Program-made: the position numbers and the translations under genes
Notes under the pieces: generated by a model
The model's input: only the letters and a program-made list of their open reading frames with translations
Database searches by the model: none
Told to the model about the DNA's origin: nothing
Source: Polynucleobacter sp. AP-Kolm-20A-A1
GTDB taxonomy: Bacteria; Pseudomonadota; Gammaproteobacteria; Burkholderiales; Burkholderiaceae
DNA: 64,000 bases
NCBI RefSeq assembly: GCF_018688315.1
Contig: NZ_CP061315.1
Location: 496,001-560,000 of the forward strand
Direction of reading: 5' to 3'
Part shown: positions 1 to 64,000 of the stretch, one piece after another
Numbering within the stretch: the stretch's first letter is position 1
Layout: each line of letters opens with the position of its first letter

Positions 1-1
1 G

Positions 2-820
2 ACCTTAGATAATCTTGAAATTTTAAAAAGAAAAAATTGCCAAGGGATATCTGTGCGCCAGATATTAAGGCTGGCGAGAAAAGAATTTTTGTTGGCTGGA
101 ATTTCTTGGAATAAATTCTTTGGCCCCTCAAATATTGATTATGGGGGTTGGATACAGTCATTACTAAAGAGGGAGTCTAATTTTTCATCTTGGCAGTATT
201 TGGCAATTCAAACTGATGAAGTTATTGGCGCCTACTGGGATGCGCTCTCGAATTCAGGTAAGGAGTTATTCATGAGCCGATTCCATCGAGTGTGGGCCGC
301 CAAAAGAGTTCCCTTGCCGGCTCATACTGCACTCAAGCTTCATTCATTGTTTCAGATGGGGATTCTTAGGCATTACCCATACTTGAGGGCAATTAATGGC
401 TCTGGTAGAAATAAGTTCACTGCCCTTGTTGCAAAATCTAAAGGGTCAATATCAAGCACTAAGGTCCATTGTGATTGGCTAATCAATGCTACAGGCCCGT
501 CTAGGGATATCGGCGGCAATACTGAGCTACCTTTAATAAAAAACTTACTCAAATCCGGGCTTATTATCAAAAATCCGCATGGTGGGATTATATTGGACTA
601 TGAAACTTCCATTGTCAAAAGTGTAGCCCATCGAAACCCTAGCCATTTTTACGCAATAGGGCAGCTTACTGCTGGAACTTACTATTTTGTTAGTTCGCTA
701 GACATGGTCTCCCTTAGGGCAAAAAAAGTTGCTAGACATTTAGTTGAATCGCTTCGCTTTCCTCGTGCTCAAAGAGGTCTAGGTAAGAAAATTCAACATG
801 AGACTTCGCATGCCTCATAA
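2..820 (+). CDS. FAD/NAD(P)-binding protein, YdhS-like, 5' end cut off by the window
   Basis: The reading frame is open from base 2 with no stop, so the GTG at 53 is not a convincing start; the N-terminal FAD-binding part lies outside. About 272 C-terminal residues are visible. They include NATGP followed by SRDIGG, typical of the second dinucleotide-fold strand of flavin monooxygenase-like oxidoreductases, and a C-terminal YAIGQLTAGTYYF segment as in the YdhS-type FAD-NAD(P)-binding family. The substrate is unknown. The end overlaps the next gene, an exporter, so the two are probably co-translated. The gene is AT-rich with many ATA, AGA and AGG codons compared with the translation genes further right. 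Family call is fairly firm, function open. Confidence 0.75.
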   Translation, partial: TLDNLEILKRKNCQGISVRQILRLARKEFLLAGISWNKFFGPSNIDYGGWIQSLLKRESNFSSWQYLAIQTDEVIGAYWDALSNSGKELFMSRFHRVWAAKRVPLPAHTALKLHSLFQMGILRHYPYLRAINGSGRNKFTALVAKSKGSISSTKVHCDWLINATGPSRDIGGNTELPLIKNLLKSGLIIKNPHGGIILDYETSIVKSVAHRNPSHFYAIGQLTAGTYYFVSSLDMVSLRAKKVARHLVESLRFPRAQRGLGKKIQHETSHAS

Positions 821-2030
821 AGAAATTTTTTTAATACCGATTCTTATGGCATTAGTCATTTTGCCAATGATTGCTACGGATATCTATCTGCCGGCTATGT
901 CTGATATGGGTTTGCAATTAAGCGCTGCAAGTGCAGATGTTACTAATACCCTAACTTCTTACATGCTTGGCTATTCCCTAAGCCTATTACTTGCCGGAAT
1001 TTTGGCTGATATATATGGACGTCGATTTATTTGTATAGCTGGATTATTGGTTTTTTGCGTTTCAAGTATTGGATGCTACTTTGTATCAACAATTGAGCAA
1101 TTAATTACTTTACGTTTTTTTCAGGCGCTCGGAGGAGGTTGTGGCACCCTACTTGCAAGGGTCATTGTCAGGGATCTATATGATCAGAAATCCCAAGTGA
1201 GGGTATTGAGTTTTTTGGCTGCGGGAATGGTGATTTCCCCTATTTTTGGGCCAAGCCTAGGTGCTTACATTGCGAGCTATTTTGACTGGCGAACAATATT
1301 TTTTGTATTAGCAATCTTTTCATTCCTCGTGCTTATATTTTTGTATATTTTTTTGAGCGAGAGTCTTACGAATCATGAAAATCAAGGCCCTTTTTGCTTT
1401 GGAGATGTAATTTCTCAATACTCTTATTTACTTAGACATCGTGAATTTATGTTTTATACCCTGGTAATTAGCTTTGCCTGGATGGTTTATTTCGCTTTTT
1501 TATCTTCGTCTCCAGTGTTAATTCGAGATTTTTACCAAGCCAGTGCTGTCGAGTACGGCTATATTTTTTCGGCAACTGTCAGTGGCTTCATCTTGGGGAC
1601 ATTTTTTATTCGTTGGAAAATGGCGACTATAAATTTAAGAAATCTAGTCTTTTTGGCTGCAGTAGTTATTTTTATAGCCACTTTAATTGGCTATATATTA
1701 ATTACTCTTCAGATTAAATCTCTTCAAGTCCGACTAATATTTGTTTTTTTCGCTTTATTTGGAATTGGCATTATTTTTCCCGCCGCCCAAGCTGGGGTTA
1801 CCAGGCCATTTAAAAATAATATAGGGCTCATTTCTGGTTTTTTCTATTCAATTGAAATGTTCTTTGGTGCCATTTGTGGTTATGTACTCTCTATGATCGG
1901 AAATGTGACCTGGATATCCACATCGACAATTATGCTAATTGCAGCAATTTGTATTGTTCTGCTTTGTATATTCGACAAATGGTATGAGCTTAGTAGGGGG
2001 TTGATTAGATTTAATCCCCTAGTTAAATGA
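798..2030 (+). CDS. MFS drug-resistance transporter, Bcr/CflA type
   Basis: About 410 residues, almost wholly hydrophobic, fitting 12 membrane helices of a proton-driven inner-membrane exporter. Motif A of the major facilitator superfamily is visible between helices 2 and 3 (LAGILADIYGRR). The segment QALGGGCGTLLARVIVRDLY matches the Bcr/CflA subgroup, which exports drugs or small metabolites. The start is either the ATG at 798, overlapping the previous gene by 23 nt, or the ATG at 810, overlapping by 11 nt. Its stop overlaps the Nudix start as ATGA, so the three left-edge genes look like one operon. The cargo cannot be read from sequence; with an FAD enzyme upstream, a small-molecule product is a reasonable guess. 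Confidence 0.85.
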   Translation: MRLRMPHKEIFLIPILMALVILPMIATDIYLPAMSDMGLQLSAASADVTNTLTSYMLGYSLSLLLAGILADIYGRRFICIAGLLVFCVSSIGCYFVSTIEQLITLRFFQALGGGCGTLLARVIVRDLYDQKSQVRVLSFLAAGMVISPIFGPSLGAYIASYFDWRTIFFVLAIFSFLVLIFLYIFLSESLTNHENQGPFCFGDVISQYSYLLRHREFMFYTLVISFAWMVYFAFLSSSPVLIRDFYQASAVEYGYIFSATVSGFILGTFFIRWKMATINLRNLVFLAAVVIFIATLIGYILITLQIKSLQVRLIFVFFALFGIGIIFPAAQAGVTRPFKNNIGLISGFFYSIEMFFGAICGYVLSMIGNVTWISTSTIMLIAAICIVLLCIFDKWYELSRGLIRFNPLVK

Positions 2031-2497
2031 GCGGTACGTTGAAGTTCGATGAAGAACTGCGCATAAAGACCATTTTGGATTCCAATAATCCGTTTTCAAG
2101 AAAAAATTCGGAGGGCCACATTACTGCTAGCGGACTAGCCATTCAGGACGATAAAGTATTGTTGATATTCCACCCTTATATAAAACGTTGGCTTCAACCC
2201 GGCGGACATGTTGATGACGGCGAGTCTCCGGTTGAGGCGGCAATCCGAGAAGTGTATGAGGAGACTGGATATATCTGCGAATTAGACACAGATAATCAAG
2301 ACCCTATTGATATTGATATCCACGAGATTCCTGAAAACCCAAAAAAGGGTGAGGGTGCTCATTTACACATCGATCTTCTATATAAGCTGAAAGTCGTGGA
2401 CCAAGAAAAATCCTCTGAGGATATTTCTTGCGAGTGGTTCTCTTTTGATCGAGTGGAAAGTGCTCGTATTCAGCGAGCTTTAGCAAGGTTGATTTAG
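2027..2497 (+). CDS. Nudix hydrolase
   Basis: A 156-residue protein with a complete Nudix box at residues 60-82: Gly60, Glu66, Arg74-Glu75, Glu78-Glu79 and Gly81 in the spacing GX5EX7REUXEEXGU. These enzymes use Mg2+ to hydrolyse nucleoside diphosphates linked to another group; the specific substrate is not predictable here. It starts in an ATGA overlap with the transporter stop, so translation is probably coupled. Its stop overlaps the stop of glnD on the other strand by 4 nt (TTAG). It appears somewhat short at the C-terminal end of the fold, but the catalytic helix is intact. Confidence 0.85.
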
Positions 2498-5091
2498 GCC
2501 CCTAAAGCCTCAAGCAATTCTGTTTCCAATTGGATTTGTAACTTTGGATTCTTGCCTAGATTTGCGGCATCTAATAAAAGTACGTCTTCTACACGCTCAC
2601 CTAGGGTGTTGATCCTTGCTGTATGAATTGACACCTGGTGTTTCGCTAACACTCTAGAGATAGTGTAGAGCAAGCCAGTTCTGTCGCTAGCTGAGAGTGC
2701 TAGCGTGTAATACCTGCCACGATCATCTGGAACCATGTGAACCCTTGGTTGAATCGGGAAGGTGCGTGATTGCCTTGATAGGCGGCCCATGCTTGGTGCT
2801 GGCAACGGCTCAGCATTCGTAAGCGCGGCCGTTAACTCGAATTCAACCAATTGAATGAGGTCACGATAGCTACCACCATCGTCTACAAGGTTGCTGCCGG
2901 AAATTTGGAAGCTATCTAAGGCGTAACCATGGCGTGTCGTATGAATGCGCGCATCCCAGATCGAGAAACCATGACGCTCAAAGTATGCGCAGATACGGGC
3001 AAAGAGATCTTCCTGGTCTTTTACGTATACGGCAACTTGCAATCCCTCTCCAATCGGGGAGAGTCTTGCTCGAACAATGGGCTGCTCGCTGCTTACTTTG
3101 TTAAATAAGTGCCTTGTGAGCCATGCGATGTCAGAAGAGTCTTGCCTTAAGAAAAAGGCTACATCCAACTGCTTCCAAAACTCTTCGTAAGCTTCATCAT
3201 TGATGCCATAAAGACGTAATTTAGCTCTAGATTCTTCTTGGTGCTGTGCTAATTCTGAAGAAGCATCTGGTTTGGCTCCACCCAACACTCGCAGTGTTGC
3301 GCGATAGAGGTCCTCTAGTAGTTTGCCTTTCCAGGCATTCCAAACTTTAGGGCTGGTGCCTCGGACATCGGCTACGGTCAATAAGTAAAGCGCAGTAAGG
3401 TGGCGTTCATCACCAACTTTCTTGGCAAAAGCCTTAACCACATCAGGATCAGTGATGTCTTGCTTCTGAGCTGTTTGGCTCATGTTGAGATGTTCGGCCA
3501 CCAGCCAGACTAATAGCTCGGTATCTTTTTTATCGAGACCATGATCTTTAGCAAACTTGCGCATGTCTGCTTTGCCAAGTTGAGAGTGATCACCACCACG
3601 TCCTTTGGCAATATCATGAAAGAGTGCGGCAATAACGAGTAGCCATGGCTTTTCAAAGTGAGCGATTAGGCTGCTGCAGAATGGGAACTCATGAGTATGT
3701 TCAACAACCATAAAGCGGCGCACATTACGCAGCACCATTAGGATGTGCTGATCCACTGTGTAGATATGGAACAAGTCATGCTGCATCTGCCCAACAATCT
3801 TTCTGAAAGCTGGAAGATAGCGACCTAGTACGCTGCTGCGGTTCATTAGGTGAAAGGCGCGACTGACGCCTTCGGGTTGCTTCAAGATCTCAATGAATAG
3901 CGCTCTATTAATCGGATCTGCTCGCCACTTGCTATCCATTTTTTGGCGAGCGTTGTAAAGCGCTCTAAAAATGGTGGCAGAAAGACTTTTGACGTTCGAC
4001 GTTTGGGCAAACACCAAGAAGGTTCTCAGGATTTGCTCGGGATGCTTTTGAAAGAGCTGCGGATCGGTAATATCCAACACGCCTTGGCGCTCAATAAAGT
4101 GCTCGTTACCTTCGCCTGGAATCGCGAGAATTGTCTTGGACTCTTGTGGAAAGAGTAGAGCCTCAATGTTTTGTAGAAGAACATCGTTTAGTTGAGTAAC
4201 CGCTTTTGCTGCCCAGTAATAGCGACGCATGATGGCTTCGCTGGCTTGCCGAGAGTTCTCTTCTGTGATTCCCATTGATGCAGCTAGTGCGGCTTGTAAG
4301 TCAAAAGCGAGAACATCTTGCCTGCGCCCTGCCAGTAAATGTAAATTAGCGCGTAGTGTTTCTAAGAAGCGTTGATTGCGATTGAGTTCAGTGAGCTCGC
4401 GTTGGGTGACAAGACCAGCCTCATGGAGATCTTTAAAGGTGTCGCCCAATAAAGCAGCCTTGCTAACCCAAGAGATCACCTGTAAATCGCGCAAACCACC
4501 AGGACTCTCTTTGCAATTAGGCTCCAAAGAGTATGGGGTATTTTGGTATTTGTAATGACGCTGAATTTGCTCTGCTTGCTTGGCTTGGAAGAATGCTTTT
4601 GGATCCATAGCTGCTTCAAAGGCTTTCGAGAAGTCTTTGAATAGTTGCTTCTTGCCACAAAGTAGTCGTGCCTCAAGTAATGAGGTTCGCACTGTGATGT
4701 CTTGTTCAGATTCAGAAATGCATTCGGCGACAGTTCTTACTGATGAGCCGATCTCTAAACCGGTATCCCAGCAGCTTGCAACAAACTGCTCAACTTGTTT
4801 TGATAAGGATTGCGCTTTCTTTTCATCTGCCGGCAGCAGTATCAAGATGTCGATATCAGAGTAAGGGAACAAGGCTCCTCTGCCAAAACCGCCAACCGCT
4901 ACTAATGTAGCTTCGTTATTTAAGCCGCAGTTATTCCATAGATGACTGAGAAGTTGATCACTCAGTTTAGAAAGTTGCTTGGTTAGCTTTCCAACTGCTT
5001 GTGTTTTTTTGAACTCAGCATAAGCAATCTCACGAGCGGCGCGCAGACTAGCTGCATCGGTAATAACGCTGGCTGTCTGTGACTTGCTCAT
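2494..5091 (-). CDS. glnD: Bifunctional [protein-PII] uridylyltransferase / uridylyl-removing enzyme
   Basis: An 865-residue protein with the full GlnD order. The nucleotidyltransferase site lies near residues 67-84 (GGFGRG, then SDIDILIL with Asp79 and Asp81). A central HD phosphohydrolase domain contains [14 protein letters not shown], and two ACT domains fill the C-terminus (about 690-865) where glutamine is sensed. It adds UMP to PII under nitrogen limitation and removes it when glutamine is high. It lies 4 nt downstream of map on the minus strand, so the two are probably cotranscribed; this pairing is common in betaproteobacteria. No PII gene is present in the window. Confidence 0.97.
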
Positions 5092-5095
5092 GAAT

Positions 5096-5932
5096 TTATA
5101 CGCTTGCTACTGAGGGCCCAAATGACAGGCCTTTGACGCAATCCGGAGGTGGGTTGCTACCTTCTGACCATGTAAGCACTTCAACACCAGTAGCGGTAAC
5201 CAAAAGCGTATGTTCCCACTGAGCTGACAAGCTGCGATCTTTTGTTTTTACAGTCCACTGGTCAGGCATGGTTCGAATATCGCGCTTGCCCGCATTAATC
5301 ATCGGCTCAATTGTGAATGTCATGCCGGCTTCTAGCTTTTCGCCAGTACCAGGTTTGCCATAGTGAAGAATCTGTGGATCTTGATGGAATACTTTTCCAA
5401 TCCCATGGCCGCAGTATTCACGTACCACTGAGTAACCCGCTTTTTCTGCGTGAGTCTGAATCACGTGACCAATATCACCAAGTAATGCACCCGGTTTAAC
5501 TTGAGCAATTCCAAGCCACATACACTCAAAAGTAATTTGGGTAAGACGTTTTGCCATTACAGAAACTTCACCCACCATGAACATGCGGCTGGTATCGCCG
5601 TAGTAACCATGAGGAGTAATAACAGTGATATCTAGATTCACTACATCACCAGTTTTTAAAACTTTGTCTCCTGGGATGCCATGGCAGATCACATCATTCA
5701 CCGAGGTGCAGATAGATGCTGGAAAAGGGGGGTAACCAGGAGGCTGATAGTTCAGCGGGGCGGGAATGGTCTTTTGGACATCGCGCATGTACTCATGGCA
5801 AATTCGATCCAATTCTCCGGTAGTTACTCCCGCTTTAACGTGAGGGGCTACATGATCAAGAACTTCGCTGGCTAAGCGCCCAGCTTCGCGCATCCCAAGG
5901 ATGTCTTTTTCGGCAGTAAATACACTATTCAT
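5096..5932 (-). CDS. map: Methionine aminopeptidase type I
   Basis: 278 residues, removing the initiator methionine from nascent proteins. The five metal ligands of the pita-bread fold are visible: Asp101, Asp113, His176 (CGHGIG), Glu209 (FTIEPM) and Glu240 (QWEH). Its C-terminus runs about 15 residues beyond the E. coli enzyme. It is divergent from rpsB across a 268-bp intergenic region, the classic map/rpsB arrangement, and is followed by glnD. The leader between its start and rpsB holds a striking 12-bp inverted repeat, described separately. Confidence 0.97.
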
Positions 5933-5971
5933 GCCTTGATTATCAACGACTTGGAGAGTTTTGGCTTGCCA

Positions 5972-5996
5972 TAATTGCCTAAATTTTAGGCAATTA
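5972..5996. repeat. Perfect 12-bp inverted repeat in the map/rpsB intergenic region
   Basis: The half-sites TAATTGCCTAAA (5972-5983) and TTTAGGCAATTA (5985-5996) flank a single T. The dyad begins 40 bp upstream of the map start and ends about 90 bp before the rpsB -10 box. With a one-base centre it looks more like a protein-binding site than a terminator. As RNA it could fold with a 3-nt loop in the map leader. It lies between divergent genes, where a terminator is not expected. Confidence 0.6.
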
Positions 5997-6086
5997 CCCC
6001 ATTTTTAGGGCTTCTAGGTGTCATTTTGGGGATTGAGCCCCTTGTTCAGGCAGGGGTGGGCCTGGCTAGAGCATTGATATTTAAGC

Positions 6087-6092
6087 TATAAT
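6087..6092 (+). promoter_or_regulatory. -10 box of the rpsB promoter
   Basis: TATAAT, a perfect sigma-70 -10 hexamer, lies 109 nt before the rpsB start. No good -35 hexamer is found at the 17-bp distance (the sequence there is close to GGCTAG), so the promoter may depend on an activator or upstream AT tract. The implied leader is about 100 nt. Confidence 0.5.
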
Positions 6093-6127
6093 TTCGTTCT
6101 CAGGTCTATTTTGGACTTGAAATCGCG

Positions 6128-6175
6128 AGTTGAGCCTTCCAGGGTGGCGTTTTTTAGCGCAGCTAGGACTCAACT
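6128..6175 (+). promoter_or_regulatory. Structured 5' leader of rpsB
   Basis: AGTTGAGCCT (6128-6137) pairs with AGG-A-CTCAACT (6165-6175), giving a 10-bp stem with one bulged A. Inside, GCG (6147-6149) can pair with CGC (6158-6160) around a T-rich loop. The element ends 25 nt before the rpsB start. Ribosomal protein S2 is known to repress its own operon through the rpsB leader in gammaproteobacteria; a similar role here is inference. Confidence 0.4.
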
Positions 6176-6200
6176 TTAGGAACAACCCTTAGGAGAAGTT

Positions 6201-6950
6201 ATGTCAGTAACTATGCGTCAAATGCTGGAAGCCGGTTGCCATTTTGGTCACCAAACTCGCTTCTGGTCCCCAAAGATGGCCCCTTTCATTTTCGGTCATC
6301 GCAACAAAATCCACATCATCAACTTGGAAAAAACATTGCCAATGTTTCAGGACGCCCTGAAATTTGCAAAACAAGTTGCTGCTAATCGTGGCACGATTTT
6401 ATTTGTTGGTACTAAGCGTCAATCACGCGAGATCATTGCTGAAGAAGCTGCTCGTGCTGGAATGCCTTACATCGACAGCCGTTGGTTGGGCGGTACGCTC
6501 ACCAACTTCAAAACTGTTAAAGGTTCCCTCAAGCGTTTGAAAGACATGGCAGTTGCTAAAGAAGCTGGCGACTGGGAAAAGCTTTCCAAGAAAGAGGCTT
6601 TGACTAATGATCGTGATCTCGACAAATTACAAAAAGCGCTTGGCGGTATTCAAGATTTGAACGGCGTTCCTGATGCAATTTTCGTAGTGGACGTTGGCTA
6701 TCACAAGATTGCTATTACTGAAGCGAACAAACTTGGCATCCCAGTTATCGCTGTTGTAGATACCAACCATTCACCAGAAGGCGTTGATTACATCATTCCT
6801 GGTAACGATGACTCTAGCAAAGCAGTTCTCCTCTACGCACGTGGTATTGCTGATGCAATCCTTGAAGGCAAAGCTAACTCAGTTCAAGAAATCTTGACAG
6901 CAGTTAAAGAGGGTGAAGAAGAGTTTGTTGAAGAAGGGAAAGCTGAATAA
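6201..6950 (+). CDS. rpsB: 30S ribosomal protein S2
   Basis: 249 residues. The opening [18 protein letters not shown] and the later [12 protein letters not shown] and [19 protein letters not shown] segments are signature S2 sequence. S2 joins the small subunit late and helps bind S1. The ATG at 6201 has a good AGGAGA site 8-10 nt upstream. The stop overlaps the tsf start (TAATG), so translation of the pair is coupled. The acidic C-terminus ([11 protein letters not shown]) is normal for betaproteobacterial S2. Confidence 0.98.
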
Positions 6951-7834
6951 TGGCCGCTATTACCGCTGCAATGGTTGGCGAGTTACGCGCCAAAACTGAT
7001 GCTCCGATGATGGAGTGCAAAAAGGCTTTGACTGAGGCTGATGGTGATATGGCTCGTGCAGAAGAAATTCTGCGTGTAAAGCTTGGTAGCAAAGCTGGTA
7101 AAGCAGCTTCTCGTGTAACTGCTGAAGGTATCGTTGCTGCTTCTATCAATGGCACTACAGGCGCATTATTGGAAGTGAACTGCGAAACTGATTTCGTTTC
7201 TAAGAACGACGACTTCTTGGCATTTACAAATGATTGCGTTAAGTTGGTTGCTGAAAAGAACCCAGCTGACGTTGCTGCTTTGTTGGCATTGCCATTGAAT
7301 GGTCAAACGGTGGATGAAGTTCGTAGCGCATTGATCGGTAAGATCGGTGAGAACATCATGCCACGTCGCTTCAAGCGTTTTGCTGGTAGCAATAAGTTGG
7401 TTTCTTACCTCCACGGAACTCGTATTGGTGTAGTGGTTGAGTTCGAAGGTGACGATACTGCAGCTAAAGACGTAGCAATGCACATTGCTGCGATGAAGCC
7501 AGTGGCCTTATCTATGGCTGATGTTCCTGCTGAAGCGATCGCTGTTGAGCGTAGCGTTGCTGTTCAAAAAGCTGCCGAATCTGGCAAACCACCAGAAATC
7601 GTTGAAAAGATGGTTGAAGGTTCTATTCAGAAGTACCTCAAAGAGGTTTCTTTGTTGAACCAAACTTTCGTTAAAAACGACAAGCAAACTGTCGAGCAAA
7701 TGCTCAAGGCTGCAAATACAACAATCAAGGGCTTCACCATGTTTGTTGTAGGCGAGGGCATTGAGAAGCGTCAAGACGACTTTGCGGCTGAAGTAGCTGC
7801 ACAAGTGGCTGCCGCCTCTAAAGCAACTGCTTAA
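6950..7834 (+). CDS. tsf: Elongation factor Ts
   Basis: 294 residues, the guanine nucleotide exchange factor that recycles EF-Tu. The N-terminal UBA-like domain carries [18 protein letters not shown], the family signature, and the second signature [16 protein letters not shown] segment ([17 protein letters not shown]) follows. The length fits the Proteobacteria. It is translationally coupled to rpsB and followed by a strong terminator, so rpsB-tsf is the main transcription unit and pyrH starts a new one. Confidence 0.98.
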
Positions 7835-7843
7835 TTAGCTAGT

Positions 7844-7859
7844 CTGGGGCTTGCCCCAG
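7844..7859 (+). other. Small GC hairpin just after tsf
   Basis: CTGGGG (7844-7849) and CCCCAG (7854-7859) form a 6-bp stem around CTTG, 9 nt after the tsf stop and 16 nt before the main terminator. There is no T tract, so it is not a terminator by itself. It may protect the 3' end or assist the terminator. Confidence 0.4.
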
Positions 7860-7875
7860 CCGGTTGGCAATACCC

Positions 7876-7914
7876 AAAAGGGCACAGAAACCTTAGTTTC
7901 TGTGCCCTTTTCTT
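7876..7914 (+). terminator. Rho-independent terminator after rpsB-tsf
   Basis: A perfect 16-bp stem: AAAAGGGCACAGAAAC (7876-7891), loop CTTA, GTTTCTGTGCCCTTTT (7896-7911), then TCTTT. It should stop plus-strand transcription, and the A-tract arm also gives a T tract in the other direction. Confidence 0.92.
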
Positions 7915-7933
7915 TGATCCTTCCCAAGCCCTT

Positions 7934-7939
7934 TATAAT
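7934..7939 (+). promoter_or_regulatory. -10 box of the pyrH promoter
   Basis: TATAAT lies 82 nt upstream of the pyrH start. The best -35-like sequence (TTTGAT, 7913-7918) sits right at the T tail of the tsf terminator with a short 15-bp spacer. So the promoter is placed immediately behind the terminator. Confidence 0.45.
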
Positions 7940-8020
7940 TTGGCTGAGATATTAAAAAGTGCTTAAAGATCAATAAGCTAAGTAAGTTAATTACTTGGCA
8001 AATTACGGAAAATAAAAAAC

Positions 8021-8731
8021 ATGCCAGCCTACAAACGAGTCCTCCTAAAACTATCTGGTGAAGCCCTTATGGGTGACGATGCTTTCGGCATCAATCCAGT
8101 CACTATTGATTCCATGGTCAAGGAAATTGCCGAAGTGGTGAATAGCGGGGTAGAGCTAGCGATCGTGATTGGTGGTGGAAATATTTTCCGCGGTGTTGCA
8201 GGTGGTGCCGCCGGTATGGATCGTGCAACTGCTGATTACATGGGTATGTTGGCAACTATGATGAATTCCTTGGCGCTGCAAGATGCGTTGCGTCAAAAAG
8301 GTGTTGAGGCGCGCGTGCAGTCCGCTCTTCGCATGGATCAAGTCGTTGAACCGTATATTCGTCCGCGCGCTATTCGTGCAATGGGTGAGGGTAAGGTAGT
8401 TATCTTCGCTGCTGGCACTGGAAACCCATTCTTTACTACCGACACGGCAGCCGCTCTGCGCGGTGCTGAGATGGGTGTTGAGGTAATGCTCAAAGCAACT
8501 AAAGTTGATGGCATCTATAGTGCCGATCCAGTGAAGGATCCAACAGCTACTTTATATAAAACGATTACGTTTGACGAAGCTTTAATCAAAAATCTACAAG
8601 TCATGGATGCAACTGCATTTGCGTTGTGCCGTGACCGCAAATTACCAATCAAAGTATTTTCGATTCTCAAGCCAGGCGCATTAATGCGTGTAGTGCAAGG
8701 TGAATCTGAAGGTACTTTGGTGCACGTTTAA
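8021..8731 (+). CDS. pyrH: UMP kinase
   Basis: 236 residues, phosphorylating UMP to UDP with ATP in pyrimidine nucleotide synthesis. It belongs to the amino acid kinase fold, not the NMP kinase fold. [13 protein letters not shown] at the N-terminus, [11 protein letters not shown] (about 47-57), [16 protein letters not shown] (about 132-147) and the [17 protein letters not shown] segment are diagnostic. It starts the pyrH-frr-uppS-cdsA-dxr run; frr follows after 24 nt. Confidence 0.98.
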
Positions 8732-8755
8732 GGTACATGTTTAATAGGGGGCCTG

Positions 8756-9316
8756 ATGTCTGCAGCAGAAATTAAAACCAATACCAATCAAAAGATGGAA
8801 AAGTCTCTCGAGGCTTTGAAGACCAATTTGGCGAAGATTCGCTCTGGTCGTGCCAACCCAGGAATTCTGGAGCACATTCATGTGGATTACTACGGTAACC
8901 CAACTCCGCTGAGCCAAGTTGCCAGCTTGGGCCTGGCTGATGCCCGCACCATCAATGTTCAACCGTTTGAAAAGACGATGGTTGCAGCAGTTGAGAAGGC
9001 AATTCGTGATTCTGACTTGGGTTTAAATCCTGCGTCACAAGGCACCGTGATTCGCGTACCAATGCCGGCTTTGACCGAGGAGCGTCGTCGCGAACTCACT
9101 AAAGTCGTTAAGAGCGAAGGCGAAGATACGAAGATTGCTGTGCGTAATTTACGTCGTGATGCTAATGAGCACCTTAAGCGCTTAACGAAAGATAAAGAAA
9201 TCTCTGAAGATGATGAACGTCGTGCAACTGACGACATTCAGAAGATGACTGATAAAGCAGTGGTAGATATCGACAAGATCATTGCTGAAAAAGAAAAAGA
9301 GATCATGACGGTTTAA
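8756..9316 (+). CDS. frr: Ribosome recycling factor
   Basis: 186 residues, splitting post-termination ribosomes together with EF-G. The three-helix bundle signature [21 protein letters not shown] (residues about 26-46, overlapping several helices) and the C-terminal [25 protein letters not shown] helix are present. RBS AGGGGG lies just before the start at 8756. It sits between pyrH and uppS, as in many Proteobacteria. Confidence 0.97.
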
Positions 9317-9341
9317 TACCCGATTGAATTTTCAGTTTCTG

Positions 9342-10115
9342 ATGACCAAACACTCCAGTTCAACCTTAGCCATTCCAGAGGCAAGTGCCATACCTCGCCA
9401 TGTGGCAATCATCATGGATGGCAATGGACGTTGGGCAAGCAAGCGCATGATGCCTCGTGTCGCGGGGCACTCAGAAGGCTTGGGAGCTGTTCGAAAAATT
9501 GTTCAAGAATGTCGCAAGCTTGGTGTTGAGTACTTAACGGTATTTGCTTTTAGTTCTGAGAACTGGCGTCGCCCACCTGAAGAGGTGGGTTTCTTGATGA
9601 AGTTATTTTTGAAGTCTTTAAAAGGCGAAGTTTCGCGCCTTGCTGAAAACGATATTGCTTTGCGCTTGATTGGCGATTTAAGTCGCTTTGACAGTGCGAT
9701 TCAAGAGATGGTCGAGTTTTCTGAGAAAAAGACCGCTGGCTGTAAAGGCTTGACCTTTACCATTGCCGCAAACTACGGTGGTCGCTGGGATATTTTGCAG
9801 GCGATGCGTCAATGCTTGACGGCAAATCCAAATTTAAAGCCAGAGCAAGTTACCGAAGAATTGCTGCAGCCTCATCTGTCAATGTCTTATGCTCCAGAGC
9901 CGGATTTATTTATTCGTACGGGTGGGGAGCAGCGCGTGAGCAATTTCTTGTTATGGCAGCTGGCCTATACAGAGTTGTATTTCACCGATGTTTTGTGGCC
10001 TGATTTCGATGAGGTCGAATTACACAAGGCGTTTGACTGGTTCAGTCAGCGCGAGCGCCGTTTTGGCCGTACCAGTGCTCAGCTTGCCTCGCAAGTGATG
10101 AGCGATGCAGTTTGA
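9342..10115 (+). CDS. uppS: Undecaprenyl diphosphate synthase (cis-prenyltransferase)
   Basis: 257 residues from the ATG at 9342; a TTG at 9324 is in frame but only 7 nt after the frr stop and lacks a good RBS. It condenses eight isopentenyl diphosphates onto farnesyl diphosphate to make the C55 carrier for peptidoglycan and [16 protein letters not shown] holds the catalytic Asp; [11 protein letters not shown] and the C-terminal [20 protein letters not shown] signature are intact. It continues the pyrH operon and precedes cdsA. Confidence 0.96.
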
Positions 10116-10143
10116 TGTAGTTCGTTATTAAGCCTATCCCCCC

Positions 10144-10971
10144 ATGCTAAAAACCCGAATCATTACCGCCTTAGTTCTTATGGCGGTGTTGTTGCCGATC
10201 TTATTTTTATTGCCCGCAATTTATGTCGGTGCATTTTTTCTCATTGCTTTGTTGGCAGCTGCTTGGGAATGGAGTCGTTTATTAAATCCTGGGGCAGAGC
10301 GCGCAGCATGGTTATACGCACTACTATGTCTGCTGACTATTCTATTTTTACTGGGCATGCAAAACGCCGATTGGCAGCTTGCCTTGTTGCTCTTGGCTGT
10401 GATCTTCTGGTTCTTTATTGCGCCCTTTATCTTGGCAAAAGGGATGAATCTGTCTTTGCAAAAGTTACGACCTTTTTATGTGGTGCTCGGATTAATTTTG
10501 CTTCCAGCCACATGGTTTGCTCTAGTATTTTTGCGCGAACTAGGACTTATCTTTTTATTAAGCAGCATGGCCTTAGTTTGGGTAGCAGATATTGGCGCCT
10601 ACTTTGTTGGCAAGGCTATTGGCAAGCACAAGCTCGCCGTACAAATTAGCCCAGGTAAGTCGATTGAGGGTGCAATTGGTGGTTTAGTGCTTTGTTATGT
10701 TTACGCATTCTTATGTGTTTATTTCTTGCCTTTTGAATCTACCTTGTTTGGTGCTTGGGCCATTCGTTTTGGTTGGGTAGCTATGTTCTTGATGGTTACT
10801 GTGCTAACGGCGTTCAGCATTTTTGGTGATTTATTTGAATCCCAACTCAAGCGTTTGGCAGGGGTAAAAGACAGTAGCAATTTATTGCCAGGCCACGGCG
10901 GCGTATTAGATCGTGTGGATGCTTTGATACCAGCAATGCCTATTGCAGCCTTATTAGCAGGATTGGTGTAA
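10144..10971 (+). CDS. cdsA: Phosphatidate cytidylyltransferase
   Basis: 275 residues with about eight membrane helices; makes CDP-diacylglycerol from phosphatidate and CTP in the inner membrane. The C-terminal CdsA signature is visible as [20 protein letters not shown] followed by GVLDRVDAL, including the metal-binding Asp residues. The stop overlaps the dxr start by 1 nt (TAATG), so it is coupled to dxr. Confidence 0.96.
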
Positions 10972-12155
10972 TGGCTGTGAAGCAAGTTGCCATCCTCGGA
11001 TCTACTGGTTCCATTGGAATGAACACCTTGGATGTCATTCGCAATCATCCAGATCGCTTTAAGGTTGTTGCATTAACTGCTGGTAAGCAGATCGAGAAAT
11101 TAGCAGAGCAGTGCGCCGAATTTAAACCTGCTATCGCGGTTGTCTCGGACGTCAATGGTGCCGCTAGCCTGAGTAAGTTATTGCTCGATAAGCAAATCAA
11201 AACGCAAGTGCTATATGGGCCAGCGGCATTGGTTGCTGCTGTCACCGAATCGAACTGTGACACCGTCATGGCAGCCATAGTCGGCGCGGCCGGATTGGTG
11301 CCAGCACTGGCGGCTGCAAAAGCTGGCAAAAGAGTATTGCTTGCCAACAAAGAAGCCTTAGTGATGTCTGGTGATTTATTCATGCAGGCAATGAAGCAGG
11401 GTGGCGGCGAACTGTTGCCGATTGATAGTGAGCACAATGCAATCTTTCAGTGCTTGCCAAATCAATTTACTAAAAACCCTAATCCAAGTTTGGGTGTTGA
11501 AGAGCTTTGGTTAACGGCTTCTGGCGGACCATTCAGAAATACTCCACTTGAACAATTGGCAGACATTACTCCGGAGCAAGCATGCGCACATCCCAATTGG
11601 GTGATGGGTCGCAAGATCTCGGTTGATTCAGCGACCATGATGAATAAAGGTCTTGAGGTGATTGAGGCATTCTGGTTGTTTGGTTTGCCATTGGAAAAAA
11701 TTAAAGTCTTAATACATCCACAAAGCGTAGTGCACTCAATGGTGCGCTATCGCGACGGTTCTGTACTTGCGCAATTGGGTCAGCCCGATATGCGAACACC
11801 AATCGCTTATGGTCTTGCATGGCCAGAGCGCATTGAGGCTGGTGTAGCGCCATTGAGTTTGACTCAGTTAGCTGCTTTGAGTTTCTCTGAGCCTGACTTA
11901 GCGCGCTTTCCCTGTTTGTCTTTAGCATTTTCTGCAGCAAAAGCGGGTGGCATTGCGCCTACCGTTTTAAATGCCGCTAACGAAGTGGCTGTCGCTGCAT
12001 TTTTGGATGAAGGCTTACCTTATCTTCGCATCCCTGAGGTAGTGGAAAAGACTTTGAGCGCAATCTCAGCTGCAAATGCAGACTCCCTGGAGTTTATTTT
12101 GGAAGTTGATGCTCGTGCAAGAAAGCTTGCCAAGGAATTTATTTGCAAGCATTGA
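10971..12155 (+). CDS. dxr: 1-deoxy-D-xylulose 5-phosphate reductoisomerase
   Basis: 394 residues, making 2-C-methyl-erythritol 4-phosphate in the non-mevalonate isoprenoid pathway. [13 protein letters not shown] is the NADPH-binding turn, [10 protein letters not shown] carries the metal-binding Asp and Glu, and TASGGPFR is the flexible active-site loop. It overlaps rseP by 13 nt. Together with uppS nearby it ties precursor and carrier lipid synthesis into one run. Confidence 0.97.
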
Positions 12156-13276
12156 TTACACTTGCCGCTTTTATTGTCACGCTTGGATTGCTAGTGAGCT
12201 TTCATGAGTTCGGACATTTTTTGGCGGCACGTTGCTGCGGAGTGCGTGTTTTAAGATTTGCAGTTGGATTTGGGAAGCCGATCTTTACTTATCACGCTAG
12301 CAATAAAACAGAGTGGGTGCTGGCCTCCATTCCACTAGGCGGCTATGTCAAACTTTTAGATGGGCGTGATGCTCAGCAAAAAATTACTCCAGAAGAAGAA
12401 TCACAATCCTTTGATAAAAAACCACTGTGGCAGCGCTCCCTGATTGTTGCCGCAGGCCCGTTCGCCAATTTTTTTCTGGCGGTCATTCTGTTTGCAATGA
12501 TTTATATATCCGGTGCCCCCCAGTTACCTGCTGTTTTGCAGGCTCCCCCAGAAAGCTCGGTTGCCGCTAAGTTGGGATTGGCTGAGGGGGATAGGGTGAT
12601 TGGGTGGCAAAAACTGAGTGCTGATACTGAATCTGCGCACTTTTCTGGTGAATTTGAGCCTGTTCCCAGTTGGAATGCCTTGCGTTGGTTGCTAATGGAC
12701 GCGGTCACAGGTGGGGATGGATTTTCATTGGAAATTCAGACTCCAACTGGCGGTCGACATACAAAAGTCTTTTTGACGGCTGAATTGCCTAGATTGACCC
12801 CGGAAAAAGACCCTCTAATGGGGCTTGGAGTTTTACCCAAGGCAACCCCATTATCAGACTGGCAGATGCTGCAGCTGGGCCCAATTGAGGCCCTATCCTA
12901 TGCCTCACAAAGGGTATGGCTTATTTCTAAAGTTTCCACAAGGTTAATGCTGGGAATATTGACTGGGGAAACCTCGGTAAAGCAGTTAGGCGGCCCCCTC
13001 AGTATTGCGGAGATGGCCGGCAAGACTGCTCAAGTGGGCTGGCAGCCATTTTTAGCCTTTTTGGCACTTATGAGTATTAGCATTGGACTACTCAATTTAG
13101 CCCCTTTCCCGATGTTAGATGGGGGTCAGCTCCTGTATGATGCATGGGAGTTAGTCGCTGGTAAGCGGATTCCGATTTCCATGCAAGAGCAGCTCCAGAA
13201 AGTGGGCTTCTTATTGCTGATTTCCCTGTCGCTGCTGGCCTTGTTTAACGATTTACAACGCTATTTTTCGCCTTGA
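12143..13276 (+). CDS. rseP: Site-2 intramembrane zinc protease RseP
   Basis: 377 residues. The HEFGH zinc motif lies at residues 21-25 in the first membrane helix and the second active-site motif PMLDGG near the C-terminus. A periplasmic PDZ region lies between. In E. coli RseP cuts the anti-sigma factor RseA and clears signal peptides. The start is a TTG at 12143 inside the end of dxr; no ATG would preserve HEFGH in the first helix. No rseA/rpoE genes are in the window. Confidence 0.94.
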
Positions 13277-15612
13277 ATTTTCTGACCTCTCCTTTGCGTA
13301 TTTCTGCCCGTTTCATCATTCAACTGGTATTGCTGGTTGCTGTTGGCTTTAGCTCGAACGTTTATTCGGCAGATTCTTTTGTTGTGAAAGATATTCGCGT
13401 AGAGGGGCTGCAGCGAGTTGAGCCGGGCACTGTATTTAGTTATCTATCTGTTCAAGTTGGTGAGACTTTTACCGAAGAGAAGGGTGCTGAGGCAATTAAG
13501 TCTTTATATAGCACTGGATTCTTTAGAGACGTTCAGATTCAGGCGCAAGGTAGCGTATTGATTGTGATTGTTGAAGAGCGGCCTACGATATCTAGAATTG
13601 AATTTACAGGGATGAAAGAATTTGACCCTGAGATTGTTCGCAAATCTTTGAAAACAGTTGGCGTTGCTGAAGCGCGTTTCTATGACAAGGCCTTGATTGA
13701 TAAGGCTGAGCAAGAATTGAAGCGCCAGTATGTAGGCAAGGGTATGTTTGCTGCTGAAGTGGTGGCAACGGTTACTCCAGTTGAGCGTAACCAGGTGGCG
13801 ATTTATTTCAATATCGACGAAGGTCCTGTTGCCAAGATTCAGGAAATTAATTTTATTGGCAATGAAGTCTTTAGTGAAAGCACTCTTAAGGGTGAAATGC
13901 AGCTCAAAACGGGCGGCTGGTTATCTTGGTATAGCAAAGACAATTTATATTCAAAACAAAAATTAACAGCCGACTTAGAGACAATTCGCTCTTACTATCT
14001 GAATCGTGGCTATCTTGAGTTTGTGATTGAATCTACTCAAGTTTCTATTACGCCAGACAAGAAGGGCATCTACCTTACTGTCAGTATTCGCGAAGGACAA
14101 AAATTCACAGTTAAAGAAGTGCGTTTAGCTGGCGAAACTTTGGGCAAAGAAGCCGAGTTAATGCAGTTGATCACCCTTAAGCCTGGCGATACTTTTTCAT
14201 CAGCCCGCCTAACGGAGAGCACAAAGGCTATTGCCGAGATATTGGGTTCTTATGGCTATGCGTTTGCAACTATCAATCCTCAGCCTGACATTCGTAGAGA
14301 TGTGGCTGAAGTAGATTTAACTTTAGTTGTGGATCCTGGCCGTCGTATCTATGTACGACAAGTGGCGATCAACGGAAATGCGAAAACCCGAGATATGGTG
14401 ATTCGTCGTGAGATGCGTCAGTTTGAGAGCTCTTGGTTTGACAGTGAAAAGATCGATTTATCCAAAAAACGTTTAGGTCGCTTGGGTTACTTCACTGAAA
14501 CAGACATCACTACAGAAGATGTTCCTGGATCACCCGATCAGGTTGATGTGAACGTAAAAGTTACTGAAAAGCCGACTGGCGCAGTCACTATTGGTGCAGG
14601 CTTTTCTTCTACTGAAAAATTGATCTTGTCGGCAGGTGTCAATCAAGATAATGCATTCGGTACGGGCACTGCAGTTGGCCTCAATGCCTCCCTGGGTAAG
14701 ATCACCCAAAATCTGACGCTCTCTAATTACGATCCATACTTCACAGAAGATGGCATTAGTCGATATACCGATTTGTACTACCGATCATCTAAGCCGCTTT
14801 ACTACGTTGGCGATCCTGACTACCAAATTAAATCTGTTGGTTCAAATATCAAGTTTGGTGTTCCTTATACCGAAGTAGACCGTGTTTTCTTTGGTACTGG
14901 TATTGAGGTGTTTAGTATTTATGCAACTACCAACACACCGATCCCTTATCAAAACTATGTAACCAGTTTTGGTGGCACGGTACCTGGTCGCCTGCAAACC
15001 TATAACGTACCTTTAACTGTTGGTTGGGCTCGCGATGGTCGCGACAGTACATTGATACCTTCCGAAGGTTCTTTGCAGCAACTATCTGGCGAGGTTGGAA
15101 CTCCTGTGGGTGATCTGACTTTTTATCGTTTGTATGGCCAGTACCAGAAATATCACTCCTTCTCCAAAGGAAATATTTTGTCCTTTAATGGTGAGGTGGG
15201 TTATGGTGAGGCATATGGTTCCAAGCCGTTCCCTATTACTAAGAATTACTATGTGGGCGGTATCGGTTCTGTACGCGGCTATGCGCCTGGATCCCTTGGA
15301 CCTCAGTACTACAACACTGTTATTGGCGCGTATCAACCAACTGGCGGCCAGTCCAAGATCGTGAGTAACGTTGAGTACACCTTCCCCGTTCCAGGTTCTG
15401 GCGTTGATAAAACCTTACGCCTGTTTACCTTCGTCGACGGTGGTAATGCATTCGGAGAAAATATCAATCTGGTCTTAAAATATTCCTATGGATTGGGTTT
15501 ATCATGGATATCACCCCTGGGGCCTTTGAAGTTTAGTTACGGTATACCGTATAAAGCTCAGCCAACGGATAATATTCAGCGTTTGCAGTTCCAAGTGGGT
15601 ACAGCGTTCTAA
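13273..15612 (+). CDS. bamA: Outer-membrane protein assembly factor BamA
   Basis: 779 residues: a signal peptide ending near VYSA, five POTRA domains (about 30-440) and a 16-strand Omp85 barrel. VRGY (in the loop 6 VRGYAPGSLGPQ segment) is the conserved lid-lock motif, and the last residue is Phe, as usual for barrel proteins. It folds and inserts beta-barrel proteins. The TTG start at 13273 overlaps the rseP stop by 4 nt; a good alternative ATG is absent. Confidence 0.96.
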   Translation: MNFLTSPLRISARFIIQLVLLVAVGFSSNVYSADSFVVKDIRVEGLQRVEPGTVFSYLSVQVGETFTEEKGAEAIKSLYSTGFFRDVQIQAQGSVLIVIVEERPTISRIEFTGMKEFDPEIVRKSLKTVGVAEARFYDKALIDKAEQELKRQYVGKGMFAAEVVATVTPVERNQVAIYFNIDEGPVAKIQEINFIGNEVFSESTLKGEMQLKTGGWLSWYSKDNLYSKQKLTADLETIRSYYLNRGYLEFVIESTQVSITPDKKGIYLTVSIREGQKFTVKEVRLAGETLGKEAELMQLITLKPGDTFSSARLTESTKAIAEILGSYGYAFATINPQPDIRRDVAEVDLTLVVDPGRRIYVRQVAINGNAKTRDMVIRREMRQFESSWFDSEKIDLSKKRLGRLGYFTETDITTEDVPGSPDQVDVNVKVTEKPTGAVTIGAGFSSTEKLILSAGVNQDNAFGTGTAVGLNASLGKITQNLTLSNYDPYFTEDGISRYTDLYYRSSKPLYYVGDPDYQIKSVGSNIKFGVPYTEVDRVFFGTGIEVFSIYATTNTPIPYQNYVTSFGGTVPGRLQTYNVPLTVGWARDGRDSTLIPSEGSLQQLSGEVGTPVGDLTFYRLYGQYQKYHSFSKGNILSFNGEVGYGEAYGSKPFPITKNYYVGGIGSVRGYAPGSLGPQYYNTVIGAYQPTGGQSKIVSNVEYTFPVPGSGVDKTLRLFTFVDGGNAFGENINLVLKYSYGLGLSWISPLGPLKFSYGIPYKAQPTDNIQRLQFQVGTAF

Positions 15613-15630
15613 TTGTTTAAGGAAAGTTTT

Positions 15631-16158
15631 ATGAAGCTTTGTCAATCTTCAAAATGGATTCAAATTGGCGTTATTGCCGCTGTTTCGGCAATTGCTATGC
15701 CTCAGACATTTGCGCAAGATGCAGGGACTCGAGTTGCTGTTGTGAACTCAGAAAAAGTATTTAACGAATCTAATTTGGCTAAAGCGATGCAGACTCGCTT
15801 GCAAAATGAATTTACTAAGCGCCAGAATGATTTGCGCGACAGCGCTCAAAAAATTAAATCTGCCGCAGAAAAGCTTGATCGTGATGCTGCTGTAATGAAC
15901 GAAGCAGATCGCATTCGTCGTCAACGTGAATTAGCTGATCAAGATCGCGAATTGCAACGCAAGCAACGTGAATTTACTGAAGATCTCAATCAACGTACAT
16001 TCGAAGAGCGTGCAAAAATTGCTGAGAAAGCTAATTCAGTTCTCAAGCAAATCGCCGAACAGCGCAAAATTGATGTGATTGTTCAAGAGGCTGCTTACGT
16101 AAGTCCAAAGTCTGATATCACTGATGATGTTATCAAGGCTTTAAATAGCCAGAAATAA
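15631..16158 (+). CDS. skp: Periplasmic chaperone Skp (OmpH family)
   Basis: 175 residues from the ATG at 15631, which has AAGGAAA just upstream; the TTG at 15613 next to the bamA stop is less likely. A signal peptide ends near AMPQTFA-QD. The mature protein is a long charged coiled coil rich in Lys, Arg, Glu and Gln (about 60-150), the tentacle structure of Skp, which holds unfolded outer-membrane proteins for BamA. It lies directly after bamA and before lpxD. Confidence 0.93.
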
Positions 16159-16163
16159 GTTTT

Positions 16164-17231
16164 ATGCCTACCGCCATCGAGCTGGCCGAACAGTTTCAAG
16201 CAAGCTTGGTGGGGGAGGCATCCCTCAGTTTTGTTGGTTTAGCTCCGCTAGAGCGAGCTCAATCCAATCAAATCTCTTTCCTTTCAAATCCTTTGTATCG
16301 ACAGCAGGCTAGCGATAGTTCTGCCGGTGCTTTGATCGTTAGTAAATCAGATTTGGAGTTTTTGCAGGCAAACCCAAGCGCTCATTCGGCTAAGCGTGTT
16401 TACTTTGTTGCAAAAAATCCGTATGCATCTTTTGCCAGAATGGCGCAACACTTTGCTAAGGCTAGTGCGCCACTTTATGCTCCCGGTATTCACCCGAGTG
16501 CTGCAATCGACGCGAGCGCAATCGTTCCTGCTTCATGCCATATTGGCCCCTTCGTGCAGATTGGTCCGGGGGTGAAATTGGGAGAGCGAGTTTCGGTGCT
16601 TGGAAATACAACTATTGCTAGAGATGCAGTTGTCTCAAGCGATACATTGATCTATCCATCCGCCTCTATTTATCATGGCACCCAAATTGGTGAGCGCTGC
16701 ATTGTTCATAGTGGTGCGGTCATTGGTGCTGATGGCTTTGGCTTTGCTCCAGATTTTTCCGCAACCGGTGGTGAGTGGGTCAAGATTCCGCAAACAGGTC
16801 GAGTGGTGATTGGCGATGATGTAGAAATTGGTGCTTCTACAACGATTGATCGTGGAGCGATGAGTGATACGGTAATTGGGGCTGGCACAAAGATTGACAA
16901 TCAAGTGCAGATTGCGCATAACGTCATTATTGGTAATTGCTGTGTGATCGCGGGATGTGCTGCTATTTCTGGAAGTACCAAGATTGGTAACTTCTGCATT
17001 ATTGGTGGCGCAGCAAATTTTGCAGGCCACCTCACCATTGCCGATAGAACAACGGTTTCAGGCAATACATCGATCATTCGTTCCATCACTGAGCCAGGAC
17101 AGCACTTTACGGGTGTATATCCATCCATGCTCCATAGTGCTTGGGAGAAAAATGCGGCCATTTTGCGGGGCCTAGATAAAATACGTCAACGTCTACGTTT
17201 GCTGGATAAAAACAAAAATACAGAGGCATAA
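16164..17231 (+). CDS. lpxD: UDP-3-O-acylglucosamine N-acyltransferase
   Basis: 355 residues, the third step of lipid A synthesis. An N-terminal uridine-binding domain (1-110) is followed by a left-handed beta-helix of hexapeptide repeats, for example [17 protein letters not shown]. The catalytic His lies in [12 protein letters not shown]. It starts 5 nt after skp and belongs to the Skp-LpxD-FabZ-LpxA-LpxB cassette. Confidence 0.96.
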
Positions 17232-17278
17232 AGCTCTGTAGTATCTAAAATTACTATTAACTTTTGAGCGGGTCATAT

Positions 17279-17728
17279 ATGAGCACACCAATTGCAATCG
17301 ATATCAACAAGATTCTAAAGTTGCTGCCACATCGCTACCCATTTTTATTGGTGGATCGCGTATTGGAGATCAGCCCACGCGAGAGTATTACCGCATTAAA
17401 GAATGTGACGATGAATGAGCCATTCTTTCAAGGGCACTTTCCAGATTTTCCGGTGATGCCTGGGGTGCTGATTATTGAAGCCTTGGCTCAAACAGCTGCT
17501 TTGTTGACTTTCTCAGAAGAGCGTGCGGAAGATGCAATCTATTACTTTGCGGGAATTGACGGTGCTCGTTTTAAAAAGCCAGTTTTGCCTGGCGATCAGT
17601 TAATCATGACTGCCAAGTTAGAGCGTGGTCGTGCCGGCATTTATAAATTTGCAGTACAGGCTACTGTCGATGGAGAAATTGCTGCTGAAGCGAATATTAC
17701 TTGTGCGGTACGTACGAAAGGCGCGTAA
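17279..17728 (+). CDS. fabZ: 3-hydroxyacyl-ACP dehydratase FabZ
   Basis: 149 residues from ATG 17279 (a TTG at 17264 is in frame but weaker). Hot-dog fold enzyme dehydrating 3-hydroxyacyl-ACP in fatty acid elongation. [13 protein letters not shown] opens the protein; the catalytic His and Glu lie in [20 protein letters not shown]. It competes with LpxA for hydroxyacyl-ACP, which fits their adjacency. The stop overlaps the lpxA start (TAATG). Confidence 0.96.
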
Positions 17729-18525
17729 TGACAAGGATTCATGCATCTGCTGTCGTAGATAGCAAGGCCGAACTAGCTAGTGATGTTGAGATTGGCCCGT
17801 ATTCTGTTATTGGTCCTAACGTCAAAATTGGCGCCGGTACAAAAGTAGGGTCTCATACCGTGATTGAGGGCTGCACCACAATCGGTAAAGAGAATAATTT
17901 TGCGCACTTTGCAGCGATTGGCGGAGCTCCGCAGGATATGAAGTACCGCGGTGAGCCAACCCAATTAATCATTGGTGATCGCAACACGATTCGTGAGTTC
18001 ACTACGATTCACACGGGCACTTCTCAAGATTTGGGTATTACCCGGATTGGTAATGACAATTGGATCATGGCCTATGTCCATATCGCTCATGATTGCCAGG
18101 TTGGTAACCATACGATTTTTTCGAGCAATGCACAGATCGCTGGCCATGTTCAGGTTGATGATTGGGCCATTATGGGTGGCATGTCGGGCGTACATCAATT
18201 TGTTCGTATTGGTCAGCACGCCATGTTGGGCGGTGCCTCTGCTTTAGTACAAGATATCCCGCCATTTGTTATTGCGGCTGGGGATAAAGCTTCTCCTCAT
18301 GGCATCAACGTTGAGGGTTTAAAGCGTCGCGGTTTCTCAAGCGAAACGATTTCTGCATTGCGTCAGGCCTATAAAGTTTTGTATAAGGATGGCCTGAGCT
18401 TTGAGGAAGCAAAAGTCGAGATTCAAAAGATGGTTTCCGCTCATTCGGCAGATGCTGCTACTGCTGAAAAGTTAGCGCAATTCCATGACTTTATTGCCGC
18501 CTCAACCCGCGGCATCATTCGGTAA
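17728..18525 (+). CDS. lpxA: UDP-N-acetylglucosamine O-acyltransferase
   Basis: 265 residues from ATG 17728. First step of lipid A synthesis. Hexapeptide-repeat beta-helix from the N-terminus ([18 protein letters not shown]) and a helical C-terminus. [15 protein letters not shown] holds the catalytic His. A longer TTG start at 17701 lies inside fabZ and is unlikely. Confidence 0.97.
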
Positions 18526-19741
18526 CGGAACTACTTTGCCAAAGTTAGCTTGTGTAGCAGGTGAACCTTCTGGTGATCTACTCGCTGCGCCAGTGCTCAG
18601 TGCATTAAATCAAATACCGGATATGGCCGGTCTTGAGGTTTATGGTATCGGTGGCCCCCGCATGCAGGCTGAGGGAATGCGCTCTGACTGGCCAATGGAA
18701 ACCTTGAGTGTTCGTGGTTATGTTGAGGCTATTAAACAGCTTCCAGCTATTTTGAAGTTACGCAAAGAGTTGGTTCAAAACCTACTCAATGAAGGCCGTC
18801 CAGATGTCTACTTAGGTATTGATGCGCCTGATTTTAATTTAGGCGTTGAGTTGGAGTTGCGTAAGGCAGGCGTTCCAACCCTGCATTTTGTATCGCCTTC
18901 AATCTGGGCTTGGCGAGCAGGACGAATTAAGAAGATCTCACAAGCAGTGGAACGCATGCTTTGCATCTTCCCTTTTGAGACTGAGATTTATGACCGTGCT
19001 GGTGTTGCCTCAACTTATGTGGGTCACCCGTTAGCGAGTGAAATACCTTCTGAGCCTGATATGCAGGGGGCCAGACAAAAGATTGCTAAAGCGCTGCGCA
19101 AAGAAAGTGATTCCCTTGATGGAGTTGTTATTGCTGTTCTTCCTGGCAGTCGTGGGTCGGAGATTGAGCTGATTGCACCAGTTTTTTTTGAAACGATGTT
19201 GCTATTGACAGAAAGATATCAGGGGCAAAAGCTTCATTTCTTAGTTCCAGTAGCTACGCCACGTTTGCGCGAGCCTCTTGAACAACTTTTGCTAAAGACA
19301 AAGAATTTGAATGCAGATATTCAGATTCATTTGCTCGATGGTATGGCTGATGAAGTACTCGAGGCATCCGATGTGGTGCTCATTGCCAGTGGTACCGCAA
19401 CATTGCAGGCGGCGTTATGGAAAAAGCCCATGGTAATTTCTTATAAGGTGCCTTGGTTGACTGCCCAAATCATGAAACGGCAAGGCTATCTACCCTACGT
19501 GGGTTTGCCAAATATTTTATGCGGTGAGTTTGTTGTGCCAGAACTTCTACAAGATGATGCTACACCAGAAAAATTAGCTAATGCTGTACAAGCTTGGTTG
19601 GAAAATCCGACAAAGGTTGCTCAGCTAAAAGAGCGTTTTACCCAGATGCATGAAACGCTTCGTCGCCCTACCGGTTTATTGGTTGCGCAAGCAGTCGCTC
19701 AGACAATTGACAACGCTCGAAATAAGCGAGTCAGCTCATGA
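18485..19741 (+). CDS. lpxB: Lipid-A-disaccharide synthase
   Basis: 418 residues from the ATG at 18485, which overlaps lpxA by 41 nt. LpxB proteins normally begin just before the VAGEPSGD motif, so the TTG at 18536 (11 nt after the lpxA stop) is a real alternative, giving 401 residues. It joins UDP-diacylglucosamine and lipid X at the inner membrane. [17 protein letters not shown] and [18 protein letters not shown] are typical of the GT-B fold of family 19. The stop overlaps the rnhB start as ATGA. Confidence 0.95.
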
Positions 19742-20331
19742 GCTTCATTTGGGTCTGCGGTGTTGATGAGGCAGGGCGGGGACCATTGGTTGGTGCGGTT
19801 GTTGCTGGCGCTGTAGTGCTAGATCCCAGCAATCCCATTGAGGGCCTCAAAGATTCAAAGAAATTGACTGCCGCACGCCGCGAATATCTCTATGAGCAAA
19901 TCATACAAAAGGCAAAGGCTTGGGGCGTTGGTGAAGCCAGCCCGGCGGAGATTGATCAGATCAATATCTTGCAGGCCACTATGTTGGCAATGCGTCGCGC
20001 CATTGAGGACTTATCAATTCGTTTGGGCGCTTGGCCCGAGAAAGCCTTGATAGATGGCAATCGCTGTCCCGAGTTGCCGATCCCTGCAGAGGCAATTGTG
20101 AAAGGTGATTCTAAAGAACCTGCAATTTCTGCGGCATCGATAGTTGCCAAGGTAACGCGTGATCATCAAATGATGGCACTACACGAGCGTCATCCAGAAT
20201 ATGGGTTTGCGCAACATATGGGCTATCCAACTGAGGCACATTTTGCAGCGCTCAAGCAGTACGGCGCATGCGATCAACATAGACGAAGTTTTTCTCCGGT
20301 GCGTAAAGTGCTTGAATCGACTACAGGTTAA
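19738..20331 (+). CDS. rnhB: Ribonuclease HII
   Basis: 197 residues, cutting RNA in RNA-DNA hybrids and at single ribonucleotides. [20 protein letters not shown] carries the DEDD acidic residues of the family; [13 protein letters not shown] and [12 protein letters not shown] are further signatures. It is coupled to lpxB by ATGA and is followed after 2 nt by the SpoU methyltransferase. Confidence 0.96.
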
Positions 20332-20333
20332 GA

Positions 20334-21158
20334 ATGGGCTTTGACATCATCTCCTCAAAAGAGAATCCTTTATTTAAAGAGGTTCGTCTTTTACAAGCTA
20401 CAGGCTCTAAAGGGCAGAAGGCTAGACTTGCAAGTGGCCAGGCGTTGCTGGAAGGCATCCACCTGGTACAAACCTGGGTGGGCGACCCCAGCTTAAAGAC
20501 ATTACTCACTTCAGAAGTTGGTCTTCATAATGCAGAAATTTCTGAAGCGGTCTACTCCCATATTGAAATCTGTCCTGACACCAAGGTATATCAGTTGGAT
20601 AGTGCGCTCTGGGATCTGTTGAGTGACTTAGTGAATGCGCCGCACATCGCTGGTTTGCTCGAATTGCCCAAGTCCACCCTCACTCCACCACAATCTATTG
20701 CCACTTTAGACGGGGATGTCGTAATTTTGGATCGCGTGCAAGATGCAGGTAACGTGGGATCCATATTGCGTACTGCGGCAGCAGCAGGCTTTACAAAAGT
20801 GATCGCCTTATCAGGATGTGCGCATCTTTGGTCTACCAAAGTATTGCGGGCTGGCATGGGCGCTCATCGTTTGCTCGACTTATACGAAGGCTGGACAAAT
20901 CAACAGGTATTGAGTGCCGTCACTGCGCCTTTAATGGCGGCCACAGCGGACGCCGAGCAAGACCTCTTCTCGCTAAAGAAGGAGTTGTTGCATCCGGTTG
21001 CTTGGGTGATGGGTAGTGAAGGGCAGGGAGTATCCGACGATTTATTGGTTCAAGCCAAAGGTGTGTCCATTCCAATTGATCCACGCGTGGAATCACTCAA
21101 TGTATCTACAGCAGCAGCAGTTTGCCTATTTGAAACCCTAAGAGTCAGACGTAGTTAG
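20334..21158 (+). CDS. RNA 2'-O-methyltransferase, TrmH/SpoU family
   Basis: 274 residues. An N-terminal substrate-binding region (1-110) precedes a SPOUT domain with the deep-knot motifs: VVILDRVQDAGNVGSILRTA (motif 1), AWVMGSEGQGVSDD (motif 2) and SLNVSTAAAVCLFE (motif 3). It methylates a ribose in rRNA or tRNA; which site cannot be fixed from sequence. It is the last gene of the long plus-strand run and faces ppsR, 18 nt away. Confidence 0.9.
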   Translation: MGFDIISSKENPLFKEVRLLQATGSKGQKARLASGQALLEGIHLVQTWVGDPSLKTLLTSEVGLHNAEISEAVYSHIEICPDTKVYQLDSALWDLLSDLVNAPHIAGLLELPKSTLTPPQSIATLDGDVVILDRVQDAGNVGSILRTAAAAGFTKVIALSGCAHLWSTKVLRAGMGAHRLLDLYEGWTNQQVLSAVTAPLMAATADAEQDLFSLKKELLHPVAWVMGSEGQGVSDDLLVQAKGVSIPIDPRVESLNVSTAAAVCLFETLRVRRS

Positions 21159-21176
21159 GCAATCACTGCAAGCCTT

Positions 21177-22004
21177 TTAGCCCAGTATTGTTTTATCTGA
21201 CTTGATTGCCTGCAGCACCGTAGTGGCGATCTCTTCAATCGACTTGCTGGTTGTGAGCACCCAGGGAATAGACTGCTTTTTCATCATCGCCGTCGCTTCA
21301 TTAATTTCATAACGGCAGTTTTCTAATTTTGCGTAATTGCTACCTGGTCTACGTTCATTGCGTATCTCGGACAAGCGTTCAGCATCAATCATCAAACCAA
21401 AAATCTTTTGGCGATAAGGGACTAAGTCCTTGGGTAACTGCCCACGTTCAAAGTCTTCTGGAATCAAGGGATAGTTTGCAGCCTTTAATCCATACTGCAT
21501 TGCAAGATACAAACTCGTTGGTGTTTTTCCAACACGTGAAATGCCTATCAAGATGACATCTGCTTCTGCCAAGTTTTGATTAGACTGGCCATCATCGTGC
21601 GCTAAGGAGTAATTAATTGCTTCAATACGATTCTTATAGGCCTCGGTATCCGCATTGTGGTGAAGGCGGTTCATGGCGTGGGTAGATTTCATGCCCAAAG
21701 CTGCCTCTAGTGGCGCCACAAAAGTTTGGAACATATCTAGGATCAGGCCATTCGCCTTACCAACGATCGTATTGAGCTCTGAATTCACCAAAGTGGTGAA
21801 AACAATGGGCTGAACCCCGTATTTATTGAATGCCTGGTTAATACTGCTAACAGCTTCATGGGCTTTATCAACGCTATCCACAAAAGGGATGCGAATGTGC
21901 TTAAAAGTGGCCTCAAATTGGGCCAAAATCGACTGGCTGAAGTTCTCGGCGGTAATGCCGGTGCCGTCAGAGACGATAAAAACAATACGGGTTTCGTTGG
22001 ACAT
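21177..22004 (-). CDS. ppsR: PEP synthetase regulatory protein (bifunctional kinase/pyrophosphorylase)
   Basis: 275 residues of the DUF299 family. FIVSDGTGITAEN opens the protein and the P-loop-like ISRVGKTPTSLYLA (about 153-166) binds ADP. It switches PEP synthase off by ADP-dependent phosphorylation and on by Pi-dependent dephosphorylation. It is divergent from its target ppsA, sharing a 106-bp intergenic region, which is the usual arrangement. Confidence 0.95.
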   Translation of the reverse strand: MSNETRIVFIVSDGTGITAENFSQSILAQFEATFKHIRIPFVDSVDKAHEAVSSINQAFNKYGVQPIVFTTLVNSELNTIVGKANGLILDMFQTFVAPLEAALGMKSTHAMNRLHHNADTEAYKNRIEAINYSLAHDDGQSNQNLAEADVILIGISRVGKTPTSLYLAMQYGLKAANYPLIPEDFERGQLPKDLVPYRQKIFGLMIDAERLSEIRNERRPGSNYAKLENCRYEINEATAMMKKQSIPWVLTTSKSIEEIATTVLQAIKSDKTILG

Positions 22005-22110
22005 GGATTTGGCTCAAAAGTCAGGGTCAGCACTACAATAGAATCATATTAAAGCATGGCCCATTTAGAGTGCCCGCTACACCAGTTTCCTTATCTTTTG
22101 AGAGTATTTT

Positions 22111-24516
22111 ATGTCCAACCAACAGCAACAAAATAGCAACATTGCAGATGCCTATGTATTGCCTTTTGAGCAGCTTCGCATGACTGATGTCGAATCAGTC
22201 GGCGGTAAGAATGCTTCTTTAGGTGAAATGATTTCTCAGTTAGCTTCAACCGGTGTTCGTGTACCTACTGGTTTTGCTACTACCGCATTGGCATTTCGTG
22301 ACTTTCTAAAACACAACAATCTCACTGAGCGCATTCAACAGCGTTTAGAGGGTTTGAATATTGACGATGTTCGTGCGCTTGCTCAAGCTGGTGCCGAGAT
22401 TCGTAATTGGATTGAAACTGCTCCATTTCAGCCAAAGCTGGATGAAGAGATTCGCAAAGCATTTGCAGTTTTAGACGACTCAGGAAAAGGTTCTTTTGCT
22501 GTGCGTTCATCGGCTACCGCTGAAGACTTGCCAGATGCTTCATTTGCAGGTCAGCAAGAAACTTTCTTGAACGTCGAGGGTATTGATGATGTTCTTAAGA
22601 AGATCCGTGAAGTATTTGCTTCTTTGTACAACGATCGCGCAATCTCCTACCGTGTTCATAAGGGCTTTGCCCATGCTGAAGTAGCCTTATCTGCCGGTAT
22701 TCAGCGCATGGTGCGTTCTGATTTGGGCGCTGCTGGCGTAATGTTTACGCTCGATACTGAGTCTGGATTTGAGGATGTAGTTTTCATTACCTCAAGCTAT
22801 GGTTTGGGCGAGACTGTTGTGCAGGGCGCCGTGAATCCTGATGAGTTTTATGTTTTCAAAACTACCTTAGCCAAAGATAAAAAGGCAATCATTCGCCGCT
22901 CTTTGGGTTCTAAGTTAATTCAGATGCAATTTGCCCCTAAGGGCTCGGCTGAAAAAGTGCAAACAGTAGACGTTTCCCCAGAGAAACGTAATCGCTTTTC
23001 TTTGGAAGATGCGGATATTACTGAGTTGGCTAAATATGCAGTGATCATTGAAAAGCACTACGGTCGTCCAATGGATATCGAGTGGGGTAAAGATGGTCAG
23101 GACGGTCGCATTTATATTCTCCAGGCTCGTCCTGAGACTGTGAAGAGTCAGGCTGCCGGCCAAGTAGAAATGCGCTACAAGTTAAAGGGTAGCTCAAAGG
23201 TATTGGCAAAAGGACGAGCGATTGGTCAGAAGATTGGCGCAGGTCCTGTGCGCATCATTCGCGATCCAAGCGAGATGGACCGTGTCCAGCCGGGCGATGT
23301 ATTGGTTGCCGACATGACCGATCCAAACTGGGAGCCGGTAATGAAGCGCGCCTCTGCAATTGTGACTAACCGTGGTGGTCGTACTTGTCATGCAGCGATT
23401 ATTGCGCGTGAACTTGGCGTCCCAGCAGTTGTTGGTTGCGGTGATGCTACAGAGCATTTGCAGGATGGCATGATGGTGACCGTTTCTTGTGCTGAGGGTG
23501 ACGAAGGCCATATTTACGATGGCTTGATCGAAACTGAAGTAACTGAAGTGTCTCGCGGCGTATTACCAGAGATTCCAGTCAAGATCACTATGAATATTGG
23601 TAATCCTCAGTTGGCATTTGATTTCTGCCAGATCCCGAATGCTGGTGTTGGTTTGGCCCGCCTTGAGTTCATTATTAATAACTATATCGGCGTACATCCG
23701 CGTGCAGTGTTGGAATATCCAAACATTGATCCAGATCTTAAGCGTGCAGTAGAAAGCGTTGCGCGTGGCTATGCTAGCCCACGTCAGTTCTACGAAGATA
23801 AATTGGTTGAGGGTGTGGCTACTATTGCTGCAGCCTTTTATCCAAAACCAGTCATCGTGCGTTTGTCCGACTTTAAGTCAAACGAATACAAGAAGTTGAT
23901 TGGTGGATCACGTTATGAGCCTGATGAAGAAAACCCAATGTTGGGTTTCCGTGGCGCTTCACGTTATGTATCCGAAGATTTTGGCGAAGCTTTTGCATTA
24001 GAGTGCGCTGCGATGAAGCGTGTACGTGAAGACATGGGCTTGGATAACGTAGAAATCATGGTTCCATTCGTGCGTACGATCAATCAAGCTAAGCGTGTGA
24101 TCGATATGATGGAGAAGTTTGGCCTCAAGCGTGGCGTCAACGGATTGCGTCTGATCATGATGTGCGAGATTCCATCAAATGCAATTTTGGCTGATCAATT
24201 CCTTGAATACTTTGACGGCTTCTCAATTGGCTCTAACGATATGACCCAGCTTACTCTTGGTCTTGATCGTGACTCCGGTATGGAGTTGCTGGCAATTGAC
24301 TTTGATGAGCGTGATCCAGCGGTAGAGTTCATGATTGCTCGCTCTATCGATGCTTGTCGCAAGCAAAATAAATATGTTGGTATTTGCGGTCAAGGCCCCT
24401 CTGATCACCCAGACTTTGCGCGTTGGTTGGTTGAGAAGGGTATTACTTCAATCTCATTGAATCCAGATAGCGTAGTAGCTACCTGGGAGATGTTGGGTAA
24501 AAACCTAAAAGCCTAA
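22111..24516 (+). CDS. ppsA: Phosphoenolpyruvate synthase
   Basis: 801 residues, converting pyruvate, ATP and water into PEP, AMP and Pi for gluconeogenesis. An N-terminal ATP-grasp domain (about 15-345) is followed by the swivelling domain with the phospho-His in [15 protein letters not shown] and the C-terminal TIM barrel ending near [12 protein letters not shown]. The regulatory Thr two residues before the His (Thr in GRTCH) is the expected PpsR target. A strong terminator follows. Confidence 0.97.
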
Positions 24517-24539
24517 TTTCAGAAAAGTGAAGTAGAGGT

Positions 24540-24570
24540 AAAAGGGCCTAGAGAAATCTAGGCCCTTTTG
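24540..24570. terminator. Bidirectional terminator between ppsA and the Anbu gene
   Basis: AAAAGGGCCTAGA (24540-24552), loop GAAA, TCTAGGCCCTTTT (24557-24569): a perfect 13-bp stem with A and T tracts on each side. It lies between two convergent genes (ppsA plus, Anbu minus), so one element can end both transcripts. Confidence 0.92.
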
Positions 24571-24586
24571 TTTAGCGCTTGACAGT

Positions 24587-25477
24587 TTATTTTGCCTTCG
24601 ATTTTGTACTGACTCGTTTGACAGACTTTTTAACGGTACGAGTTGGTACAGCTTTCTTGGCATTACTGGGTTTAGGTTTAGATGGCTGACGATGCAGTGG
24701 TACTGCACCCATCTTTTTTGCTGGCGCTGAAATTGCGCTCGACTTATTTGCACCACTCCAGCTTGGCTCAGAGATAGAGTTAAACGCAGCGCGGAGCTTT
24801 TCACCCCATAGCTGATGAATCATTTGGAAGTAGGGGTTCGACTCATCCATAGTCACCAGCTTGTCAGCTCTCAAGGAGTTCTTTTCATAAACCAGTAAAT
24901 CCAGTGGCAGACCAACGGAAATATTACTGTTTAGGGTTGAATCCATTGAGATCAGGGCGCACTTCGTTGCTAGATTGAGCGACGTATTGAAGTTCAGTAC
25001 GCGATCTAGAATGGGTTTGCCGTATTTTGACTCGCCGATCTGGAAATAGCAGGTCTCAGGAGTGGCTTCAATAAAATTGCCTGCTGAATAAATATTAAAT
25101 AGACGTGGTCTTTCACCTTTTACTTGGCCGCCGAAGATGAGATTGCAGTTGAAATCAATACCAGCTTTTTCAAGGGCCTTGTGGTCACGTTCGTAAACCT
25201 GCTTTATGGCGTCGCCGATGACAACCGCAGCATCATGGGAGTTCTCGGCTGTCCAAAGATTCATGCCATTAAGCAATTGACCCTGCAAAAGAATTTCTTT
25301 GACTGCCTGGGTGATCGCTAAATTACCGGCACTCATTAAAACAAAGAAACGATCCTTGTCTTTCTGAAACAAGGTCATTTTTCTGAAGGTGCCAATTTGA
25401 TCTACACCTGCATTTGTGCGGGTATCTGATAAAAATACAAGACCATCTTTAAGGCAAAGCCCAACGCAATACGTCAT
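24587..25477 (-). CDS. Anbu-type proteasome-like Ntn hydrolase
   Basis: 296 residues from the ATG at 25477. This start leaves Met-Thr-Tyr, so removal of Met exposes the catalytic Thr1; the TTG at 25483 would not. GLCLKDGLVFLSDTRTN contains Asp17 and Lys32 follows in TFRKM, completing the proteasome-type site. It is the COG3484 Anbu family (ancestral beta subunit), which forms open helical or ring assemblies in published structures; its peptidase substrate is unsettled. The last 58 residues are unusual: 16 Lys/Arg and no acidic residue. It is the last gene of a four-gene minus-strand cluster. ATG 25477 has an AGAGGG site 8 nt upstream. Confidence 0.92.
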   Translation of the reverse strand: MTYCVGLCLKDGLVFLSDTRTNAGVDQIGTFRKMTLFQKDKDRFFVLMSAGNLAITQAVKEILLQGQLLNGMNLWTAENSHDAAVVIGDAIKQVYERDHKALEKAGIDFNCNLIFGGQVKGERPRLFNIYSAGNFIEATPETCYFQIGESKYGKPILDRVLNFNTSLNLATKCALISMDSTLNSNISVGLPLDLLVYEKNSLRADKLVTMDESNPYFQMIHQLWGEKLRAAFNSISEPSWSGANKSSAISAPAKKMGAVPLHRQPSKPKPSNAKKAVPTRTVKKSVKRVSTKSKAK

Positions 25478-25530
25478 TCCCAAACCCTCTTCATTATTTC
25501 TTGAGATTATCTCTTAAAAAGTAGGCGGGC

Positions 25531-26328
25531 CTAAGCTAGTTGATGAATGGAGATTGTGGCGCTAAGCTCTTCGCCCCCGCCGCCGGTGCGAACACCCTTT
25601 ACCGGGGCTGCAGAGTAGTAATCGCGACCAATAGCTAGCCTAATGTGCCTTGAATCAATTAGGCAGGCGTGAGTAATGTCGACACTTGTCCAGATGCCCT
25701 TATCAATGTCGCTACAGAAATCAATCCAGGCGTGACTGGCAAGATTTGGCGATTCTTCCGCAAAGAAATAGCCGCTGACATAGCGAGCCGGTATTCCGGA
25801 GGCGCGGCATAGGCTCAACATAATATGAGCATGATCTTGGCAAACGCCAGATTTCATGGCAAAGGATTGGGCGGCAGTAGTGGCAAAGTTAGTCTGTCCT
25901 GGAGTGTAGACAATCAAACCTTGAACGGCCTCAGCAAGCTTAAGTACTTGATCAACTGAATTTTTCTTGGGAAGGCTGTAAGAGAAATAGTCCAACATTT
26001 CTTCTGTTGGCTCAGTTAAGTTGGTCTGTTGCAAAAGGTAGTAAGGTGAAACTGCCTTAGCATCATCGATAAACTCAAAGGCATCTTGAGTATGAACTTC
26101 ACCCTCAGCTTCAATCATCATTGAGGTGTAGGGGGTTTCTTGGACAAAGACACTGCAAAGATTATTAAAGCTATCCAATGAATTGGATGCTTTGATTGGA
26201 GTGCTAATTTTCCACTTATCGATTTGTTGCCCAGCAACTGTCTGCGGCGTTAACCGCAACTCTTGAATAGAGTAGCGCACTGGGGTTTCGTAGCGATACT
26301 CAGTGCGATGGCGAATTTTAAGATTCAT
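25531..26328 (-). CDS. Transglutaminase-like protein with N-terminal beta domain
   Basis: 265 residues. A bacterial transglutaminase N-terminal region (1-100, starting LKIRHRTEYRYETPVRYS) is followed by a papain-like catalytic domain. Candidate triad: Cys163 (GVCQDHAH), His199 (SHAWIDF) and Asp217 (SVDITH). Such proteins may act as proteases or amide-forming enzymes; the substrate is unknown. It lies 53 nt upstream of the Anbu gene and 14 nt downstream of the alpha-E gene on the same strand, the association reported for Anbu loci. Confidence 0.9.
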   Translation of the reverse strand: MNLKIRHRTEYRYETPVRYSIQELRLTPQTVAGQQIDKWKISTPIKASNSLDSFNNLCSVFVQETPYTSMMIEAEGEVHTQDAFEFIDDAKAVSPYYLLQQTNLTEPTEEMLDYFSYSLPKKNSVDQVLKLAEAVQGLIVYTPGQTNFATTAAQSFAMKSGVCQDHAHIMLSLCRASGIPARYVSGYFFAEESPNLASHAWIDFCSDIDKGIWTSVDITHACLIDSRHIRLAIGRDYYSAAPVKGVRTGGGGEELSATISIHQLA

Positions 26329-26342
26329 ATATATAGGGTTTC

Positions 26343-27320
26343 TTAGGCAACGGCCAATGGTATGAGATAGGCGCTACTGAACTCATCGGCCACATGGTTA
26401 ATGCGCTCTAAGAAAGCTTCAATAAATTCCTCTAGACCTTGCTCAAATACTTCATCGATATCTGAGTATTCCAAACTTGCTTTGAGTTTGCCAAGTAAGC
26501 GCTCAATTTCTTTGGATTGCTGATTCTTGACCTCAGAAATCAAGGGTATCAATTCATTCACGCAGCACACCAATGATCGCGGCATTTGCTTGTTGAATAT
26601 CAATAACTCAGCAACCTGTTTTGGGGTTACTTGGTCGGAGTAGATTTGGCGATAGATCTCAAACGCTGACACTGAGCGCAGTAAGGCTGCCCAGTGATAG
26701 AAATCAAAGAACTCACCGTCGGTCCCTTCTTCCGATGATTTCTTAGCGCCTAATACTTTTAGAGCGGCCTGATCTTCATATTTGGTTTCCAAAATACGCG
26801 CAGTGTTATCGGCACGCTCTAATAGAGTTCCCACGCTGATAAAGTAAAAAGCTTCATTCTTCAGCATCGTGCCATAGAGAACGCCTCTAAATAGATGGCA
26901 GCGGTGTTTCACCCATTCAAGTAATCTGCTTGGATCGGCTTGATGACGCGCCTCTAGGATGCGTTGTAACTCAAGCCAAGTGGTGTTTTGTGTTTCCCAC
27001 ACTTCAGAAGTGATCTTCCCGCGAATGACGCGCGCATTCTCGCGAGCGGCAAACAAGCAGGAAACAATGCTGGAGGGATTGCTGGTTTCATAAATCATGA
27101 AATCCAAGACATTCTCGCGATTGATAACGTCGTATTTACTAAGAAAAGCTTCTTCCAGCTTGGAGATTGTTAGTAATTTCTTCCAGCTTTGCTCTAAAAA
27201 CTCAGCAGGCTGTGGAAGAAGGGATGTCTGATGGTTTACGTCGAGCATGCGGGCAGTATTTTCTGCGCGCTCGGTATAGCGGGCCATCCAGTAAAGACAA
27301 TCGGCGGTACGACTTAACAT
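26343..27320 (-). CDS. Alpha-E domain protein (DUF403)
   Basis: 325 residues, mainly alpha-helical, with the conserved start MLSRTADCLYWMARYTERAENTARML (residues 1-26), rich in Arg, Glu and aromatic residues typical of the alpha-E family. Its conserved Glu-rich helices are of unknown function. It sits between the ATP-grasp gene (26 nt gap) and the transglutaminase gene (14 nt). In published comparative work these families co-occur and are proposed to make or modify a peptide. Confidence 0.92.
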   Translation of the reverse strand: MLSRTADCLYWMARYTERAENTARMLDVNHQTSLLPQPAEFLEQSWKKLLTISKLEEAFLSKYDVINRENVLDFMIYETSNPSSIVSCLFAARENARVIRGKITSEVWETQNTTWLELQRILEARHQADPSRLLEWVKHRCHLFRGVLYGTMLKNEAFYFISVGTLLERADNTARILETKYEDQAALKVLGAKKSSEEGTDGEFFDFYHWAALLRSVSAFEIYRQIYSDQVTPKQVAELLIFNKQMPRSLVCCVNELIPLISEVKNQQSKEIERLLGKLKASLEYSDIDEVFEQGLEEFIEAFLERINHVADEFSSAYLIPLAVA

Positions 27321-27346
27321 TTTCTCTGGTTCCTCTTACTCTTCTC

Positions 27347-28759
27347 TCACTCTTCCAATACCCAGGTATCTTTAGTTCCGCCACCTTGGGAGGAGTTCAC
27401 CACCAAAGAACCTTCTTTGAGTGCAACCCTAGTTAAACCACCGGGAACCATCTTGATGGTTTTTCCGGAGAGCACGAAGGGTCTTAAGTCGATATGTCTT
27501 GGCGCTACGCCTGACTCTACAAAGGTAGGGCAGGTTGAGAGCGCTAAGGTAGGTTGAGCAATATATTTGTCTGGGTTGGCAATGAGATGTGTTCTAAATT
27601 CTTCGATCTCTGCTTTAGTGGATGCTGGGCCAACCAACATGCCATAGCCGCCAGCACCATGAGTAAGTTTTACCACTAACTTATCTAGATTGGCTAAGGT
27701 GTATGCCAAGTCATCTGTCTTGCGACATTGAAATGTGGGAACGTTATTGAGAATTGGCTTTTCGCCAAGATAAAACTCAATCATCTCGGGAACGTATGGA
27801 TAGATTGACTTGTCATCGGCAATGCCAGTACCAATCGCATTGGCTAAGGTGACATTACCTGCGCGATGTGCCGATAGCAACCCGGCAACGCCCAAAGTAG
27901 AGTCTGAGCGAAATGCTAGTGGATCCAAGAAATCATCATCGACGCGGCGATAGATTACATCGACTCTCTCAGGTCCTTGAGTAGTGCGCATAAAGACTTG
28001 CTCGTTCTTCACAAACAAGTCCTTACCTTCCACTAGTTCGACGCCCATCTGTTGGGCGAGATAACTGTGCTCAAAGTATGCGGAGTTATACATGCCAGGC
28101 GTTAGTACGACCACGTTTGGTTTTTTAACATCATCCGGTTTTACGGATTTGAGGCATTCCAACAAAAGATCTGGATAGTGCTCAACAGGAGCAATGCGGT
28201 ACTTCTGAAAGAGATCGGGAAAAAGGCGCATCATCATCTTGCGATCTTCAACCATATAAGAAACGCCAGAAGGAACACGTAGGTTATCTTCTAGTACATA
28301 GAATTCACCTTCGCCGGCGCGCACGATATCGATACCTGCAATTTGTGCGTAGATGTCTCTTGGCACGCTAACGTTGCGCATCTCAGGGCGATATTGCGCA
28401 TTGTTATAAATCTGTTCGGCAGGAACAATTCCTGCTTTGATAATTTCTTCGTCGTGATAGACGTCGTAGATGAAGCGGTTAAGTGCCTTGACGCGTTGGC
28501 GGAGTCCTGCCTCGAGTTGCTCCCATTCTTTGGCCGTAAAGATGCGGGGTACTTGATCAAATGGAATGGTTCTTTCGGACCCCAGATCATCGCCGTAGAC
28601 CGCGAAGGTAATGCCAACGCGTCTAAAGATGAGGTCGGCTTCAGCGCGCTTGAGACCCATCAGGGTATCGGATTGCTGCTTTAACCAATTGTGGAAAATT
28701 TGGTAGTGGGGACGCGCTTTGCCTGCGGCGTCGAGCATTTCGTCAAAAGGCAATTTCAT
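27347..28759 (-). CDS. Circularly permuted type 2 ATP-grasp protein
   Basis: 470 residues from the ATG at 28759 (KLPFDEML); an upstream ATG at 28831 would add 24 residues of unlikely sequence. Conserved blocks are FAVYGDDLGSERTIPFD, REDLLE-type LEDNLRVPSGVSYMVEDR and the glycine loop KLTHGAGGYGMLVG, with the acidic VIYRRVDDDFLDPL stretch between. ATP-grasp ligases join a carboxylate to an amine or thiol through an acyl phosphate. It is the first gene of the Anbu cluster. Product unknown; amide or peptide ligation is inference. Confidence 0.92.
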   Translation of the reverse strand: MKLPFDEMLDAAGKARPHYQIFHNWLKQQSDTLMGLKRAEADLIFRRVGITFAVYGDDLGSERTIPFDQVPRIFTAKEWEQLEAGLRQRVKALNRFIYDVYHDEEIIKAGIVPAEQIYNNAQYRPEMRNVSVPRDIYAQIAGIDIVRAGEGEFYVLEDNLRVPSGVSYMVEDRKMMMRLFPDLFQKYRIAPVEHYPDLLLECLKSVKPDDVKKPNVVVLTPGMYNSAYFEHSYLAQQMGVELVEGKDLFVKNEQVFMRTTQGPERVDVIYRRVDDDFLDPLAFRSDSTLGVAGLLSAHRAGNVTLANAIGTGIADDKSIYPYVPEMIEFYLGEKPILNNVPTFQCRKTDDLAYTLANLDKLVVKLTHGAGGYGMLVGPASTKAEIEEFRTHLIANPDKYIAQPTLALSTCPTFVESGVAPRHIDLRPFVLSGKTIKMVPGGLTRVALKEGSLVVNSSQGGGTKDTWVLEE

Positions 28760-28891
28760 AGTTATCAAACTAATGCCTTTAAAAGGATTGGATATTGGGA
28801 TTTGAAGCGGCTTGGTGCTGATTCGCACCATAAAAGTGCATAAATGCTCAAATATTAGCCCTAAGGCCAGTCTACCCCAGTTTTTGGGGAA

Positions 28892-29344
28892 TTAAGCGTT
28901 CAAATCACCCCTGGCGATGCGACCTTTTTGCACTTCCCACTCCCGCTCTTTAGTCGCCGCGCGCTTGTCATGCTGTTTTTTGCCTCTGGCAAGGCCGATT
29001 TCACACTTTACGTTCCCTTTGGAGAAGTGCAGGTTGAGTGGTACCAAGGTGTAACCCTTTTGTTCCACCTTACCAATCAGTTTGCGGATCTCAATCGCAT
29101 TGAGCAGGAGTTTTCTAGTGCGCGTGTTGTCTGGAACGATATGGGTGGAGGCTGATAGTAGGGGGGTAATGTGGCAACCAATCAGAAATAGCTCCGCCTT
29201 GCGAATGACAACATACGCTTCTTTAATGTGCACGCGACCTGCGCGGATGGCTTTAACCTCCCAGCCTTCCAATACAAGCCCTGCCTCGAAGCGTTCCTCG
29301 ATAAAATAATCGAAGAAGGCTTTTTTGTTATCGACGATACTCAT
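28892..29344 (-). CDS. smpB: SsrA-binding protein SmpB
   Basis: 150 residues; binds tmRNA and brings it to stalled ribosomes. The OB-fold start [21 protein letters not shown] and the [19 protein letters not shown] segment are typical; the tail ([18 protein letters not shown]) is the C-terminal helix that enters the mRNA channel. It is divergent from ratA with only 25 bp between starts. No tmRNA gene is seen next to it. Confidence 0.96.
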
Positions 29345-29369
29345 ATTTATTTAGTTCTCAAGATCGATT

Positions 29370-29801
29370 ATGGCAGACGTCTACAAGACCGTTTTAATTG
29401 GCCAATCAGCCGACCGCATGTATGGCTTGGTGACCGATGTCGCCCGCTATCCCGAGTTTCTGCCTTGGTGTGGCGGGGTGGAGATCTTTGAACAGACCGA
29501 GACTGTTTTGGATGCCAAAATCAATATTCATTTCAAGGGCATCACCCAGTACTTTCATACCCGGAACGTTAACCACCGCCCGGAAACCATTGATATGGTC
29601 TTTGTAGATGGCCCGTTTAAGCATTTTTCCGGCCAATGGAATTTCATTCCCTTAAAAGAAGATGCATGCAAAGTGGAGTTCAAGCTCCATTGGGAATTTA
29701 AGAGTGTCATTCTTGACAAGATCATAGGCCCAGTTTTTGGGCACATTGCAGGCACTTTTGTGGATTGCTTTGTAAAGCGTGCTGAGGATTTATATGGCTG
29801 A
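29370..29801 (+). CDS. ratA: START/Coq10-family protein RatA
   Basis: 143 residues of the polyketide cyclase/START-like fold. DVARYPEFLPWCGGVEI near the N-terminus and FKHFSGQWNFIPL are characteristic. It is named for a reported toxin effect on 70S assembly in E. coli, but the Coq10-like fold suggests ubiquinone or lipid binding; the true role is not settled. It overlaps rnfH by 8 nt, the usual partner. Confidence 0.88.
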   Translation: MADVYKTVLIGQSADRMYGLVTDVARYPEFLPWCGGVEIFEQTETVLDAKINIHFKGITQYFHTRNVNHRPETIDMVFVDGPFKHFSGQWNFIPLKEDACKVEFKLHWEFKSVILDKIIGPVFGHIAGTFVDCFVKRAEDLYG

Positions 29802-30144
29802 GCGCATTCTTGACATTGTCCTTTGTGATGCAAGACAAGGCGAGCCAATCCTTAGACCTTTCAAGCTCGCCCTGGGGGTCAGTGAGTCGGCTACTGTGGG
29901 GTTGGCATTAATTAAGGCTGGTATTGCAGTTGGTCCGGATGACCCTGTTTTGGCCAGAAAAGGCTGCTTTGGGGTCTTTGGCAAGCGCAAGGACTGGGAT
30001 AGCCCCATTTATAACGGTGATCGCTTAGAGCTTTATTCCCCCTTATTAATTGACCCCAAGACGGTACGCCGCAAAAAGGCCAATCAGAACCAGGATGCCA
30101 AATTCCAGGCTGCCGCAGCTAAAAGAAAGGCTAGGAGGCTATAA
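29794..30144 (+). CDS. rnfH: RnfH family ubiquitin-like protein
   Basis: 116 residues from ATG 29794, inside the end of ratA (ATGGCTGA). ILDIVLCDARQGEPILRPFKL followed by ALGVSESATVGLAL and the GVFGKRKDWDSPIYNGDRLELYSPL segment match the beta-grasp RnfH family. The role is unclear; genomes pair it with ratA and smpB as here. The C-terminal 30 residues are Lys/Arg/Ala-rich (AAAAKRKARRL). A longer TTG start at 29779 is possible but less likely. Confidence 0.88.
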   Translation: MAERILDIVLCDARQGEPILRPFKLALGVSESATVGLALIKAGIAVGPDDPVLARKGCFGVFGKRKDWDSPIYNGDRLELYSPLLIDPKTVRRKKANQNQDAKFQAAAAKRKARRL

Positions 30145-30161
30145 TCGGTTTTTGCGACTAG

Positions 30162-31634
<1,473 letters not shown>

Positions 31635-31680
31635 CAACTAAAAAGCTGAAATTAAGGCTGAATTAAAGACTGACTTTTTC

Positions 31681-33288
31681 GTGCACGACAAAATACTGAT
31701 TCTCGACTTTGGTTCACAAGTAACTCAACTCATTGCTAGACGTGTACGTGATGGGCGCGTGTATTCAGAGATCCATCCCTATGATTGTGATCCAGAGTTC
31801 ATTCGCAAGTTCATTCAAGAGCAAGGCGGCAAAGGCATCATTCTTTCTGGTGGCCCTAGCTCAGTAACTGAAGAGGGTAGTCCTCGTGCGCCACAAATTG
31901 TTTTTGAACTTGGCGTTCCTGTTTTAGGTATTTGTTATGGCATGCAAACCATGGCTACCCAATTGGGCGGTGCAGTAGCGTCTGCTGAGTCCCTGGGTAA
32001 AGCTCGTGAGTTCGGCTACTCTGAAGTGCGTGCGCATGGCCACACCAATTTACTTAAAGGCATTCAAGACTTTTCGACAAGCGAAGGCCATGGCATCTTG
32101 AAAGTATGGATGAGTCATGGTGACTCAGTTACAACTTTGCCGCCATCATTTAAGTTGATGGCTTCAACAGAGTCTTGCCCAATTGCCGGCATGGCTGATG
32201 AAGAACGTCGTTTCTATGCATTCCAGTTTCATCCCGAAGTAACCCATACCATCCAAGGCACTGCAATCATTGAGCGCTTTGTTCATGAGATTTGCCAATG
32301 CAAACCTGATTGGGTCATGGGTGATTACATTGCCGAGGCCGTAGAGAACATTCGCAAGCAAGTTGGCGATGAAGAAGTCATTCTTGGTTTGTCTGGTGGT
32401 GTTGACTCTAGCGTTGCTGCAGCCTTGATTCATCGCGCAATTGGTGATCAACTCACTTGTGTATTCGTAGACCATGGCCTACTTCGTTTGAATGAAGGTG
32501 ATATGGTGATGGAGATGTTTGCGCGCAACTTAGGCGTGAAAGTGATCCGTGTCGATGCCAAAGATACCTTCATGGGCGAGTTGGCCGGCGTAGCAGATCC
32601 AGAAGCAAAGCGCAAAATCATCGGCAAAGAATTTGTAGAGATTTTCCAAACTGAATCTGGAAAAATCAAAAATGCTAAATGGCTTGCGCAGGGAACTATT
32701 TATCCAGATGTGATTGAATCTGCTGGTAAAGGCAAGAAGGGCGCGCACACTATCAAGAGCCACCATAACGTTGGCGGCCTGCCTGAAGATATGCATCTCA
32801 AGCTGCTTGAGCCATTGCGTGAGCTTTTTAAAGATGAAGTGCGTGAGCTAGGTGTTGCTTTAGGTCTGCCTCGTGAGATGGTGTATCGCCATCCATTCCC
32901 AGGCCCGGGTCTTGGCGTTCGCATCCTAGGCGAAGTCAAAGCAGAGTTTGCCAGCTTGCTACAACGTGCTGATGCAATCTTCATTGAAGAACTTCGCAAT
33001 ACGATTGATGAAGTCAGTCAAAAATCTTGGTATGACCTTACAAGCCAAGCGTTCGCAGTCTTCCTGCCCGTTAAGTCGGTTGGTGTAATGGGTGATGGCA
33101 GAACGTATGAATACGTTGTTGCATTACGAGCAGTGCAAACCCAAGACTTCATGACTGCACATTGGGCTCACCTGCCACATGAGTTACTTGGTAAAGTATC
33201 AAACCGAATCATTAATGAAGTACGCGGCATCAATCGTGTTGTGTATGACATCAGCGGAAAACCGCCGGCAACGATCGAGTGGGAATAG
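31681..33288 (+). CDS. guaA: GMP synthase (glutamine-hydrolysing)
   Basis: 535 residues from a GTG at 31681. The class I glutamine amidotransferase part has [10 protein letters not shown] (nucleophile Cys) and [10 protein letters not shown] (His and Glu). The ATP pyrophosphatase part has [11 protein letters not shown] as P-loop, and the C-terminal dimerisation domain follows. It converts XMP to GMP. A terminator hairpin follows the stop. Confidence 0.97.
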
Positions 33289-33291
33289 AGG

Positions 33292-33317
33292 GCAGGCTAC
33301 ACCAGCCTGCTATTTTC
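33292..33317 (+). terminator. Terminator after guaA
   Basis: GCAGGCT (33292-33298), loop ACACC, AGCCTGC (33304-33310), then TATTTTCT. The 7-bp GC-rich stem followed by a short T-rich tail fits a Rho-independent terminator. It ends 2 nt before the next gene start, so it may also act as an attenuator for it. Confidence 0.75.
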
Positions 33318-33318
33318 T

Positions 33319-34116
33319 ATGCTTGAGTTACGAGAAGCTTCGCTCGCAATCCTAGCAAGCGTAGATGCACAAACCAAAGTAAGTCAGCTACTTAGTTTGT
33401 TTGATGATTATCAAAATCAAGAAGTCACTCTTGATGTTTCTCGTCACATTGGCTGCGAAAATTTAACTCTCCCAGGCCGGCCTGCAAAGCCAGAGTTGGT
33501 GCTCCCCAAGCTTGTCCCCAAAAGAAGAATGGACACGCCAGAAGGTAGAGCGGGTTTATTGCACTCACTAGCTCATATTGAATTTAATGCCATGAACCTT
33601 GCTTTAGATGCAATATGGCGCTTCCCGAATATGCCCAAGGAATACTATGAGGATTGGCTCAAGGTTGCTAAAGAGGAGGCCTATCACTTTAGCTTGGTAA
33701 ATGAGCATCTACGTTCAATTGGATTTACCTATGGTGATTTTCCTGCTCACAATAGTTTGTGGGAGATGGTCGAGAGAACCACGGATTCTGTGATGGCTAG
33801 AATGGCGCTGGTTCCTCGAACGATGGAAGCAAGGGGATTGGATGCTGTGCCCTCGATTCGTGATCGTTTTAAGCAGATAAAAGAAGTTCGCGCCGTTGAA
33901 ATTCTGGAGATCATTCTCCATGATGAAATCGGTCATGTCCTGATTGGTAATCGCTGGTTTAATTTCTTATGCACTAAGGATGGCGTTTCACCAATTTCCG
34001 CTTATAGAGAATTGGCTAGTAAATATCGTGCACCAGTCTTAAAGGGGCCCTTCAATATTGAGGCGCGCAAACAGGCTGGTTTTACGGCTGAAGAGTTAAG
34101 TCTTCTAGGAGCATAG
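33319..34116 (+). CDS. DUF455 family ferritin-like protein
   Basis: 265 residues. Paired metal-binding motifs of a four-helix ferritin-like fold are visible: AHIEFNAMNLALD (Glu and His), AKEEAYHFSLV (Glu-Glu and His) and LHDEIGHVLIG (Asp-Glu and His). Such sets usually hold a di-iron or similar metal centre, so an oxygen- or metal-dependent activity is likely, but none is established. It starts 30 nt after guaA, behind the terminator, and lies 3 nt before the radical SAM gene, so they form a pair. Confidence 0.88.
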   Translation: MLELREASLAILASVDAQTKVSQLLSLFDDYQNQEVTLDVSRHIGCENLTLPGRPAKPELVLPKLVPKRRMDTPEGRAGLLHSLAHIEFNAMNLALDAIWRFPNMPKEYYEDWLKVAKEEAYHFSLVNEHLRSIGFTYGDFPAHNSLWEMVERTTDSVMARMALVPRTMEARGLDAVPSIRDRFKQIKEVRAVEILEIILHDEIGHVLIGNRWFNFLCTKDGVSPISAYRELASKYRAPVLKGPFNIEARKQAGFTAEELSLLGA

Positions 34117-34119
34117 TCG

Positions 34120-36021
34120 ATGAGCATGAAGGTATTAAGCCTCATCCCCCCTATGACACAGCTCAATACGCCGTATCCCTCTACGGCTTATCTTACGGGA
34201 TTTTTGAGATCACGTAGCATTGATTCTGTGCAAGAAGATTTGGCTTTGGCTTTAGTACTCAGTTTTTTTACGCCGAATGGCTTGGATGAGATTCATCATC
34301 AAGCGCTTAATGTTGCCGAAGAAGATCGTAGTGCTAGCGTCAATTTTTTCTTAGATTATTTTGACTCTTATCGCTCCACTATTTCACCAGTAATCGCCTT
34401 TTTACAGGGGCGCGATAGTACCTTAAGTCATCGCATTAGTACCCGTGAGTTTTTGCCTGAAGGCCCGCGCTTCGCTGCGCTTGATGCGTTTGATGATGAG
34501 GAGGCTGGCGATTCTCTGGGGTGGGCATTTGGCGCCCTAGGATCTCAGGATCGGGCTCGTCATTTGGCCACCCTTTATCTCAATGATCTTTCGGATGTAT
34601 TGCGCGACGCTGTGGATGATCGTTTCGAGTTTGTGCGTTATGCAGAATCACTAGCTAGTAGTCAGCCTACCTTTACGCCATTGGCTGATGCTTTGCAGGC
34701 AAAGCCAACACTAATGGATTTGCATTTACAGGGCTTAACTACTAATGCAGTAGAGCGTCATCAGCCTGATTTAGTGTTGTTATCGGTACCGTTTCCAGGT
34801 GCCATGTATGCAGCCTTGCGTATTGCGCAAACAATTAAAAAGACGTATCCAGAAGTCAAGATTGCCTTGGGTGGTGGCTATGTTAATACAGAGCTGCGTG
34901 AGTTATCGGACGCTCGTATTTTTGATTATGTGGACTTCATCACGCTCGATTCTGGCGAGAGACCACTTTTAGCCTTGCTAGAGCATCTTGATGGCAAGAG
35001 GTCAGTTGAGCGATTGGTGCGTACCTTTATCCGCAACTCGAAAAATCAAGTGCAATATCTCAATTGGCAAGAGACGGATGTGCCCTTTGAAGATGTGGGA
35101 ACCGCTACGTGGGATGGTTTGTCGCTCAACTCTTATTTATCGCTTTTGGATATGCTCAATCCTATGCATCGCTTGTGGAGCGATGGGCGCTGGAACAAAC
35201 TTACTGTTGCGCATGGGTGTTACTGGAAGAAGTGCAGTTTCTGCGATGTGTCTCTTGACTACATTTCGCGCTACGAAACAGCATCCGCAAGTCTATTGGT
35301 TGATCGAATCGAGCAAATAGTTGCTGAGACAGGGCAGACGGGGTTTCATTTCGTGGATGAGGCTGCGCCACCCAAAGCATTAAAGGCTCTTGCTGAGGAA
35401 TTAATTCGTCGCAAAGTAGTGATTTCTTGGTGGGGCAATATTCGATTTGAAAAAACATTCACTCCGCAATTGGCAGAGCTCTTAGCAAAAAGCGGTTGCA
35501 TTGCTATGTCAGGCGGCCTTGAGGTTGCCTCAGATCGTTTGCTTAACCTGATGAAGAAGGGCGTTTCAGTTGAGCAAGTTGCCCAGGTGACCAAGGGTTT
35601 CTCGGATGCAGGTATTTTGGTGCACGCCTACCTAATGTATGGCTTCCCAACTCAAACCGTGCAAGAGACGGTAGACGCCTTGGAATATGTCCGACAGTTA
35701 TTTGAGCATGGCTGTATTCAAAGCGGCTTTTTCCATCGCTTTATTTGTACGGTTCATTCTCCTGTTGGCCTGAACCCGAAGGAGTACGGAATTGAACTGC
35801 TGCCCTTGCCTGAGATTACATTTGCAAAGAATGATGTTTCCTTTGTCGATCCTACGGGGGTTGATCACGACGCTCTTGGTCAGGGTCTTAAAAAAGCAAT
35901 TTACAACTATATGCATGGGGTAGGTTTTGAGATCAAGACCCAATCCTGGTTCGATGGATTGGGAATTAGCATTCCTCGGACTACAGTCCCTAAAGATTTC
36001 ATTGAAAAAGCTCTGTACTAA
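34120..36021 (+). CDS. Radical SAM protein with B12-binding-like N-terminal domain
   Basis: 633 residues. The N-terminal half (about 1-300) resembles the Rossmann B12-binding domain (ALGGGYVNTEL is the glycine-rich turn) but I see no DxHxxG cobalamin-ligand motif. The radical SAM core starts at GCYWKKCSFCD with Cys367, Cys372 and Cys375: a CX4CX2C spacing rather than the usual CX3CX2C. GGLEVASDRLLNLMKKGVS and AYLMYGFPTQT are the later SAM-binding segments. Substrate unknown. It follows DUF455 by 3 nt; an ATG at 34126 is an alternative start. Confidence 0.9.
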   Translation: MSMKVLSLIPPMTQLNTPYPSTAYLTGFLRSRSIDSVQEDLALALVLSFFTPNGLDEIHHQALNVAEEDRSASVNFFLDYFDSYRSTISPVIAFLQGRDSTLSHRISTREFLPEGPRFAALDAFDDEEAGDSLGWAFGALGSQDRARHLATLYLNDLSDVLRDAVDDRFEFVRYAESLASSQPTFTPLADALQAKPTLMDLHLQGLTTNAVERHQPDLVLLSVPFPGAMYAALRIAQTIKKTYPEVKIALGGGYVNTELRELSDARIFDYVDFITLDSGERPLLALLEHLDGKRSVERLVRTFIRNSKNQVQYLNWQETDVPFEDVGTATWDGLSLNSYLSLLDMLNPMHRLWSDGRWNKLTVAHGCYWKKCSFCDVSLDYISRYETASASLLVDRIEQIVAETGQTGFHFVDEAAPPKALKALAEELIRRKVVISWWGNIRFEKTFTPQLAELLAKSGCIAMSGGLEVASDRLLNLMKKGVSVEQVAQVTKGFSDAGILVHAYLMYGFPTQTVQETVDALEYVRQLFEHGCIQSGFFHRFICTVHSPVGLNPKEYGIELLPLPEITFAKNDVSFVDPTGVDHDALGQGLKKAIYNYMHGVGFEIKTQSWFDGLGISIPRTTVPKDFIEKALY

Positions 36022-36089
36022 TTGCTACATCACAAAAATCAGATTTACAATTATTTAGCTGAAGCACTTAATCAACGCAGGAGAAATAA

Positions 36090-36791
36090 GTGAATTTATC
36101 GCGTCGCACATTTATTGCATCAGCCGCTTTGGCACCGGTAGCGTGTGGAGTTCCCTTGTCTTTTGAGCGAGGAACACCAGTTGCCCAGCCAAATCCCACT
36201 CCTGCAATTCGCGCTCCGCAGGTGGGGCAAGAATGGACCTATATTAAAAAAGATGTATTTGATGGAAAAACGTTAGGTCTAATTAGAGAGCGCGTTGCCA
36301 GTATTGGGTCGACGATTACGATTGAGCGCTCTACTCAAGACGGCGGGATGCTTCCTAGTGAAATTCAGGGGAAGTGGGGGTTTGTTTTAACTGACCCACA
36401 GTGGCCACATTTATTGAGCTTTAACCCGGCCTTGCCGCTTTGGCCGCTTGAGCTAACAAGCTCTTGGAATAAGCAATTTAATACTAAGTACAGTGTAGGT
36501 GGGTATTCAGACTCAAAACTGAATTGGCAGGAATATATGAGTGCCCATGGATGGGAACAAATTACTGTGCCCGCTGGAACATTCTTGTCTTTGCGTTACC
36601 AAAATCTCATTAATTACGAAAGTAATGATGACAACAAGGTGAACTGTATTCGTAAAGAAACTATTTGGCTCGCTCCAAGTATTGGCCGCTGGGTTGCGCG
36701 GGAAGCTTCTGGTTCCTACCAAATTCAAGGGCAAATTGGCACAGAGATCCTGGAGGGTAGCTATCAATGGCAACTTACATCTTACAAATGA
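36090..36791 (+). CDS. Exported protein of unknown function, paralogue of the next gene
   Basis: 233 residues from a GTG at 36090 with AGGAGA 6-10 nt upstream. The N-terminus LSRRTFIASAALAPVACG has a twin-Arg and a Cys that may be lipidated, though the lipobox (PVAC) is imperfect. The rest has RAPQVGQEWTYIKKDVF, PLWPLELTSSWNKQF, ITVPAGTFLSLRYQNL and IWLAPSIGRWVAREA, each mirrored in the following protein. Neither family nor function is recognised. It lies 68 nt after the radical SAM gene. Confidence 0.75.
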   Translation: MNLSRRTFIASAALAPVACGVPLSFERGTPVAQPNPTPAIRAPQVGQEWTYIKKDVFDGKTLGLIRERVASIGSTITIERSTQDGGMLPSEIQGKWGFVLTDPQWPHLLSFNPALPLWPLELTSSWNKQFNTKYSVGGYSDSKLNWQEYMSAHGWEQITVPAGTFLSLRYQNLINYESNDDNKVNCIRKETIWLAPSIGRWVAREASGSYQIQGQIGTEILEGSYQWQLTSYK

Positions 36792-37495
36792 TGCATGTGC
36801 GCGTCCTTATTTTATTGGCCATACCAACTTTTTTGGCTGCCTGCATTTCTTCGCAACCGTACCCAGAAGGCGTCGTTTTGCCAGCCCCGACTTCAATGCA
36901 AAAAGTTAGGGCGCCTAAAGTTGGTCAAGAGTGGATTTATCAAGTTCGCAATGTTTTTAATCAAGAGATTGTCGATACCGTTACTGAAAAAGTTGTCTCA
37001 GTCGGCGCTGAAGTCCGCATTGCCAGATCTGGCCTTAAAGCCGGACCATTGCCTGATGAAATTCAGTCTCCATGGGGATACGTTTTGCAAGATCCACACT
37101 GGAGTCCTCCCCAGAGATTTGATCGGGCAATACCATTGTGGCCAGAGGAATTATCAATCGGTTGGAATGGTTTTTATAGAACGCGTTACCAGGTGCCCGC
37201 TTATCCAGGTTCAAGTTACTACTGGGGTTTGGATATAAAGGCCATGCAATGGGAGAAAATTACCGTTCCAGCCGGCATATTTACGGTCCTTAAATATCAA
37301 ACCGAAGCCCCTTACTTTGAAAGCAATGATGTATTTCGGGTGGCGAATTATCGCCAGGAAGATGTATGGCTTGCCCCGGAGATTGGGCGCTGGGTAATAC
37401 GTAGGGGGTTTGGGCGCTATTTGACAACTGGGGTGTCTTGGTCTAACGCCTATTGGGAAGACTATCTGGAGTGGGAGCTTATCTCCTGGAAGTAA
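36788..37495 (+). CDS. Lipoprotein of unknown function, paralogue of the previous gene
   Basis: 235 residues from the ATG at 36788, which overlaps the preceding stop as ATGATG; a longer frame start at 36767 lies inside the previous gene. The signal peptide ends with LAAC, a good lipobox. RAPKVGQEWIYQVRNVFNQE, IPLWPEELSIGWNGFYRTRY, ITVPAGIFTVLKYQ and VWLAPEIGRWVIRRG align with the previous protein, so this is a tandem duplication. No function can be assigned. A weak CGCTTA/TAAGCG hairpin at 37502-37516 follows. Confidence 0.75.
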   Translation: MMHVRVLILLAIPTFLAACISSQPYPEGVVLPAPTSMQKVRAPKVGQEWIYQVRNVFNQEIVDTVTEKVVSVGAEVRIARSGLKAGPLPDEIQSPWGYVLQDPHWSPPQRFDRAIPLWPEELSIGWNGFYRTRYQVPAYPGSSYYWGLDIKAMQWEKITVPAGIFTVLKYQTEAPYFESNDVFRVANYRQEDVWLAPEIGRWVIRRGFGRYLTTGVSWSNAYWEDYLEWELISWK

Positions 37496-37523
37496 GCAAA
37501 ACGCTTAAAATAAGCGGATTGTT

Positions 37524-38177
37524 ATGTATACCGTTAAAGAACTCTTTCCCACCCTTCAAGGCGAAGGAACCCACGCTGGACGAGCTGCAGTATTTTGTCG
37601 TTTTGCGGGCTGCAACTTATGGAGTGGTCGTGAGGAGGATCGTGGGTCTGCTATTTGTCAGTTTTGCGACACAGATTTTGTTGGGATCGATGGTGACGGC
37701 GGCGGTAAGTTTGAGGCTGCAAAAGATTTAGCGCAGGCAATTGAGTTGGCGTGGAGAAGCACTGGTGCTGGTCCGCAGCAGCGATATGTTGTTTTCACTG
37801 GTGGAGAACCACTGTTGCAATTGGATGAGGAGTTGATTTCGGCGCTTCATCAAAAAGGTTTTGAGATTGCTATTGAGACCAATGGCACGATTAAAGTTCC
37901 GAAGGGTGTGGATTGGGTTTGCGTAAGCCCTAAAGAAGGATCAGAGCTGGTTGTTTTGCAGGCAAATGAATTAAAACTAGTCGTTCCACAAGCAGGACAT
38001 CATTCTTTGGAAAAGTTAATGGCGCGCTTTGAGGGTATGGACTATCGCAATCGCTATTTACAGCCGATGGATGGCCCAAACCTTAAGAGCAATACAGAGC
38101 TCGCTGTTGCGCTATGCCAAAAACGTCCGCTATGGAGGCTGAGCCTTCAATCGCATAAACTGATTGGAATTCGATAA
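37524..38177 (+). CDS. queE: 7-carboxy-7-deazaguanine synthase
   Basis: 217 residues, a radical SAM enzyme of queuosine synthesis. YTVKELFPTLQGEGTHAGRAAVF opens it. The cluster motif is CNLWSG...AICQFC, i.e. CX14CX2C, the unusual spacing known for the Burkholderia enzyme. FTGGEPLLQLD and AIETNGTI are the other SAM-binding segments. It is followed by queD (37 nt). Confidence 0.95.
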   Translation: MYTVKELFPTLQGEGTHAGRAAVFCRFAGCNLWSGREEDRGSAICQFCDTDFVGIDGDGGGKFEAAKDLAQAIELAWRSTGAGPQQRYVVFTGGEPLLQLDEELISALHQKGFEIAIETNGTIKVPKGVDWVCVSPKEGSELVVLQANELKLVVPQAGHHSLEKLMARFEGMDYRNRYLQPMDGPNLKSNTELAVALCQKRPLWRLSLQSHKLIGIR

Positions 38178-38214
38178 TTTGGCGAAGGCCAGCAAGCAAT
38201 GAATGAAGTTCTGA

Positions 38215-38679
38215 ATGATAAATAAACAACCTGCCATCTCCATTACCCGCCGACTTGAGTTTGACTCAGGTCACCGCATCCCAAATCATGACGGTCAATG
38301 TCGTCATCTGCATGGGCATCGCTACGCGATTGAGGTGACTCTGACTGGTGAGGTTGCTGATCATCCCGGCAAGGCTGACGATGGAATGGTGCTCGACTTT
38401 GGCGATATTAAAAAATTAACCAATCAATATGTTGTCGATCTATGGGACCATGCGTTTTTAGTGGCCAAGGAAGATGAAGGCTTAGTTGCTTTCCTGGCAA
38501 CTTTGCCTAATCACAAAACAGTGATTATGGAGCATGTGCCCACGGTTGAGAACCTAGCCAATGCTGCTTATGCGATTTTGAAGCCCGTTTTTAATAAGGC
38601 CTTTGGTGGTCGTTTGGAGCTCTCCGCTATTCGTCTCTATGAGACGCCCAATTGCTGGGCTGATGTTCATCACAGCTAA
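38215..38679 (+). CDS. queD: 6-carboxy-5,6,7,8-tetrahydropterin synthase
   Basis: 154 residues. FDSGHRIPNHDGQCRHLHGH contains the active-site Cys and the zinc-binding His residues of the family. It turns dihydroneopterin triphosphate into carboxytetrahydropterin, the step before QueE. It abuts tadA with no gap. The preceding queE makes this a queuosine pair; no queC is in the window. Confidence 0.94.
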   Translation: MINKQPAISITRRLEFDSGHRIPNHDGQCRHLHGHRYAIEVTLTGEVADHPGKADDGMVLDFGDIKKLTNQYVVDLWDHAFLVAKEDEGLVAFLATLPNHKTVIMEHVPTVENLANAAYAILKPVFNKAFGGRLELSAIRLYETPNCWADVHHS

Positions 38680-40079
<1,400 letters not shown>

Positions 40080-40083
40080 GCTC

Positions 40084-40713
40084 TTGAGGTACTCATTTTT
40101 TAGTAGCGCACTTATTTTGATTGCGCTCACACTTACCGGGGCAGCAATGGCAACTGAAGAGCCGAAATATTCCATTCTCGAAAAAGAGCCACCTTTTGAA
40201 ATTCGATCTTATGCGCCAGTAATTGTTGCCGAGGTTCAGGTTGATGGGGATTTGGATGAAGCCTCAAGCCAAGGATTTCGTTTGATTGCTGCTTATATCT
40301 TTGGACAAAATCAAGTTAATCGAAAGATAGCAATGACTGCGCCTGTAATGGTAGAAGACCAGGTGCCCAAGAGTGCAAAGATAGCAATGACTGCGCCTGT
40401 TGGCATAGAGTCCAATGCTGGTAAATGGACCGTGTCATTTGTGATGCCTGCTGAATACAGTATGGAGACAATTCCAAAGCCAATCAATCCTCAGGTTCAG
40501 TTACGCCAAATGCCGGCTCTTAAAAAAGCGGTGATTAGTTTTAGTGGTTTTTATAACAGTCAGAAGGTTGCAGAAAAAACGCTGGAACTGGAGCAGTGGA
40601 TGGGGGTCCGTAATTTATCTGCCGCTGGCGCGCCTAATTTTGCTCGCTACAACCCACCTTGGACGCTACCCTTCATGCGTCGCAATGAAGTCATGATTAA
40701 TTTGCGTGATTAG
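40084..40713 (+). CDS. SOUL family heme-binding protein, exported
   Basis: 209 residues from the TTG at 40084. A hydrophobic signal peptide (about 1-20, ending near GAAMA-TEE) precedes the SOUL fold. KIAMTAPV occurs twice (about residues 81 and 99), as in the family, but here the two copies are identical over 24 nt of DNA. Heme binding is known for some members and its role in bacteria is unclear. Its stop overlaps the rlmJ stop on the other strand by 4 nt. Confidence 0.85.
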   Translation: MRYSFFSSALILIALTLTGAAMATEEPKYSILEKEPPFEIRSYAPVIVAEVQVDGDLDEASSQGFRLIAAYIFGQNQVNRKIAMTAPVMVEDQVPKSAKIAMTAPVGIESNAGKWTVSFVMPAEYSMETIPKPINPQVQLRQMPALKKAVISFSGFYNSQKVAEKTLELEQWMGVRNLSAAGAPNFARYNPPWTLPFMRRNEVMINLRD

Positions 40714-41597
40714 TTTTTGGCTTCAAAGCTCTTCAGCAAAAACTGAGCGCCACTATTGATGCCTAAAGCCTTAGTGAGAGTAGGTAATGCCTGCGCAAGG
40801 TGTTTTTCTAAAGTCCAGGGCGGATTAAAGATAAACATACCACTGGCCTGAAGGCGTCGTTCTCCTGGCGAATTTTCAACGCGCAATTCTGTATGAAGCC
40901 ATGAGCGCTTGTGGATGGCAGCAATTTTTTTCATGCGATCAGGAAGTGCCGCAGATTCTCTTCTGGAAAGTACGGGGTACCAAATGGCATAGCATCCAGT
41001 GGCAAAGCGCTGAAGAGCCTCTTCCATTGCAGTTTCAAGATAGCGGTAATCCTGTTTATCTTCATAAGATGGGTCAATCAATACTAAGCCGCGCCTACTC
41101 GGCGGGGGTAGTAGGCCTTTGAGTCTAGAAAAACTATCTTCGGCATAGATATCAATTTGTTTTGATTGCTTGAGCTGCCCAATATTGTGGCGAAGGATAT
41201 CAATCTCCTTGGGATGAAGCTCGAATAACTTGAGTCGATCCTGAGGGCGCAGCATGCTAGCCAGGATAAATGGAGAGCCAGGATAAGTGGTGAGCTGTCC
41301 ATCGGCATTCTCAGCTTCAATGTATTTCAAATACTCTTGAATGCTCTCTGGAATCGGCGTGTTTGCGTGTTTACAGGTTTCTATGTATTGATTGAGGCGA
41401 AAGATTCCGCCATCAGCCTCTTTGCTTACGGTTGCGAAGCCATCCAAGAGGCTGTAGATCCCAGCGCCAGCATGTGTATCGACAATAGTGAGGGCGCCAG
41501 GCTTTTCTTGTAGATACTGCACAAGATGAATTACGGTTAAGTGCTTAAGTATGTCGGCGTGACTGCCGGCATGAAAGGCGTGGCGATAGCTAAACAT
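40710..41597 (-). CDS. rlmJ: 23S rRNA (adenine-2030-N6)-methyltransferase
   Basis: 295 residues. The N-terminus MFSYRHAFHAGSHADILKH is characteristic. The catalytic motif is written DPSYED instead of the DPPYE common in the family. IVDTHAGAGIYSLL is the SAM-binding loop. It is the last gene of a minus-strand group; PAP2 lies 6 nt upstream and the SOUL gene is convergent. Confidence 0.93.
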   Translation of the reverse strand: MFSYRHAFHAGSHADILKHLTVIHLVQYLQEKPGALTIVDTHAGAGIYSLLDGFATVSKEADGGIFRLNQYIETCKHANTPIPESIQEYLKYIEAENADGQLTTYPGSPFILASMLRPQDRLKLFELHPKEIDILRHNIGQLKQSKQIDIYAEDSFSRLKGLLPPPSRRGLVLIDPSYEDKQDYRYLETAMEEALQRFATGCYAIWYPVLSRRESAALPDRMKKIAAIHKRSWLHTELRVENSPGERRLQASGMFIFNPPWTLEKHLAQALPTLTKALGINSGAQFLLKSFEAKN

Positions 41598-41603
41598 CTT
41601 GAA

Positions 41604-42395
41604 CTATGCTGACTTGTTAGGCGCATGAACAAACTGCGCTTTCACATAGAAAATCAGCGTGAATGCCACGATGGCAATTGAAAAATACTGTAATGGCAGA
41701 TTTAATTCGAGATCCATGGTTAGGGTGAGGTGCGCATACATTGCTACGACACCCCCAAGGGCAATTAGATGAGACCAGATTTTCCTGGGACCCAATTGAT
41801 TTTCTGGAAACTGATTGGCCAATAGCGCTCCAAGCAGTCCACACCATATGCCCACTCCCGCACCCGCTAGAACATCGGTTAGCCAATGTGCACCAACGGC
41901 ATTGCGAGAAAGGCCAACTAAACACGCGAGCAAAAACAAGAGCAGTAATGGTTTACGTTTTTCTTGATCGCAAGAAAAATACAAAGCACTGGCTACGGCA
42001 AAAGCCGTAAGTGTGTGCCCAGATGGGAATGCATTATGCAGTAGTGGTGCACCGATGCGATAAAACGTACCTTCGGTCAATACGCCTGCAGGCCTTGGTA
42101 AGTCAAAGAGTGGTTTTAATATGCTACTAGCAATTGCAGCAATAGCACCAGAAAATATACCTGCCGTTAATAATCGCGGGGCTAGTAAAAGTAATGGGAA
42201 GGCGATTGCAAATAAGCCCCACCCATTACCCAAGAATGTCAGTCCAGCCCAAACCACGTCCGGCAATGTTTGAGTGAGTCGGTTAATGAATAAGAAGCTA
42301 CTACTTTGCAGATCTCCAAAGTAGATTGCAAAAGCTAACGCGAGTGGAGCTAGCGGAATAAACCACGCTGCAGCATGGATGGCTTTATTGCGCAT
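41604..42395 (-). CDS. PAP2-family membrane phosphatase
   Basis: 263 residues, about six membrane helices. The three motifs of the acid phosphatase superfamily are complete: KPLFDLPRP (KX6RP), PSGHTLTAF (PSGH) and SRNAVGAHWLTDVLAG (SRX5HX3D). Substrates may be lipid A, undecaprenyl diphosphate or a phospholipid. Its position after GT9 and the flippase-like gene suggests envelope carrier-lipid recycling or LPS trimming, by inference. Confidence 0.92.
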   Translation of the reverse strand: MRNKAIHAAAWFIPLAPLALAFAIYFGDLQSSSFLFINRLTQTLPDVVWAGLTFLGNGWGLFAIAFPLLLLAPRLLTAGIFSGAIAAIASSILKPLFDLPRPAGVLTEGTFYRIGAPLLHNAFPSGHTLTAFAVASALYFSCDQEKRKPLLLLFLLACLVGLSRNAVGAHWLTDVLAGAGVGIWCGLLGALLANQFPENQLGPRKIWSHLIALGGVVAMYAHLTLTMDLELNLPLQYFSIAIVAFTLIFYVKAQFVHAPNKSA

Positions 42396-42400
42396 CCCGA

Positions 42401-43660
42401 TTAGCGACCTTTCGCCTTATCAGCTTCATGTAGCTGAGTTTTTACTTTGTCTAGAACTTGATCAACGGTAATGGCTTGCATGCAAACATTGTCATGGCAT
42501 GGCGTTTTGCGATGATTGGCGGCGCTAACACAGGGAGAGCATGCCAAGTTTGCGGTAATGGCAATTGAATTTCCTACTGATCCGTATAAAGCTGGTGTCT
42601 CTGGACCAAAGAGAACGACTGTTCTTAATGGCGTCACAGCAGAGAAGTGGCCTGGCCCAGAATCATTAGTCACCATGACATCTGAGAGGGTATAGAGCGG
42701 TGGAAGTTCAGCAAAGGTGACTTGTCCGGCGAAGTTCAGGGCATTTTTTACATTAGCCACCGATCTCACTTTGTCGACATAAACAAATTCCGCGGGTGAG
42801 CCTGTAATCAAGATTAAGTCATTTGGATAATGCTGATGAACCGCCTGAATTAATTCTGAGAAGCGTTGTTGAGCCCAGCGACGTTGTGGCAATAGGTCGC
42901 TCGCGTTTGGATTGATCAAAATCAGGCGATCTTTTCCATGGGTGTAGCTAATGCCAGCTTCTTTAGCCTTCTTCTCAATGCGCTCGCGTACCTTTTCAAG
43001 CACAGTTAGATTAATCACGGCTTGCTCAAGACGTACTTCTGAATCTGGGATATGAATCTTGCTAAAAGGCACTTCAATCTCTTTGGCAAACGCCGCATGA
43101 ATTAAAGAGAGAAAATTTTTGGTAATGTGAATATGCGGGTTGTAATGCACTTTGCGTGTCAGCATGAAACCGCGCCATAAGCCTTCACCATGAAATATGT
43201 GATAGCCCACACGACGTCTTGCGCCACATAGGCCAGTCAGCAAGGCGGTGAAGCGGGAGAAGAGCTCGAGATCAATGACGGTATCGATGCGATGGTATCT
43301 GGCGAGAATTAAGAAGCGCAAAGTATCCTTAATTAAGCCACCCAAACTAGAAGAATCAATTGTAAAAATATTTGCAGGTTTAACAGTATTTAATAAAGTG
43401 AGACTAGCGCGATTACTTTTGAATATGAGGAAGTACAGCTCTGCGCCACGGGCTTGAGCATTACGCATTGCTGGGTCAACCAAGATGGCGCTACCCATTT
43501 CAGAGAGCTCGATAAAGAGCAGTTTCTTTGGGGCTGCTTTATCGCGACCAAAGATATTTTTAATGCCGTCCAATAAAGCGATAAATGGGCTCACGATTGC
43601 GCATAGGGGCACGCCAACCCAATGATCGATGGCACGCATGGTATTGACACTGATAGTCAT
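42401..43660 (-). CDS. Glycosyltransferase family 9 (heptosyltransferase-like)
   Basis: 419 residues of GT-B fold with the GT9 signature LINPNASDLLPQRRWAQQRF and TNDSGPGHFSAVTPLRTVVL followed by FGPE. An N-terminal stretch (12-35, hydrophobic, FIALLDG) may anchor it to the membrane. Members transfer heptose or related sugars to LPS core. No specific symbol is given because the acceptor cannot be read. Gap to the flippase-like gene is 17 nt. Confidence 0.88.
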   Translation of the reverse strand: MTISVNTMRAIDHWVGVPLCAIVSPFIALLDGIKNIFGRDKAAPKKLLFIELSEMGSAILVDPAMRNAQARGAELYFLIFKSNRASLTLLNTVKPANIFTIDSSSLGGLIKDTLRFLILARYHRIDTVIDLELFSRFTALLTGLCGARRRVGYHIFHGEGLWRGFMLTRKVHYNPHIHITKNFLSLIHAAFAKEIEVPFSKIHIPDSEVRLEQAVINLTVLEKVRERIEKKAKEAGISYTHGKDRLILINPNASDLLPQRRWAQQRFSELIQAVHQHYPNDLILITGSPAEFVYVDKVRSVANVKNALNFAGQVTFAELPPLYTLSDVMVTNDSGPGHFSAVTPLRTVVLFGPETPALYGSVGNSIAITANLACSPCVSAANHRKTPCHDNVCMQAITVDQVLDKVKTQLHEADKAKGR

Positions 43661-43677
43661 ATATTTGCTTTAAGAAT

Positions 43678-44727
43678 TTATTTTCGTTTTAGTAAAAAGT
43701 ATGCACCAGGCAATACCGATAAAACGGTAATTGCGCCGTAGCTAATAGAGGCTAGAACAGTTAATGAAGGATTTACGCCCCATAGCGCTAATACGGAAGA
43801 TAAGGTGGCTTCGCGTAGGCCCCAACCGGAAATGCTAATAGGGAGCATGAGTAGCAAGCTAAGCGCAGGCAGGCCAATCATCAGGCTCGAGATTGGCGCT
43901 TCAGCTCCGTAGGCTCTGAGGCAAAACCCAAAGGCCAGGATAATAAAACCATGAACGCCGATTGCGAATAAAGCTTGAACCATATTCATGGGCCAGGAGA
44001 ATGCAAGGTTAATTCCTGGCATGGCATTATTCATTTGTAATCGATCAAGAACTTTTTGCAGTAATTGGCGGCTTGTGCCCCAAGCCAAGATGAATGCAAT
44101 GAGTAGGCCCGAAAGAATCATCACTCCCAAAACTGCGTAGCCTAAGTCTTGACCCCAAGCTGCAAGCGTTGCACCACCTATAACCAAACCTAAGCCGCCT
44201 AGTAAATTATTGCCTGCCAGACCCAGTAGTCGATCAACAAACGTCATTGAAAAACTTAATCGTAGTTTAGGGGTCGCATGCTCCAGATCAACTGAGTGGT
44301 GCAGTTCTTGATCTAGCTCTTTGGTATCGCTAAGGCTGTTGTTGCTGGTGATGTGTGTTGCTGTAATAGCGCGATAACTATCGCCACCTAAAGTGCTTGG
44401 CAAACCTTGATTAATTAATCCACCCGCAAAGTACAGGGCGATGTAACTTCCCAAGCTTCCTTGAAAACCAACGCTGCGCATTAAGAAGCCCCAACGCAAG
44501 CCGCCACAAATAAAGGCGCAGCAGATAGCAATTGCAGCCGCAATTAGCCATATTGGCTCCATCTTAATTTGCGAATCCAATAAGGCATGCCAGTCAATTC
44601 CACTGGTTGCTTTCCAAAGAAGTGCGATCGAAAGCAAAATGCGAATCGTCGGCCACGCCCGCTTGAGTATGGATTTCCACCCAGAAGGGTTTTTTGGGGT
44701 GGATTGGGGTTGTGAACTCATAGGCAT
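43678..44727 (-). CDS. Lysylphosphatidylglycerol synthase TM / flippase-like protein (UPF0104)
   Basis: 349 residues from the ATG at 44727 (MPMSSQPQ); the open frame reaches 44982 but that would run deep into the upstream GT39 gene. Seven or eight membrane helices with IALYFAGGLINQGLPSTLGG and DSYRAI, the conserved segment of the LPG_synthase_TM family. Such proteins often accompany glycosyltransferases and are thought to move lipid-linked sugars. It starts upstream of the GT39 stop region by 59 nt gap. Function inferred. Confidence 0.8.
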   Translation of the reverse strand: MPMSSQPQSTPKNPSGWKSILKRAWPTIRILLSIALLWKATSGIDWHALLDSQIKMEPIWLIAAAIAICCAFICGGLRWGFLMRSVGFQGSLGSYIALYFAGGLINQGLPSTLGGDSYRAITATHITSNNSLSDTKELDQELHHSVDLEHATPKLRLSFSMTFVDRLLGLAGNNLLGGLGLVIGGATLAAWGQDLGYAVLGVMILSGLLIAFILAWGTSRQLLQKVLDRLQMNNAMPGINLAFSWPMNMVQALFAIGVHGFIILAFGFCLRAYGAEAPISSLMIGLPALSLLLMLPISISGWGLREATLSSVLALWGVNPSLTVLASISYGAITVLSVLPGAYFLLKRK

Positions 44728-44785
44728 AAGGATAATGCTTTGGGGGCCTAAGGTCTTGAATTTGGTGGAATTACCACCCGAATTG

Positions 44786-46267
44786 CTAGTCTTGCCAGTT
44801 ACTACAAAGGCTAAAGTCAAATTTGGACAAGACTTGGCCAAATCGCACAATTTCCAGGCTTTCGAGGGGTTCACAGCGCTCAAAGGCGGATTTGCTGCCA
44901 ACCGGAGCGCTAAAACCCATTCCTGACCAGTTGATGAGGATGATATTAGCCCCGCGCGGCAGAGCTCCAAACCAGAGATCAAATTGATCCTGCCTCTGAT
45001 CTAAAACAAACACGGGGGTGGGTGATGCATACCAAGCAGCCCGACTGCCGAGTGTCCAATTCTGTACAGCAATACCTTGAGCTTTGGTGTCTTTAACCAA
45101 TTCGTTTGCTTTTTGACCGGCAATTTTCCAGCCATAAAGATCGGCAATAGGATTGGATTTGATAGCAGCAGAACTTATTCCGCCTGATAGTACGTACCCA
45201 AATCCAACGCAACATAAAGCAGTCTGCAATACAAACAAGATGCGGATTAAGTTGCGGTGTTGTATGGCCCATGCTTTTGCTAAACCAATTCCAGTAAAAG
45301 GTGCGAGACAAAACCAAGCGGGGGTCGTCCAGTGTGGCAGTCCACCTCCACCGGAGAGGCTTGCAAAAATGATAAAGGGGATTAAAAAGAATCCGAAGAG
45401 GGCGAGCAATGAAAATTTAGTTGCATGCATGCAGTCTTTAAGAAATACAAAGACACCCAAAATAAATAGAGGGCCAAACACGGCAAGTTGAATCCCTAAA
45501 AAGGCTCCAAGCCTACGCCATAGCCATTCGCCTCCGCTGCCATGCGCTATTTGGTATTTAAAAGAAATCCAATCATTCGCCCAATTCCAATAAAGTACCG
45601 GGGTTATCAGTATTAGAGCGACAAGGGCGGCCAACCAAAAACCTAGTTTATTTATCCAGCGCTTGCGCGGGGAGCTTAACAAGACAAGTAGCAATGCAAG
45701 AGCAATAAACGCTGCAGTGTATTTGCTTAAACCCGCCAGTCCCAACAAAATGCCAGTCAAAATCCAATTGCCCATACTGAAGTGATCTTGGCTCAGCCAC
45801 TTCAATGCCATCAGCATCAGCCCAAGACTCAAGGGCGTCAGTAATGTATCTGGCAATAGACCAATTGCCAGTATGTGTGGCATTGGTGCAGCAATGATCA
45901 CCAAGACAGCCATTAGACCGCAGGTGTTTGCGGAGGGAAGGGCGCTGGTTAAGTAGCCTGCGTTACGACCCTGAATAAAGTGATGCACTTCAAGGGTGAC
46001 TTGGTAAACCAAAATACAAGAAACCACCCAGAGGAATTCAGGTATTAGGCGAATGAAGCCTTCTGATGAGGTGAGGGAAATGAGTGGCCATTGGATCCAA
46101 CCAACTAATGGTGGGTGATCAAAGTAACTCCAGGCTAAATGCTGTGCATATAAAGCATAGTGAGCCTCATCGACAGAAAATTCGATTGAGAAACCTAATG
46201 CAAAATGCACAAGAGCTGCTATGCAGATGCTGATTGCAGCCCAGCTTGAAGGTGAATGACGGCGCAT
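44786..46267 (-). CDS. Glycosyltransferase family 39-like, polytopic
   Basis: 493 residues with about 11 membrane helices. The N-terminal loop SVDEAHYALYAQHLAWSYFD followed by HPPLVGWIQW carries the acidic and aromatic residues typical of ArnT/PMT-type enzymes, which take sugars from a polyprenyl phosphate carrier and transfer them to lipid or protein on the periplasmic side. It heads the minus-strand envelope run. Acceptor unknown. Confidence 0.88.
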   Translation of the reverse strand: MRRHSPSSWAAISICIAALVHFALGFSIEFSVDEAHYALYAQHLAWSYFDHPPLVGWIQWPLISLTSSEGFIRLIPEFLWVVSCILVYQVTLEVHHFIQGRNAGYLTSALPSANTCGLMAVLVIIAAPMPHILAIGLLPDTLLTPLSLGLMLMALKWLSQDHFSMGNWILTGILLGLAGLSKYTAAFIALALLLVLLSSPRKRWINKLGFWLAALVALILITPVLYWNWANDWISFKYQIAHGSGGEWLWRRLGAFLGIQLAVFGPLFILGVFVFLKDCMHATKFSLLALFGFFLIPFIIFASLSGGGGLPHWTTPAWFCLAPFTGIGLAKAWAIQHRNLIRILFVLQTALCCVGFGYVLSGGISSAAIKSNPIADLYGWKIAGQKANELVKDTKAQGIAVQNWTLGSRAAWYASPTPVFVLDQRQDQFDLWFGALPRGANIILINWSGMGFSAPVGSKSAFERCEPLESLEIVRFGQVLSKFDFSLCSNWQD

Positions 46268-46326
46268 AGATCAATTTTAGACTTACTTTTATCCTTCTTT
46301 GAGCAATTCTTTGGGACAATTCAGTG

Positions 46327-47136
46327 ATGTTTAAGTACGCCCACCTTATTTCCACTTTCTGCATATCAATCGCCTTAGCTGGATGCGCAGGTTTTAATAA
46401 GGACTCTATTCAGGATGAATCTGGACAGGCTTTGAATGTAAGTCAGCTGCCCGCTCAAGAGGAGTTGCCAAAGTTTTCGGCTGAGACAGCGCGCGAGGGT
46501 ATGCCTAATGGCTGGAATTTCTATCGGATAGCCCCGTTTAAAAAGAATACGGTTTATCGGCTTGAAAACTATCAGGGTAAAACAGTCTTAAGTGCTAATT
46601 CCAAAACATCCGCCTCTGGATTGGCTGTGAAGTTGCGCCCGCGACAAGCTAATAACTTATGGTTGCAGTGGGAGTGGAAGGCGATTAATCCAATCGCCAA
46701 CGCTGATAATGCGGATAGTTACACAGATGATGCGCCACTCCGAATTTTGGTTGCGTTTGATGGGAATAAATCAAAGCTACCTTTGAAAGAAAAAATGACT
46801 TTCGAGATGGCAAATCTCATTAGCGGCCAAGAAATGCCGTACGCTACATTGATGTATATCTGGTCTGGAAAATCTCCTGTAGATACCGTTATTACTAATG
46901 CGCATACATCTCGCATCAAAATGATTGTGGTGGACTCTGGTTGGGATAACTTAGGGCAGTGGCATAAACATCAGCGCGATCTTGCTGCCGACTATAAGCG
47001 CGCCTATGGCGAGGCTCCTGGTGAGGTTATTGGTATTGCATTACTCACCGATACAGACAACACTAAATCAGAGGCACGCGCATTCTATGGCGATATTGAA
47101 TTGATTCGAAAGAATCAAAAAGAAACCTCTAAATAA
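46327..47136 (+). CDS. DUF3047 lipoprotein
   Basis: 269 residues from the ATG at 46327 (a GTG at 46324 is 3 nt upstream). Signal peptide ending in LAGC, a good lipobox. The body has WLQWEWKAINPI, MTFEMANLISGQ, YIWSGKSPVDTVI and ALLTDTDNTKSEARAFYGDI, which are the DUF3047 features, including the periplasmic beta-sandwich-like fold. Function unknown. It is divergent from the GT39 gene and convergent with copA, 12 nt away. Confidence 0.85.
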   Translation: MFKYAHLISTFCISIALAGCAGFNKDSIQDESGQALNVSQLPAQEELPKFSAETAREGMPNGWNFYRIAPFKKNTVYRLENYQGKTVLSANSKTSASGLAVKLRPRQANNLWLQWEWKAINPIANADNADSYTDDAPLRILVAFDGNKSKLPLKEKMTFEMANLISGQEMPYATLMYIWSGKSPVDTVITNAHTSRIKMIVVDSGWDNLGQWHKHQRDLAADYKRAYGEAPGEVIGIALLTDTDNTKSEARAFYGDIELIRKNQKETSK

Positions 47137-47148
47137 AGTAACAACTTT

Positions 47149-49419
47149 TTAGTAATGGGTAGGGCGCCAACGCTTTAGCAGTAATGCGTTGCTGAGGACG
47201 CAAAAGCTGGATAGCGCCATGGCGCTGCCAGCTAACATCGGCGAGAGATAGCCTAGAGCCGCCAAGGGAATGCCTGTAGCATTGAAGATAAAGGCCCAGA
47301 ATAAATTTTGCTGAATCTTTTTCCAGGTTCGCTTCGATATATCGATAGCACTTGCCACTAGAGTGGGGTCACCTCTCATCAAGGTAATTCCTGCAGCTTG
47401 CATAGCCACGTCAGTGCCAGTAGACATGGCCATGCCTACATCTGCAGTTGCTAGAGCGGGTGCATCGTTTACGCCATCACCCACCATTGCTACATATTGA
47501 CGATCGCCATCTTTTGTTTGAAGCTTGCGAATAATTTCTGCTTTGTCGCCTGGCATGATTTGTGAAAATACTTCTTGTATGCCAATAGAGTTTGCAACGC
47601 GATTCGCTGCCGCGCTATTGTCGCCAGAGAGCATGACTGCGCGAATGTGTAGTTGATGCAAAGAGGTGATTGCCTCTTTGGCGCCATCCTTCAATTCATC
47701 TCCAAAAGTAATGATTGCAATCGGTGATGAAGGTGTTTCATTATTCATTAATGCCGAAACCGTTTGTCCAGCATCAAAACATGCTTGCGCCTTTTTAAGG
47801 AGTACGAGGTGTTGAGGGTTGCCCTCCAAAGAGGCGATGCTTTGGAGACTCAGGCTTTGCCCCATAAAAGGCCCAGAGCTTGGCTTTCCGCTAATGCCAA
47901 TCCCGGGCAATGCCTTGCTATCTGTTGGGGTTATGGGTGTTAAGCCCTTTTGCTTCACATCATCTAAGAGTGCTTTTGCAAGAGGGTGCTCGCTACCTAG
48001 CTGTAATCCTGCGGCACTGACCAGGATATTTTCTTGTGTGTATGTATCTTGAAAAGAAATAATCTGTAGCAATCTAGGCTTGCCGATTGTGAGGGTACCT
48101 GTTTTATCAAAAGCGACAATATTGAGGCGATGCGCTAATTCCAAAACTTGCGGATCTTTAATTAGTATGCCAAAGCGTGCTGCAACACCAGTTCCCGCCA
48201 TGATTGCCGCAGGCGTTGCTAAGCCAAGAGCGCAAGGGCATGCAATTACTAGAACCGATACTGATCGCAAGATTGCAATGGATGCAGAATCTAGATAAAA
48301 CCAATTTGCTAAGCCAGTGATGATCGCAATCACAATGACGCTAGGTACAAAAATGGCGCTGACTTGATCGACTAATTTTTGGATAGGTGCTTTTTGGGTT
48401 TGCGCATCCTCAACTAAAGTAATAATTTTAGAGAGCACGCTTTCTACACCGACTGCCTGGGCCTCTATGACCAATAAGCCTTCCCCATTCAGTGAGCCAC
48501 CGATCACTAATCCGCCAGCATGTTTTTTGACTGGATCACTTTCTCCGGTAAGCAAAGATTCGTCTACATGGCTATTGCCAAGTAGGATGAGGCCATCTAC
48601 CGGAATGCGCTCCCCAGGTAAAACCAGGATACGATCTTTTGGAAATACCTGATCAAGGGGAAGGTCGCGAAATTGATCTAAAGGTGATCCCGCAGAAATG
48701 GCAAGATCTTTGTCGATTACCTTTGCGTGCTCTGGCCATAATTTTTGTAAGGCACGTATCGCTTCGCTGGTTTGTTGTTTGGCTCTAGCTTCCAACCATT
48801 TGCCAAGTAAGACCATGCAAATAATGACTGCCGAGCCTTCGAAATAAAGTTCATGCGCCGCATGATCAGCGCTCACCATTTGATACACGCTTAAACCGTA
48901 TGCTGCACTAGTGCCTAGTGCCACCAATAAATCCATATTGCCTACACCGGACATTAATGATTTAAAACCTGCTCTATAAAAACGCCACCCTAAAAAAAAC
49001 TGCACGGGGCTAGCGAGCAGGAGTTGCCATTTGGGTGAGAGAGTCCAATGAATGCCAAATGGCATGAGAAACATCGGCACAAATAGTGGGGCAGAAAGGG
49101 CGAAGCCTAGTAAGACGCGCCCCAAACCATCTGCACCCCAAAAGGACTGGGAGCTGGGCAGATCTGAAATTCCATGGGGATTACTAATTTTGGCCTGGTA
49201 GCCTGTTTTTTCGACCAGAGCGATGATTTCATTGATTTTGAGCTCGGAACCCGGTTTTAGGCGAATTTTTGCCTGTTCGGTGGCTAAATTGACGCTAGCC
49301 GCTTCAACCCCAGGAATCTTGTCTAAAGCCTTCTCAACCCTACCAACACAGGAGGCACAGGTCATGCCGCCAATATCCAGAGTAAATAGCTCTGATTTAG
49401 TGTCTTTTTGAGGGTTCAT
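47149..49419 (-). CDS. copA: Copper-exporting P1B-type ATPase
   Basis: 756 residues with a single N-terminal HMA domain (Cys21-x-x-Cys24 in GMTCASC), eight membrane helices, TGES, the intramembrane ion site Cys394-Pro-Cys396, phosphorylation Asp438 in DKTGTLT and the MVGDGVNDAP hinge. It pumps Cu+ from cytoplasm. The partner copZ starts 52 bp away on the other strand. No CueR gene or CueR-type operator was seen in the 51-bp gap. Confidence 0.95.
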   Translation of the reverse strand: MNPQKDTKSELFTLDIGGMTCASCVGRVEKALDKIPGVEAASVNLATEQAKIRLKPGSELKINEIIALVEKTGYQAKISNPHGISDLPSSQSFWGADGLGRVLLGFALSAPLFVPMFLMPFGIHWTLSPKWQLLLASPVQFFLGWRFYRAGFKSLMSGVGNMDLLVALGTSAAYGLSVYQMVSADHAAHELYFEGSAVIICMVLLGKWLEARAKQQTSEAIRALQKLWPEHAKVIDKDLAISAGSPLDQFRDLPLDQVFPKDRILVLPGERIPVDGLILLGNSHVDESLLTGESDPVKKHAGGLVIGGSLNGEGLLVIEAQAVGVESVLSKIITLVEDAQTQKAPIQKLVDQVSAIFVPSVIVIAIITGLANWFYLDSASIAILRSVSVLVIACPCALGLATPAAIMAGTGVAARFGILIKDPQVLELAHRLNIVAFDKTGTLTIGKPRLLQIISFQDTYTQENILVSAAGLQLGSEHPLAKALLDDVKQKGLTPITPTDSKALPGIGISGKPSSGPFMGQSLSLQSIASLEGNPQHLVLLKKAQACFDAGQTVSALMNNETPSSPIAIITFGDELKDGAKEAITSLHQLHIRAVMLSGDNSAAANRVANSIGIQEVFSQIMPGDKAEIIRKLQTKDGDRQYVAMVGDGVNDAPALATADVGMAMSTGTDVAMQAAGITLMRGDPTLVASAIDISKRTWKKIQQNLFWAFIFNATGIPLAALGYLSPMLAGSAMALSSFCVLSNALLLKRWRPTHY

Positions 49420-49470
49420 ATAGAAGATAATCTACTGCATACAAGCCACATTTACATCAAAAGGGCCTAT

Positions 49471-49665
49471 ATGTTGAGTTTGAAAGTATCTGGAATGACC
49501 TGCGGCGGCTGTATCAATGCAGTTACTCGAGCAATCCAGGCTCAGGACCCCCAGGCAGTCGTGCAGGCTGATCTGGCCAGTCAAATTGTGAAGCTTGAAA
49601 CCAGCCTCTCTGAGGCGCAGGCGAGCCAGCTTATAACAGATGCCGGCTTTCCAGTTGTTCAATAG
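49471..49665 (+). CDS. copZ: Heavy-metal-associated copper chaperone
   Basis: 64 residues from ATG 49471 (the open frame from 49408 lies outside the HMA fold). MLSLKVSGMTCGGCINAVTR carries the GMTCxxC metal motif; the beta-alpha-beta-beta-alpha-beta length fits a one-domain chaperone. It likely hands Cu+ to CopA, divergently encoded. A weak AT-rich hairpin (AACAAAAC/GTTTTTGTT, 49692-49713) lies downstream. Confidence 0.88.
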   Translation: MLSLKVSGMTCGGCINAVTRAIQAQDPQAVVQADLASQIVKLETSLSEAQASQLITDAGFPVVQ

Positions 49666-49731
49666 CAATTGTTTAGAATAGCGGCAAACCTAACAAAACC
49701 CGTAGTTTTTGTTCCTAAAGGATCGTGATTT

Positions 49732-50379
49732 ATGTTCTTCAGTAAGTTAATGCCTCACGATGGTAATTTCTTCGAGCTATTTAATGAGCACGCAAGCAAT
49801 ATCGTTTCAGCCTCCGAATCTTTTTTAAAGTTTGTCGAGCACTACAGTGACGAAGCTTTGCGCGCAAAATACACTCAAGATGTTGATAAAGCAGAGCATG
49901 CTTGCGATGATGTTGTGAAAGAAGTGCATCGCCGTTTGCACAAAACTTTCATTACGCCTATCGACCGCGACCAAATTTTTTCACTCATCAATACGATGGA
50001 TGATGTTGCCGATTTATTGCAAAACGGCACCGAAGCAATGCACCTATACGATGTAAAGCAAATGACGCCTGAAATGTTGCAAATGGCAGAGCTTTGTAAT
50101 CAGTGCTGCATCAGCATGAAAAATGCAGTTGCTACATTAAAAGATATCTCTGATCCAGAAGTGGCTAAAGCTGCATTAAAGACTTGCGATGAAATTGATC
50201 ACCTGGAGTCTGGGGCTGATCGCCTGTTATCTACTGCTATTACTAGGTTGTTCCGTGAAGACATCGAAGTGCGTGAGCTCATTAAGTGCCAGCGTATTTA
50301 TGAATTGCTCGAGGAAGTTACCGATAAATGTGAAGACGTTGCCAATTTGGTTGAAGGCATCGTTCTTGAAAACTCTTAA
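49732..50379 (+). CDS. DUF47 family phosphate transport regulator (PhoU-like)
   Basis: 215 residues, all helical. FFSKLMPHDGNFFELFNEHA opens it and the segments ADLLQNGTEAMHLYDV and DEIDHLESGADRLL are DUF47 signatures. It is thought to gate the adjacent Pit transporter. It lies 11 nt before pit, the common pair in betaproteobacteria. No PhoB box was seen in its 66-bp leader. Confidence 0.9.
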   Translation: MFFSKLMPHDGNFFELFNEHASNIVSASESFLKFVEHYSDEALRAKYTQDVDKAEHACDDVVKEVHRRLHKTFITPIDRDQIFSLINTMDDVADLLQNGTEAMHLYDVKQMTPEMLQMAELCNQCCISMKNAVATLKDISDPEVAKAALKTCDEIDHLESGADRLLSTAITRLFREDIEVRELIKCQRIYELLEEVTDKCEDVANLVEGIVLENS

Positions 50380-50390
50380 GGCGAATTAAG

Positions 50391-51401
50391 TTGCCAGCGA
50401 CAGAAGTAGCTTTTTGGGTTGTGGCGCTTTTAGTAGCGCTTGCGCTTGCATTCGATTTCATGAATGGATTTCATGATGCGGCGAACTCTATTGCAACAGT
50501 AGTTTCTACTGGCGTTCTAAAGCCGCAGCAAGCCGTAGTATTTGCGGCCTTCTTTAATTTCTTGGCAATCTTCATTTTTCATTTGAGTGTTGCCGCTACA
50601 GTAGGCAAGGGAATTGTTCATCCTGCAGCCGTTGATTTGCATGTGATCTTTGGCGCTTTAGTGGGCGCGATTATTTGGAACGTGATTACTTGGTATTACG
50701 GGATTCCATCTAGCTCATCTCATGCTTTGATTGGAGGCCTAGTTGGTGCTGCCTTACCAAAGGCTGGCTTCGATGGCCTGGTCTGGTCTGGCGTTATCAA
50801 AACCGTCTCATTTATTTTTATCTCCCCATTAGTTGGATTCTTATTGGGCTCCTTGATGATGTTGTTGGTAGCTTGGGTTTGCAGAAATGCGAACTTGGCA
50901 AAAACTGATCGTTGGTTCCGCCGTCTTCAATTGCTTTCTGCGAGTGCCTATAGCTTGGGTCACGGTGGTAATGACGCTCAAAAGACCATCGGCATTATTT
51001 GGTTATTGCTCATCATTACTGGCTATGCCGAAGCAAGTGCAAAGATGCCGCCTACTTGGACCATTATTTGCTGCTATATCGCTATTGCGATGGGCACGAT
51101 GTTTGGTGGCTGGCGTATTGTGAAAACGATGGGTCAAAAGCTTACAAAGCTCAAACCTGTAGGTGGTTTCTGTGCTGAAACTGGTGGTGCCATCACTTTG
51201 TTTGCAGCGACAGCTATTGGTATTCCGGTTTCTACTACCCATACAATTACTGGGGCTATTGTTGGTGTTGGCTCAACCCAGAGGGCCAGTGCGGTTCGGT
51301 GGGGAGTTGCCGGAAACATCGTTTGGGCCTGGATCTTCACCATTCCAGCCACTGCTTTGATGTCGATGGTGGTTTACTACTTGAGTCTGTTGATTTTCTA
51401 A
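50391..51401 (+). CDS. pit: Low-affinity inorganic phosphate transporter Pit
   Basis: 336 residues from a TTG at 50391, about ten membrane helices. FDFMNGFHDAANSIATVVSTG and the repeated SAYSLGHGGNDAQKTIGIIW are the two Pit signatures. It imports metal-phosphate with protons. Coupled to the DUF47 regulator. Confidence 0.93.
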   Translation: MPATEVAFWVVALLVALALAFDFMNGFHDAANSIATVVSTGVLKPQQAVVFAAFFNFLAIFIFHLSVAATVGKGIVHPAAVDLHVIFGALVGAIIWNVITWYYGIPSSSSHALIGGLVGAALPKAGFDGLVWSGVIKTVSFIFISPLVGFLLGSLMMLLVAWVCRNANLAKTDRWFRRLQLLSASAYSLGHGGNDAQKTIGIIWLLLIITGYAEASAKMPPTWTIICCYIAIAMGTMFGGWRIVKTMGQKLTKLKPVGGFCAETGGAITLFAATAIGIPVSTTHTITGAIVGVGSTQRASAVRWGVAGNIVWAWIFTIPATALMSMVVYYLSLLIF

Positions 51402-51486
51402 GACAGTAGATAGAAGGTGAGTAAGGTCACTTTCAGCAAATATTTGCCGCTACGAGTAAGCTAGCGCTAATTAAGAAAAATACTTA

Positions 51487-51511
51487 AAACCTAGAAGTGC
51501 ATTCTAGGTTT
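51487..51511 (+). terminator. Hairpin between pit and apbC
   Basis: AAACCTAGAA (51487-51496), loop GTGCA, TTCTAGGTTT (51502-51511): a perfect 10-bp stem then ATTCATATT. It lies 85 nt after pit and 20 nt before the apbC start, and could end the pit transcript, but the T tract is weak, so it may also be an apbC leader hairpin. Confidence 0.5.
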
Positions 51512-51531
51512 ATTCATATTAGGAGAAGGTA

Positions 51532-52620
51532 GTGTCGGTTACACCAGAGTTGGTACAGGCAACGCTTAAAAATTTAGTCGATCCCAGTACCGGGATTGAT
51601 TTCGTCACGGCAAAAAATATTAAAAATCTCCGCGTTGAAGAAGGCAATATTTCTTTGGATATCGTGTTGGGTTATCCAGCTAAGAGCCAATTTGATTTCA
51701 TTCGTAAATCAGTGATTAATGTTTTGCGTGAATTACCTGGCGTAAAAAATGTTAGCGTTAATATTTCCAGTCAAATTGTTGCGCATGCGGTGCAGCGTGG
51801 CGTGAAGTTATTGCCAGGCGTAAAAAATATCATTGCAGTTGCTAGTGGCAAGGGTGGCGTAGGTAAGTCAACTACCGCCGTGAACTTAGCATTGGCACTT
51901 GCTGCTGAAGGTGCGCAAGTTGGAATCTTGGATGCGGATATTTACGGTCCAAGCCAACCGATGATGCTGGGTATTACTGGTAGACCCGACTCTATTGAAG
52001 AAAACACAATTGAGCCGATGGAAGGCCATGGCTTACAAGCAAGCTCAATTGGTTTTTTGATCGATGATGATGCTCCGATGGTGTGGCGTGGCCCCATGGT
52101 AACTTCTGCCCTTGAACAACTGCTTCGTCAAACGCGTTGGCGCGATTTGGATTACTTAATTGTAGATATGCCGCCGGGCACTGGAGACATTCAGTTAACG
52201 TTGGCGCAAAAGGTTCCCGTAACTGGATCAGTCATTGTTACGACACCGCAAGACATCGCATTGTTAGACGCGCGCAAAGGCCTGAAGATGTTTGAGAAGG
52301 TAGGCGTACCTATCATTGGCATTATTGAAAACATGAGTACTTACGTTTGCACAAAATGCGGACATGAGGAGCATGTGTTTGGTAGTGGCGGTGGCGAGAA
52401 AATGTGTAAAGAGTATGGAGTAGATTTCTTGGGTTCTTTACCATTGAATCTTTCTATTCGCGAGCAGGCTGATGCAGGTCGTCCTACCGTAGTAGCTGAT
52501 CCCGATGGTGCGATTAGTGCAATCTACAAAGGTATTGCTAGACAGGTAGCTATTCGTGTTGCTACTCTATCCAAAGATATGAGCAGCAAATTTCCAAACA
52601 TCGTCGTTCAAAACACCTGA
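51532..52620 (+). CDS. apbC: Fe-S cluster carrier ATPase ApbC (Mrp/NBP35 family)
   Basis: 362 residues from a GTG at 51532 with AGGAGAAGG upstream. An N-terminal DUF59/MIP18 domain (1-80) is followed by the P-loop ASGKGGVGKSTTAVNLALAL with the deviant Walker A. CTKCGHEEH holds the CxxC used for cluster binding. It transfers Fe-S clusters to target proteins. It lies only 14 nt before the DUF3305 gene of the formate dehydrogenase locus, so it is probably cotranscribed with it. Confidence 0.93.
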   Translation: MSVTPELVQATLKNLVDPSTGIDFVTAKNIKNLRVEEGNISLDIVLGYPAKSQFDFIRKSVINVLRELPGVKNVSVNISSQIVAHAVQRGVKLLPGVKNIIAVASGKGGVGKSTTAVNLALALAAEGAQVGILDADIYGPSQPMMLGITGRPDSIEENTIEPMEGHGLQASSIGFLIDDDAPMVWRGPMVTSALEQLLRQTRWRDLDYLIVDMPPGTGDIQLTLAQKVPVTGSVIVTTPQDIALLDARKGLKMFEKVGVPIIGIIENMSTYVCTKCGHEEHVFGSGGGEKMCKEYGVDFLGSLPLNLSIREQADAGRPTVVADPDGAISAIYKGIARQVAIRVATLSKDMSSKFPNIVVQNT

Positions 52621-52634
52621 GGCGCTGAACATTT

Positions 52635-53168
52635 ATGCGTTTTGCAGTGTTGATGCGCAAACAAAATATCGATAATCCATGGGTTTCATTCCGATGGATG
52701 CCTAAGGAAGTGTTGCCTGATTTTGGGCAATTTAACAGCAATCAAAGTAATTCCATCGTAGGTCAGTTTTTGGGGCGTGATGCAGATGGGGAATCTTGGT
52801 TGTTTACCGGCTACGAACTGGATCTCTTCCCAGACGAGGCCGAAGGCTACTACCTGAATGTTTCTGCAACAACGCCCGCTTGGTTTGTAATGTGGCGTCT
52901 AGAAGAAGATATTGATCGTTATATCGATGAGCAATCTATTGCCCTCGCAAAATCTGAATCATCTTTTGCTGTGCCCCATCGTATTTGTGTTAGTTACAAC
53001 GAAGCAGCCCGCCTGCTCGATGGCGGGGAGTCAGTAGACACAGTTCCAATGAGCGAGCAGCATGCAGCTTGGTTGCAAGAATATGTCAATGACAACTATC
53101 GGCCAGAGCCTAAAAAACGTCACAAGCCCGCCTCGTTTAAAGGTGCAGAGCGTCCTGCGGAGGAATGA
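52635..53168 (+). CDS. DUF3305 protein of the formate dehydrogenase locus
   Basis: 177 residues. FAVLMRKQNIDNPWVSFRWM and the block WLFTGYELDLFPDEAEGYYL, then ATTPAWFVMWRLEED, are the DUF3305 features; the C-terminus (RPEPKKRHKPASF) is basic. No function known. It is always found beside DUF3306 in formate dehydrogenase loci, and here it starts 14 nt after apbC and its stop overlaps the next start as ATGA. Confidence 0.88.
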   Translation: MRFAVLMRKQNIDNPWVSFRWMPKEVLPDFGQFNSNQSNSIVGQFLGRDADGESWLFTGYELDLFPDEAEGYYLNVSATTPAWFVMWRLEEDIDRYIDEQSIALAKSESSFAVPHRICVSYNEAARLLDGGESVDTVPMSEQHAAWLQEYVNDNYRPEPKKRHKPASFKGAERPAEE

Positions 53169-53746
53169 TGGCGGATGGATTTCTAAGTCGTTGGTCTAGA
53201 CGTAAGGCAGGCAAAGAGGAAGATGCGCTGGAGAATAAGGTGGAGACGTCGAGCGAAGCCCCCACAACTCTTCCTCTTGAGAGTCCACCGGAAGATACTC
53301 CGCCGCCTCCGACTTTGGAGGATGTGGATAAGATTGATCGATTCGCTCCAGATTTTTCCGCTTTTATGAAGCCCGATGTAGATCCCGCTGTTCAGCAGGC
53401 CGCTCTAAAGAAAATGTTTACCGATCCCCACTTCAACATCATGGATGGGTTGGATATCTATATTGACGATTACAGCAAGCCCGATCCACTGCCTCCTGGA
53501 ATGTTGGAGAGAATGGTGCAGAGCGATATGTTGAACTTGTTCCGCAAGCCAGGCGAGGAGGAGTCTCAGGATGCGCAACAGAGCGTGGGTCAACCGCCTG
53601 GTCCGCAGCTGGAGGGTGAGTCATTAGAGGCGCAAATGCAAAGTGATTTAACATCCACACAGCACATCGGCGCAGCAAGAGCGCCCGATCCATTGGATGA
53701 AGTGTCACCAGAAGCACCGGTGGGGCAAGAACAGAAAAAAACCTAA
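53165..53746 (+). CDS. DUF3306 protein of the formate dehydrogenase locus
   Basis: 193 residues. GFLSRWSRRKAGKEED at the start is the DUF3306 mark, followed by an acidic, Pro-rich disordered part (20-60) and a compact segment with FAPDFSAFMKPDVDP, AALKKMFTDPHFNIMDGLDI and YIDDYSKPDPLP. Function unknown. It starts within the DUF3305 stop (ATGATG) and lies 11 nt before the ferredoxin gene. Confidence 0.87.
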   Translation: MMADGFLSRWSRRKAGKEEDALENKVETSSEAPTTLPLESPPEDTPPPPTLEDVDKIDRFAPDFSAFMKPDVDPAVQQAALKKMFTDPHFNIMDGLDIYIDDYSKPDPLPPGMLERMVQSDMLNLFRKPGEEESQDAQQSVGQPPGPQLEGESLEAQMQSDLTSTQHIGAARAPDPLDEVSPEAPVGQEQKKT

Positions 53747-53757
53747 GAAGATAGCGC

Positions 53758-55851
53758 ATGAGTCAAAAATTAGTCTGCAACTGTAATGGCACCATGCCTT
53801 TGGACGCAAAAGCAATGGGCGTGCCGGTTCATCAATCTTTATGTAGACAAGAGGTTGGTTCCTTTTTAAAAGCTTTGGATGGCTCTGATTCTTTAGTGGT
53901 GGCGTGCACACAGGAGGGCGCATTATTTAGTGAGCTAGCCGATCAGGCCGAGAAGCCGCTGGTAGCCCCTCTGCGCTTTGTCAATATTCGTGAAGTTGCT
54001 GGTTGGACACAAGAGGCTAAAACTTCGGGACCAAAGATTGCCGCTTTATTGGCTTTGGCGGATATGCCAGAGGCTGAGCCAGTCCCCGTTGTGAATTACG
54101 AAAGCCAAGGTAGATTATTAATTGTCGGCGCTGGATCTCAGGCGATTCCTTGGGCGGAAAAATTAAGCCCATCTTTAGATGTGTCAGTTTTATGCACTGA
54201 GCCAGGTAACCTACCGCTTACTAGAAGCTATCCCATTTTTACAGGCGTGGTTACTAAGTTAGATGGTTATCTAGGTAATTTTTCTGTTGATTGGGATCTG
54301 CAAAATCCGATTGATCCAGAGATGTGTACTCGCTGCGGGGCTTGCGTTGAAGCATGCCCTGAAGGCGCAATCAATCTTTCTTTTGAGATCGATTTAAGTA
54401 AATGTAAGTCTCACCGCGATTGCGTTACAGCGTGTGCAAGTATTGGCGCAATTTCTTTTGATAGAAAAGAGCGTGCACGTAACGCTGAATTTGATCTGAT
54501 TCTGGATTTGCGTGTGGATCCTAAAATGCGTATGAGTCAAACTCCACAAGGTTACTTTGCTCCTGGGGTGGATCCTTTGGAGCAAGCCTTGGCAGTAAAT
54601 CAGCTGTCAGAGATGGTGGGTGAGTTTGAAAAACCTAAATACTTTGTCTACAACGAAAAAGTTTGTGCACATGGCCGTAATGGCAAAGTAGGCTGTAGTG
54701 CTTGTATTGATGTTTGCTCTACAGGCGCAATTGGATCCATATTTAAAAATGGCCAAGGCTCTGTAGAGGTCAACCCAAATCTTTGTATGGGTTGTGGCGC
54801 TTGCGCTACTACTTGCCCTTCAGGTGCAATGCGTTACAACTACCCAAGCGTTGCGCATCAAGGTAAAGAGTTGAAAACCTTGGCTAGCGTCTTTACCGCA
54901 GAAGCCAAAAAGATCAATCAAGCAATGGCGCCAAGCTTGCTGTTGCACAGCTTAAAAGCTGGCACGCAAATGATTGACGGATTAGGTAGATCTGCGCATG
55001 TCATGCCAAAGCAGTTTGAAGGACTTCCTGCTTTTGTTATTCCTTACGGTATTGAGCATATTGCCTCTACTGGGTTGGATTTGTGGCTCAGCAGTCTGAC
55101 TTATGGTTTTGCGGAAGTTATTCTTCTTTTGAGTGGAGATGAAGATCCGGCTTATCGTGCCGCACTCGAAGAGCAGGCAAATTTAGCCAATAGTATTCTT
55201 AAGGCTTATGGATTTGATGAGCGCATCCATTTGATATTGGCAAACTCTACTGACGACTTAGCTACAGCATCTAAAGCAATGGGTGTATTGCGTCAGCGAG
55301 GTGCGCTTGGTTCCATCTGCACGCCTGCAACGGTTGCCTTATCTAATCAGAAGCGCGAAACGCTAGAAGCTGCTTTAGAGCATTTACAAAAGCAAGCAAA
55401 AACACCGCTCCCTGAAGCTGGCGTTGCCCTACCAAAATCTTCTCTATTGGGTGGCCTCGCAATTAATAAAGATGCGTGCACTCTCTGTATGTCATGTGTC
55501 AGCGGATGTCCCGAGGGCGCGCTCTTGGATAATCCTGATGAGCCAATACTCTCCTTTATCGAGAAGCAATGTGTTCAATGCGGAATTTGCGTACAGACTT
55601 GCCCAGAAAAAGCGCTAACGCTCTCTCCTCGATTGCAAACGGTTGAGCAGCGCAAGCAAAAGGCAGTACTCAATGAAACCCAGGCCTTCCATTGCATTAG
55701 CTGTGGCAAGCCTTTTGGAACAATGAAGATGGTTGATTTGATGTTGACCAAGTTGGGCGCTCATGGCGCTTTTGCTGGTGCAGCAATGGACAGGCTCAAG
55801 ATGTGTGGCGATTGTCGTGTAGTAGATATGGTGAAAAAAGAACATGAGTGA
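53758..55851 (+). CDS. Multi-cluster 4Fe-4S ferredoxin of the formate dehydrogenase locus
   Basis: 697 residues. Six ferredoxin-type CxxCxxC groups: CTRCGACVEACP, CMGCGACATTCP, CTLCMSCVSGCP and CVQCGICVQTCP are typical, and two more (CKSHRDC, CSACIDVCS) are present. A glycine-rich segment (LLIVGAGSQAIPWAEKL) resembles a dinucleotide-fold turn. The C-terminus has CISCGKP and CGDCRV. It may carry electrons or deliver clusters for FDH maturation; the family is often called iron-sulfur protein of FDH operons. Its stop overlaps the TorD-type gene by 8 nt. Confidence 0.88.
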   Translation: MSQKLVCNCNGTMPLDAKAMGVPVHQSLCRQEVGSFLKALDGSDSLVVACTQEGALFSELADQAEKPLVAPLRFVNIREVAGWTQEAKTSGPKIAALLALADMPEAEPVPVVNYESQGRLLIVGAGSQAIPWAEKLSPSLDVSVLCTEPGNLPLTRSYPIFTGVVTKLDGYLGNFSVDWDLQNPIDPEMCTRCGACVEACPEGAINLSFEIDLSKCKSHRDCVTACASIGAISFDRKERARNAEFDLILDLRVDPKMRMSQTPQGYFAPGVDPLEQALAVNQLSEMVGEFEKPKYFVYNEKVCAHGRNGKVGCSACIDVCSTGAIGSIFKNGQGSVEVNPNLCMGCGACATTCPSGAMRYNYPSVAHQGKELKTLASVFTAEAKKINQAMAPSLLLHSLKAGTQMIDGLGRSAHVMPKQFEGLPAFVIPYGIEHIASTGLDLWLSSLTYGFAEVILLLSGDEDPAYRAALEEQANLANSILKAYGFDERIHLILANSTDDLATASKAMGVLRQRGALGSICTPATVALSNQKRETLEAALEHLQKQAKTPLPEAGVALPKSSLLGGLAINKDACTLCMSCVSGCPEGALLDNPDEPILSFIEKQCVQCGICVQTCPEKALTLSPRLQTVEQRKQKAVLNETQAFHCISCGKPFGTMKMVDLMLTKLGAHGAFAGAAMDRLKMCGDCRVVDMVKKEHE

Positions 55852-56494
55852 AATGGCAAAAGAGGCGGCAAAAGATAATTTATCTGCGGAAGTAGGCGAT
55901 GTTGGTTTGCCGGAGGATCTTGCAAGAGCCGATCTATATGGTTTGATCGCACGTTTTTTTCAGATGCCGCCAGATCAAGAGTTGCTCGATCAGATTGCCG
56001 CAACAGCAGATCAGCAAGATGCCGCTGACGAGGCGCCATTGGCAAAAGTCTGGATGGACGTGGTTGAGGTTGCGAAAAATAACCCAGCTAAAGCTTGGCA
56101 TGATGAGTTTGATTTGAATTTCATCAGCGTTGGCAAACCCAATGTCGTGCTCAATGGCTCTTTTTATGTTGCCGGCCATCTTAACGAGAAGCCCTTGGTC
56201 AACATTCGCAAGGCTTTAGCGGAATTTGGGCTAGAGGCGGCGGAGGAGGTTACTGAAACTGAGGACCATATCTCTGCGCTCTGCGAAGTAATGCGATACC
56301 TGATTGCAGGGGATGATGTCGAGATTTCAAACCTTACAAATCAAAGGGTTTTTTTCAATGAGCACATTCGCCCTTGGTATGACGAATTGTGCGATGCAAT
56401 AGAAGATATTCCAGAGATGCATCTCTACCACCCGATTGCCGCTCTCACTAGAGAATTCTTGGCTATTGAGGGGCAAGGTTTTGACATGATTTGA
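55844..56494 (+). CDS. TorD/DmsD-family chaperone
   Basis: 216 residues, all helical. ARADLYGLIARFFQMPPDQE near residue 30 and YHPIAALTREFLAIEGQ at the end fit the family that binds Tat signal peptides and guides molybdenum cofactor loading of the catalytic subunit. It lies before fdhX-like and fdhA, as expected. It starts within the end of the ferredoxin gene. Confidence 0.88.
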   Translation: MSEMAKEAAKDNLSAEVGDVGLPEDLARADLYGLIARFFQMPPDQELLDQIAATADQQDAADEAPLAKVWMDVVEVAKNNPAKAWHDEFDLNFISVGKPNVVLNGSFYVAGHLNEKPLVNIRKALAEFGLEAAEEVTETEDHISALCEVMRYLIAGDDVEISNLTNQRVFFNEHIRPWYDELCDAIEDIPEMHLYHPIAALTREFLAIEGQGFDMI

Positions 56495-56510
56495 TGCTGC
56501 GTTGCAGCAT
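56494..56510 (+). other. Hairpin right after the TorD-type gene
   Basis: ATGCTGC (56494-56500), GTT, GCAGCAT (56504-56510): a perfect 7-bp stem with a 3-nt loop, starting at the last base of the stop codon and followed by no T tract. It may stabilise the accessory-gene mRNA or mark an RNA processing point before the structural genes. Confidence 0.45.
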
Positions 56511-56583
56511 GTTGCGCACTGAATTTATGACCTAGTAATCCCCTATATGGCTAATATGCCAAAAATGCAATTACGGATTACAC

Positions 56584-56597
56584 TTGAGCGAAATCAA
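56584..56597 (+). promoter_or_regulatory. FNR-like binding site before the formate dehydrogenase structural genes
   Basis: TTGAGCGAAATCAA matches the FNR consensus TTGAT-N4-ATCAA at 9 of 10 fixed positions (G for T at position 5). Its centre lies about 30 nt before the small Tat gene start, so a class II start at +41 would fall inside that gene. It may repress the near promoter or drive transcription toward fdhA. This is a sequence match only. Confidence 0.4.
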
Positions 56598-56620
56598 GAA
56601 AAATTACATAGGAGCATGCC

Positions 56621-56842
56621 ATGAGCACTAAATCCAAAGTTGCTTTAAGCGAAGAAAATACACAGTCGCGCCGTAAGTTCTTTATTGGTGCAGGCGCTGC
56701 AGTTGGCGCTGTAGCTGTTGCTAGTCAAACTCCAGTTGGTAAGGCAGTTATCCAAGAAATTAGTGGCACCAAAACAGTGAAAGATGTCGGTCAAACGATG
56801 TCTGCACACATGCGCAAGTATTACGAAACCACTTTGATTTAA
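56621..56842 (+). CDS. Small twin-arginine signal protein of the FDH locus (FdhX-like)
   Basis: 73 residues. SRRKFFIGAGAAVGAVAVAS is a twin-Arg signal with hydrophobic core, followed by only about 35 residues (KAVIQEISGTKTVKDVGQTM). A short protein of this kind precedes the catalytic subunit in FDH operons of Shewanella and other Proteobacteria. Possible role: subunit or assembly factor exported with FdhA. Strong RBS AGGAGC before the start. Confidence 0.8.
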   Translation: MSTKSKVALSEENTQSRRKFFIGAGAAVGAVAVASQTPVGKAVIQEISGTKTVKDVGQTMSAHMRKYYETTLI

Positions 56843-56903
56843 CGATCTTTGTTTTGCTGTAACTGTTATTCAATAAATACAAAAACTTTCTCAGGGACAC
56901 CAT

Positions 56904-59882
56904 ATGAGTCTGACTCGTAAATCCAATACCCCACAAAGCAGTCGTTCAACATCGCGCCTGATTGGCAGCTTGTCACGTGGCTTAAAAGCTGCTGTGCCAA
57001 CGATGGATCGCCGCACATTCCTTAAGCGCTCAGGCGTAGGAGTTGGTGCCGGCATCGCTGCAAGTCAATTGAGCTTTGTGCAAAAGGCTGCTGCTGAGCC
57101 AAGCAAGGCGATGCTTGATGGTAAGGGCAAGATTGAAGTCAAAAGATCTATTTGTACCCACTGTTCAGTGGGCTGCGCCGTCGATGCTACTGTTGAGAAT
57201 GGTGTTTGGGTACGCCAAGATCCTGTGTTTGATTCCCCGATTAACTTGGGCGCACACTGCGCAAAGGGCGCAGCATTGCGTGAGCATGGTCATGGTGACT
57301 ATCGCTTGCGTTATCCAATGAAGTTGGTTGATGGCAAATATCAGCGTATCTCTTGGGACCAAGCACTCACAGAAATTACTGCTCAGATGAAGGGTATTCG
57401 CGAGAAATATTCTCCGGATGCAATGTTCTTTATTGGATCATCTAAACATAACAACGAACAGGCCTACTTGCTGCGTAAGTGGGTCTCTTTCTTTGGTACA
57501 AATAATACAGACCATCAGGCTCGTATTTGTCACTCCACAACAGTTGCCGGTGTTGCGAACACTTGGGGCTATGGTGCGATGACCAATAGCTATAACGACA
57601 TGATGAATGCCAAGGCAGCTTTGTATATTGGTTCAAACGCTGCTGAAGCTCACCCTGTTTCTATGTTGAGTCTTTTGCACGCTAAGGAAAATGGCTGCAA
57701 AGTGATCGTGGTTGATCCGCGCTACACCCGTACAGCTGCTAAGTCAGATCAGTACATCCGCATTCGTTCCGGTACAGATATTCCATTCTTGTTTGGCTTG
57801 CTCTATCACATCTTTAAAAACGGTTGGGAAGATAAGAAGTACATCAACGACCGCGTTTACGGTATGGAAGAGATTCGTAAAGAGGTTATGGAGAAGTGGA
57901 CTCCTGCTGCGGTTGAAGAGGCTTGCGGTGTGCCTGAAGCTCAAATGTATAAAGCAGCTGAAACCATGGCCAAGAATCGTCCAAGTACGGTTGTTTGGTG
58001 TATGGGTCAAACACAACACACCATTGGTAATGCAATGGTTCGCGCGTCCTGTATTTTGCAGTTGGCATTAGGTAACGTTGGCAAGTCTGGCGGTGGTACC
58101 AATATTTTCCGCGGACACGATAACGTTCAGGGTGCAACTGACGTAGGTCCTAACCCAGATTCATTACCTGGCTACTATGGTTTGGCTGCTGGCTCATGGA
58201 AACACTTCGCAGCTGTTTGGGGTGTTGACTACGATTGGATCAAAGGTCGCTATGCACCAGACATGATGGAGAAATCCGGAACTACCGTTTCTCGTTGGGT
58301 TGATGCTGTTCTCGAAAAGAACGACATGATTGATCAACAGACAAACGTTAAAGGTTTGTTCTTCTGGGGGCATGCACCTAACTCACAAACACGCGGCTTA
58401 GATATGAAGCGCGCGATGAATAAGTTAGATCTCTTGGTTGTGGTGGATCCATACCCAAGTGCTACAGCAGCAATGGCAGCAATGCCTGCGGCTGAAGGTG
58501 ATGTTGTTAACAAAAATCGTAACGTCTACTTATTGCCTGCGGCTACTCAGTTTGAAACTACTGGTTCTGCTACAGCTTCAAACCGCTCATTACAGTGGCG
58601 TGAAAAAGTCATCGATCCATTGTTTGAGTCTGTTCCTGACCACGTAATCATGCAAGCATTTGCTGATCGTTTGGGCTTCGGTGAAGAGTTGTCCAAGAAC
58701 TACAAAATGCTCAACTCTAAATTTGCTGGTAAGCAATGGAAGGAGCCGCAAATTGAAGATATCCTGCGCGAGATCAATCGCTCTTGCTGGACTATTGGCT
58801 ACACCGGTCAAACTCCTGAGCGCCTCAAAGCGCATATGAGAATGGTTGGCGTATTTGATCCGAAGACATTGAAGTCTCGTGGTGGTGTAGACCCACTAAC
58901 CGGATACGACACTACTGGTGATTACTATGGCTTGCCTTGGCCTTGCTACGGCACAGCGGCAATTAAACATCCTGGCTCACCAAATCTCTATGACACCAGC
59001 AAGAGTGTGATGGAAGGCGGCGGTAACTTCCGCGCTAACTTTGGTGTTGAGCGTGAGGGTGTGAGTTTGTTAGCTGGCGATGGCTCTTGCTCTAAGGGGT
59101 CAGCAATCACGACTGGTTACCCAGAGTTTGATCACGTGCTTGTAAAGAAATTAGGTTGGTGGGATCAGTTAACTGAGGATGAAAAGAAACTTGCCGAAGG
59201 TAAGAACTGGAAGACTGACTTGTCTGGTGGTATTCAGCGCGTTGTAATGAAGAACGGTTGCCATCCATTCGGTAATGCGAAAGCACGTGCGATTGTTTGG
59301 AACTTCCCAGATGCAATTCCAATTCACCGTGAAGCGCTCTACAGTACTAACGCTCCAATGATGCGCAAGTACCCAACAGCAGCGGACAAGAAGAATTTCT
59401 GGCGCTTGCCAACTCTCTATAAGACTGTTCAAGATCAAAACTTGAATAACAAACTTTATGAGAAGTTCCCAATCATTCTGACTTCTGGTCGTTTGGTTGA
59501 GTATGAAGGCGGCGGTGATGAGACTCGTTCTAATCCATGGTTGGCCGAACTCCAACAAGAAAACTTTGTGGAGATCAATCCTAAGGCTGCAGCTGATCGC
59601 GGTATTAAGAACTGGGATTACGTTTGGGTGAAGTCTCCAACTGGTGCCAAGATCAAAGTTCGCGCATTGGTTACTGAGCGTGTTGATCAAGGTACGGCAT
59701 TTGTGCCATTCCACTTTGCTGGTTGGTGGCAAGGCGCTGACTTGCGTAAATACTACCCAGAAGGTGCTGCTCCTGTAGTTCAGGGTGAAGCGGTTAACAC
59801 TGCAACTACTTATGGTTATGACATGGTGACGATGATGCAAGAAACGAAAACCACAATGTGTCAAATCGAGAAATTTGCCTAA
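56904..59882 (+). CDS. fdhA: Formate dehydrogenase catalytic subunit, periplasmic, Mo/W-bis-MGD
   Basis: 992 residues. Tat signal MDRRTFLKRSG (RR at 36-37) exports it folded. The 4Fe-4S motif has Cys84, Cys87, Cys91 and Cys119. The metal ligand position is Cys209 (RICHSTTVAG, codon TGT at 57528), where E. coli FdnG has selenocysteine, so this is a Cys enzyme. The adjacent His is conserved. It oxidises formate to CO2 in the periplasm, sending electrons through fdhB and fdhC to quinone. Between the small Tat gene (61 nt) and fdhB (27 nt). Confidence 0.96.
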   Translation: MSLTRKSNTPQSSRSTSRLIGSLSRGLKAAVPTMDRRTFLKRSGVGVGAGIAASQLSFVQKAAAEPSKAMLDGKGKIEVKRSICTHCSVGCAVDATVENGVWVRQDPVFDSPINLGAHCAKGAALREHGHGDYRLRYPMKLVDGKYQRISWDQALTEITAQMKGIREKYSPDAMFFIGSSKHNNEQAYLLRKWVSFFGTNNTDHQARICHSTTVAGVANTWGYGAMTNSYNDMMNAKAALYIGSNAAEAHPVSMLSLLHAKENGCKVIVVDPRYTRTAAKSDQYIRIRSGTDIPFLFGLLYHIFKNGWEDKKYINDRVYGMEEIRKEVMEKWTPAAVEEACGVPEAQMYKAAETMAKNRPSTVVWCMGQTQHTIGNAMVRASCILQLALGNVGKSGGGTNIFRGHDNVQGATDVGPNPDSLPGYYGLAAGSWKHFAAVWGVDYDWIKGRYAPDMMEKSGTTVSRWVDAVLEKNDMIDQQTNVKGLFFWGHAPNSQTRGLDMKRAMNKLDLLVVVDPYPSATAAMAAMPAAEGDVVNKNRNVYLLPAATQFETTGSATASNRSLQWREKVIDPLFESVPDHVIMQAFADRLGFGEELSKNYKMLNSKFAGKQWKEPQIEDILREINRSCWTIGYTGQTPERLKAHMRMVGVFDPKTLKSRGGVDPLTGYDTTGDYYGLPWPCYGTAAIKHPGSPNLYDTSKSVMEGGGNFRANFGVEREGVSLLAGDGSCSKGSAITTGYPEFDHVLVKKLGWWDQLTEDEKKLAEGKNWKTDLSGGIQRVVMKNGCHPFGNAKARAIVWNFPDAIPIHREALYSTNAPMMRKYPTAADKKNFWRLPTLYKTVQDQNLNNKLYEKFPIILTSGRLVEYEGGGDETRSNPWLAELQQENFVEINPKAAADRGIKNWDYVWVKSPTGAKIKVRALVTERVDQGTAFVPFHFAGWWQGADLRKYYPEGAAPVVQGEAVNTATTYGYDMVTMMQETKTTMCQIEKFA

Positions 59883-59909
59883 GTCAAAAAATAAAGTCAG
59901 GAGAACACA

Positions 59910-60566
59910 ATGGCAAGAATGAAATTTATTTGTGACACAGAACGATGCATTGAGTGCAACGGTTGTGTCACTGCCTGTAAAAACGAAAACGAAGTACCTT
60001 GGGGTGTTAACCGTCGTCGCGTTGTAACAGTAAATGACGGCATCATTGGTCAAGAAAAATCAGTTTCAGTTGCTTGTATGCACTGTAGCGATGCTCCTTG
60101 TATGGCGGTGTGCCCAGTAGATTGCTTCTACCGCACCGACGAGGGCGTAGTTCTGCACGATAAAGATATTTGTATCGGTTGCGGCTACTGTTCTTTTGCT
60201 TGCCCATTTGGCGCACCACAGTTCTTGAGCAAGGGCGCCTTTGGTTCCCGCAGCAAAATGGATAAGTGCACATTCTGTAGTGGCGGCCCAGAAGAAAATG
60301 GCAGTGTTGCCGAATTCGAAAAATATGGTCGCAACCGTTTGGCAGAAGGTAAGTTACCGCTTTGTGCTGAGATGTGTTCTACCAAGGCATTGATTGGTGG
60401 CGACAGTGATGTGATTACTGGTATTTTCAACAACCGCGTTGCTACTCGTGAGAAGAACGGCAAATATCCAGGATCCAAGGCCTTTGGTTGGACTACTGCA
60501 TATGGTGGTCCAGATGCGCCAGCGCCAACTCCAACACCTGCTGCAAAAATTCCAGGAGCTAAATAA
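59910..60566 (+). CDS. fdhB: Formate dehydrogenase iron-sulfur subunit
   Basis: 218 residues with four 4Fe-4S binding groups: CDTERCIECNGCVTAC, CMHCSDAPCMAVCP, CIGCGYCSFACPFG and the split KCTFCSGG...CAEMC. It relays electrons from FdhA to cytochrome b. It lacks a membrane helix at the C-terminus, which ends in a Pro/Ala-rich tail (DAPAPTPTPAAKIPGAK). Strong RBS AGGAGA. The stop overlaps the next gene start by 1 nt. Confidence 0.95.
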   Translation: MARMKFICDTERCIECNGCVTACKNENEVPWGVNRRRVVTVNDGIIGQEKSVSVACMHCSDAPCMAVCPVDCFYRTDEGVVLHDKDICIGCGYCSFACPFGAPQFLSKGAFGSRSKMDKCTFCSGGPEENGSVAEFEKYGRNRLAEGKLPLCAEMCSTKALIGGDSDVITGIFNNRVATREKNGKYPGSKAFGWTTAYGGPDAPAPTPTPAAKIPGAK

Positions 60567-60802
60567 TGAAAGTGAATTTCAAAACTCTCGGTTTATGTTT
60601 TGCAGCAGCAGCTTTGTTGGCCGCTTGCTCTGAGCCCCCTGAAATTGCTGCGAAAGCTGCTAAACGTCCAGACGTTGCTCCTTACATGGGCGCAAATAAT
60701 GGGTTCGTGACAAAGGGCTGGACGCCAGGCAACCAAGCTAGTTGGACTGAGTCGATCGACAAGCGTACTCAGGGTCAAAACGAATACAGTCGCGTTAAGT
60801 GA
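60566..60802 (+). CDS. Small lipoprotein of the FDH locus
   Basis: 78 residues. A signal peptide ends in LLAACSEPP, a good lipobox. The mature part (about 58 residues) is basic and polar, containing DVAPYMGANNGFVTKGWTPG and SWTESIDKRTQGQNEYSRVK. The family is small and uncharacterised; a place between fdhB and fdhC suggests an assembly or anchoring role. Start TAATG overlaps the fdhB stop. Confidence 0.75.
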   Translation: MKVNFKTLGLCFAAAALLAACSEPPEIAAKAAKRPDVAPYMGANNGFVTKGWTPGNQASWTESIDKRTQGQNEYSRVK

Positions 60803-60849
60803 TCCACTAAATAACAATAAATAAAACGAAAACGTTTAAGGACATGTGT

Positions 60850-61911
60850 ATGAAACGATCATTTTCTAAAGTTCTACGCACTTTGGTGGTGGCTGCTGGT
60901 TTGTCGCTGACTTTGGCAAGCGGAATGAGCTTTGCAGAGCGCGCACCGATGGCGCCATTGCCATCTCCTAGCGGAGTGGATGTGCCGCCTTTGTCAGTGC
61001 CGGCCAATCCAAATGCTTTGGCTAATGGAACGCAAGCCCAGGCTCAGCCGGCAAACCCTTCTATTTTTACTTCAGCAAATAGCGATCCTTACAACTACGT
61101 CAGCATTCCAGATAAAGAGGCTAGCGTTCTGATCCAGCGCTCTGGTCAAGAGTGGCGCGTAATTCGTAATGGGGTTATCACTGTTTACGGTGGCTGGTTA
61201 TTGGCAATAGCTTTTTTCGGGGTTATTGCGATGTACACGGTTAAGGGTTCAATCAAGCTGCATGAACCAATGTCTGGCGTAAAGATCAAGCGCTTTAGTG
61301 CATTTGATCGCTTAGTTCATTGGTTGATGGCATTTAGCTTTTTAGCCTTGGCCTTTACTGGCTTATTGATTCTGTATGGCAAGTACTTTGCAATGCCGTT
61401 AATGGGCGGGGCTGCTTATGGCTCATTCCTCATGGTTTGCAAAAACATCCATAACTTCACAGGTCCTTTGTTCACTATTTGTATCGTGATTTTCTTCTTG
61501 CTCTTTGCGCATAAGAATTTACCTGGTAAAGGTGACCTCCAGTGGTATTTAACTTTTGGTGGCATTTTTAGTGGCAAGCATGTGCCAGCTGGTTTCTTTA
61601 ATGGCGGTGAAAAGATCTGGTTCTGGTTTGGTATGACTTTCTTGGGCTTGGTAATTTCAGCCTCAGGCTTTGTGCTCGACATGATCGTGCCATTCATGAC
61701 TATTGAATACACTCGTGGCACGATGCAAATTGCCAACATCATTCACAGCAGCGCTGCGATCTTGATGTCTGCAATGGCAATGGGGCACATCTATATCGGC
61801 ACCATCGGTATGGAAGGCTCAATCGATGGCATGAAGACTGGTTATGTGGATGCTACTTGGGCTAAAGAGCACCATGAGCTCTGGTATGACGAACTTAACA
61901 AAAAAGGGTAA
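60850..61911 (+). CDS. fdhC: Formate dehydrogenase cytochrome b subunit (gamma)
   Basis: 353 residues from ATG 60850, which has AAGGA 7 nt upstream; the ATG at 60844 is too close to it. A signal-like N-terminus and a Pro-rich periplasmic part (about 30-100) precede about five membrane helices. Candidate heme ligands are His in RLVHW, NIHNF, IIHSS and GHIYIG. It passes electrons to the quinone pool. The family often has this long N-terminal extension in beta and epsilonproteobacteria. Confidence 0.92.
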   Translation: MKRSFSKVLRTLVVAAGLSLTLASGMSFAERAPMAPLPSPSGVDVPPLSVPANPNALANGTQAQAQPANPSIFTSANSDPYNYVSIPDKEASVLIQRSGQEWRVIRNGVITVYGGWLLAIAFFGVIAMYTVKGSIKLHEPMSGVKIKRFSAFDRLVHWLMAFSFLALAFTGLLILYGKYFAMPLMGGAAYGSFLMVCKNIHNFTGPLFTICIVIFFLLFAHKNLPGKGDLQWYLTFGGIFSGKHVPAGFFNGGEKIWFWFGMTFLGLVISASGFVLDMIVPFMTIEYTRGTMQIANIIHSSAAILMSAMAMGHIYIGTIGMEGSIDGMKTGYVDATWAKEHHELWYDELNKKG

Positions 61912-61914
61912 GCC

Positions 61915-62196
61915 ATGAAAAAAATCATTGCTTTCACATTCTGCGCGTTTGCCGCATCTTCAGTATTGGCTGCACTGCCGCCGTTGACTCCTGAGCAAGC
62001 AGAAGCAGCAGCGCTTACTAAAGCAAAAGCTGCTTACGGCGATAGAGTCGGTGCATACAAGTTATGCCTAGCTCAAAACAAAGTAGCTGATCAATTTCGA
62101 GTTCCAGGCACACCTGCTCCAGCTGCATGTACAGCGCCGCCGCCATTTACACCGCCAGTGGCCGCTGCACCTGCCGCAGCTCCAGCGGCTAAGTAA
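61915..62196 (+). CDS. Small secreted Ala/Pro-rich protein at the end of the FDH operon
   Basis: 93 residues. A signal peptide ends near VLA-ALPP. The mature protein has two Cys (LCLAQNK and PAACTAPP), able to form a disulfide, and a Pro/Ala-rich tail (PPVAAAPAAAPAAK). Not recognised as a named family. It starts 3 nt after fdhC and abuts the convergent ABC gene, so it is the last cistron. Confidence 0.7.
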   Translation: MKKIIAFTFCAFAASSVLAALPPLTPEQAEAAALTKAKAAYGDRVGAYKLCLAQNKVADQFRVPGTPAPAACTAPPPFTPPVAAAPAAAPAAK

Positions 62197-62904
62197 TTAG
62201 TCGGCTAGTAGCTCTTGATGTAAGTAGCGTTTAGCTGCTTGTGTTTGGGGATTGGCAAAGAAGGGACCTACGGGTCCCTTTTCTTTTATCTCGCCCTGAT
62301 CAATAAAGATGATGTGCTCAGCAAGTCTTTGCACCTGAGCCAATTGATGTGATGAAAAAATAACATCTGCACCTTGCTGATTAAATTGGCGAATTAATCC
62401 TTCGACTTGCTCCGTAGTATTGGGGTCAAGGTTCGCAGTTGGCTCATCCAATAAAACTAAATTGGGCTTTTGAAGAATGGCTCTTCCTAGGCATAATTTT
62501 TGTCTTTCGCCGGCTGATAACTTATGTGCGGGACTGCCAGATAATTTGCTTAAGCCGACTTGTTCCATCACATCTACTAGATCAGAGTTGCTGATAGAGG
62601 AATCGGCATCACGAACGATTCCAAGATTAGTAATGGCAGATGCTTTAATCATTGGAGTGTGATGCAAAACTAAGGAGATCCTCGTTTTAAAGGAGTAAGT
62701 AACAGTTCCGGTATCTGGCTTAATGAGGCCATCAAGCAACTTTAAAAAAGTAGTCTTTCCGGCGCCATTTGGCCCAATGCAAGCGGTAATTCGGTCAGCC
62801 GGAATGATGGCATGTGGAATATTGAGAATAGTTCTACCGTTGCTCTTAACTGTAATGCCCTTGAGCTCGATGAACCTTTCAAAATTCTCCATTGCATTAA
62901 CCAT
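62197..62904 (-). CDS. tupC: ABC transporter ATP-binding protein, tungstate/molybdate type
   Basis: 235 residues from ATG 62904, overlapping the permease stop by 8 nt; the ATG at 62892 is an alternative. Walker A ITACIGPNGAGKTTFLK, signature KLSAGERQKLCLGRAIL, Walker B NLVLLDEPTANLD and the switch His in VIFSSHQL are present. With the TupB-like permease it fits a tungstate importer. The terminator of the convergent FDH operon lies inside its 3' end. Confidence 0.88.
   Translation of the reverse strand: MVNAMENFERFIELKGITVKSNGRTILNIPHAIIPADRITACIGPNGAGKTTFLKLLDGLIKPDTGTVTYSFKTRISLVLHHTPMIKASAITNLGIVRDADSSISNSDLVDVMEQVGLSKLSGSPAHKLSAGERQKLCLGRAILQKPNLVLLDEPTANLDPNTTEQVEGLIRQFNQQGADVIFSSHQLAQVQRLAEHIIFIDQGEIKEKGPVGPFFANPQTQAAKRYLHQELLAD
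62261..62287 (+). terminator. Terminator of the FDH operon, inside the convergent ABC ATPase gene
   Basis: AAGGGACC (62261-62268), loop TACG, GGTCCCTT (62273-62280), then TTCTTTT. The stem is perfect and the T tract faces plus-strand transcription. It lies 65 nt after the last FDH gene, in the 3' coding part of the minus-strand ATPase gene, so coding and terminator share DNA. Confidence 0.8.
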
Positions 62905-63592
62905 AGCGACGCTCCGCAATTTGGCGAACTGCAAAGGTAAATAGGTTTGCCAATAAAACAATCATTAACAGGACTATGCCCAGTGCTAGCGCTAAGGGAA
63001 GGTCGCCTTTGCTAGTCTCCAGCGCAATTGCAGTGGTCATGGTTCTGGTGGAGTGATCAATGTTGCCGCCAACGATCATGACGGCCCCCACCTCAGAAAT
63101 AGCCCGAGCTAGCCCGGCCAAAATGGCGATGGTCAAAGAAAAGCGGCAATCCCATATCAACCATTTAAAGCGGGACAGTGGCGGCAATCTCAGGCTTAAA
63201 AAAGAATCTCGGTGAATGCTCCAAGAGTCCTCCAGAATTTGCCTGCTTAGGGCGGCAATTAGAGGGGTTGTGAGCAGAGTTTGAGCCACAATCATGCCCT
63301 TGGTAGTAAATAGCCAACCCCAGGCTCCAAGAGGTCCTGAGCGAGAAAGCATAAGATAAACAATCACGCCAACAATGACCGTTGGAACGCCCATGAGGGT
63401 ATTGAGCGTCACAATAATCGTTTTCTTGCCTGCAAATCGCTCCGTAGCTAGCAGGGCGCCAATTGGAAGGCCTAGTAGCGTTCCAATCAGTAGGGCCGTG
63501 AGGCTAACCTGCAGGGAAACCCAGACGATTCCCAGCACTCCGCCATCTAAATGGGCGAGTAGGGTGAGGGCGTCCTGAAAAGCTTTCAACAT
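62897..63592 (-). CDS. tupB: Tungstate/molybdate ABC transporter permease
   Basis: 231 residues, about five or six helices. The MetI-like signature region is GLARAISEVGAVMIVGGNID and the segment GVPTVIVGVIVYLMLSRSGP is typical of TupB. It forms a membrane channel with TupC. No substrate-binding protein gene (TupA) lies next to it: upstream on this strand there is only a 66-bp gap and a plus-strand gene. Neighbouring FDH needs Mo or W, giving a plausible reason for adjacency. Confidence 0.88.
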   Translation of the reverse strand: MLKAFQDALTLLAHLDGGVLGIVWVSLQVSLTALLIGTLLGLPIGALLATERFAGKKTIIVTLNTLMGVPTVIVGVIVYLMLSRSGPLGAWGWLFTTKGMIVAQTLLTTPLIAALSRQILEDSWSIHRDSFLSLRLPPLSRFKWLIWDCRFSLTIAILAGLARAISEVGAVMIVGGNIDHSTRTMTTAIALETSKGDLPLALALGIVLLMIVLLANLFTFAVRQIAERRYG

Positions 63593-63658
63593 GCGCTTGA
63601 TTCTATCAAGGCAATGGCAAAATGGCTGTAATGAGACTGATTCCCCTATTTTCGACTT

Positions 63659-63859
63659 ATGGCTGAAGTGGTTTGCCTTTGCAATGAGGTTCTCGACGTG
63701 GATTTACGCGAGTATCTAGATGCTAACCCGGTGGACTCTATAGAGGAGTTGCGGGAGCGGGCTTCTATTTGCAATAAGTGTATGCAGTGCCAGGAGCTGG
63801 TTGAGGGCGAAATTTACTTAGCACGCGTAAGGCGTCAACGGGCGGCAGGACAGTTTTGA
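63659..63859 (+). CDS. Small 2Fe-2S protein, BFD-like
   Basis: 66 residues. VVCLCNEV (CxC) and CNKCMQC (CxxC plus a further Cys) give the four ligands of a 2Fe-2S cluster in the bacterioferritin-associated ferredoxin-like fold. Its partner is unknown. Its stop overlaps the next start by 1 nt (TGATG), so the two may be cotranscribed. Confidence 0.8.
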   Translation: MAEVVCLCNEVLDVDLREYLDANPVDSIEELRERASICNKCMQCQELVEGEIYLARVRRQRAAGQF

Positions 63860-64000
63860 TGACGATTACGAAGAGCGCGCGCTTCACCGTTATGAGTATG
63901 AATGTCCATAAAGGCTTATCGCCATTACATCGACATTCAACCATTTACCAGTTGCGTGAAAAAATGCGCAGCCATCATCCTGATTTGCTTTTTTTGCAAG
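63859..64000 (+). CDS. Endonuclease/exonuclease/phosphatase family protein, 3' end cut off by the window
   Basis: 47 residues are visible from the ATG at 63859, which overlaps the 2Fe-2S gene stop. RFTVMSMNVHKGLSPLHRHS contains the early Asn that binds metal in this superfamily, and LREKMRSHHPDLLFLQ ends with the usual FLQ(E) strand. These Mg2+-dependent enzymes cut DNA, RNA or phosphoesters; the specific substrate is not visible. Confidence 0.75.
   Translation, partial: MTITKSARFTVMSMNVHKGLSPLHRHSTIYQLREKMRSHHPDLLFLQ

Follow-up and report, generated by a model that had tools for sequence, protein, structure and literature searches.

The window, 64,000 nucleotides of Polynucleobacter sp. AP-Kolm-20A-A1, contains at 24587-28759 on the minus strand a cluster of four genes encoding an ATP-grasp protein, an alpha-E protein, a transglutaminase-like protein and Anbu, as identified from the list of open reading frames and by profile search. 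This is the published Anbu operon, here found in a Polynucleobacter. The first-pass annotation had placed the four families on one strand with gaps of 26, 14 and 53 nt, which the minus-strand reading frames bear out, and had put about 130 bp between the cluster and smpB, where 132 nt were measured; the gap on the ppsA side is 70 nt. It had also said that a peptide role is proposed for such sets and that no product or substrate is established. This agrees with the Anbu literature, which in the excerpts available describes the four genes as a conserved operon, with peptide synthesis or tagging proposed and no role confirmed (PMC6376114, PMC5666114).

Features of the Anbu cluster and its flanks (positions in the window)
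Feature	Position	Strand	Remark
Hairpin, 13 bp, A- and T-runs	24540-24569	.	between Anbu and ppsA
Anbu, proteasome-beta-like Ntn-hydrolase fold	24587-25477	-	gene 4, 296 aa
Transglutaminase-like protein, bacterial N-terminal domain	25531-26328	-	gene 3, 265 aa
Alpha-E protein	26343-27320	-	gene 2, 325 aa
ATP-grasp, circularly permuted type 2 (amide/peptide ligase family)	27347-28759	-	gene 1, 470 aa
Conserved leader AAAGGCATTAGTTTGATAACT	28760-28780	-	abuts start codon; alignment of 30 loci
Additional conserved half-site GCACCAAGCCGC	28807-28818	-	immediately downstream of palindrome
NtrC-type palindrome TGCACTTTTATGGTGCG	28824-28840	-	64 nt before ATP-grasp ATG

The hairpin on the ppsA side reaches -21 kcal/mol (z -4.8), and none of 200 shuffles was equally good. 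It is probably a bidirectional terminator, which supports the boundary drawn at this point in the first reading, and it was absent from the consensus terminator scan because its T-run sits within the stem. At the other end, the ATP-grasp reading frame could also open at 28831; 28759 is the better start because in relatives 1-nt indels upstream of it break the longer frame. A simple sigma70 scan of 28760-28891 listed no promoter-like site. That the cluster forms one complete unit is plausible.

All four proteins are recognizable members of their families, and the key residues claimed earlier for Anbu, the transglutaminase-like protein and the ATP-grasp glycine loop are all present in the sequence. 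The ATP-grasp protein matches PF14403 with 554 bits, covering the profile in full (1-374 of 374), PF04174 with 516 bits and PDB entry 3n6x with 724 bits; its glycine loop is GAGG at 368, and HGAGG is kept in 89 of 95 relatives. The alpha-E protein matches the entire PF04168 profile (329 bits, 1-294 of 294), its ER motif is invariant at E17 R18 and E168 R169 in 28 sequences, and its AF2 model is all-helical with a pLDDT of 88 and a pTM of 0.88. The transglutaminase-like protein (PF08379, 71 bits; PF01841, 67 bits) carries the triad Cys163/His199/Asp217, whose Cys and His motifs are found in 83/83 ORFs and whose Asp is found in 72/83 by a strict pattern. Anbu barely clears the general PF00227 Proteasome model (22.9 against 22.4 bits), and it matches the solved Anbu chains 5loy, 5nyw, 5nyj, 5nyf and 5lox with E-values of 4e-63 to 7.5e-85, best of all 5loy_A (phmmer, 288 bits, residues 2-240). 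Its active-site residues Thr1/Asp17/Lys32, numbered without Met, are retained in all 84 Anbu ORFs examined, and the protein here ends in a 56-residue tail rich in Lys and Arg.

The first-pass annotation had made the cluster depend on co-occurrence in relatives, and co-occurrence holds in both samples studied. Across 61 Polynucleobacter genomes, the ATP-grasp and alpha-E genes are together in the same 48 and both missing from the same 13. Of the 48, 46 also have Anbu, and no Anbu was found in the 13; at one of the two exceptions the contig ends there (G021), and the other (G015) gave no match. In a class sample of 149 genomes, 37 of the 38 genomes with Anbu have the ATP-grasp gene, and Anbu is absent from 8 of the 45 ATP-grasp genomes. 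One could suppose that the genes are chance neighbours with no joint function, since Anbu lies downstream on the same strand in only 5 of 29 near pairs of the class sample. We give this next to no credence: the association of Anbu with ATP-grasp in the 149 genomes has a Fisher p of 5e-26 (kinship ignored), and all four genes stand in order at 71 of 80 named loci (the best 80 of 201). The four genes are nevertheless separable and the unit is not fixed. There are three-gene loci from which the transglutaminase gene is gone and Anbu is kept, and one relative is without both.

The upstream control element was not in the first-pass annotation, and it is the feature that bears most on function. In its letters the palindrome matches the NtrC box of E. 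coli, whose consensus is TGCACCAnnnTGGTGCA (PMC8743547). The core GCACN7GTGC is found at -70 to -81 in 64 of 74 named related loci, and a palindrome lies at most 120 nt upstream in 40 of the 48 genus genomes. In the adjoining half-site, GCACCA is conserved at 96-100% per position (profile of 28 sequences with equal offset, out of 63 unique ones). Genome-wide, the strict pattern GCACYN5RGTGC has five sites. Two precede glnA, a third stands before a gene set of Gcw_chp (an outer-membrane protein) and PII whose families were confirmed, a fourth before the Anbu cluster, and the last is intragenic. A reversed-pattern control in the same genome gave four sites, hardly fewer, so the case for NtrC sites rests on position and conservation, not on number. 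With its upstream box, the Anbu cluster is a candidate member of the NtrC regulon, whichever sigma factor is used.

Elsewhere in the class, sigma54-type promoters precede the same cluster at 11 of 47 class-sample loci, against 0/47 in antisense and 0/47 in distal controls; neither such a promoter nor an NtrC-type site was found at 35 of the 47 at a strict cut-off and at 26 at a looser one (6 of 8 letters). Among 66 Polynucleobacter loci, no sigma54-type GG-N10-GC promoter with at least 6 of 8 letters was found within 300 nt. The palindrome might be the site of another regulator, which would make the nitrogen link accidental. The near-equal control count would fit this, NtrC binding is itself a prediction, and one of the four non-coding copies, the one on the Gcw_chp/PII side, sits between divergent genes. 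But the four copies precede glnA twice, the PII gene set and the Anbu cluster, their letters match the E. coli box, and sigma54-type promoters occur before the same cluster elsewhere, which makes another regulator a long shot.

The regulator itself appears altered as well. RpoN was detected in 22 of 61 Polynucleobacter genomes, and 47 of the 55 in which NtrC was read have an NtrC without GAFTGA, including all 37 of those 55 without detected rpoN. In the genome studied here, NtrC does not have the GAFTGA loop of a sigma54-activating NtrC; the loop is GAFPGA, and Walker B reads LFLGEI, with Asp changed to Gly. A sigma54-free route is proposed on two grounds: this NtrC has neither GAFTGA nor the Walker-B aspartate, and sigma54-type promoters were not seen. 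NtrC control of the Anbu cluster alongside glnA and the PII set, independently of sigma54, is well supported as a prediction from sequence. It is rather likely that NtrC of Polynucleobacter is now a sigma54-independent regulator, that its Anbu promoter changed from a sigma54 type to one bound directly by NtrC, and that few functions were kept in this way. The strict-pattern sites at glnA, the PII set and Anbu would place the Anbu operon among those very few functions, and if this is true, Anbu belongs in the core economy of nitrogen of a streamlined genome.

Altogether we consider it likely that this operon serves in nitrogen limitation, with ATP-grasp and alpha-E jointly making a product that contains an amide bond and the transglutaminase-like protein and Anbu processing it. 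NtrC would bind the palindrome, placing the four genes under the same control as glnA and the PII gene set. With ATP as the energy source, ATP-grasp and alpha-E would create an amide bond on a small acid or on a peptide. Anbu, as an N-terminal threonine hydrolase, and the transglutaminase-like protein, through thiol chemistry (acyl transfer or hydrolysis), would trim, transfer or degrade what is made. The net effect under nitrogen shortage would be the synthesis and recycling of a nitrogen-containing, peptide-like conjugate. That ATP-grasp and alpha-E form one ligase is moderately supported by their joint presence and absence in 61 genomes, by the model of a natural fusion of the two, and by the phosphate that the Yersinia ATP-grasp of the Anbu operon is described as releasing from ATP (PMC6376114). 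The fusion was modelled as one body (pTM 0.86), closest to 3n6x and then to glutathione synthetases and GspS; the fused proteins lack the ATP-grasp glycine loop and so are not the active ligase. Processing of the product by the transglutaminase-like protein and Anbu is weakly suggested. The induction of PP_2686-2688 in nitrogen-limited P. putida (PMC7801951) favours nitrogen control. Counting against the reading as a whole are the class-sample loci with neither type of site, the nearly flat PP_2685 in the P. putida data, the unchanged expression described in PMC5666114, and the published assays in which Anbu showed no peptidase activity and the operon proteins formed no stable complex (PMC6376114).

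Two other functions have to be weighed. The ATP-grasp/alpha-E pair and the transglutaminase-like protein could tag proteins with a peptide or amine, with Anbu detagging or degrading them as in an analogue of ubiquitin or Pup. Tagging has already been proposed, as told in PMC6376114, and the intact Anbu active site is compatible with it. We think it unlikely: the gaps of 26, 14, 53, 132 and 70 nt could house a tag gene of roughly 40 codons at most, the cluster has no AAA+ unfoldase, Anbu is retained at loci without the transglutaminase, and the published assays, as excerpted, found neither Anbu peptidase activity nor, in pull-downs, a stable complex among the operon proteins (PMC6376114). Alternatively, Anbu could be an ATP-independent starvation protease that degrades proteins unspecifically for nitrogen, while the other proteins use transglutaminase chemistry to alter the fragments or release ammonia. 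This too is among the hypotheses listed in PMC6376114 and would suit the nitrogen link seen in the NtrC-type sites and in P. putida (PMC7801951). It needs no ATP-using ligase, yet every Anbu among the 61 genus genomes is accompanied by ATP-grasp and alpha-E, and the eight ATP-grasp genomes without Anbu also speak against it, so it seems decidedly unlikely. Anbu has so far been studied largely for proteasome evolution, with no substrate reported in the available literature excerpts. For the preferred ligase-and-processing operon, the conserved NtrC-type site, as before glutamine synthetase, makes nitrogen limitation the condition under which to seek the product, and Polynucleobacter offers a natural series of genomes that differ in whether they have sigma54, GAFTGA, the transglutaminase gene or the cluster as a whole.

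The Anbu operons of Yersinia bercovieri and others, as far as the available accounts go, have the same four families, order and Anbu active-site residues (PMC6376114, PMC5666114); the cluster here differs in its NtrC-type palindrome, without a sigma54-type -24/-12 element, and in the variable basic tail of Anbu. One of these papers describes expression as unchanged under several other conditions (PMC5666114). In Pseudomonas putida, PP_2685-2688 likewise combine a proteasome-like protein and a transglutaminase in one gene set, and the available part of the report (PMC7801951) states that nitrogen limitation raised PP_2686-2688 11- to 15-fold in KT2440 and that in wild type the Anbu gene PP_2685 itself hardly moved (1.1-fold); its authors consider NtrB/NtrC to be the probable regulator of PP_2685-2688. 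Loss of rpoN did not abolish the response of PP_2686-2688, whose induction in the mutant was 14- to 20-fold; this argues against simple sigma54 dependence in P. putida. Burkholderia cenocepacia I35_5080-5083 has ATP-grasp (DUF404/407), alpha-E (DUF403) and transglutaminase genes, as here, and its expression depends on NtrC and sigma54 (PMC5491218, in part); it differs in that the excerpt names no Anbu and includes a large transglutaminase-domain protein. A second Polynucleobacter cluster likewise has such a large protein. The NtrC proteins of Caulobacter and Rhodobacter capsulatus also lack the sigma54-contacting GAFTGA loop, and that of Caulobacter binds before glnBA and glnK, according to the available text of PMC10274813. 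There the loop is deleted, whereas in Polynucleobacter it is substituted, mostly by GAFPGA, and, unlike in that case as excerpted, the change is accompanied by altered promoters of glnA and the Anbu cluster.

The first-pass annotation had described four minus-strand genes (ATP-grasp, alpha-E, transglutaminase-like and Anbu) as one Anbu cluster, and an ORF and profile search returned the same coordinates, gaps and families. Clusters of this kind are already known. Anbu, which we take to be COG3484, scores barely above the general Proteasome model, and solved Anbu chains are close matches. The ATP-grasp start is favoured because 1-nt indels in relatives disrupt the reading frame upstream of it, and a strong hairpin lies between Anbu and the convergent ppsA. 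Each of the four proteins has a single match in the source genome, which is one contig of 1.92 Mb, and the nearest named relatives are Polynucleobacter. The Anbu C-terminus includes 16 Lys/Arg and is shorter or different in relatives.

Locations of the features discussed, in window positions or as genome:contig:position
Feature	Location	Strand
Four-gene Anbu cluster	24587-28759	-
ATP-grasp start	28759	-
Anbu C-terminal 56 residues	24587-24757	-
Hairpin between Anbu and ppsA	24540-24569	
NtrC-type palindrome	28824-28840	-
NtrC of the source genome (locus L069)	G000:C1:704231-705658	
Cluster of genome G017 (locus L061)	G017:C1:976644-982700	
Lone transglutaminase-like gene	G005:C3:661428	
Lone transglutaminase-like gene	G006:C1:8390	
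Lone transglutaminase-like gene	G027:C1:473058	
Lone transglutaminase-like gene	G056:C205:674	

The annotation had named a lack of conserved co-occurrence in relatives as a refutation; the genes do co-occur. Among 61 Polynucleobacter genomes, alpha-E and the ATP-grasp are present in the same 48 and absent from the same 13; Anbu accompanies them in 46 of these 48 genomes, and the 13 yielded no Anbu match. The two genomes without an Anbu match are G021, whose contig stops there, and G015 (L050), where the ATP-grasp and alpha-E are adjacent, neither Anbu nor the cluster transglutaminase has a match, and the upstream palindrome is altered. Row-by-row reading of the matches placed the cluster transglutaminase-like gene in 43 of the 48; in G005, G006, G029 and G056 it is skipped and Anbu directly follows alpha-E. 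The cluster of G017, a genome of 1.55 Mb, is in fragments, some with stops. A lone transglutaminase-like gene (~290-300 aa, 26-29% identity) occurs in four genomes: in G005, G006 and G056 it lies elsewhere than the genome's own transglutaminase-less cluster, and G027 has it without a cluster.

A class sample of 149 genomes was searched for the ATP-grasp and Anbu, which were found in 45 and 38 genomes and together in 37 (Fisher p 5e-26, kinship ignored). Anbu is missing from eight of the ATP-grasp genomes, and the sole genome with Anbu and no ATP-grasp, G080, has a partial match. The two genes are at most 10 kb apart in 29 of the 37, and only 5 of these 29 near pairs share the source genome's arrangement, same strand with Anbu downstream. 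All four genes are in order in 71 of the 80 named loci examined (the best 80 of 201), some clipped by a contig end. Among the other loci of these 80, four (L133, L134, L147, L162) lose genes to a contig end, four (L174, L175, L177, L178) lack the transglutaminase, and one (L176) has a distant transglutaminase elsewhere. The ATP-grasp and alpha-E thus form the core, and the transglutaminase and Anbu are each absent from some relatives. One record, CALPOM020000191.1 (L163, 3457 bases), bears a Polynucleobacter-like Anbu cluster under the title Thermoflexus hugenholtzii, which is probably wrong.

An alignment of 30 regions upstream of the cluster shows a conserved block amid drifting flanks, TGCAC-N7-GTGCA and then GCACCAAGC. 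The letters of this palindrome agree with the E. coli NtrC box, TGCACCAnnnTGGTGCA in the available part of PMC8743547. GCAC-N7-GTGC stands at -70 to -81 in 64 of the 74 named loci whose upstream sequence spans 200 nt or more, and the palindrome lies within 120 nt upstream in 40 of the 48 cluster-bearing genus genomes. Among the 10 named loci without it, reading by eye shows a variant with a change to one half-site in L130, L158 and L173 and poor preservation in L124; L171 and L174-L178 have non-Polynucleobacter titles or an Anbu identity of just 52-58%. The strict pattern GCACYN5RGTGC occurs five times in the whole genome: two copies precede glnA, one precedes a Gcw_chp gene, one is at the cluster, and one falls within the CDS of a 2Fe-2S protein. 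The Gcw_chp-side site sits between divergent genes; next after the Gcw_chp gene comes the PII gene, and then the start of an ammonium-transporter-like ORF, a fragment without a family match that is not counted on. Since the reversed pattern gave 4 sites as a control, the evidential weight lies in the positions of the sites.

NtrC was above the model threshold in 57 of the 61 genus genomes, and the sigma54 DNA-binding domain (rpoN) was detected in 22, some assemblies being incomplete. The sigma54-contacting loop was read in 55 of the 57 NtrC proteins, leaving out G023 (stop within the match) and G025 (in pieces). GAFTGA is intact in 8, every one from an rpoN-bearing genome, and altered in 47, 35 of which read GAFPGA; all 37 genomes without a detected rpoN fall among the 47. 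Part of the proteins have also lost the Walker-B Asp. The source genome has rpoN, yet its NtrC carries GAFPGA and a Walker-B Asp to Gly change. Among cluster-bearing genomes with NtrC read, which are related and hence not independent trials, 36 of 39 with an altered loop have the palindrome, versus 0 of 4 with GAFTGA. In G032 (GAFTGA), TGGCACACAACTTGCT stands in its place, a sigma54-like match by eye; G005, G006 and G029 (GAFTGA) have no sigma54-like match at exact spacing before the cluster. The glnA upstream regions, of which 18 of 19 were parsed (L069, L244-L260; G053 was not), show an apparent promoter switch resembling that at the Anbu cluster: again among related genomes, G005 and G032 have one NtrC site plus TGGCATGCTTTGTGCA, a sigma54-type promoter, and the other 16 carry one NtrC site or two, with no more than 5/8 sigma54 letters.

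For other genera, a strict sigma54-type promoter was defined as GG-N10-GC plus at least 7/8 further letters, within 300 nt before the ATP-grasp, and was sought in 47 class-sample loci from 44 genomes, or 54 loci with seven named non-Polynucleobacter loci added. It was found in 11 of the 47, versus none on the other strand and none at -600 to -300, and in 17 of the 54, versus 3 on the other strand (L175, L177, L178). Changing the spacing to 8, 9, 11 and 12 gave 0, 0, 1 and 0 matches in the 54, and Markov shuffles gave 0.24. At 6/8 letters the class-sample count was 20 of 47, versus 3 antisense and 1 distal. At either cut-off, none of 66 Polynucleobacter loci has such a promoter within 300 nt before the ATP-grasp. 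Outside the genus, two of the 47 loci of the class sample and two of the seven named loci carry NtrC-type sites (Y/R form, within 400 nt upstream), with 0.1 expected over the 54. Nitrogen control cannot be claimed for all class-sample loci, because 35 of the 47 have neither element at the strict cut-off (26 at the looser one). Judged from these sequences, the Anbu-cluster promoter of Polynucleobacter appears to be NtrC-type and to have been rebuilt in a lineage with frequent sigma54 loss.

Published expression data bear on this regulation. For P. putida KT2440 under nitrogen limitation, the available part of PMC7801951 reports PP_2686, PP_2687 and PP_2688 as 12.6-, 11.0- and 14.7-fold up in the wild type and 14.2-, 16.0- and 19.6-fold up in an rpoN mutant, with the proteasome-like PP_2685 at 1.12- and 1.45-fold; its authors consider NtrB/NtrC the likely regulator and refer to a previous report that PP_2685-2688 are induced. 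These fold changes bear out nitrogen induction for three genes and do not bear out sigma54 dependence. A sigma54 survey includes, in its available part, COG3484, a proteasome-type protease (PMC12316311).

Natural ATP-grasp/alpha-E fusions (L089-L098, L179-L190) belong to a second cluster without Anbu. The glycine loop and EDN motif are absent from 21 aligned fusions (for the 22nd, L186, an incorrect frame had been used), and the fusion proteins are probable pseudo-ATP-grasps. At L089 the fusion has as neighbours a DUF2126/transglutaminase protein and another transglutaminase-like protein. In 8 of 10 loci (L089-L091, L094-L098) an NtrC-type site, GCACN7GTGC, also occurs a short way upstream of the DUF2126/transglutaminase ORF, the distance being taken from the ORF list for L089 and L095 and by eye for the others. 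An AF2 model of a fusion (pLDDT 87, pTM 0.86) suggests that the two domains dock in a fixed way. The ATP-grasp half of the model most resembles 3n6x, followed by glutathione synthetases, the E-64 ligase Cp1B (9cjn), which is described as amide-forming (PMC12568646, available part), and glutathionylspermidine synthetase. Because the fusions lack the glycine loop, applying this to the unfused pair relies on homology. The first step would likely be amide ligation by the ATP-grasp with alpha-E, and later steps may be hydrolysis or transfer by the transglutaminase-like protein and Anbu. Given nitrogen control, the most economical reading is a nitrogen-containing peptide-like product that is made and recycled in shortage.

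What this adds to the known cluster is an NtrC-type promoter that appears to have been rebuilt, and this promoter supplies a condition for testing cluster function. For B. cenocepacia, the available part of PMC5491218 describes an NtrC-dependent cluster without Anbu and reports that 95% of ntrC-dependent genes are sigma54-regulated too. An NtrC without GAFTGA that works at sigma70 promoters is described for Caulobacter and R. capsulatus (PMC10274813, available part).
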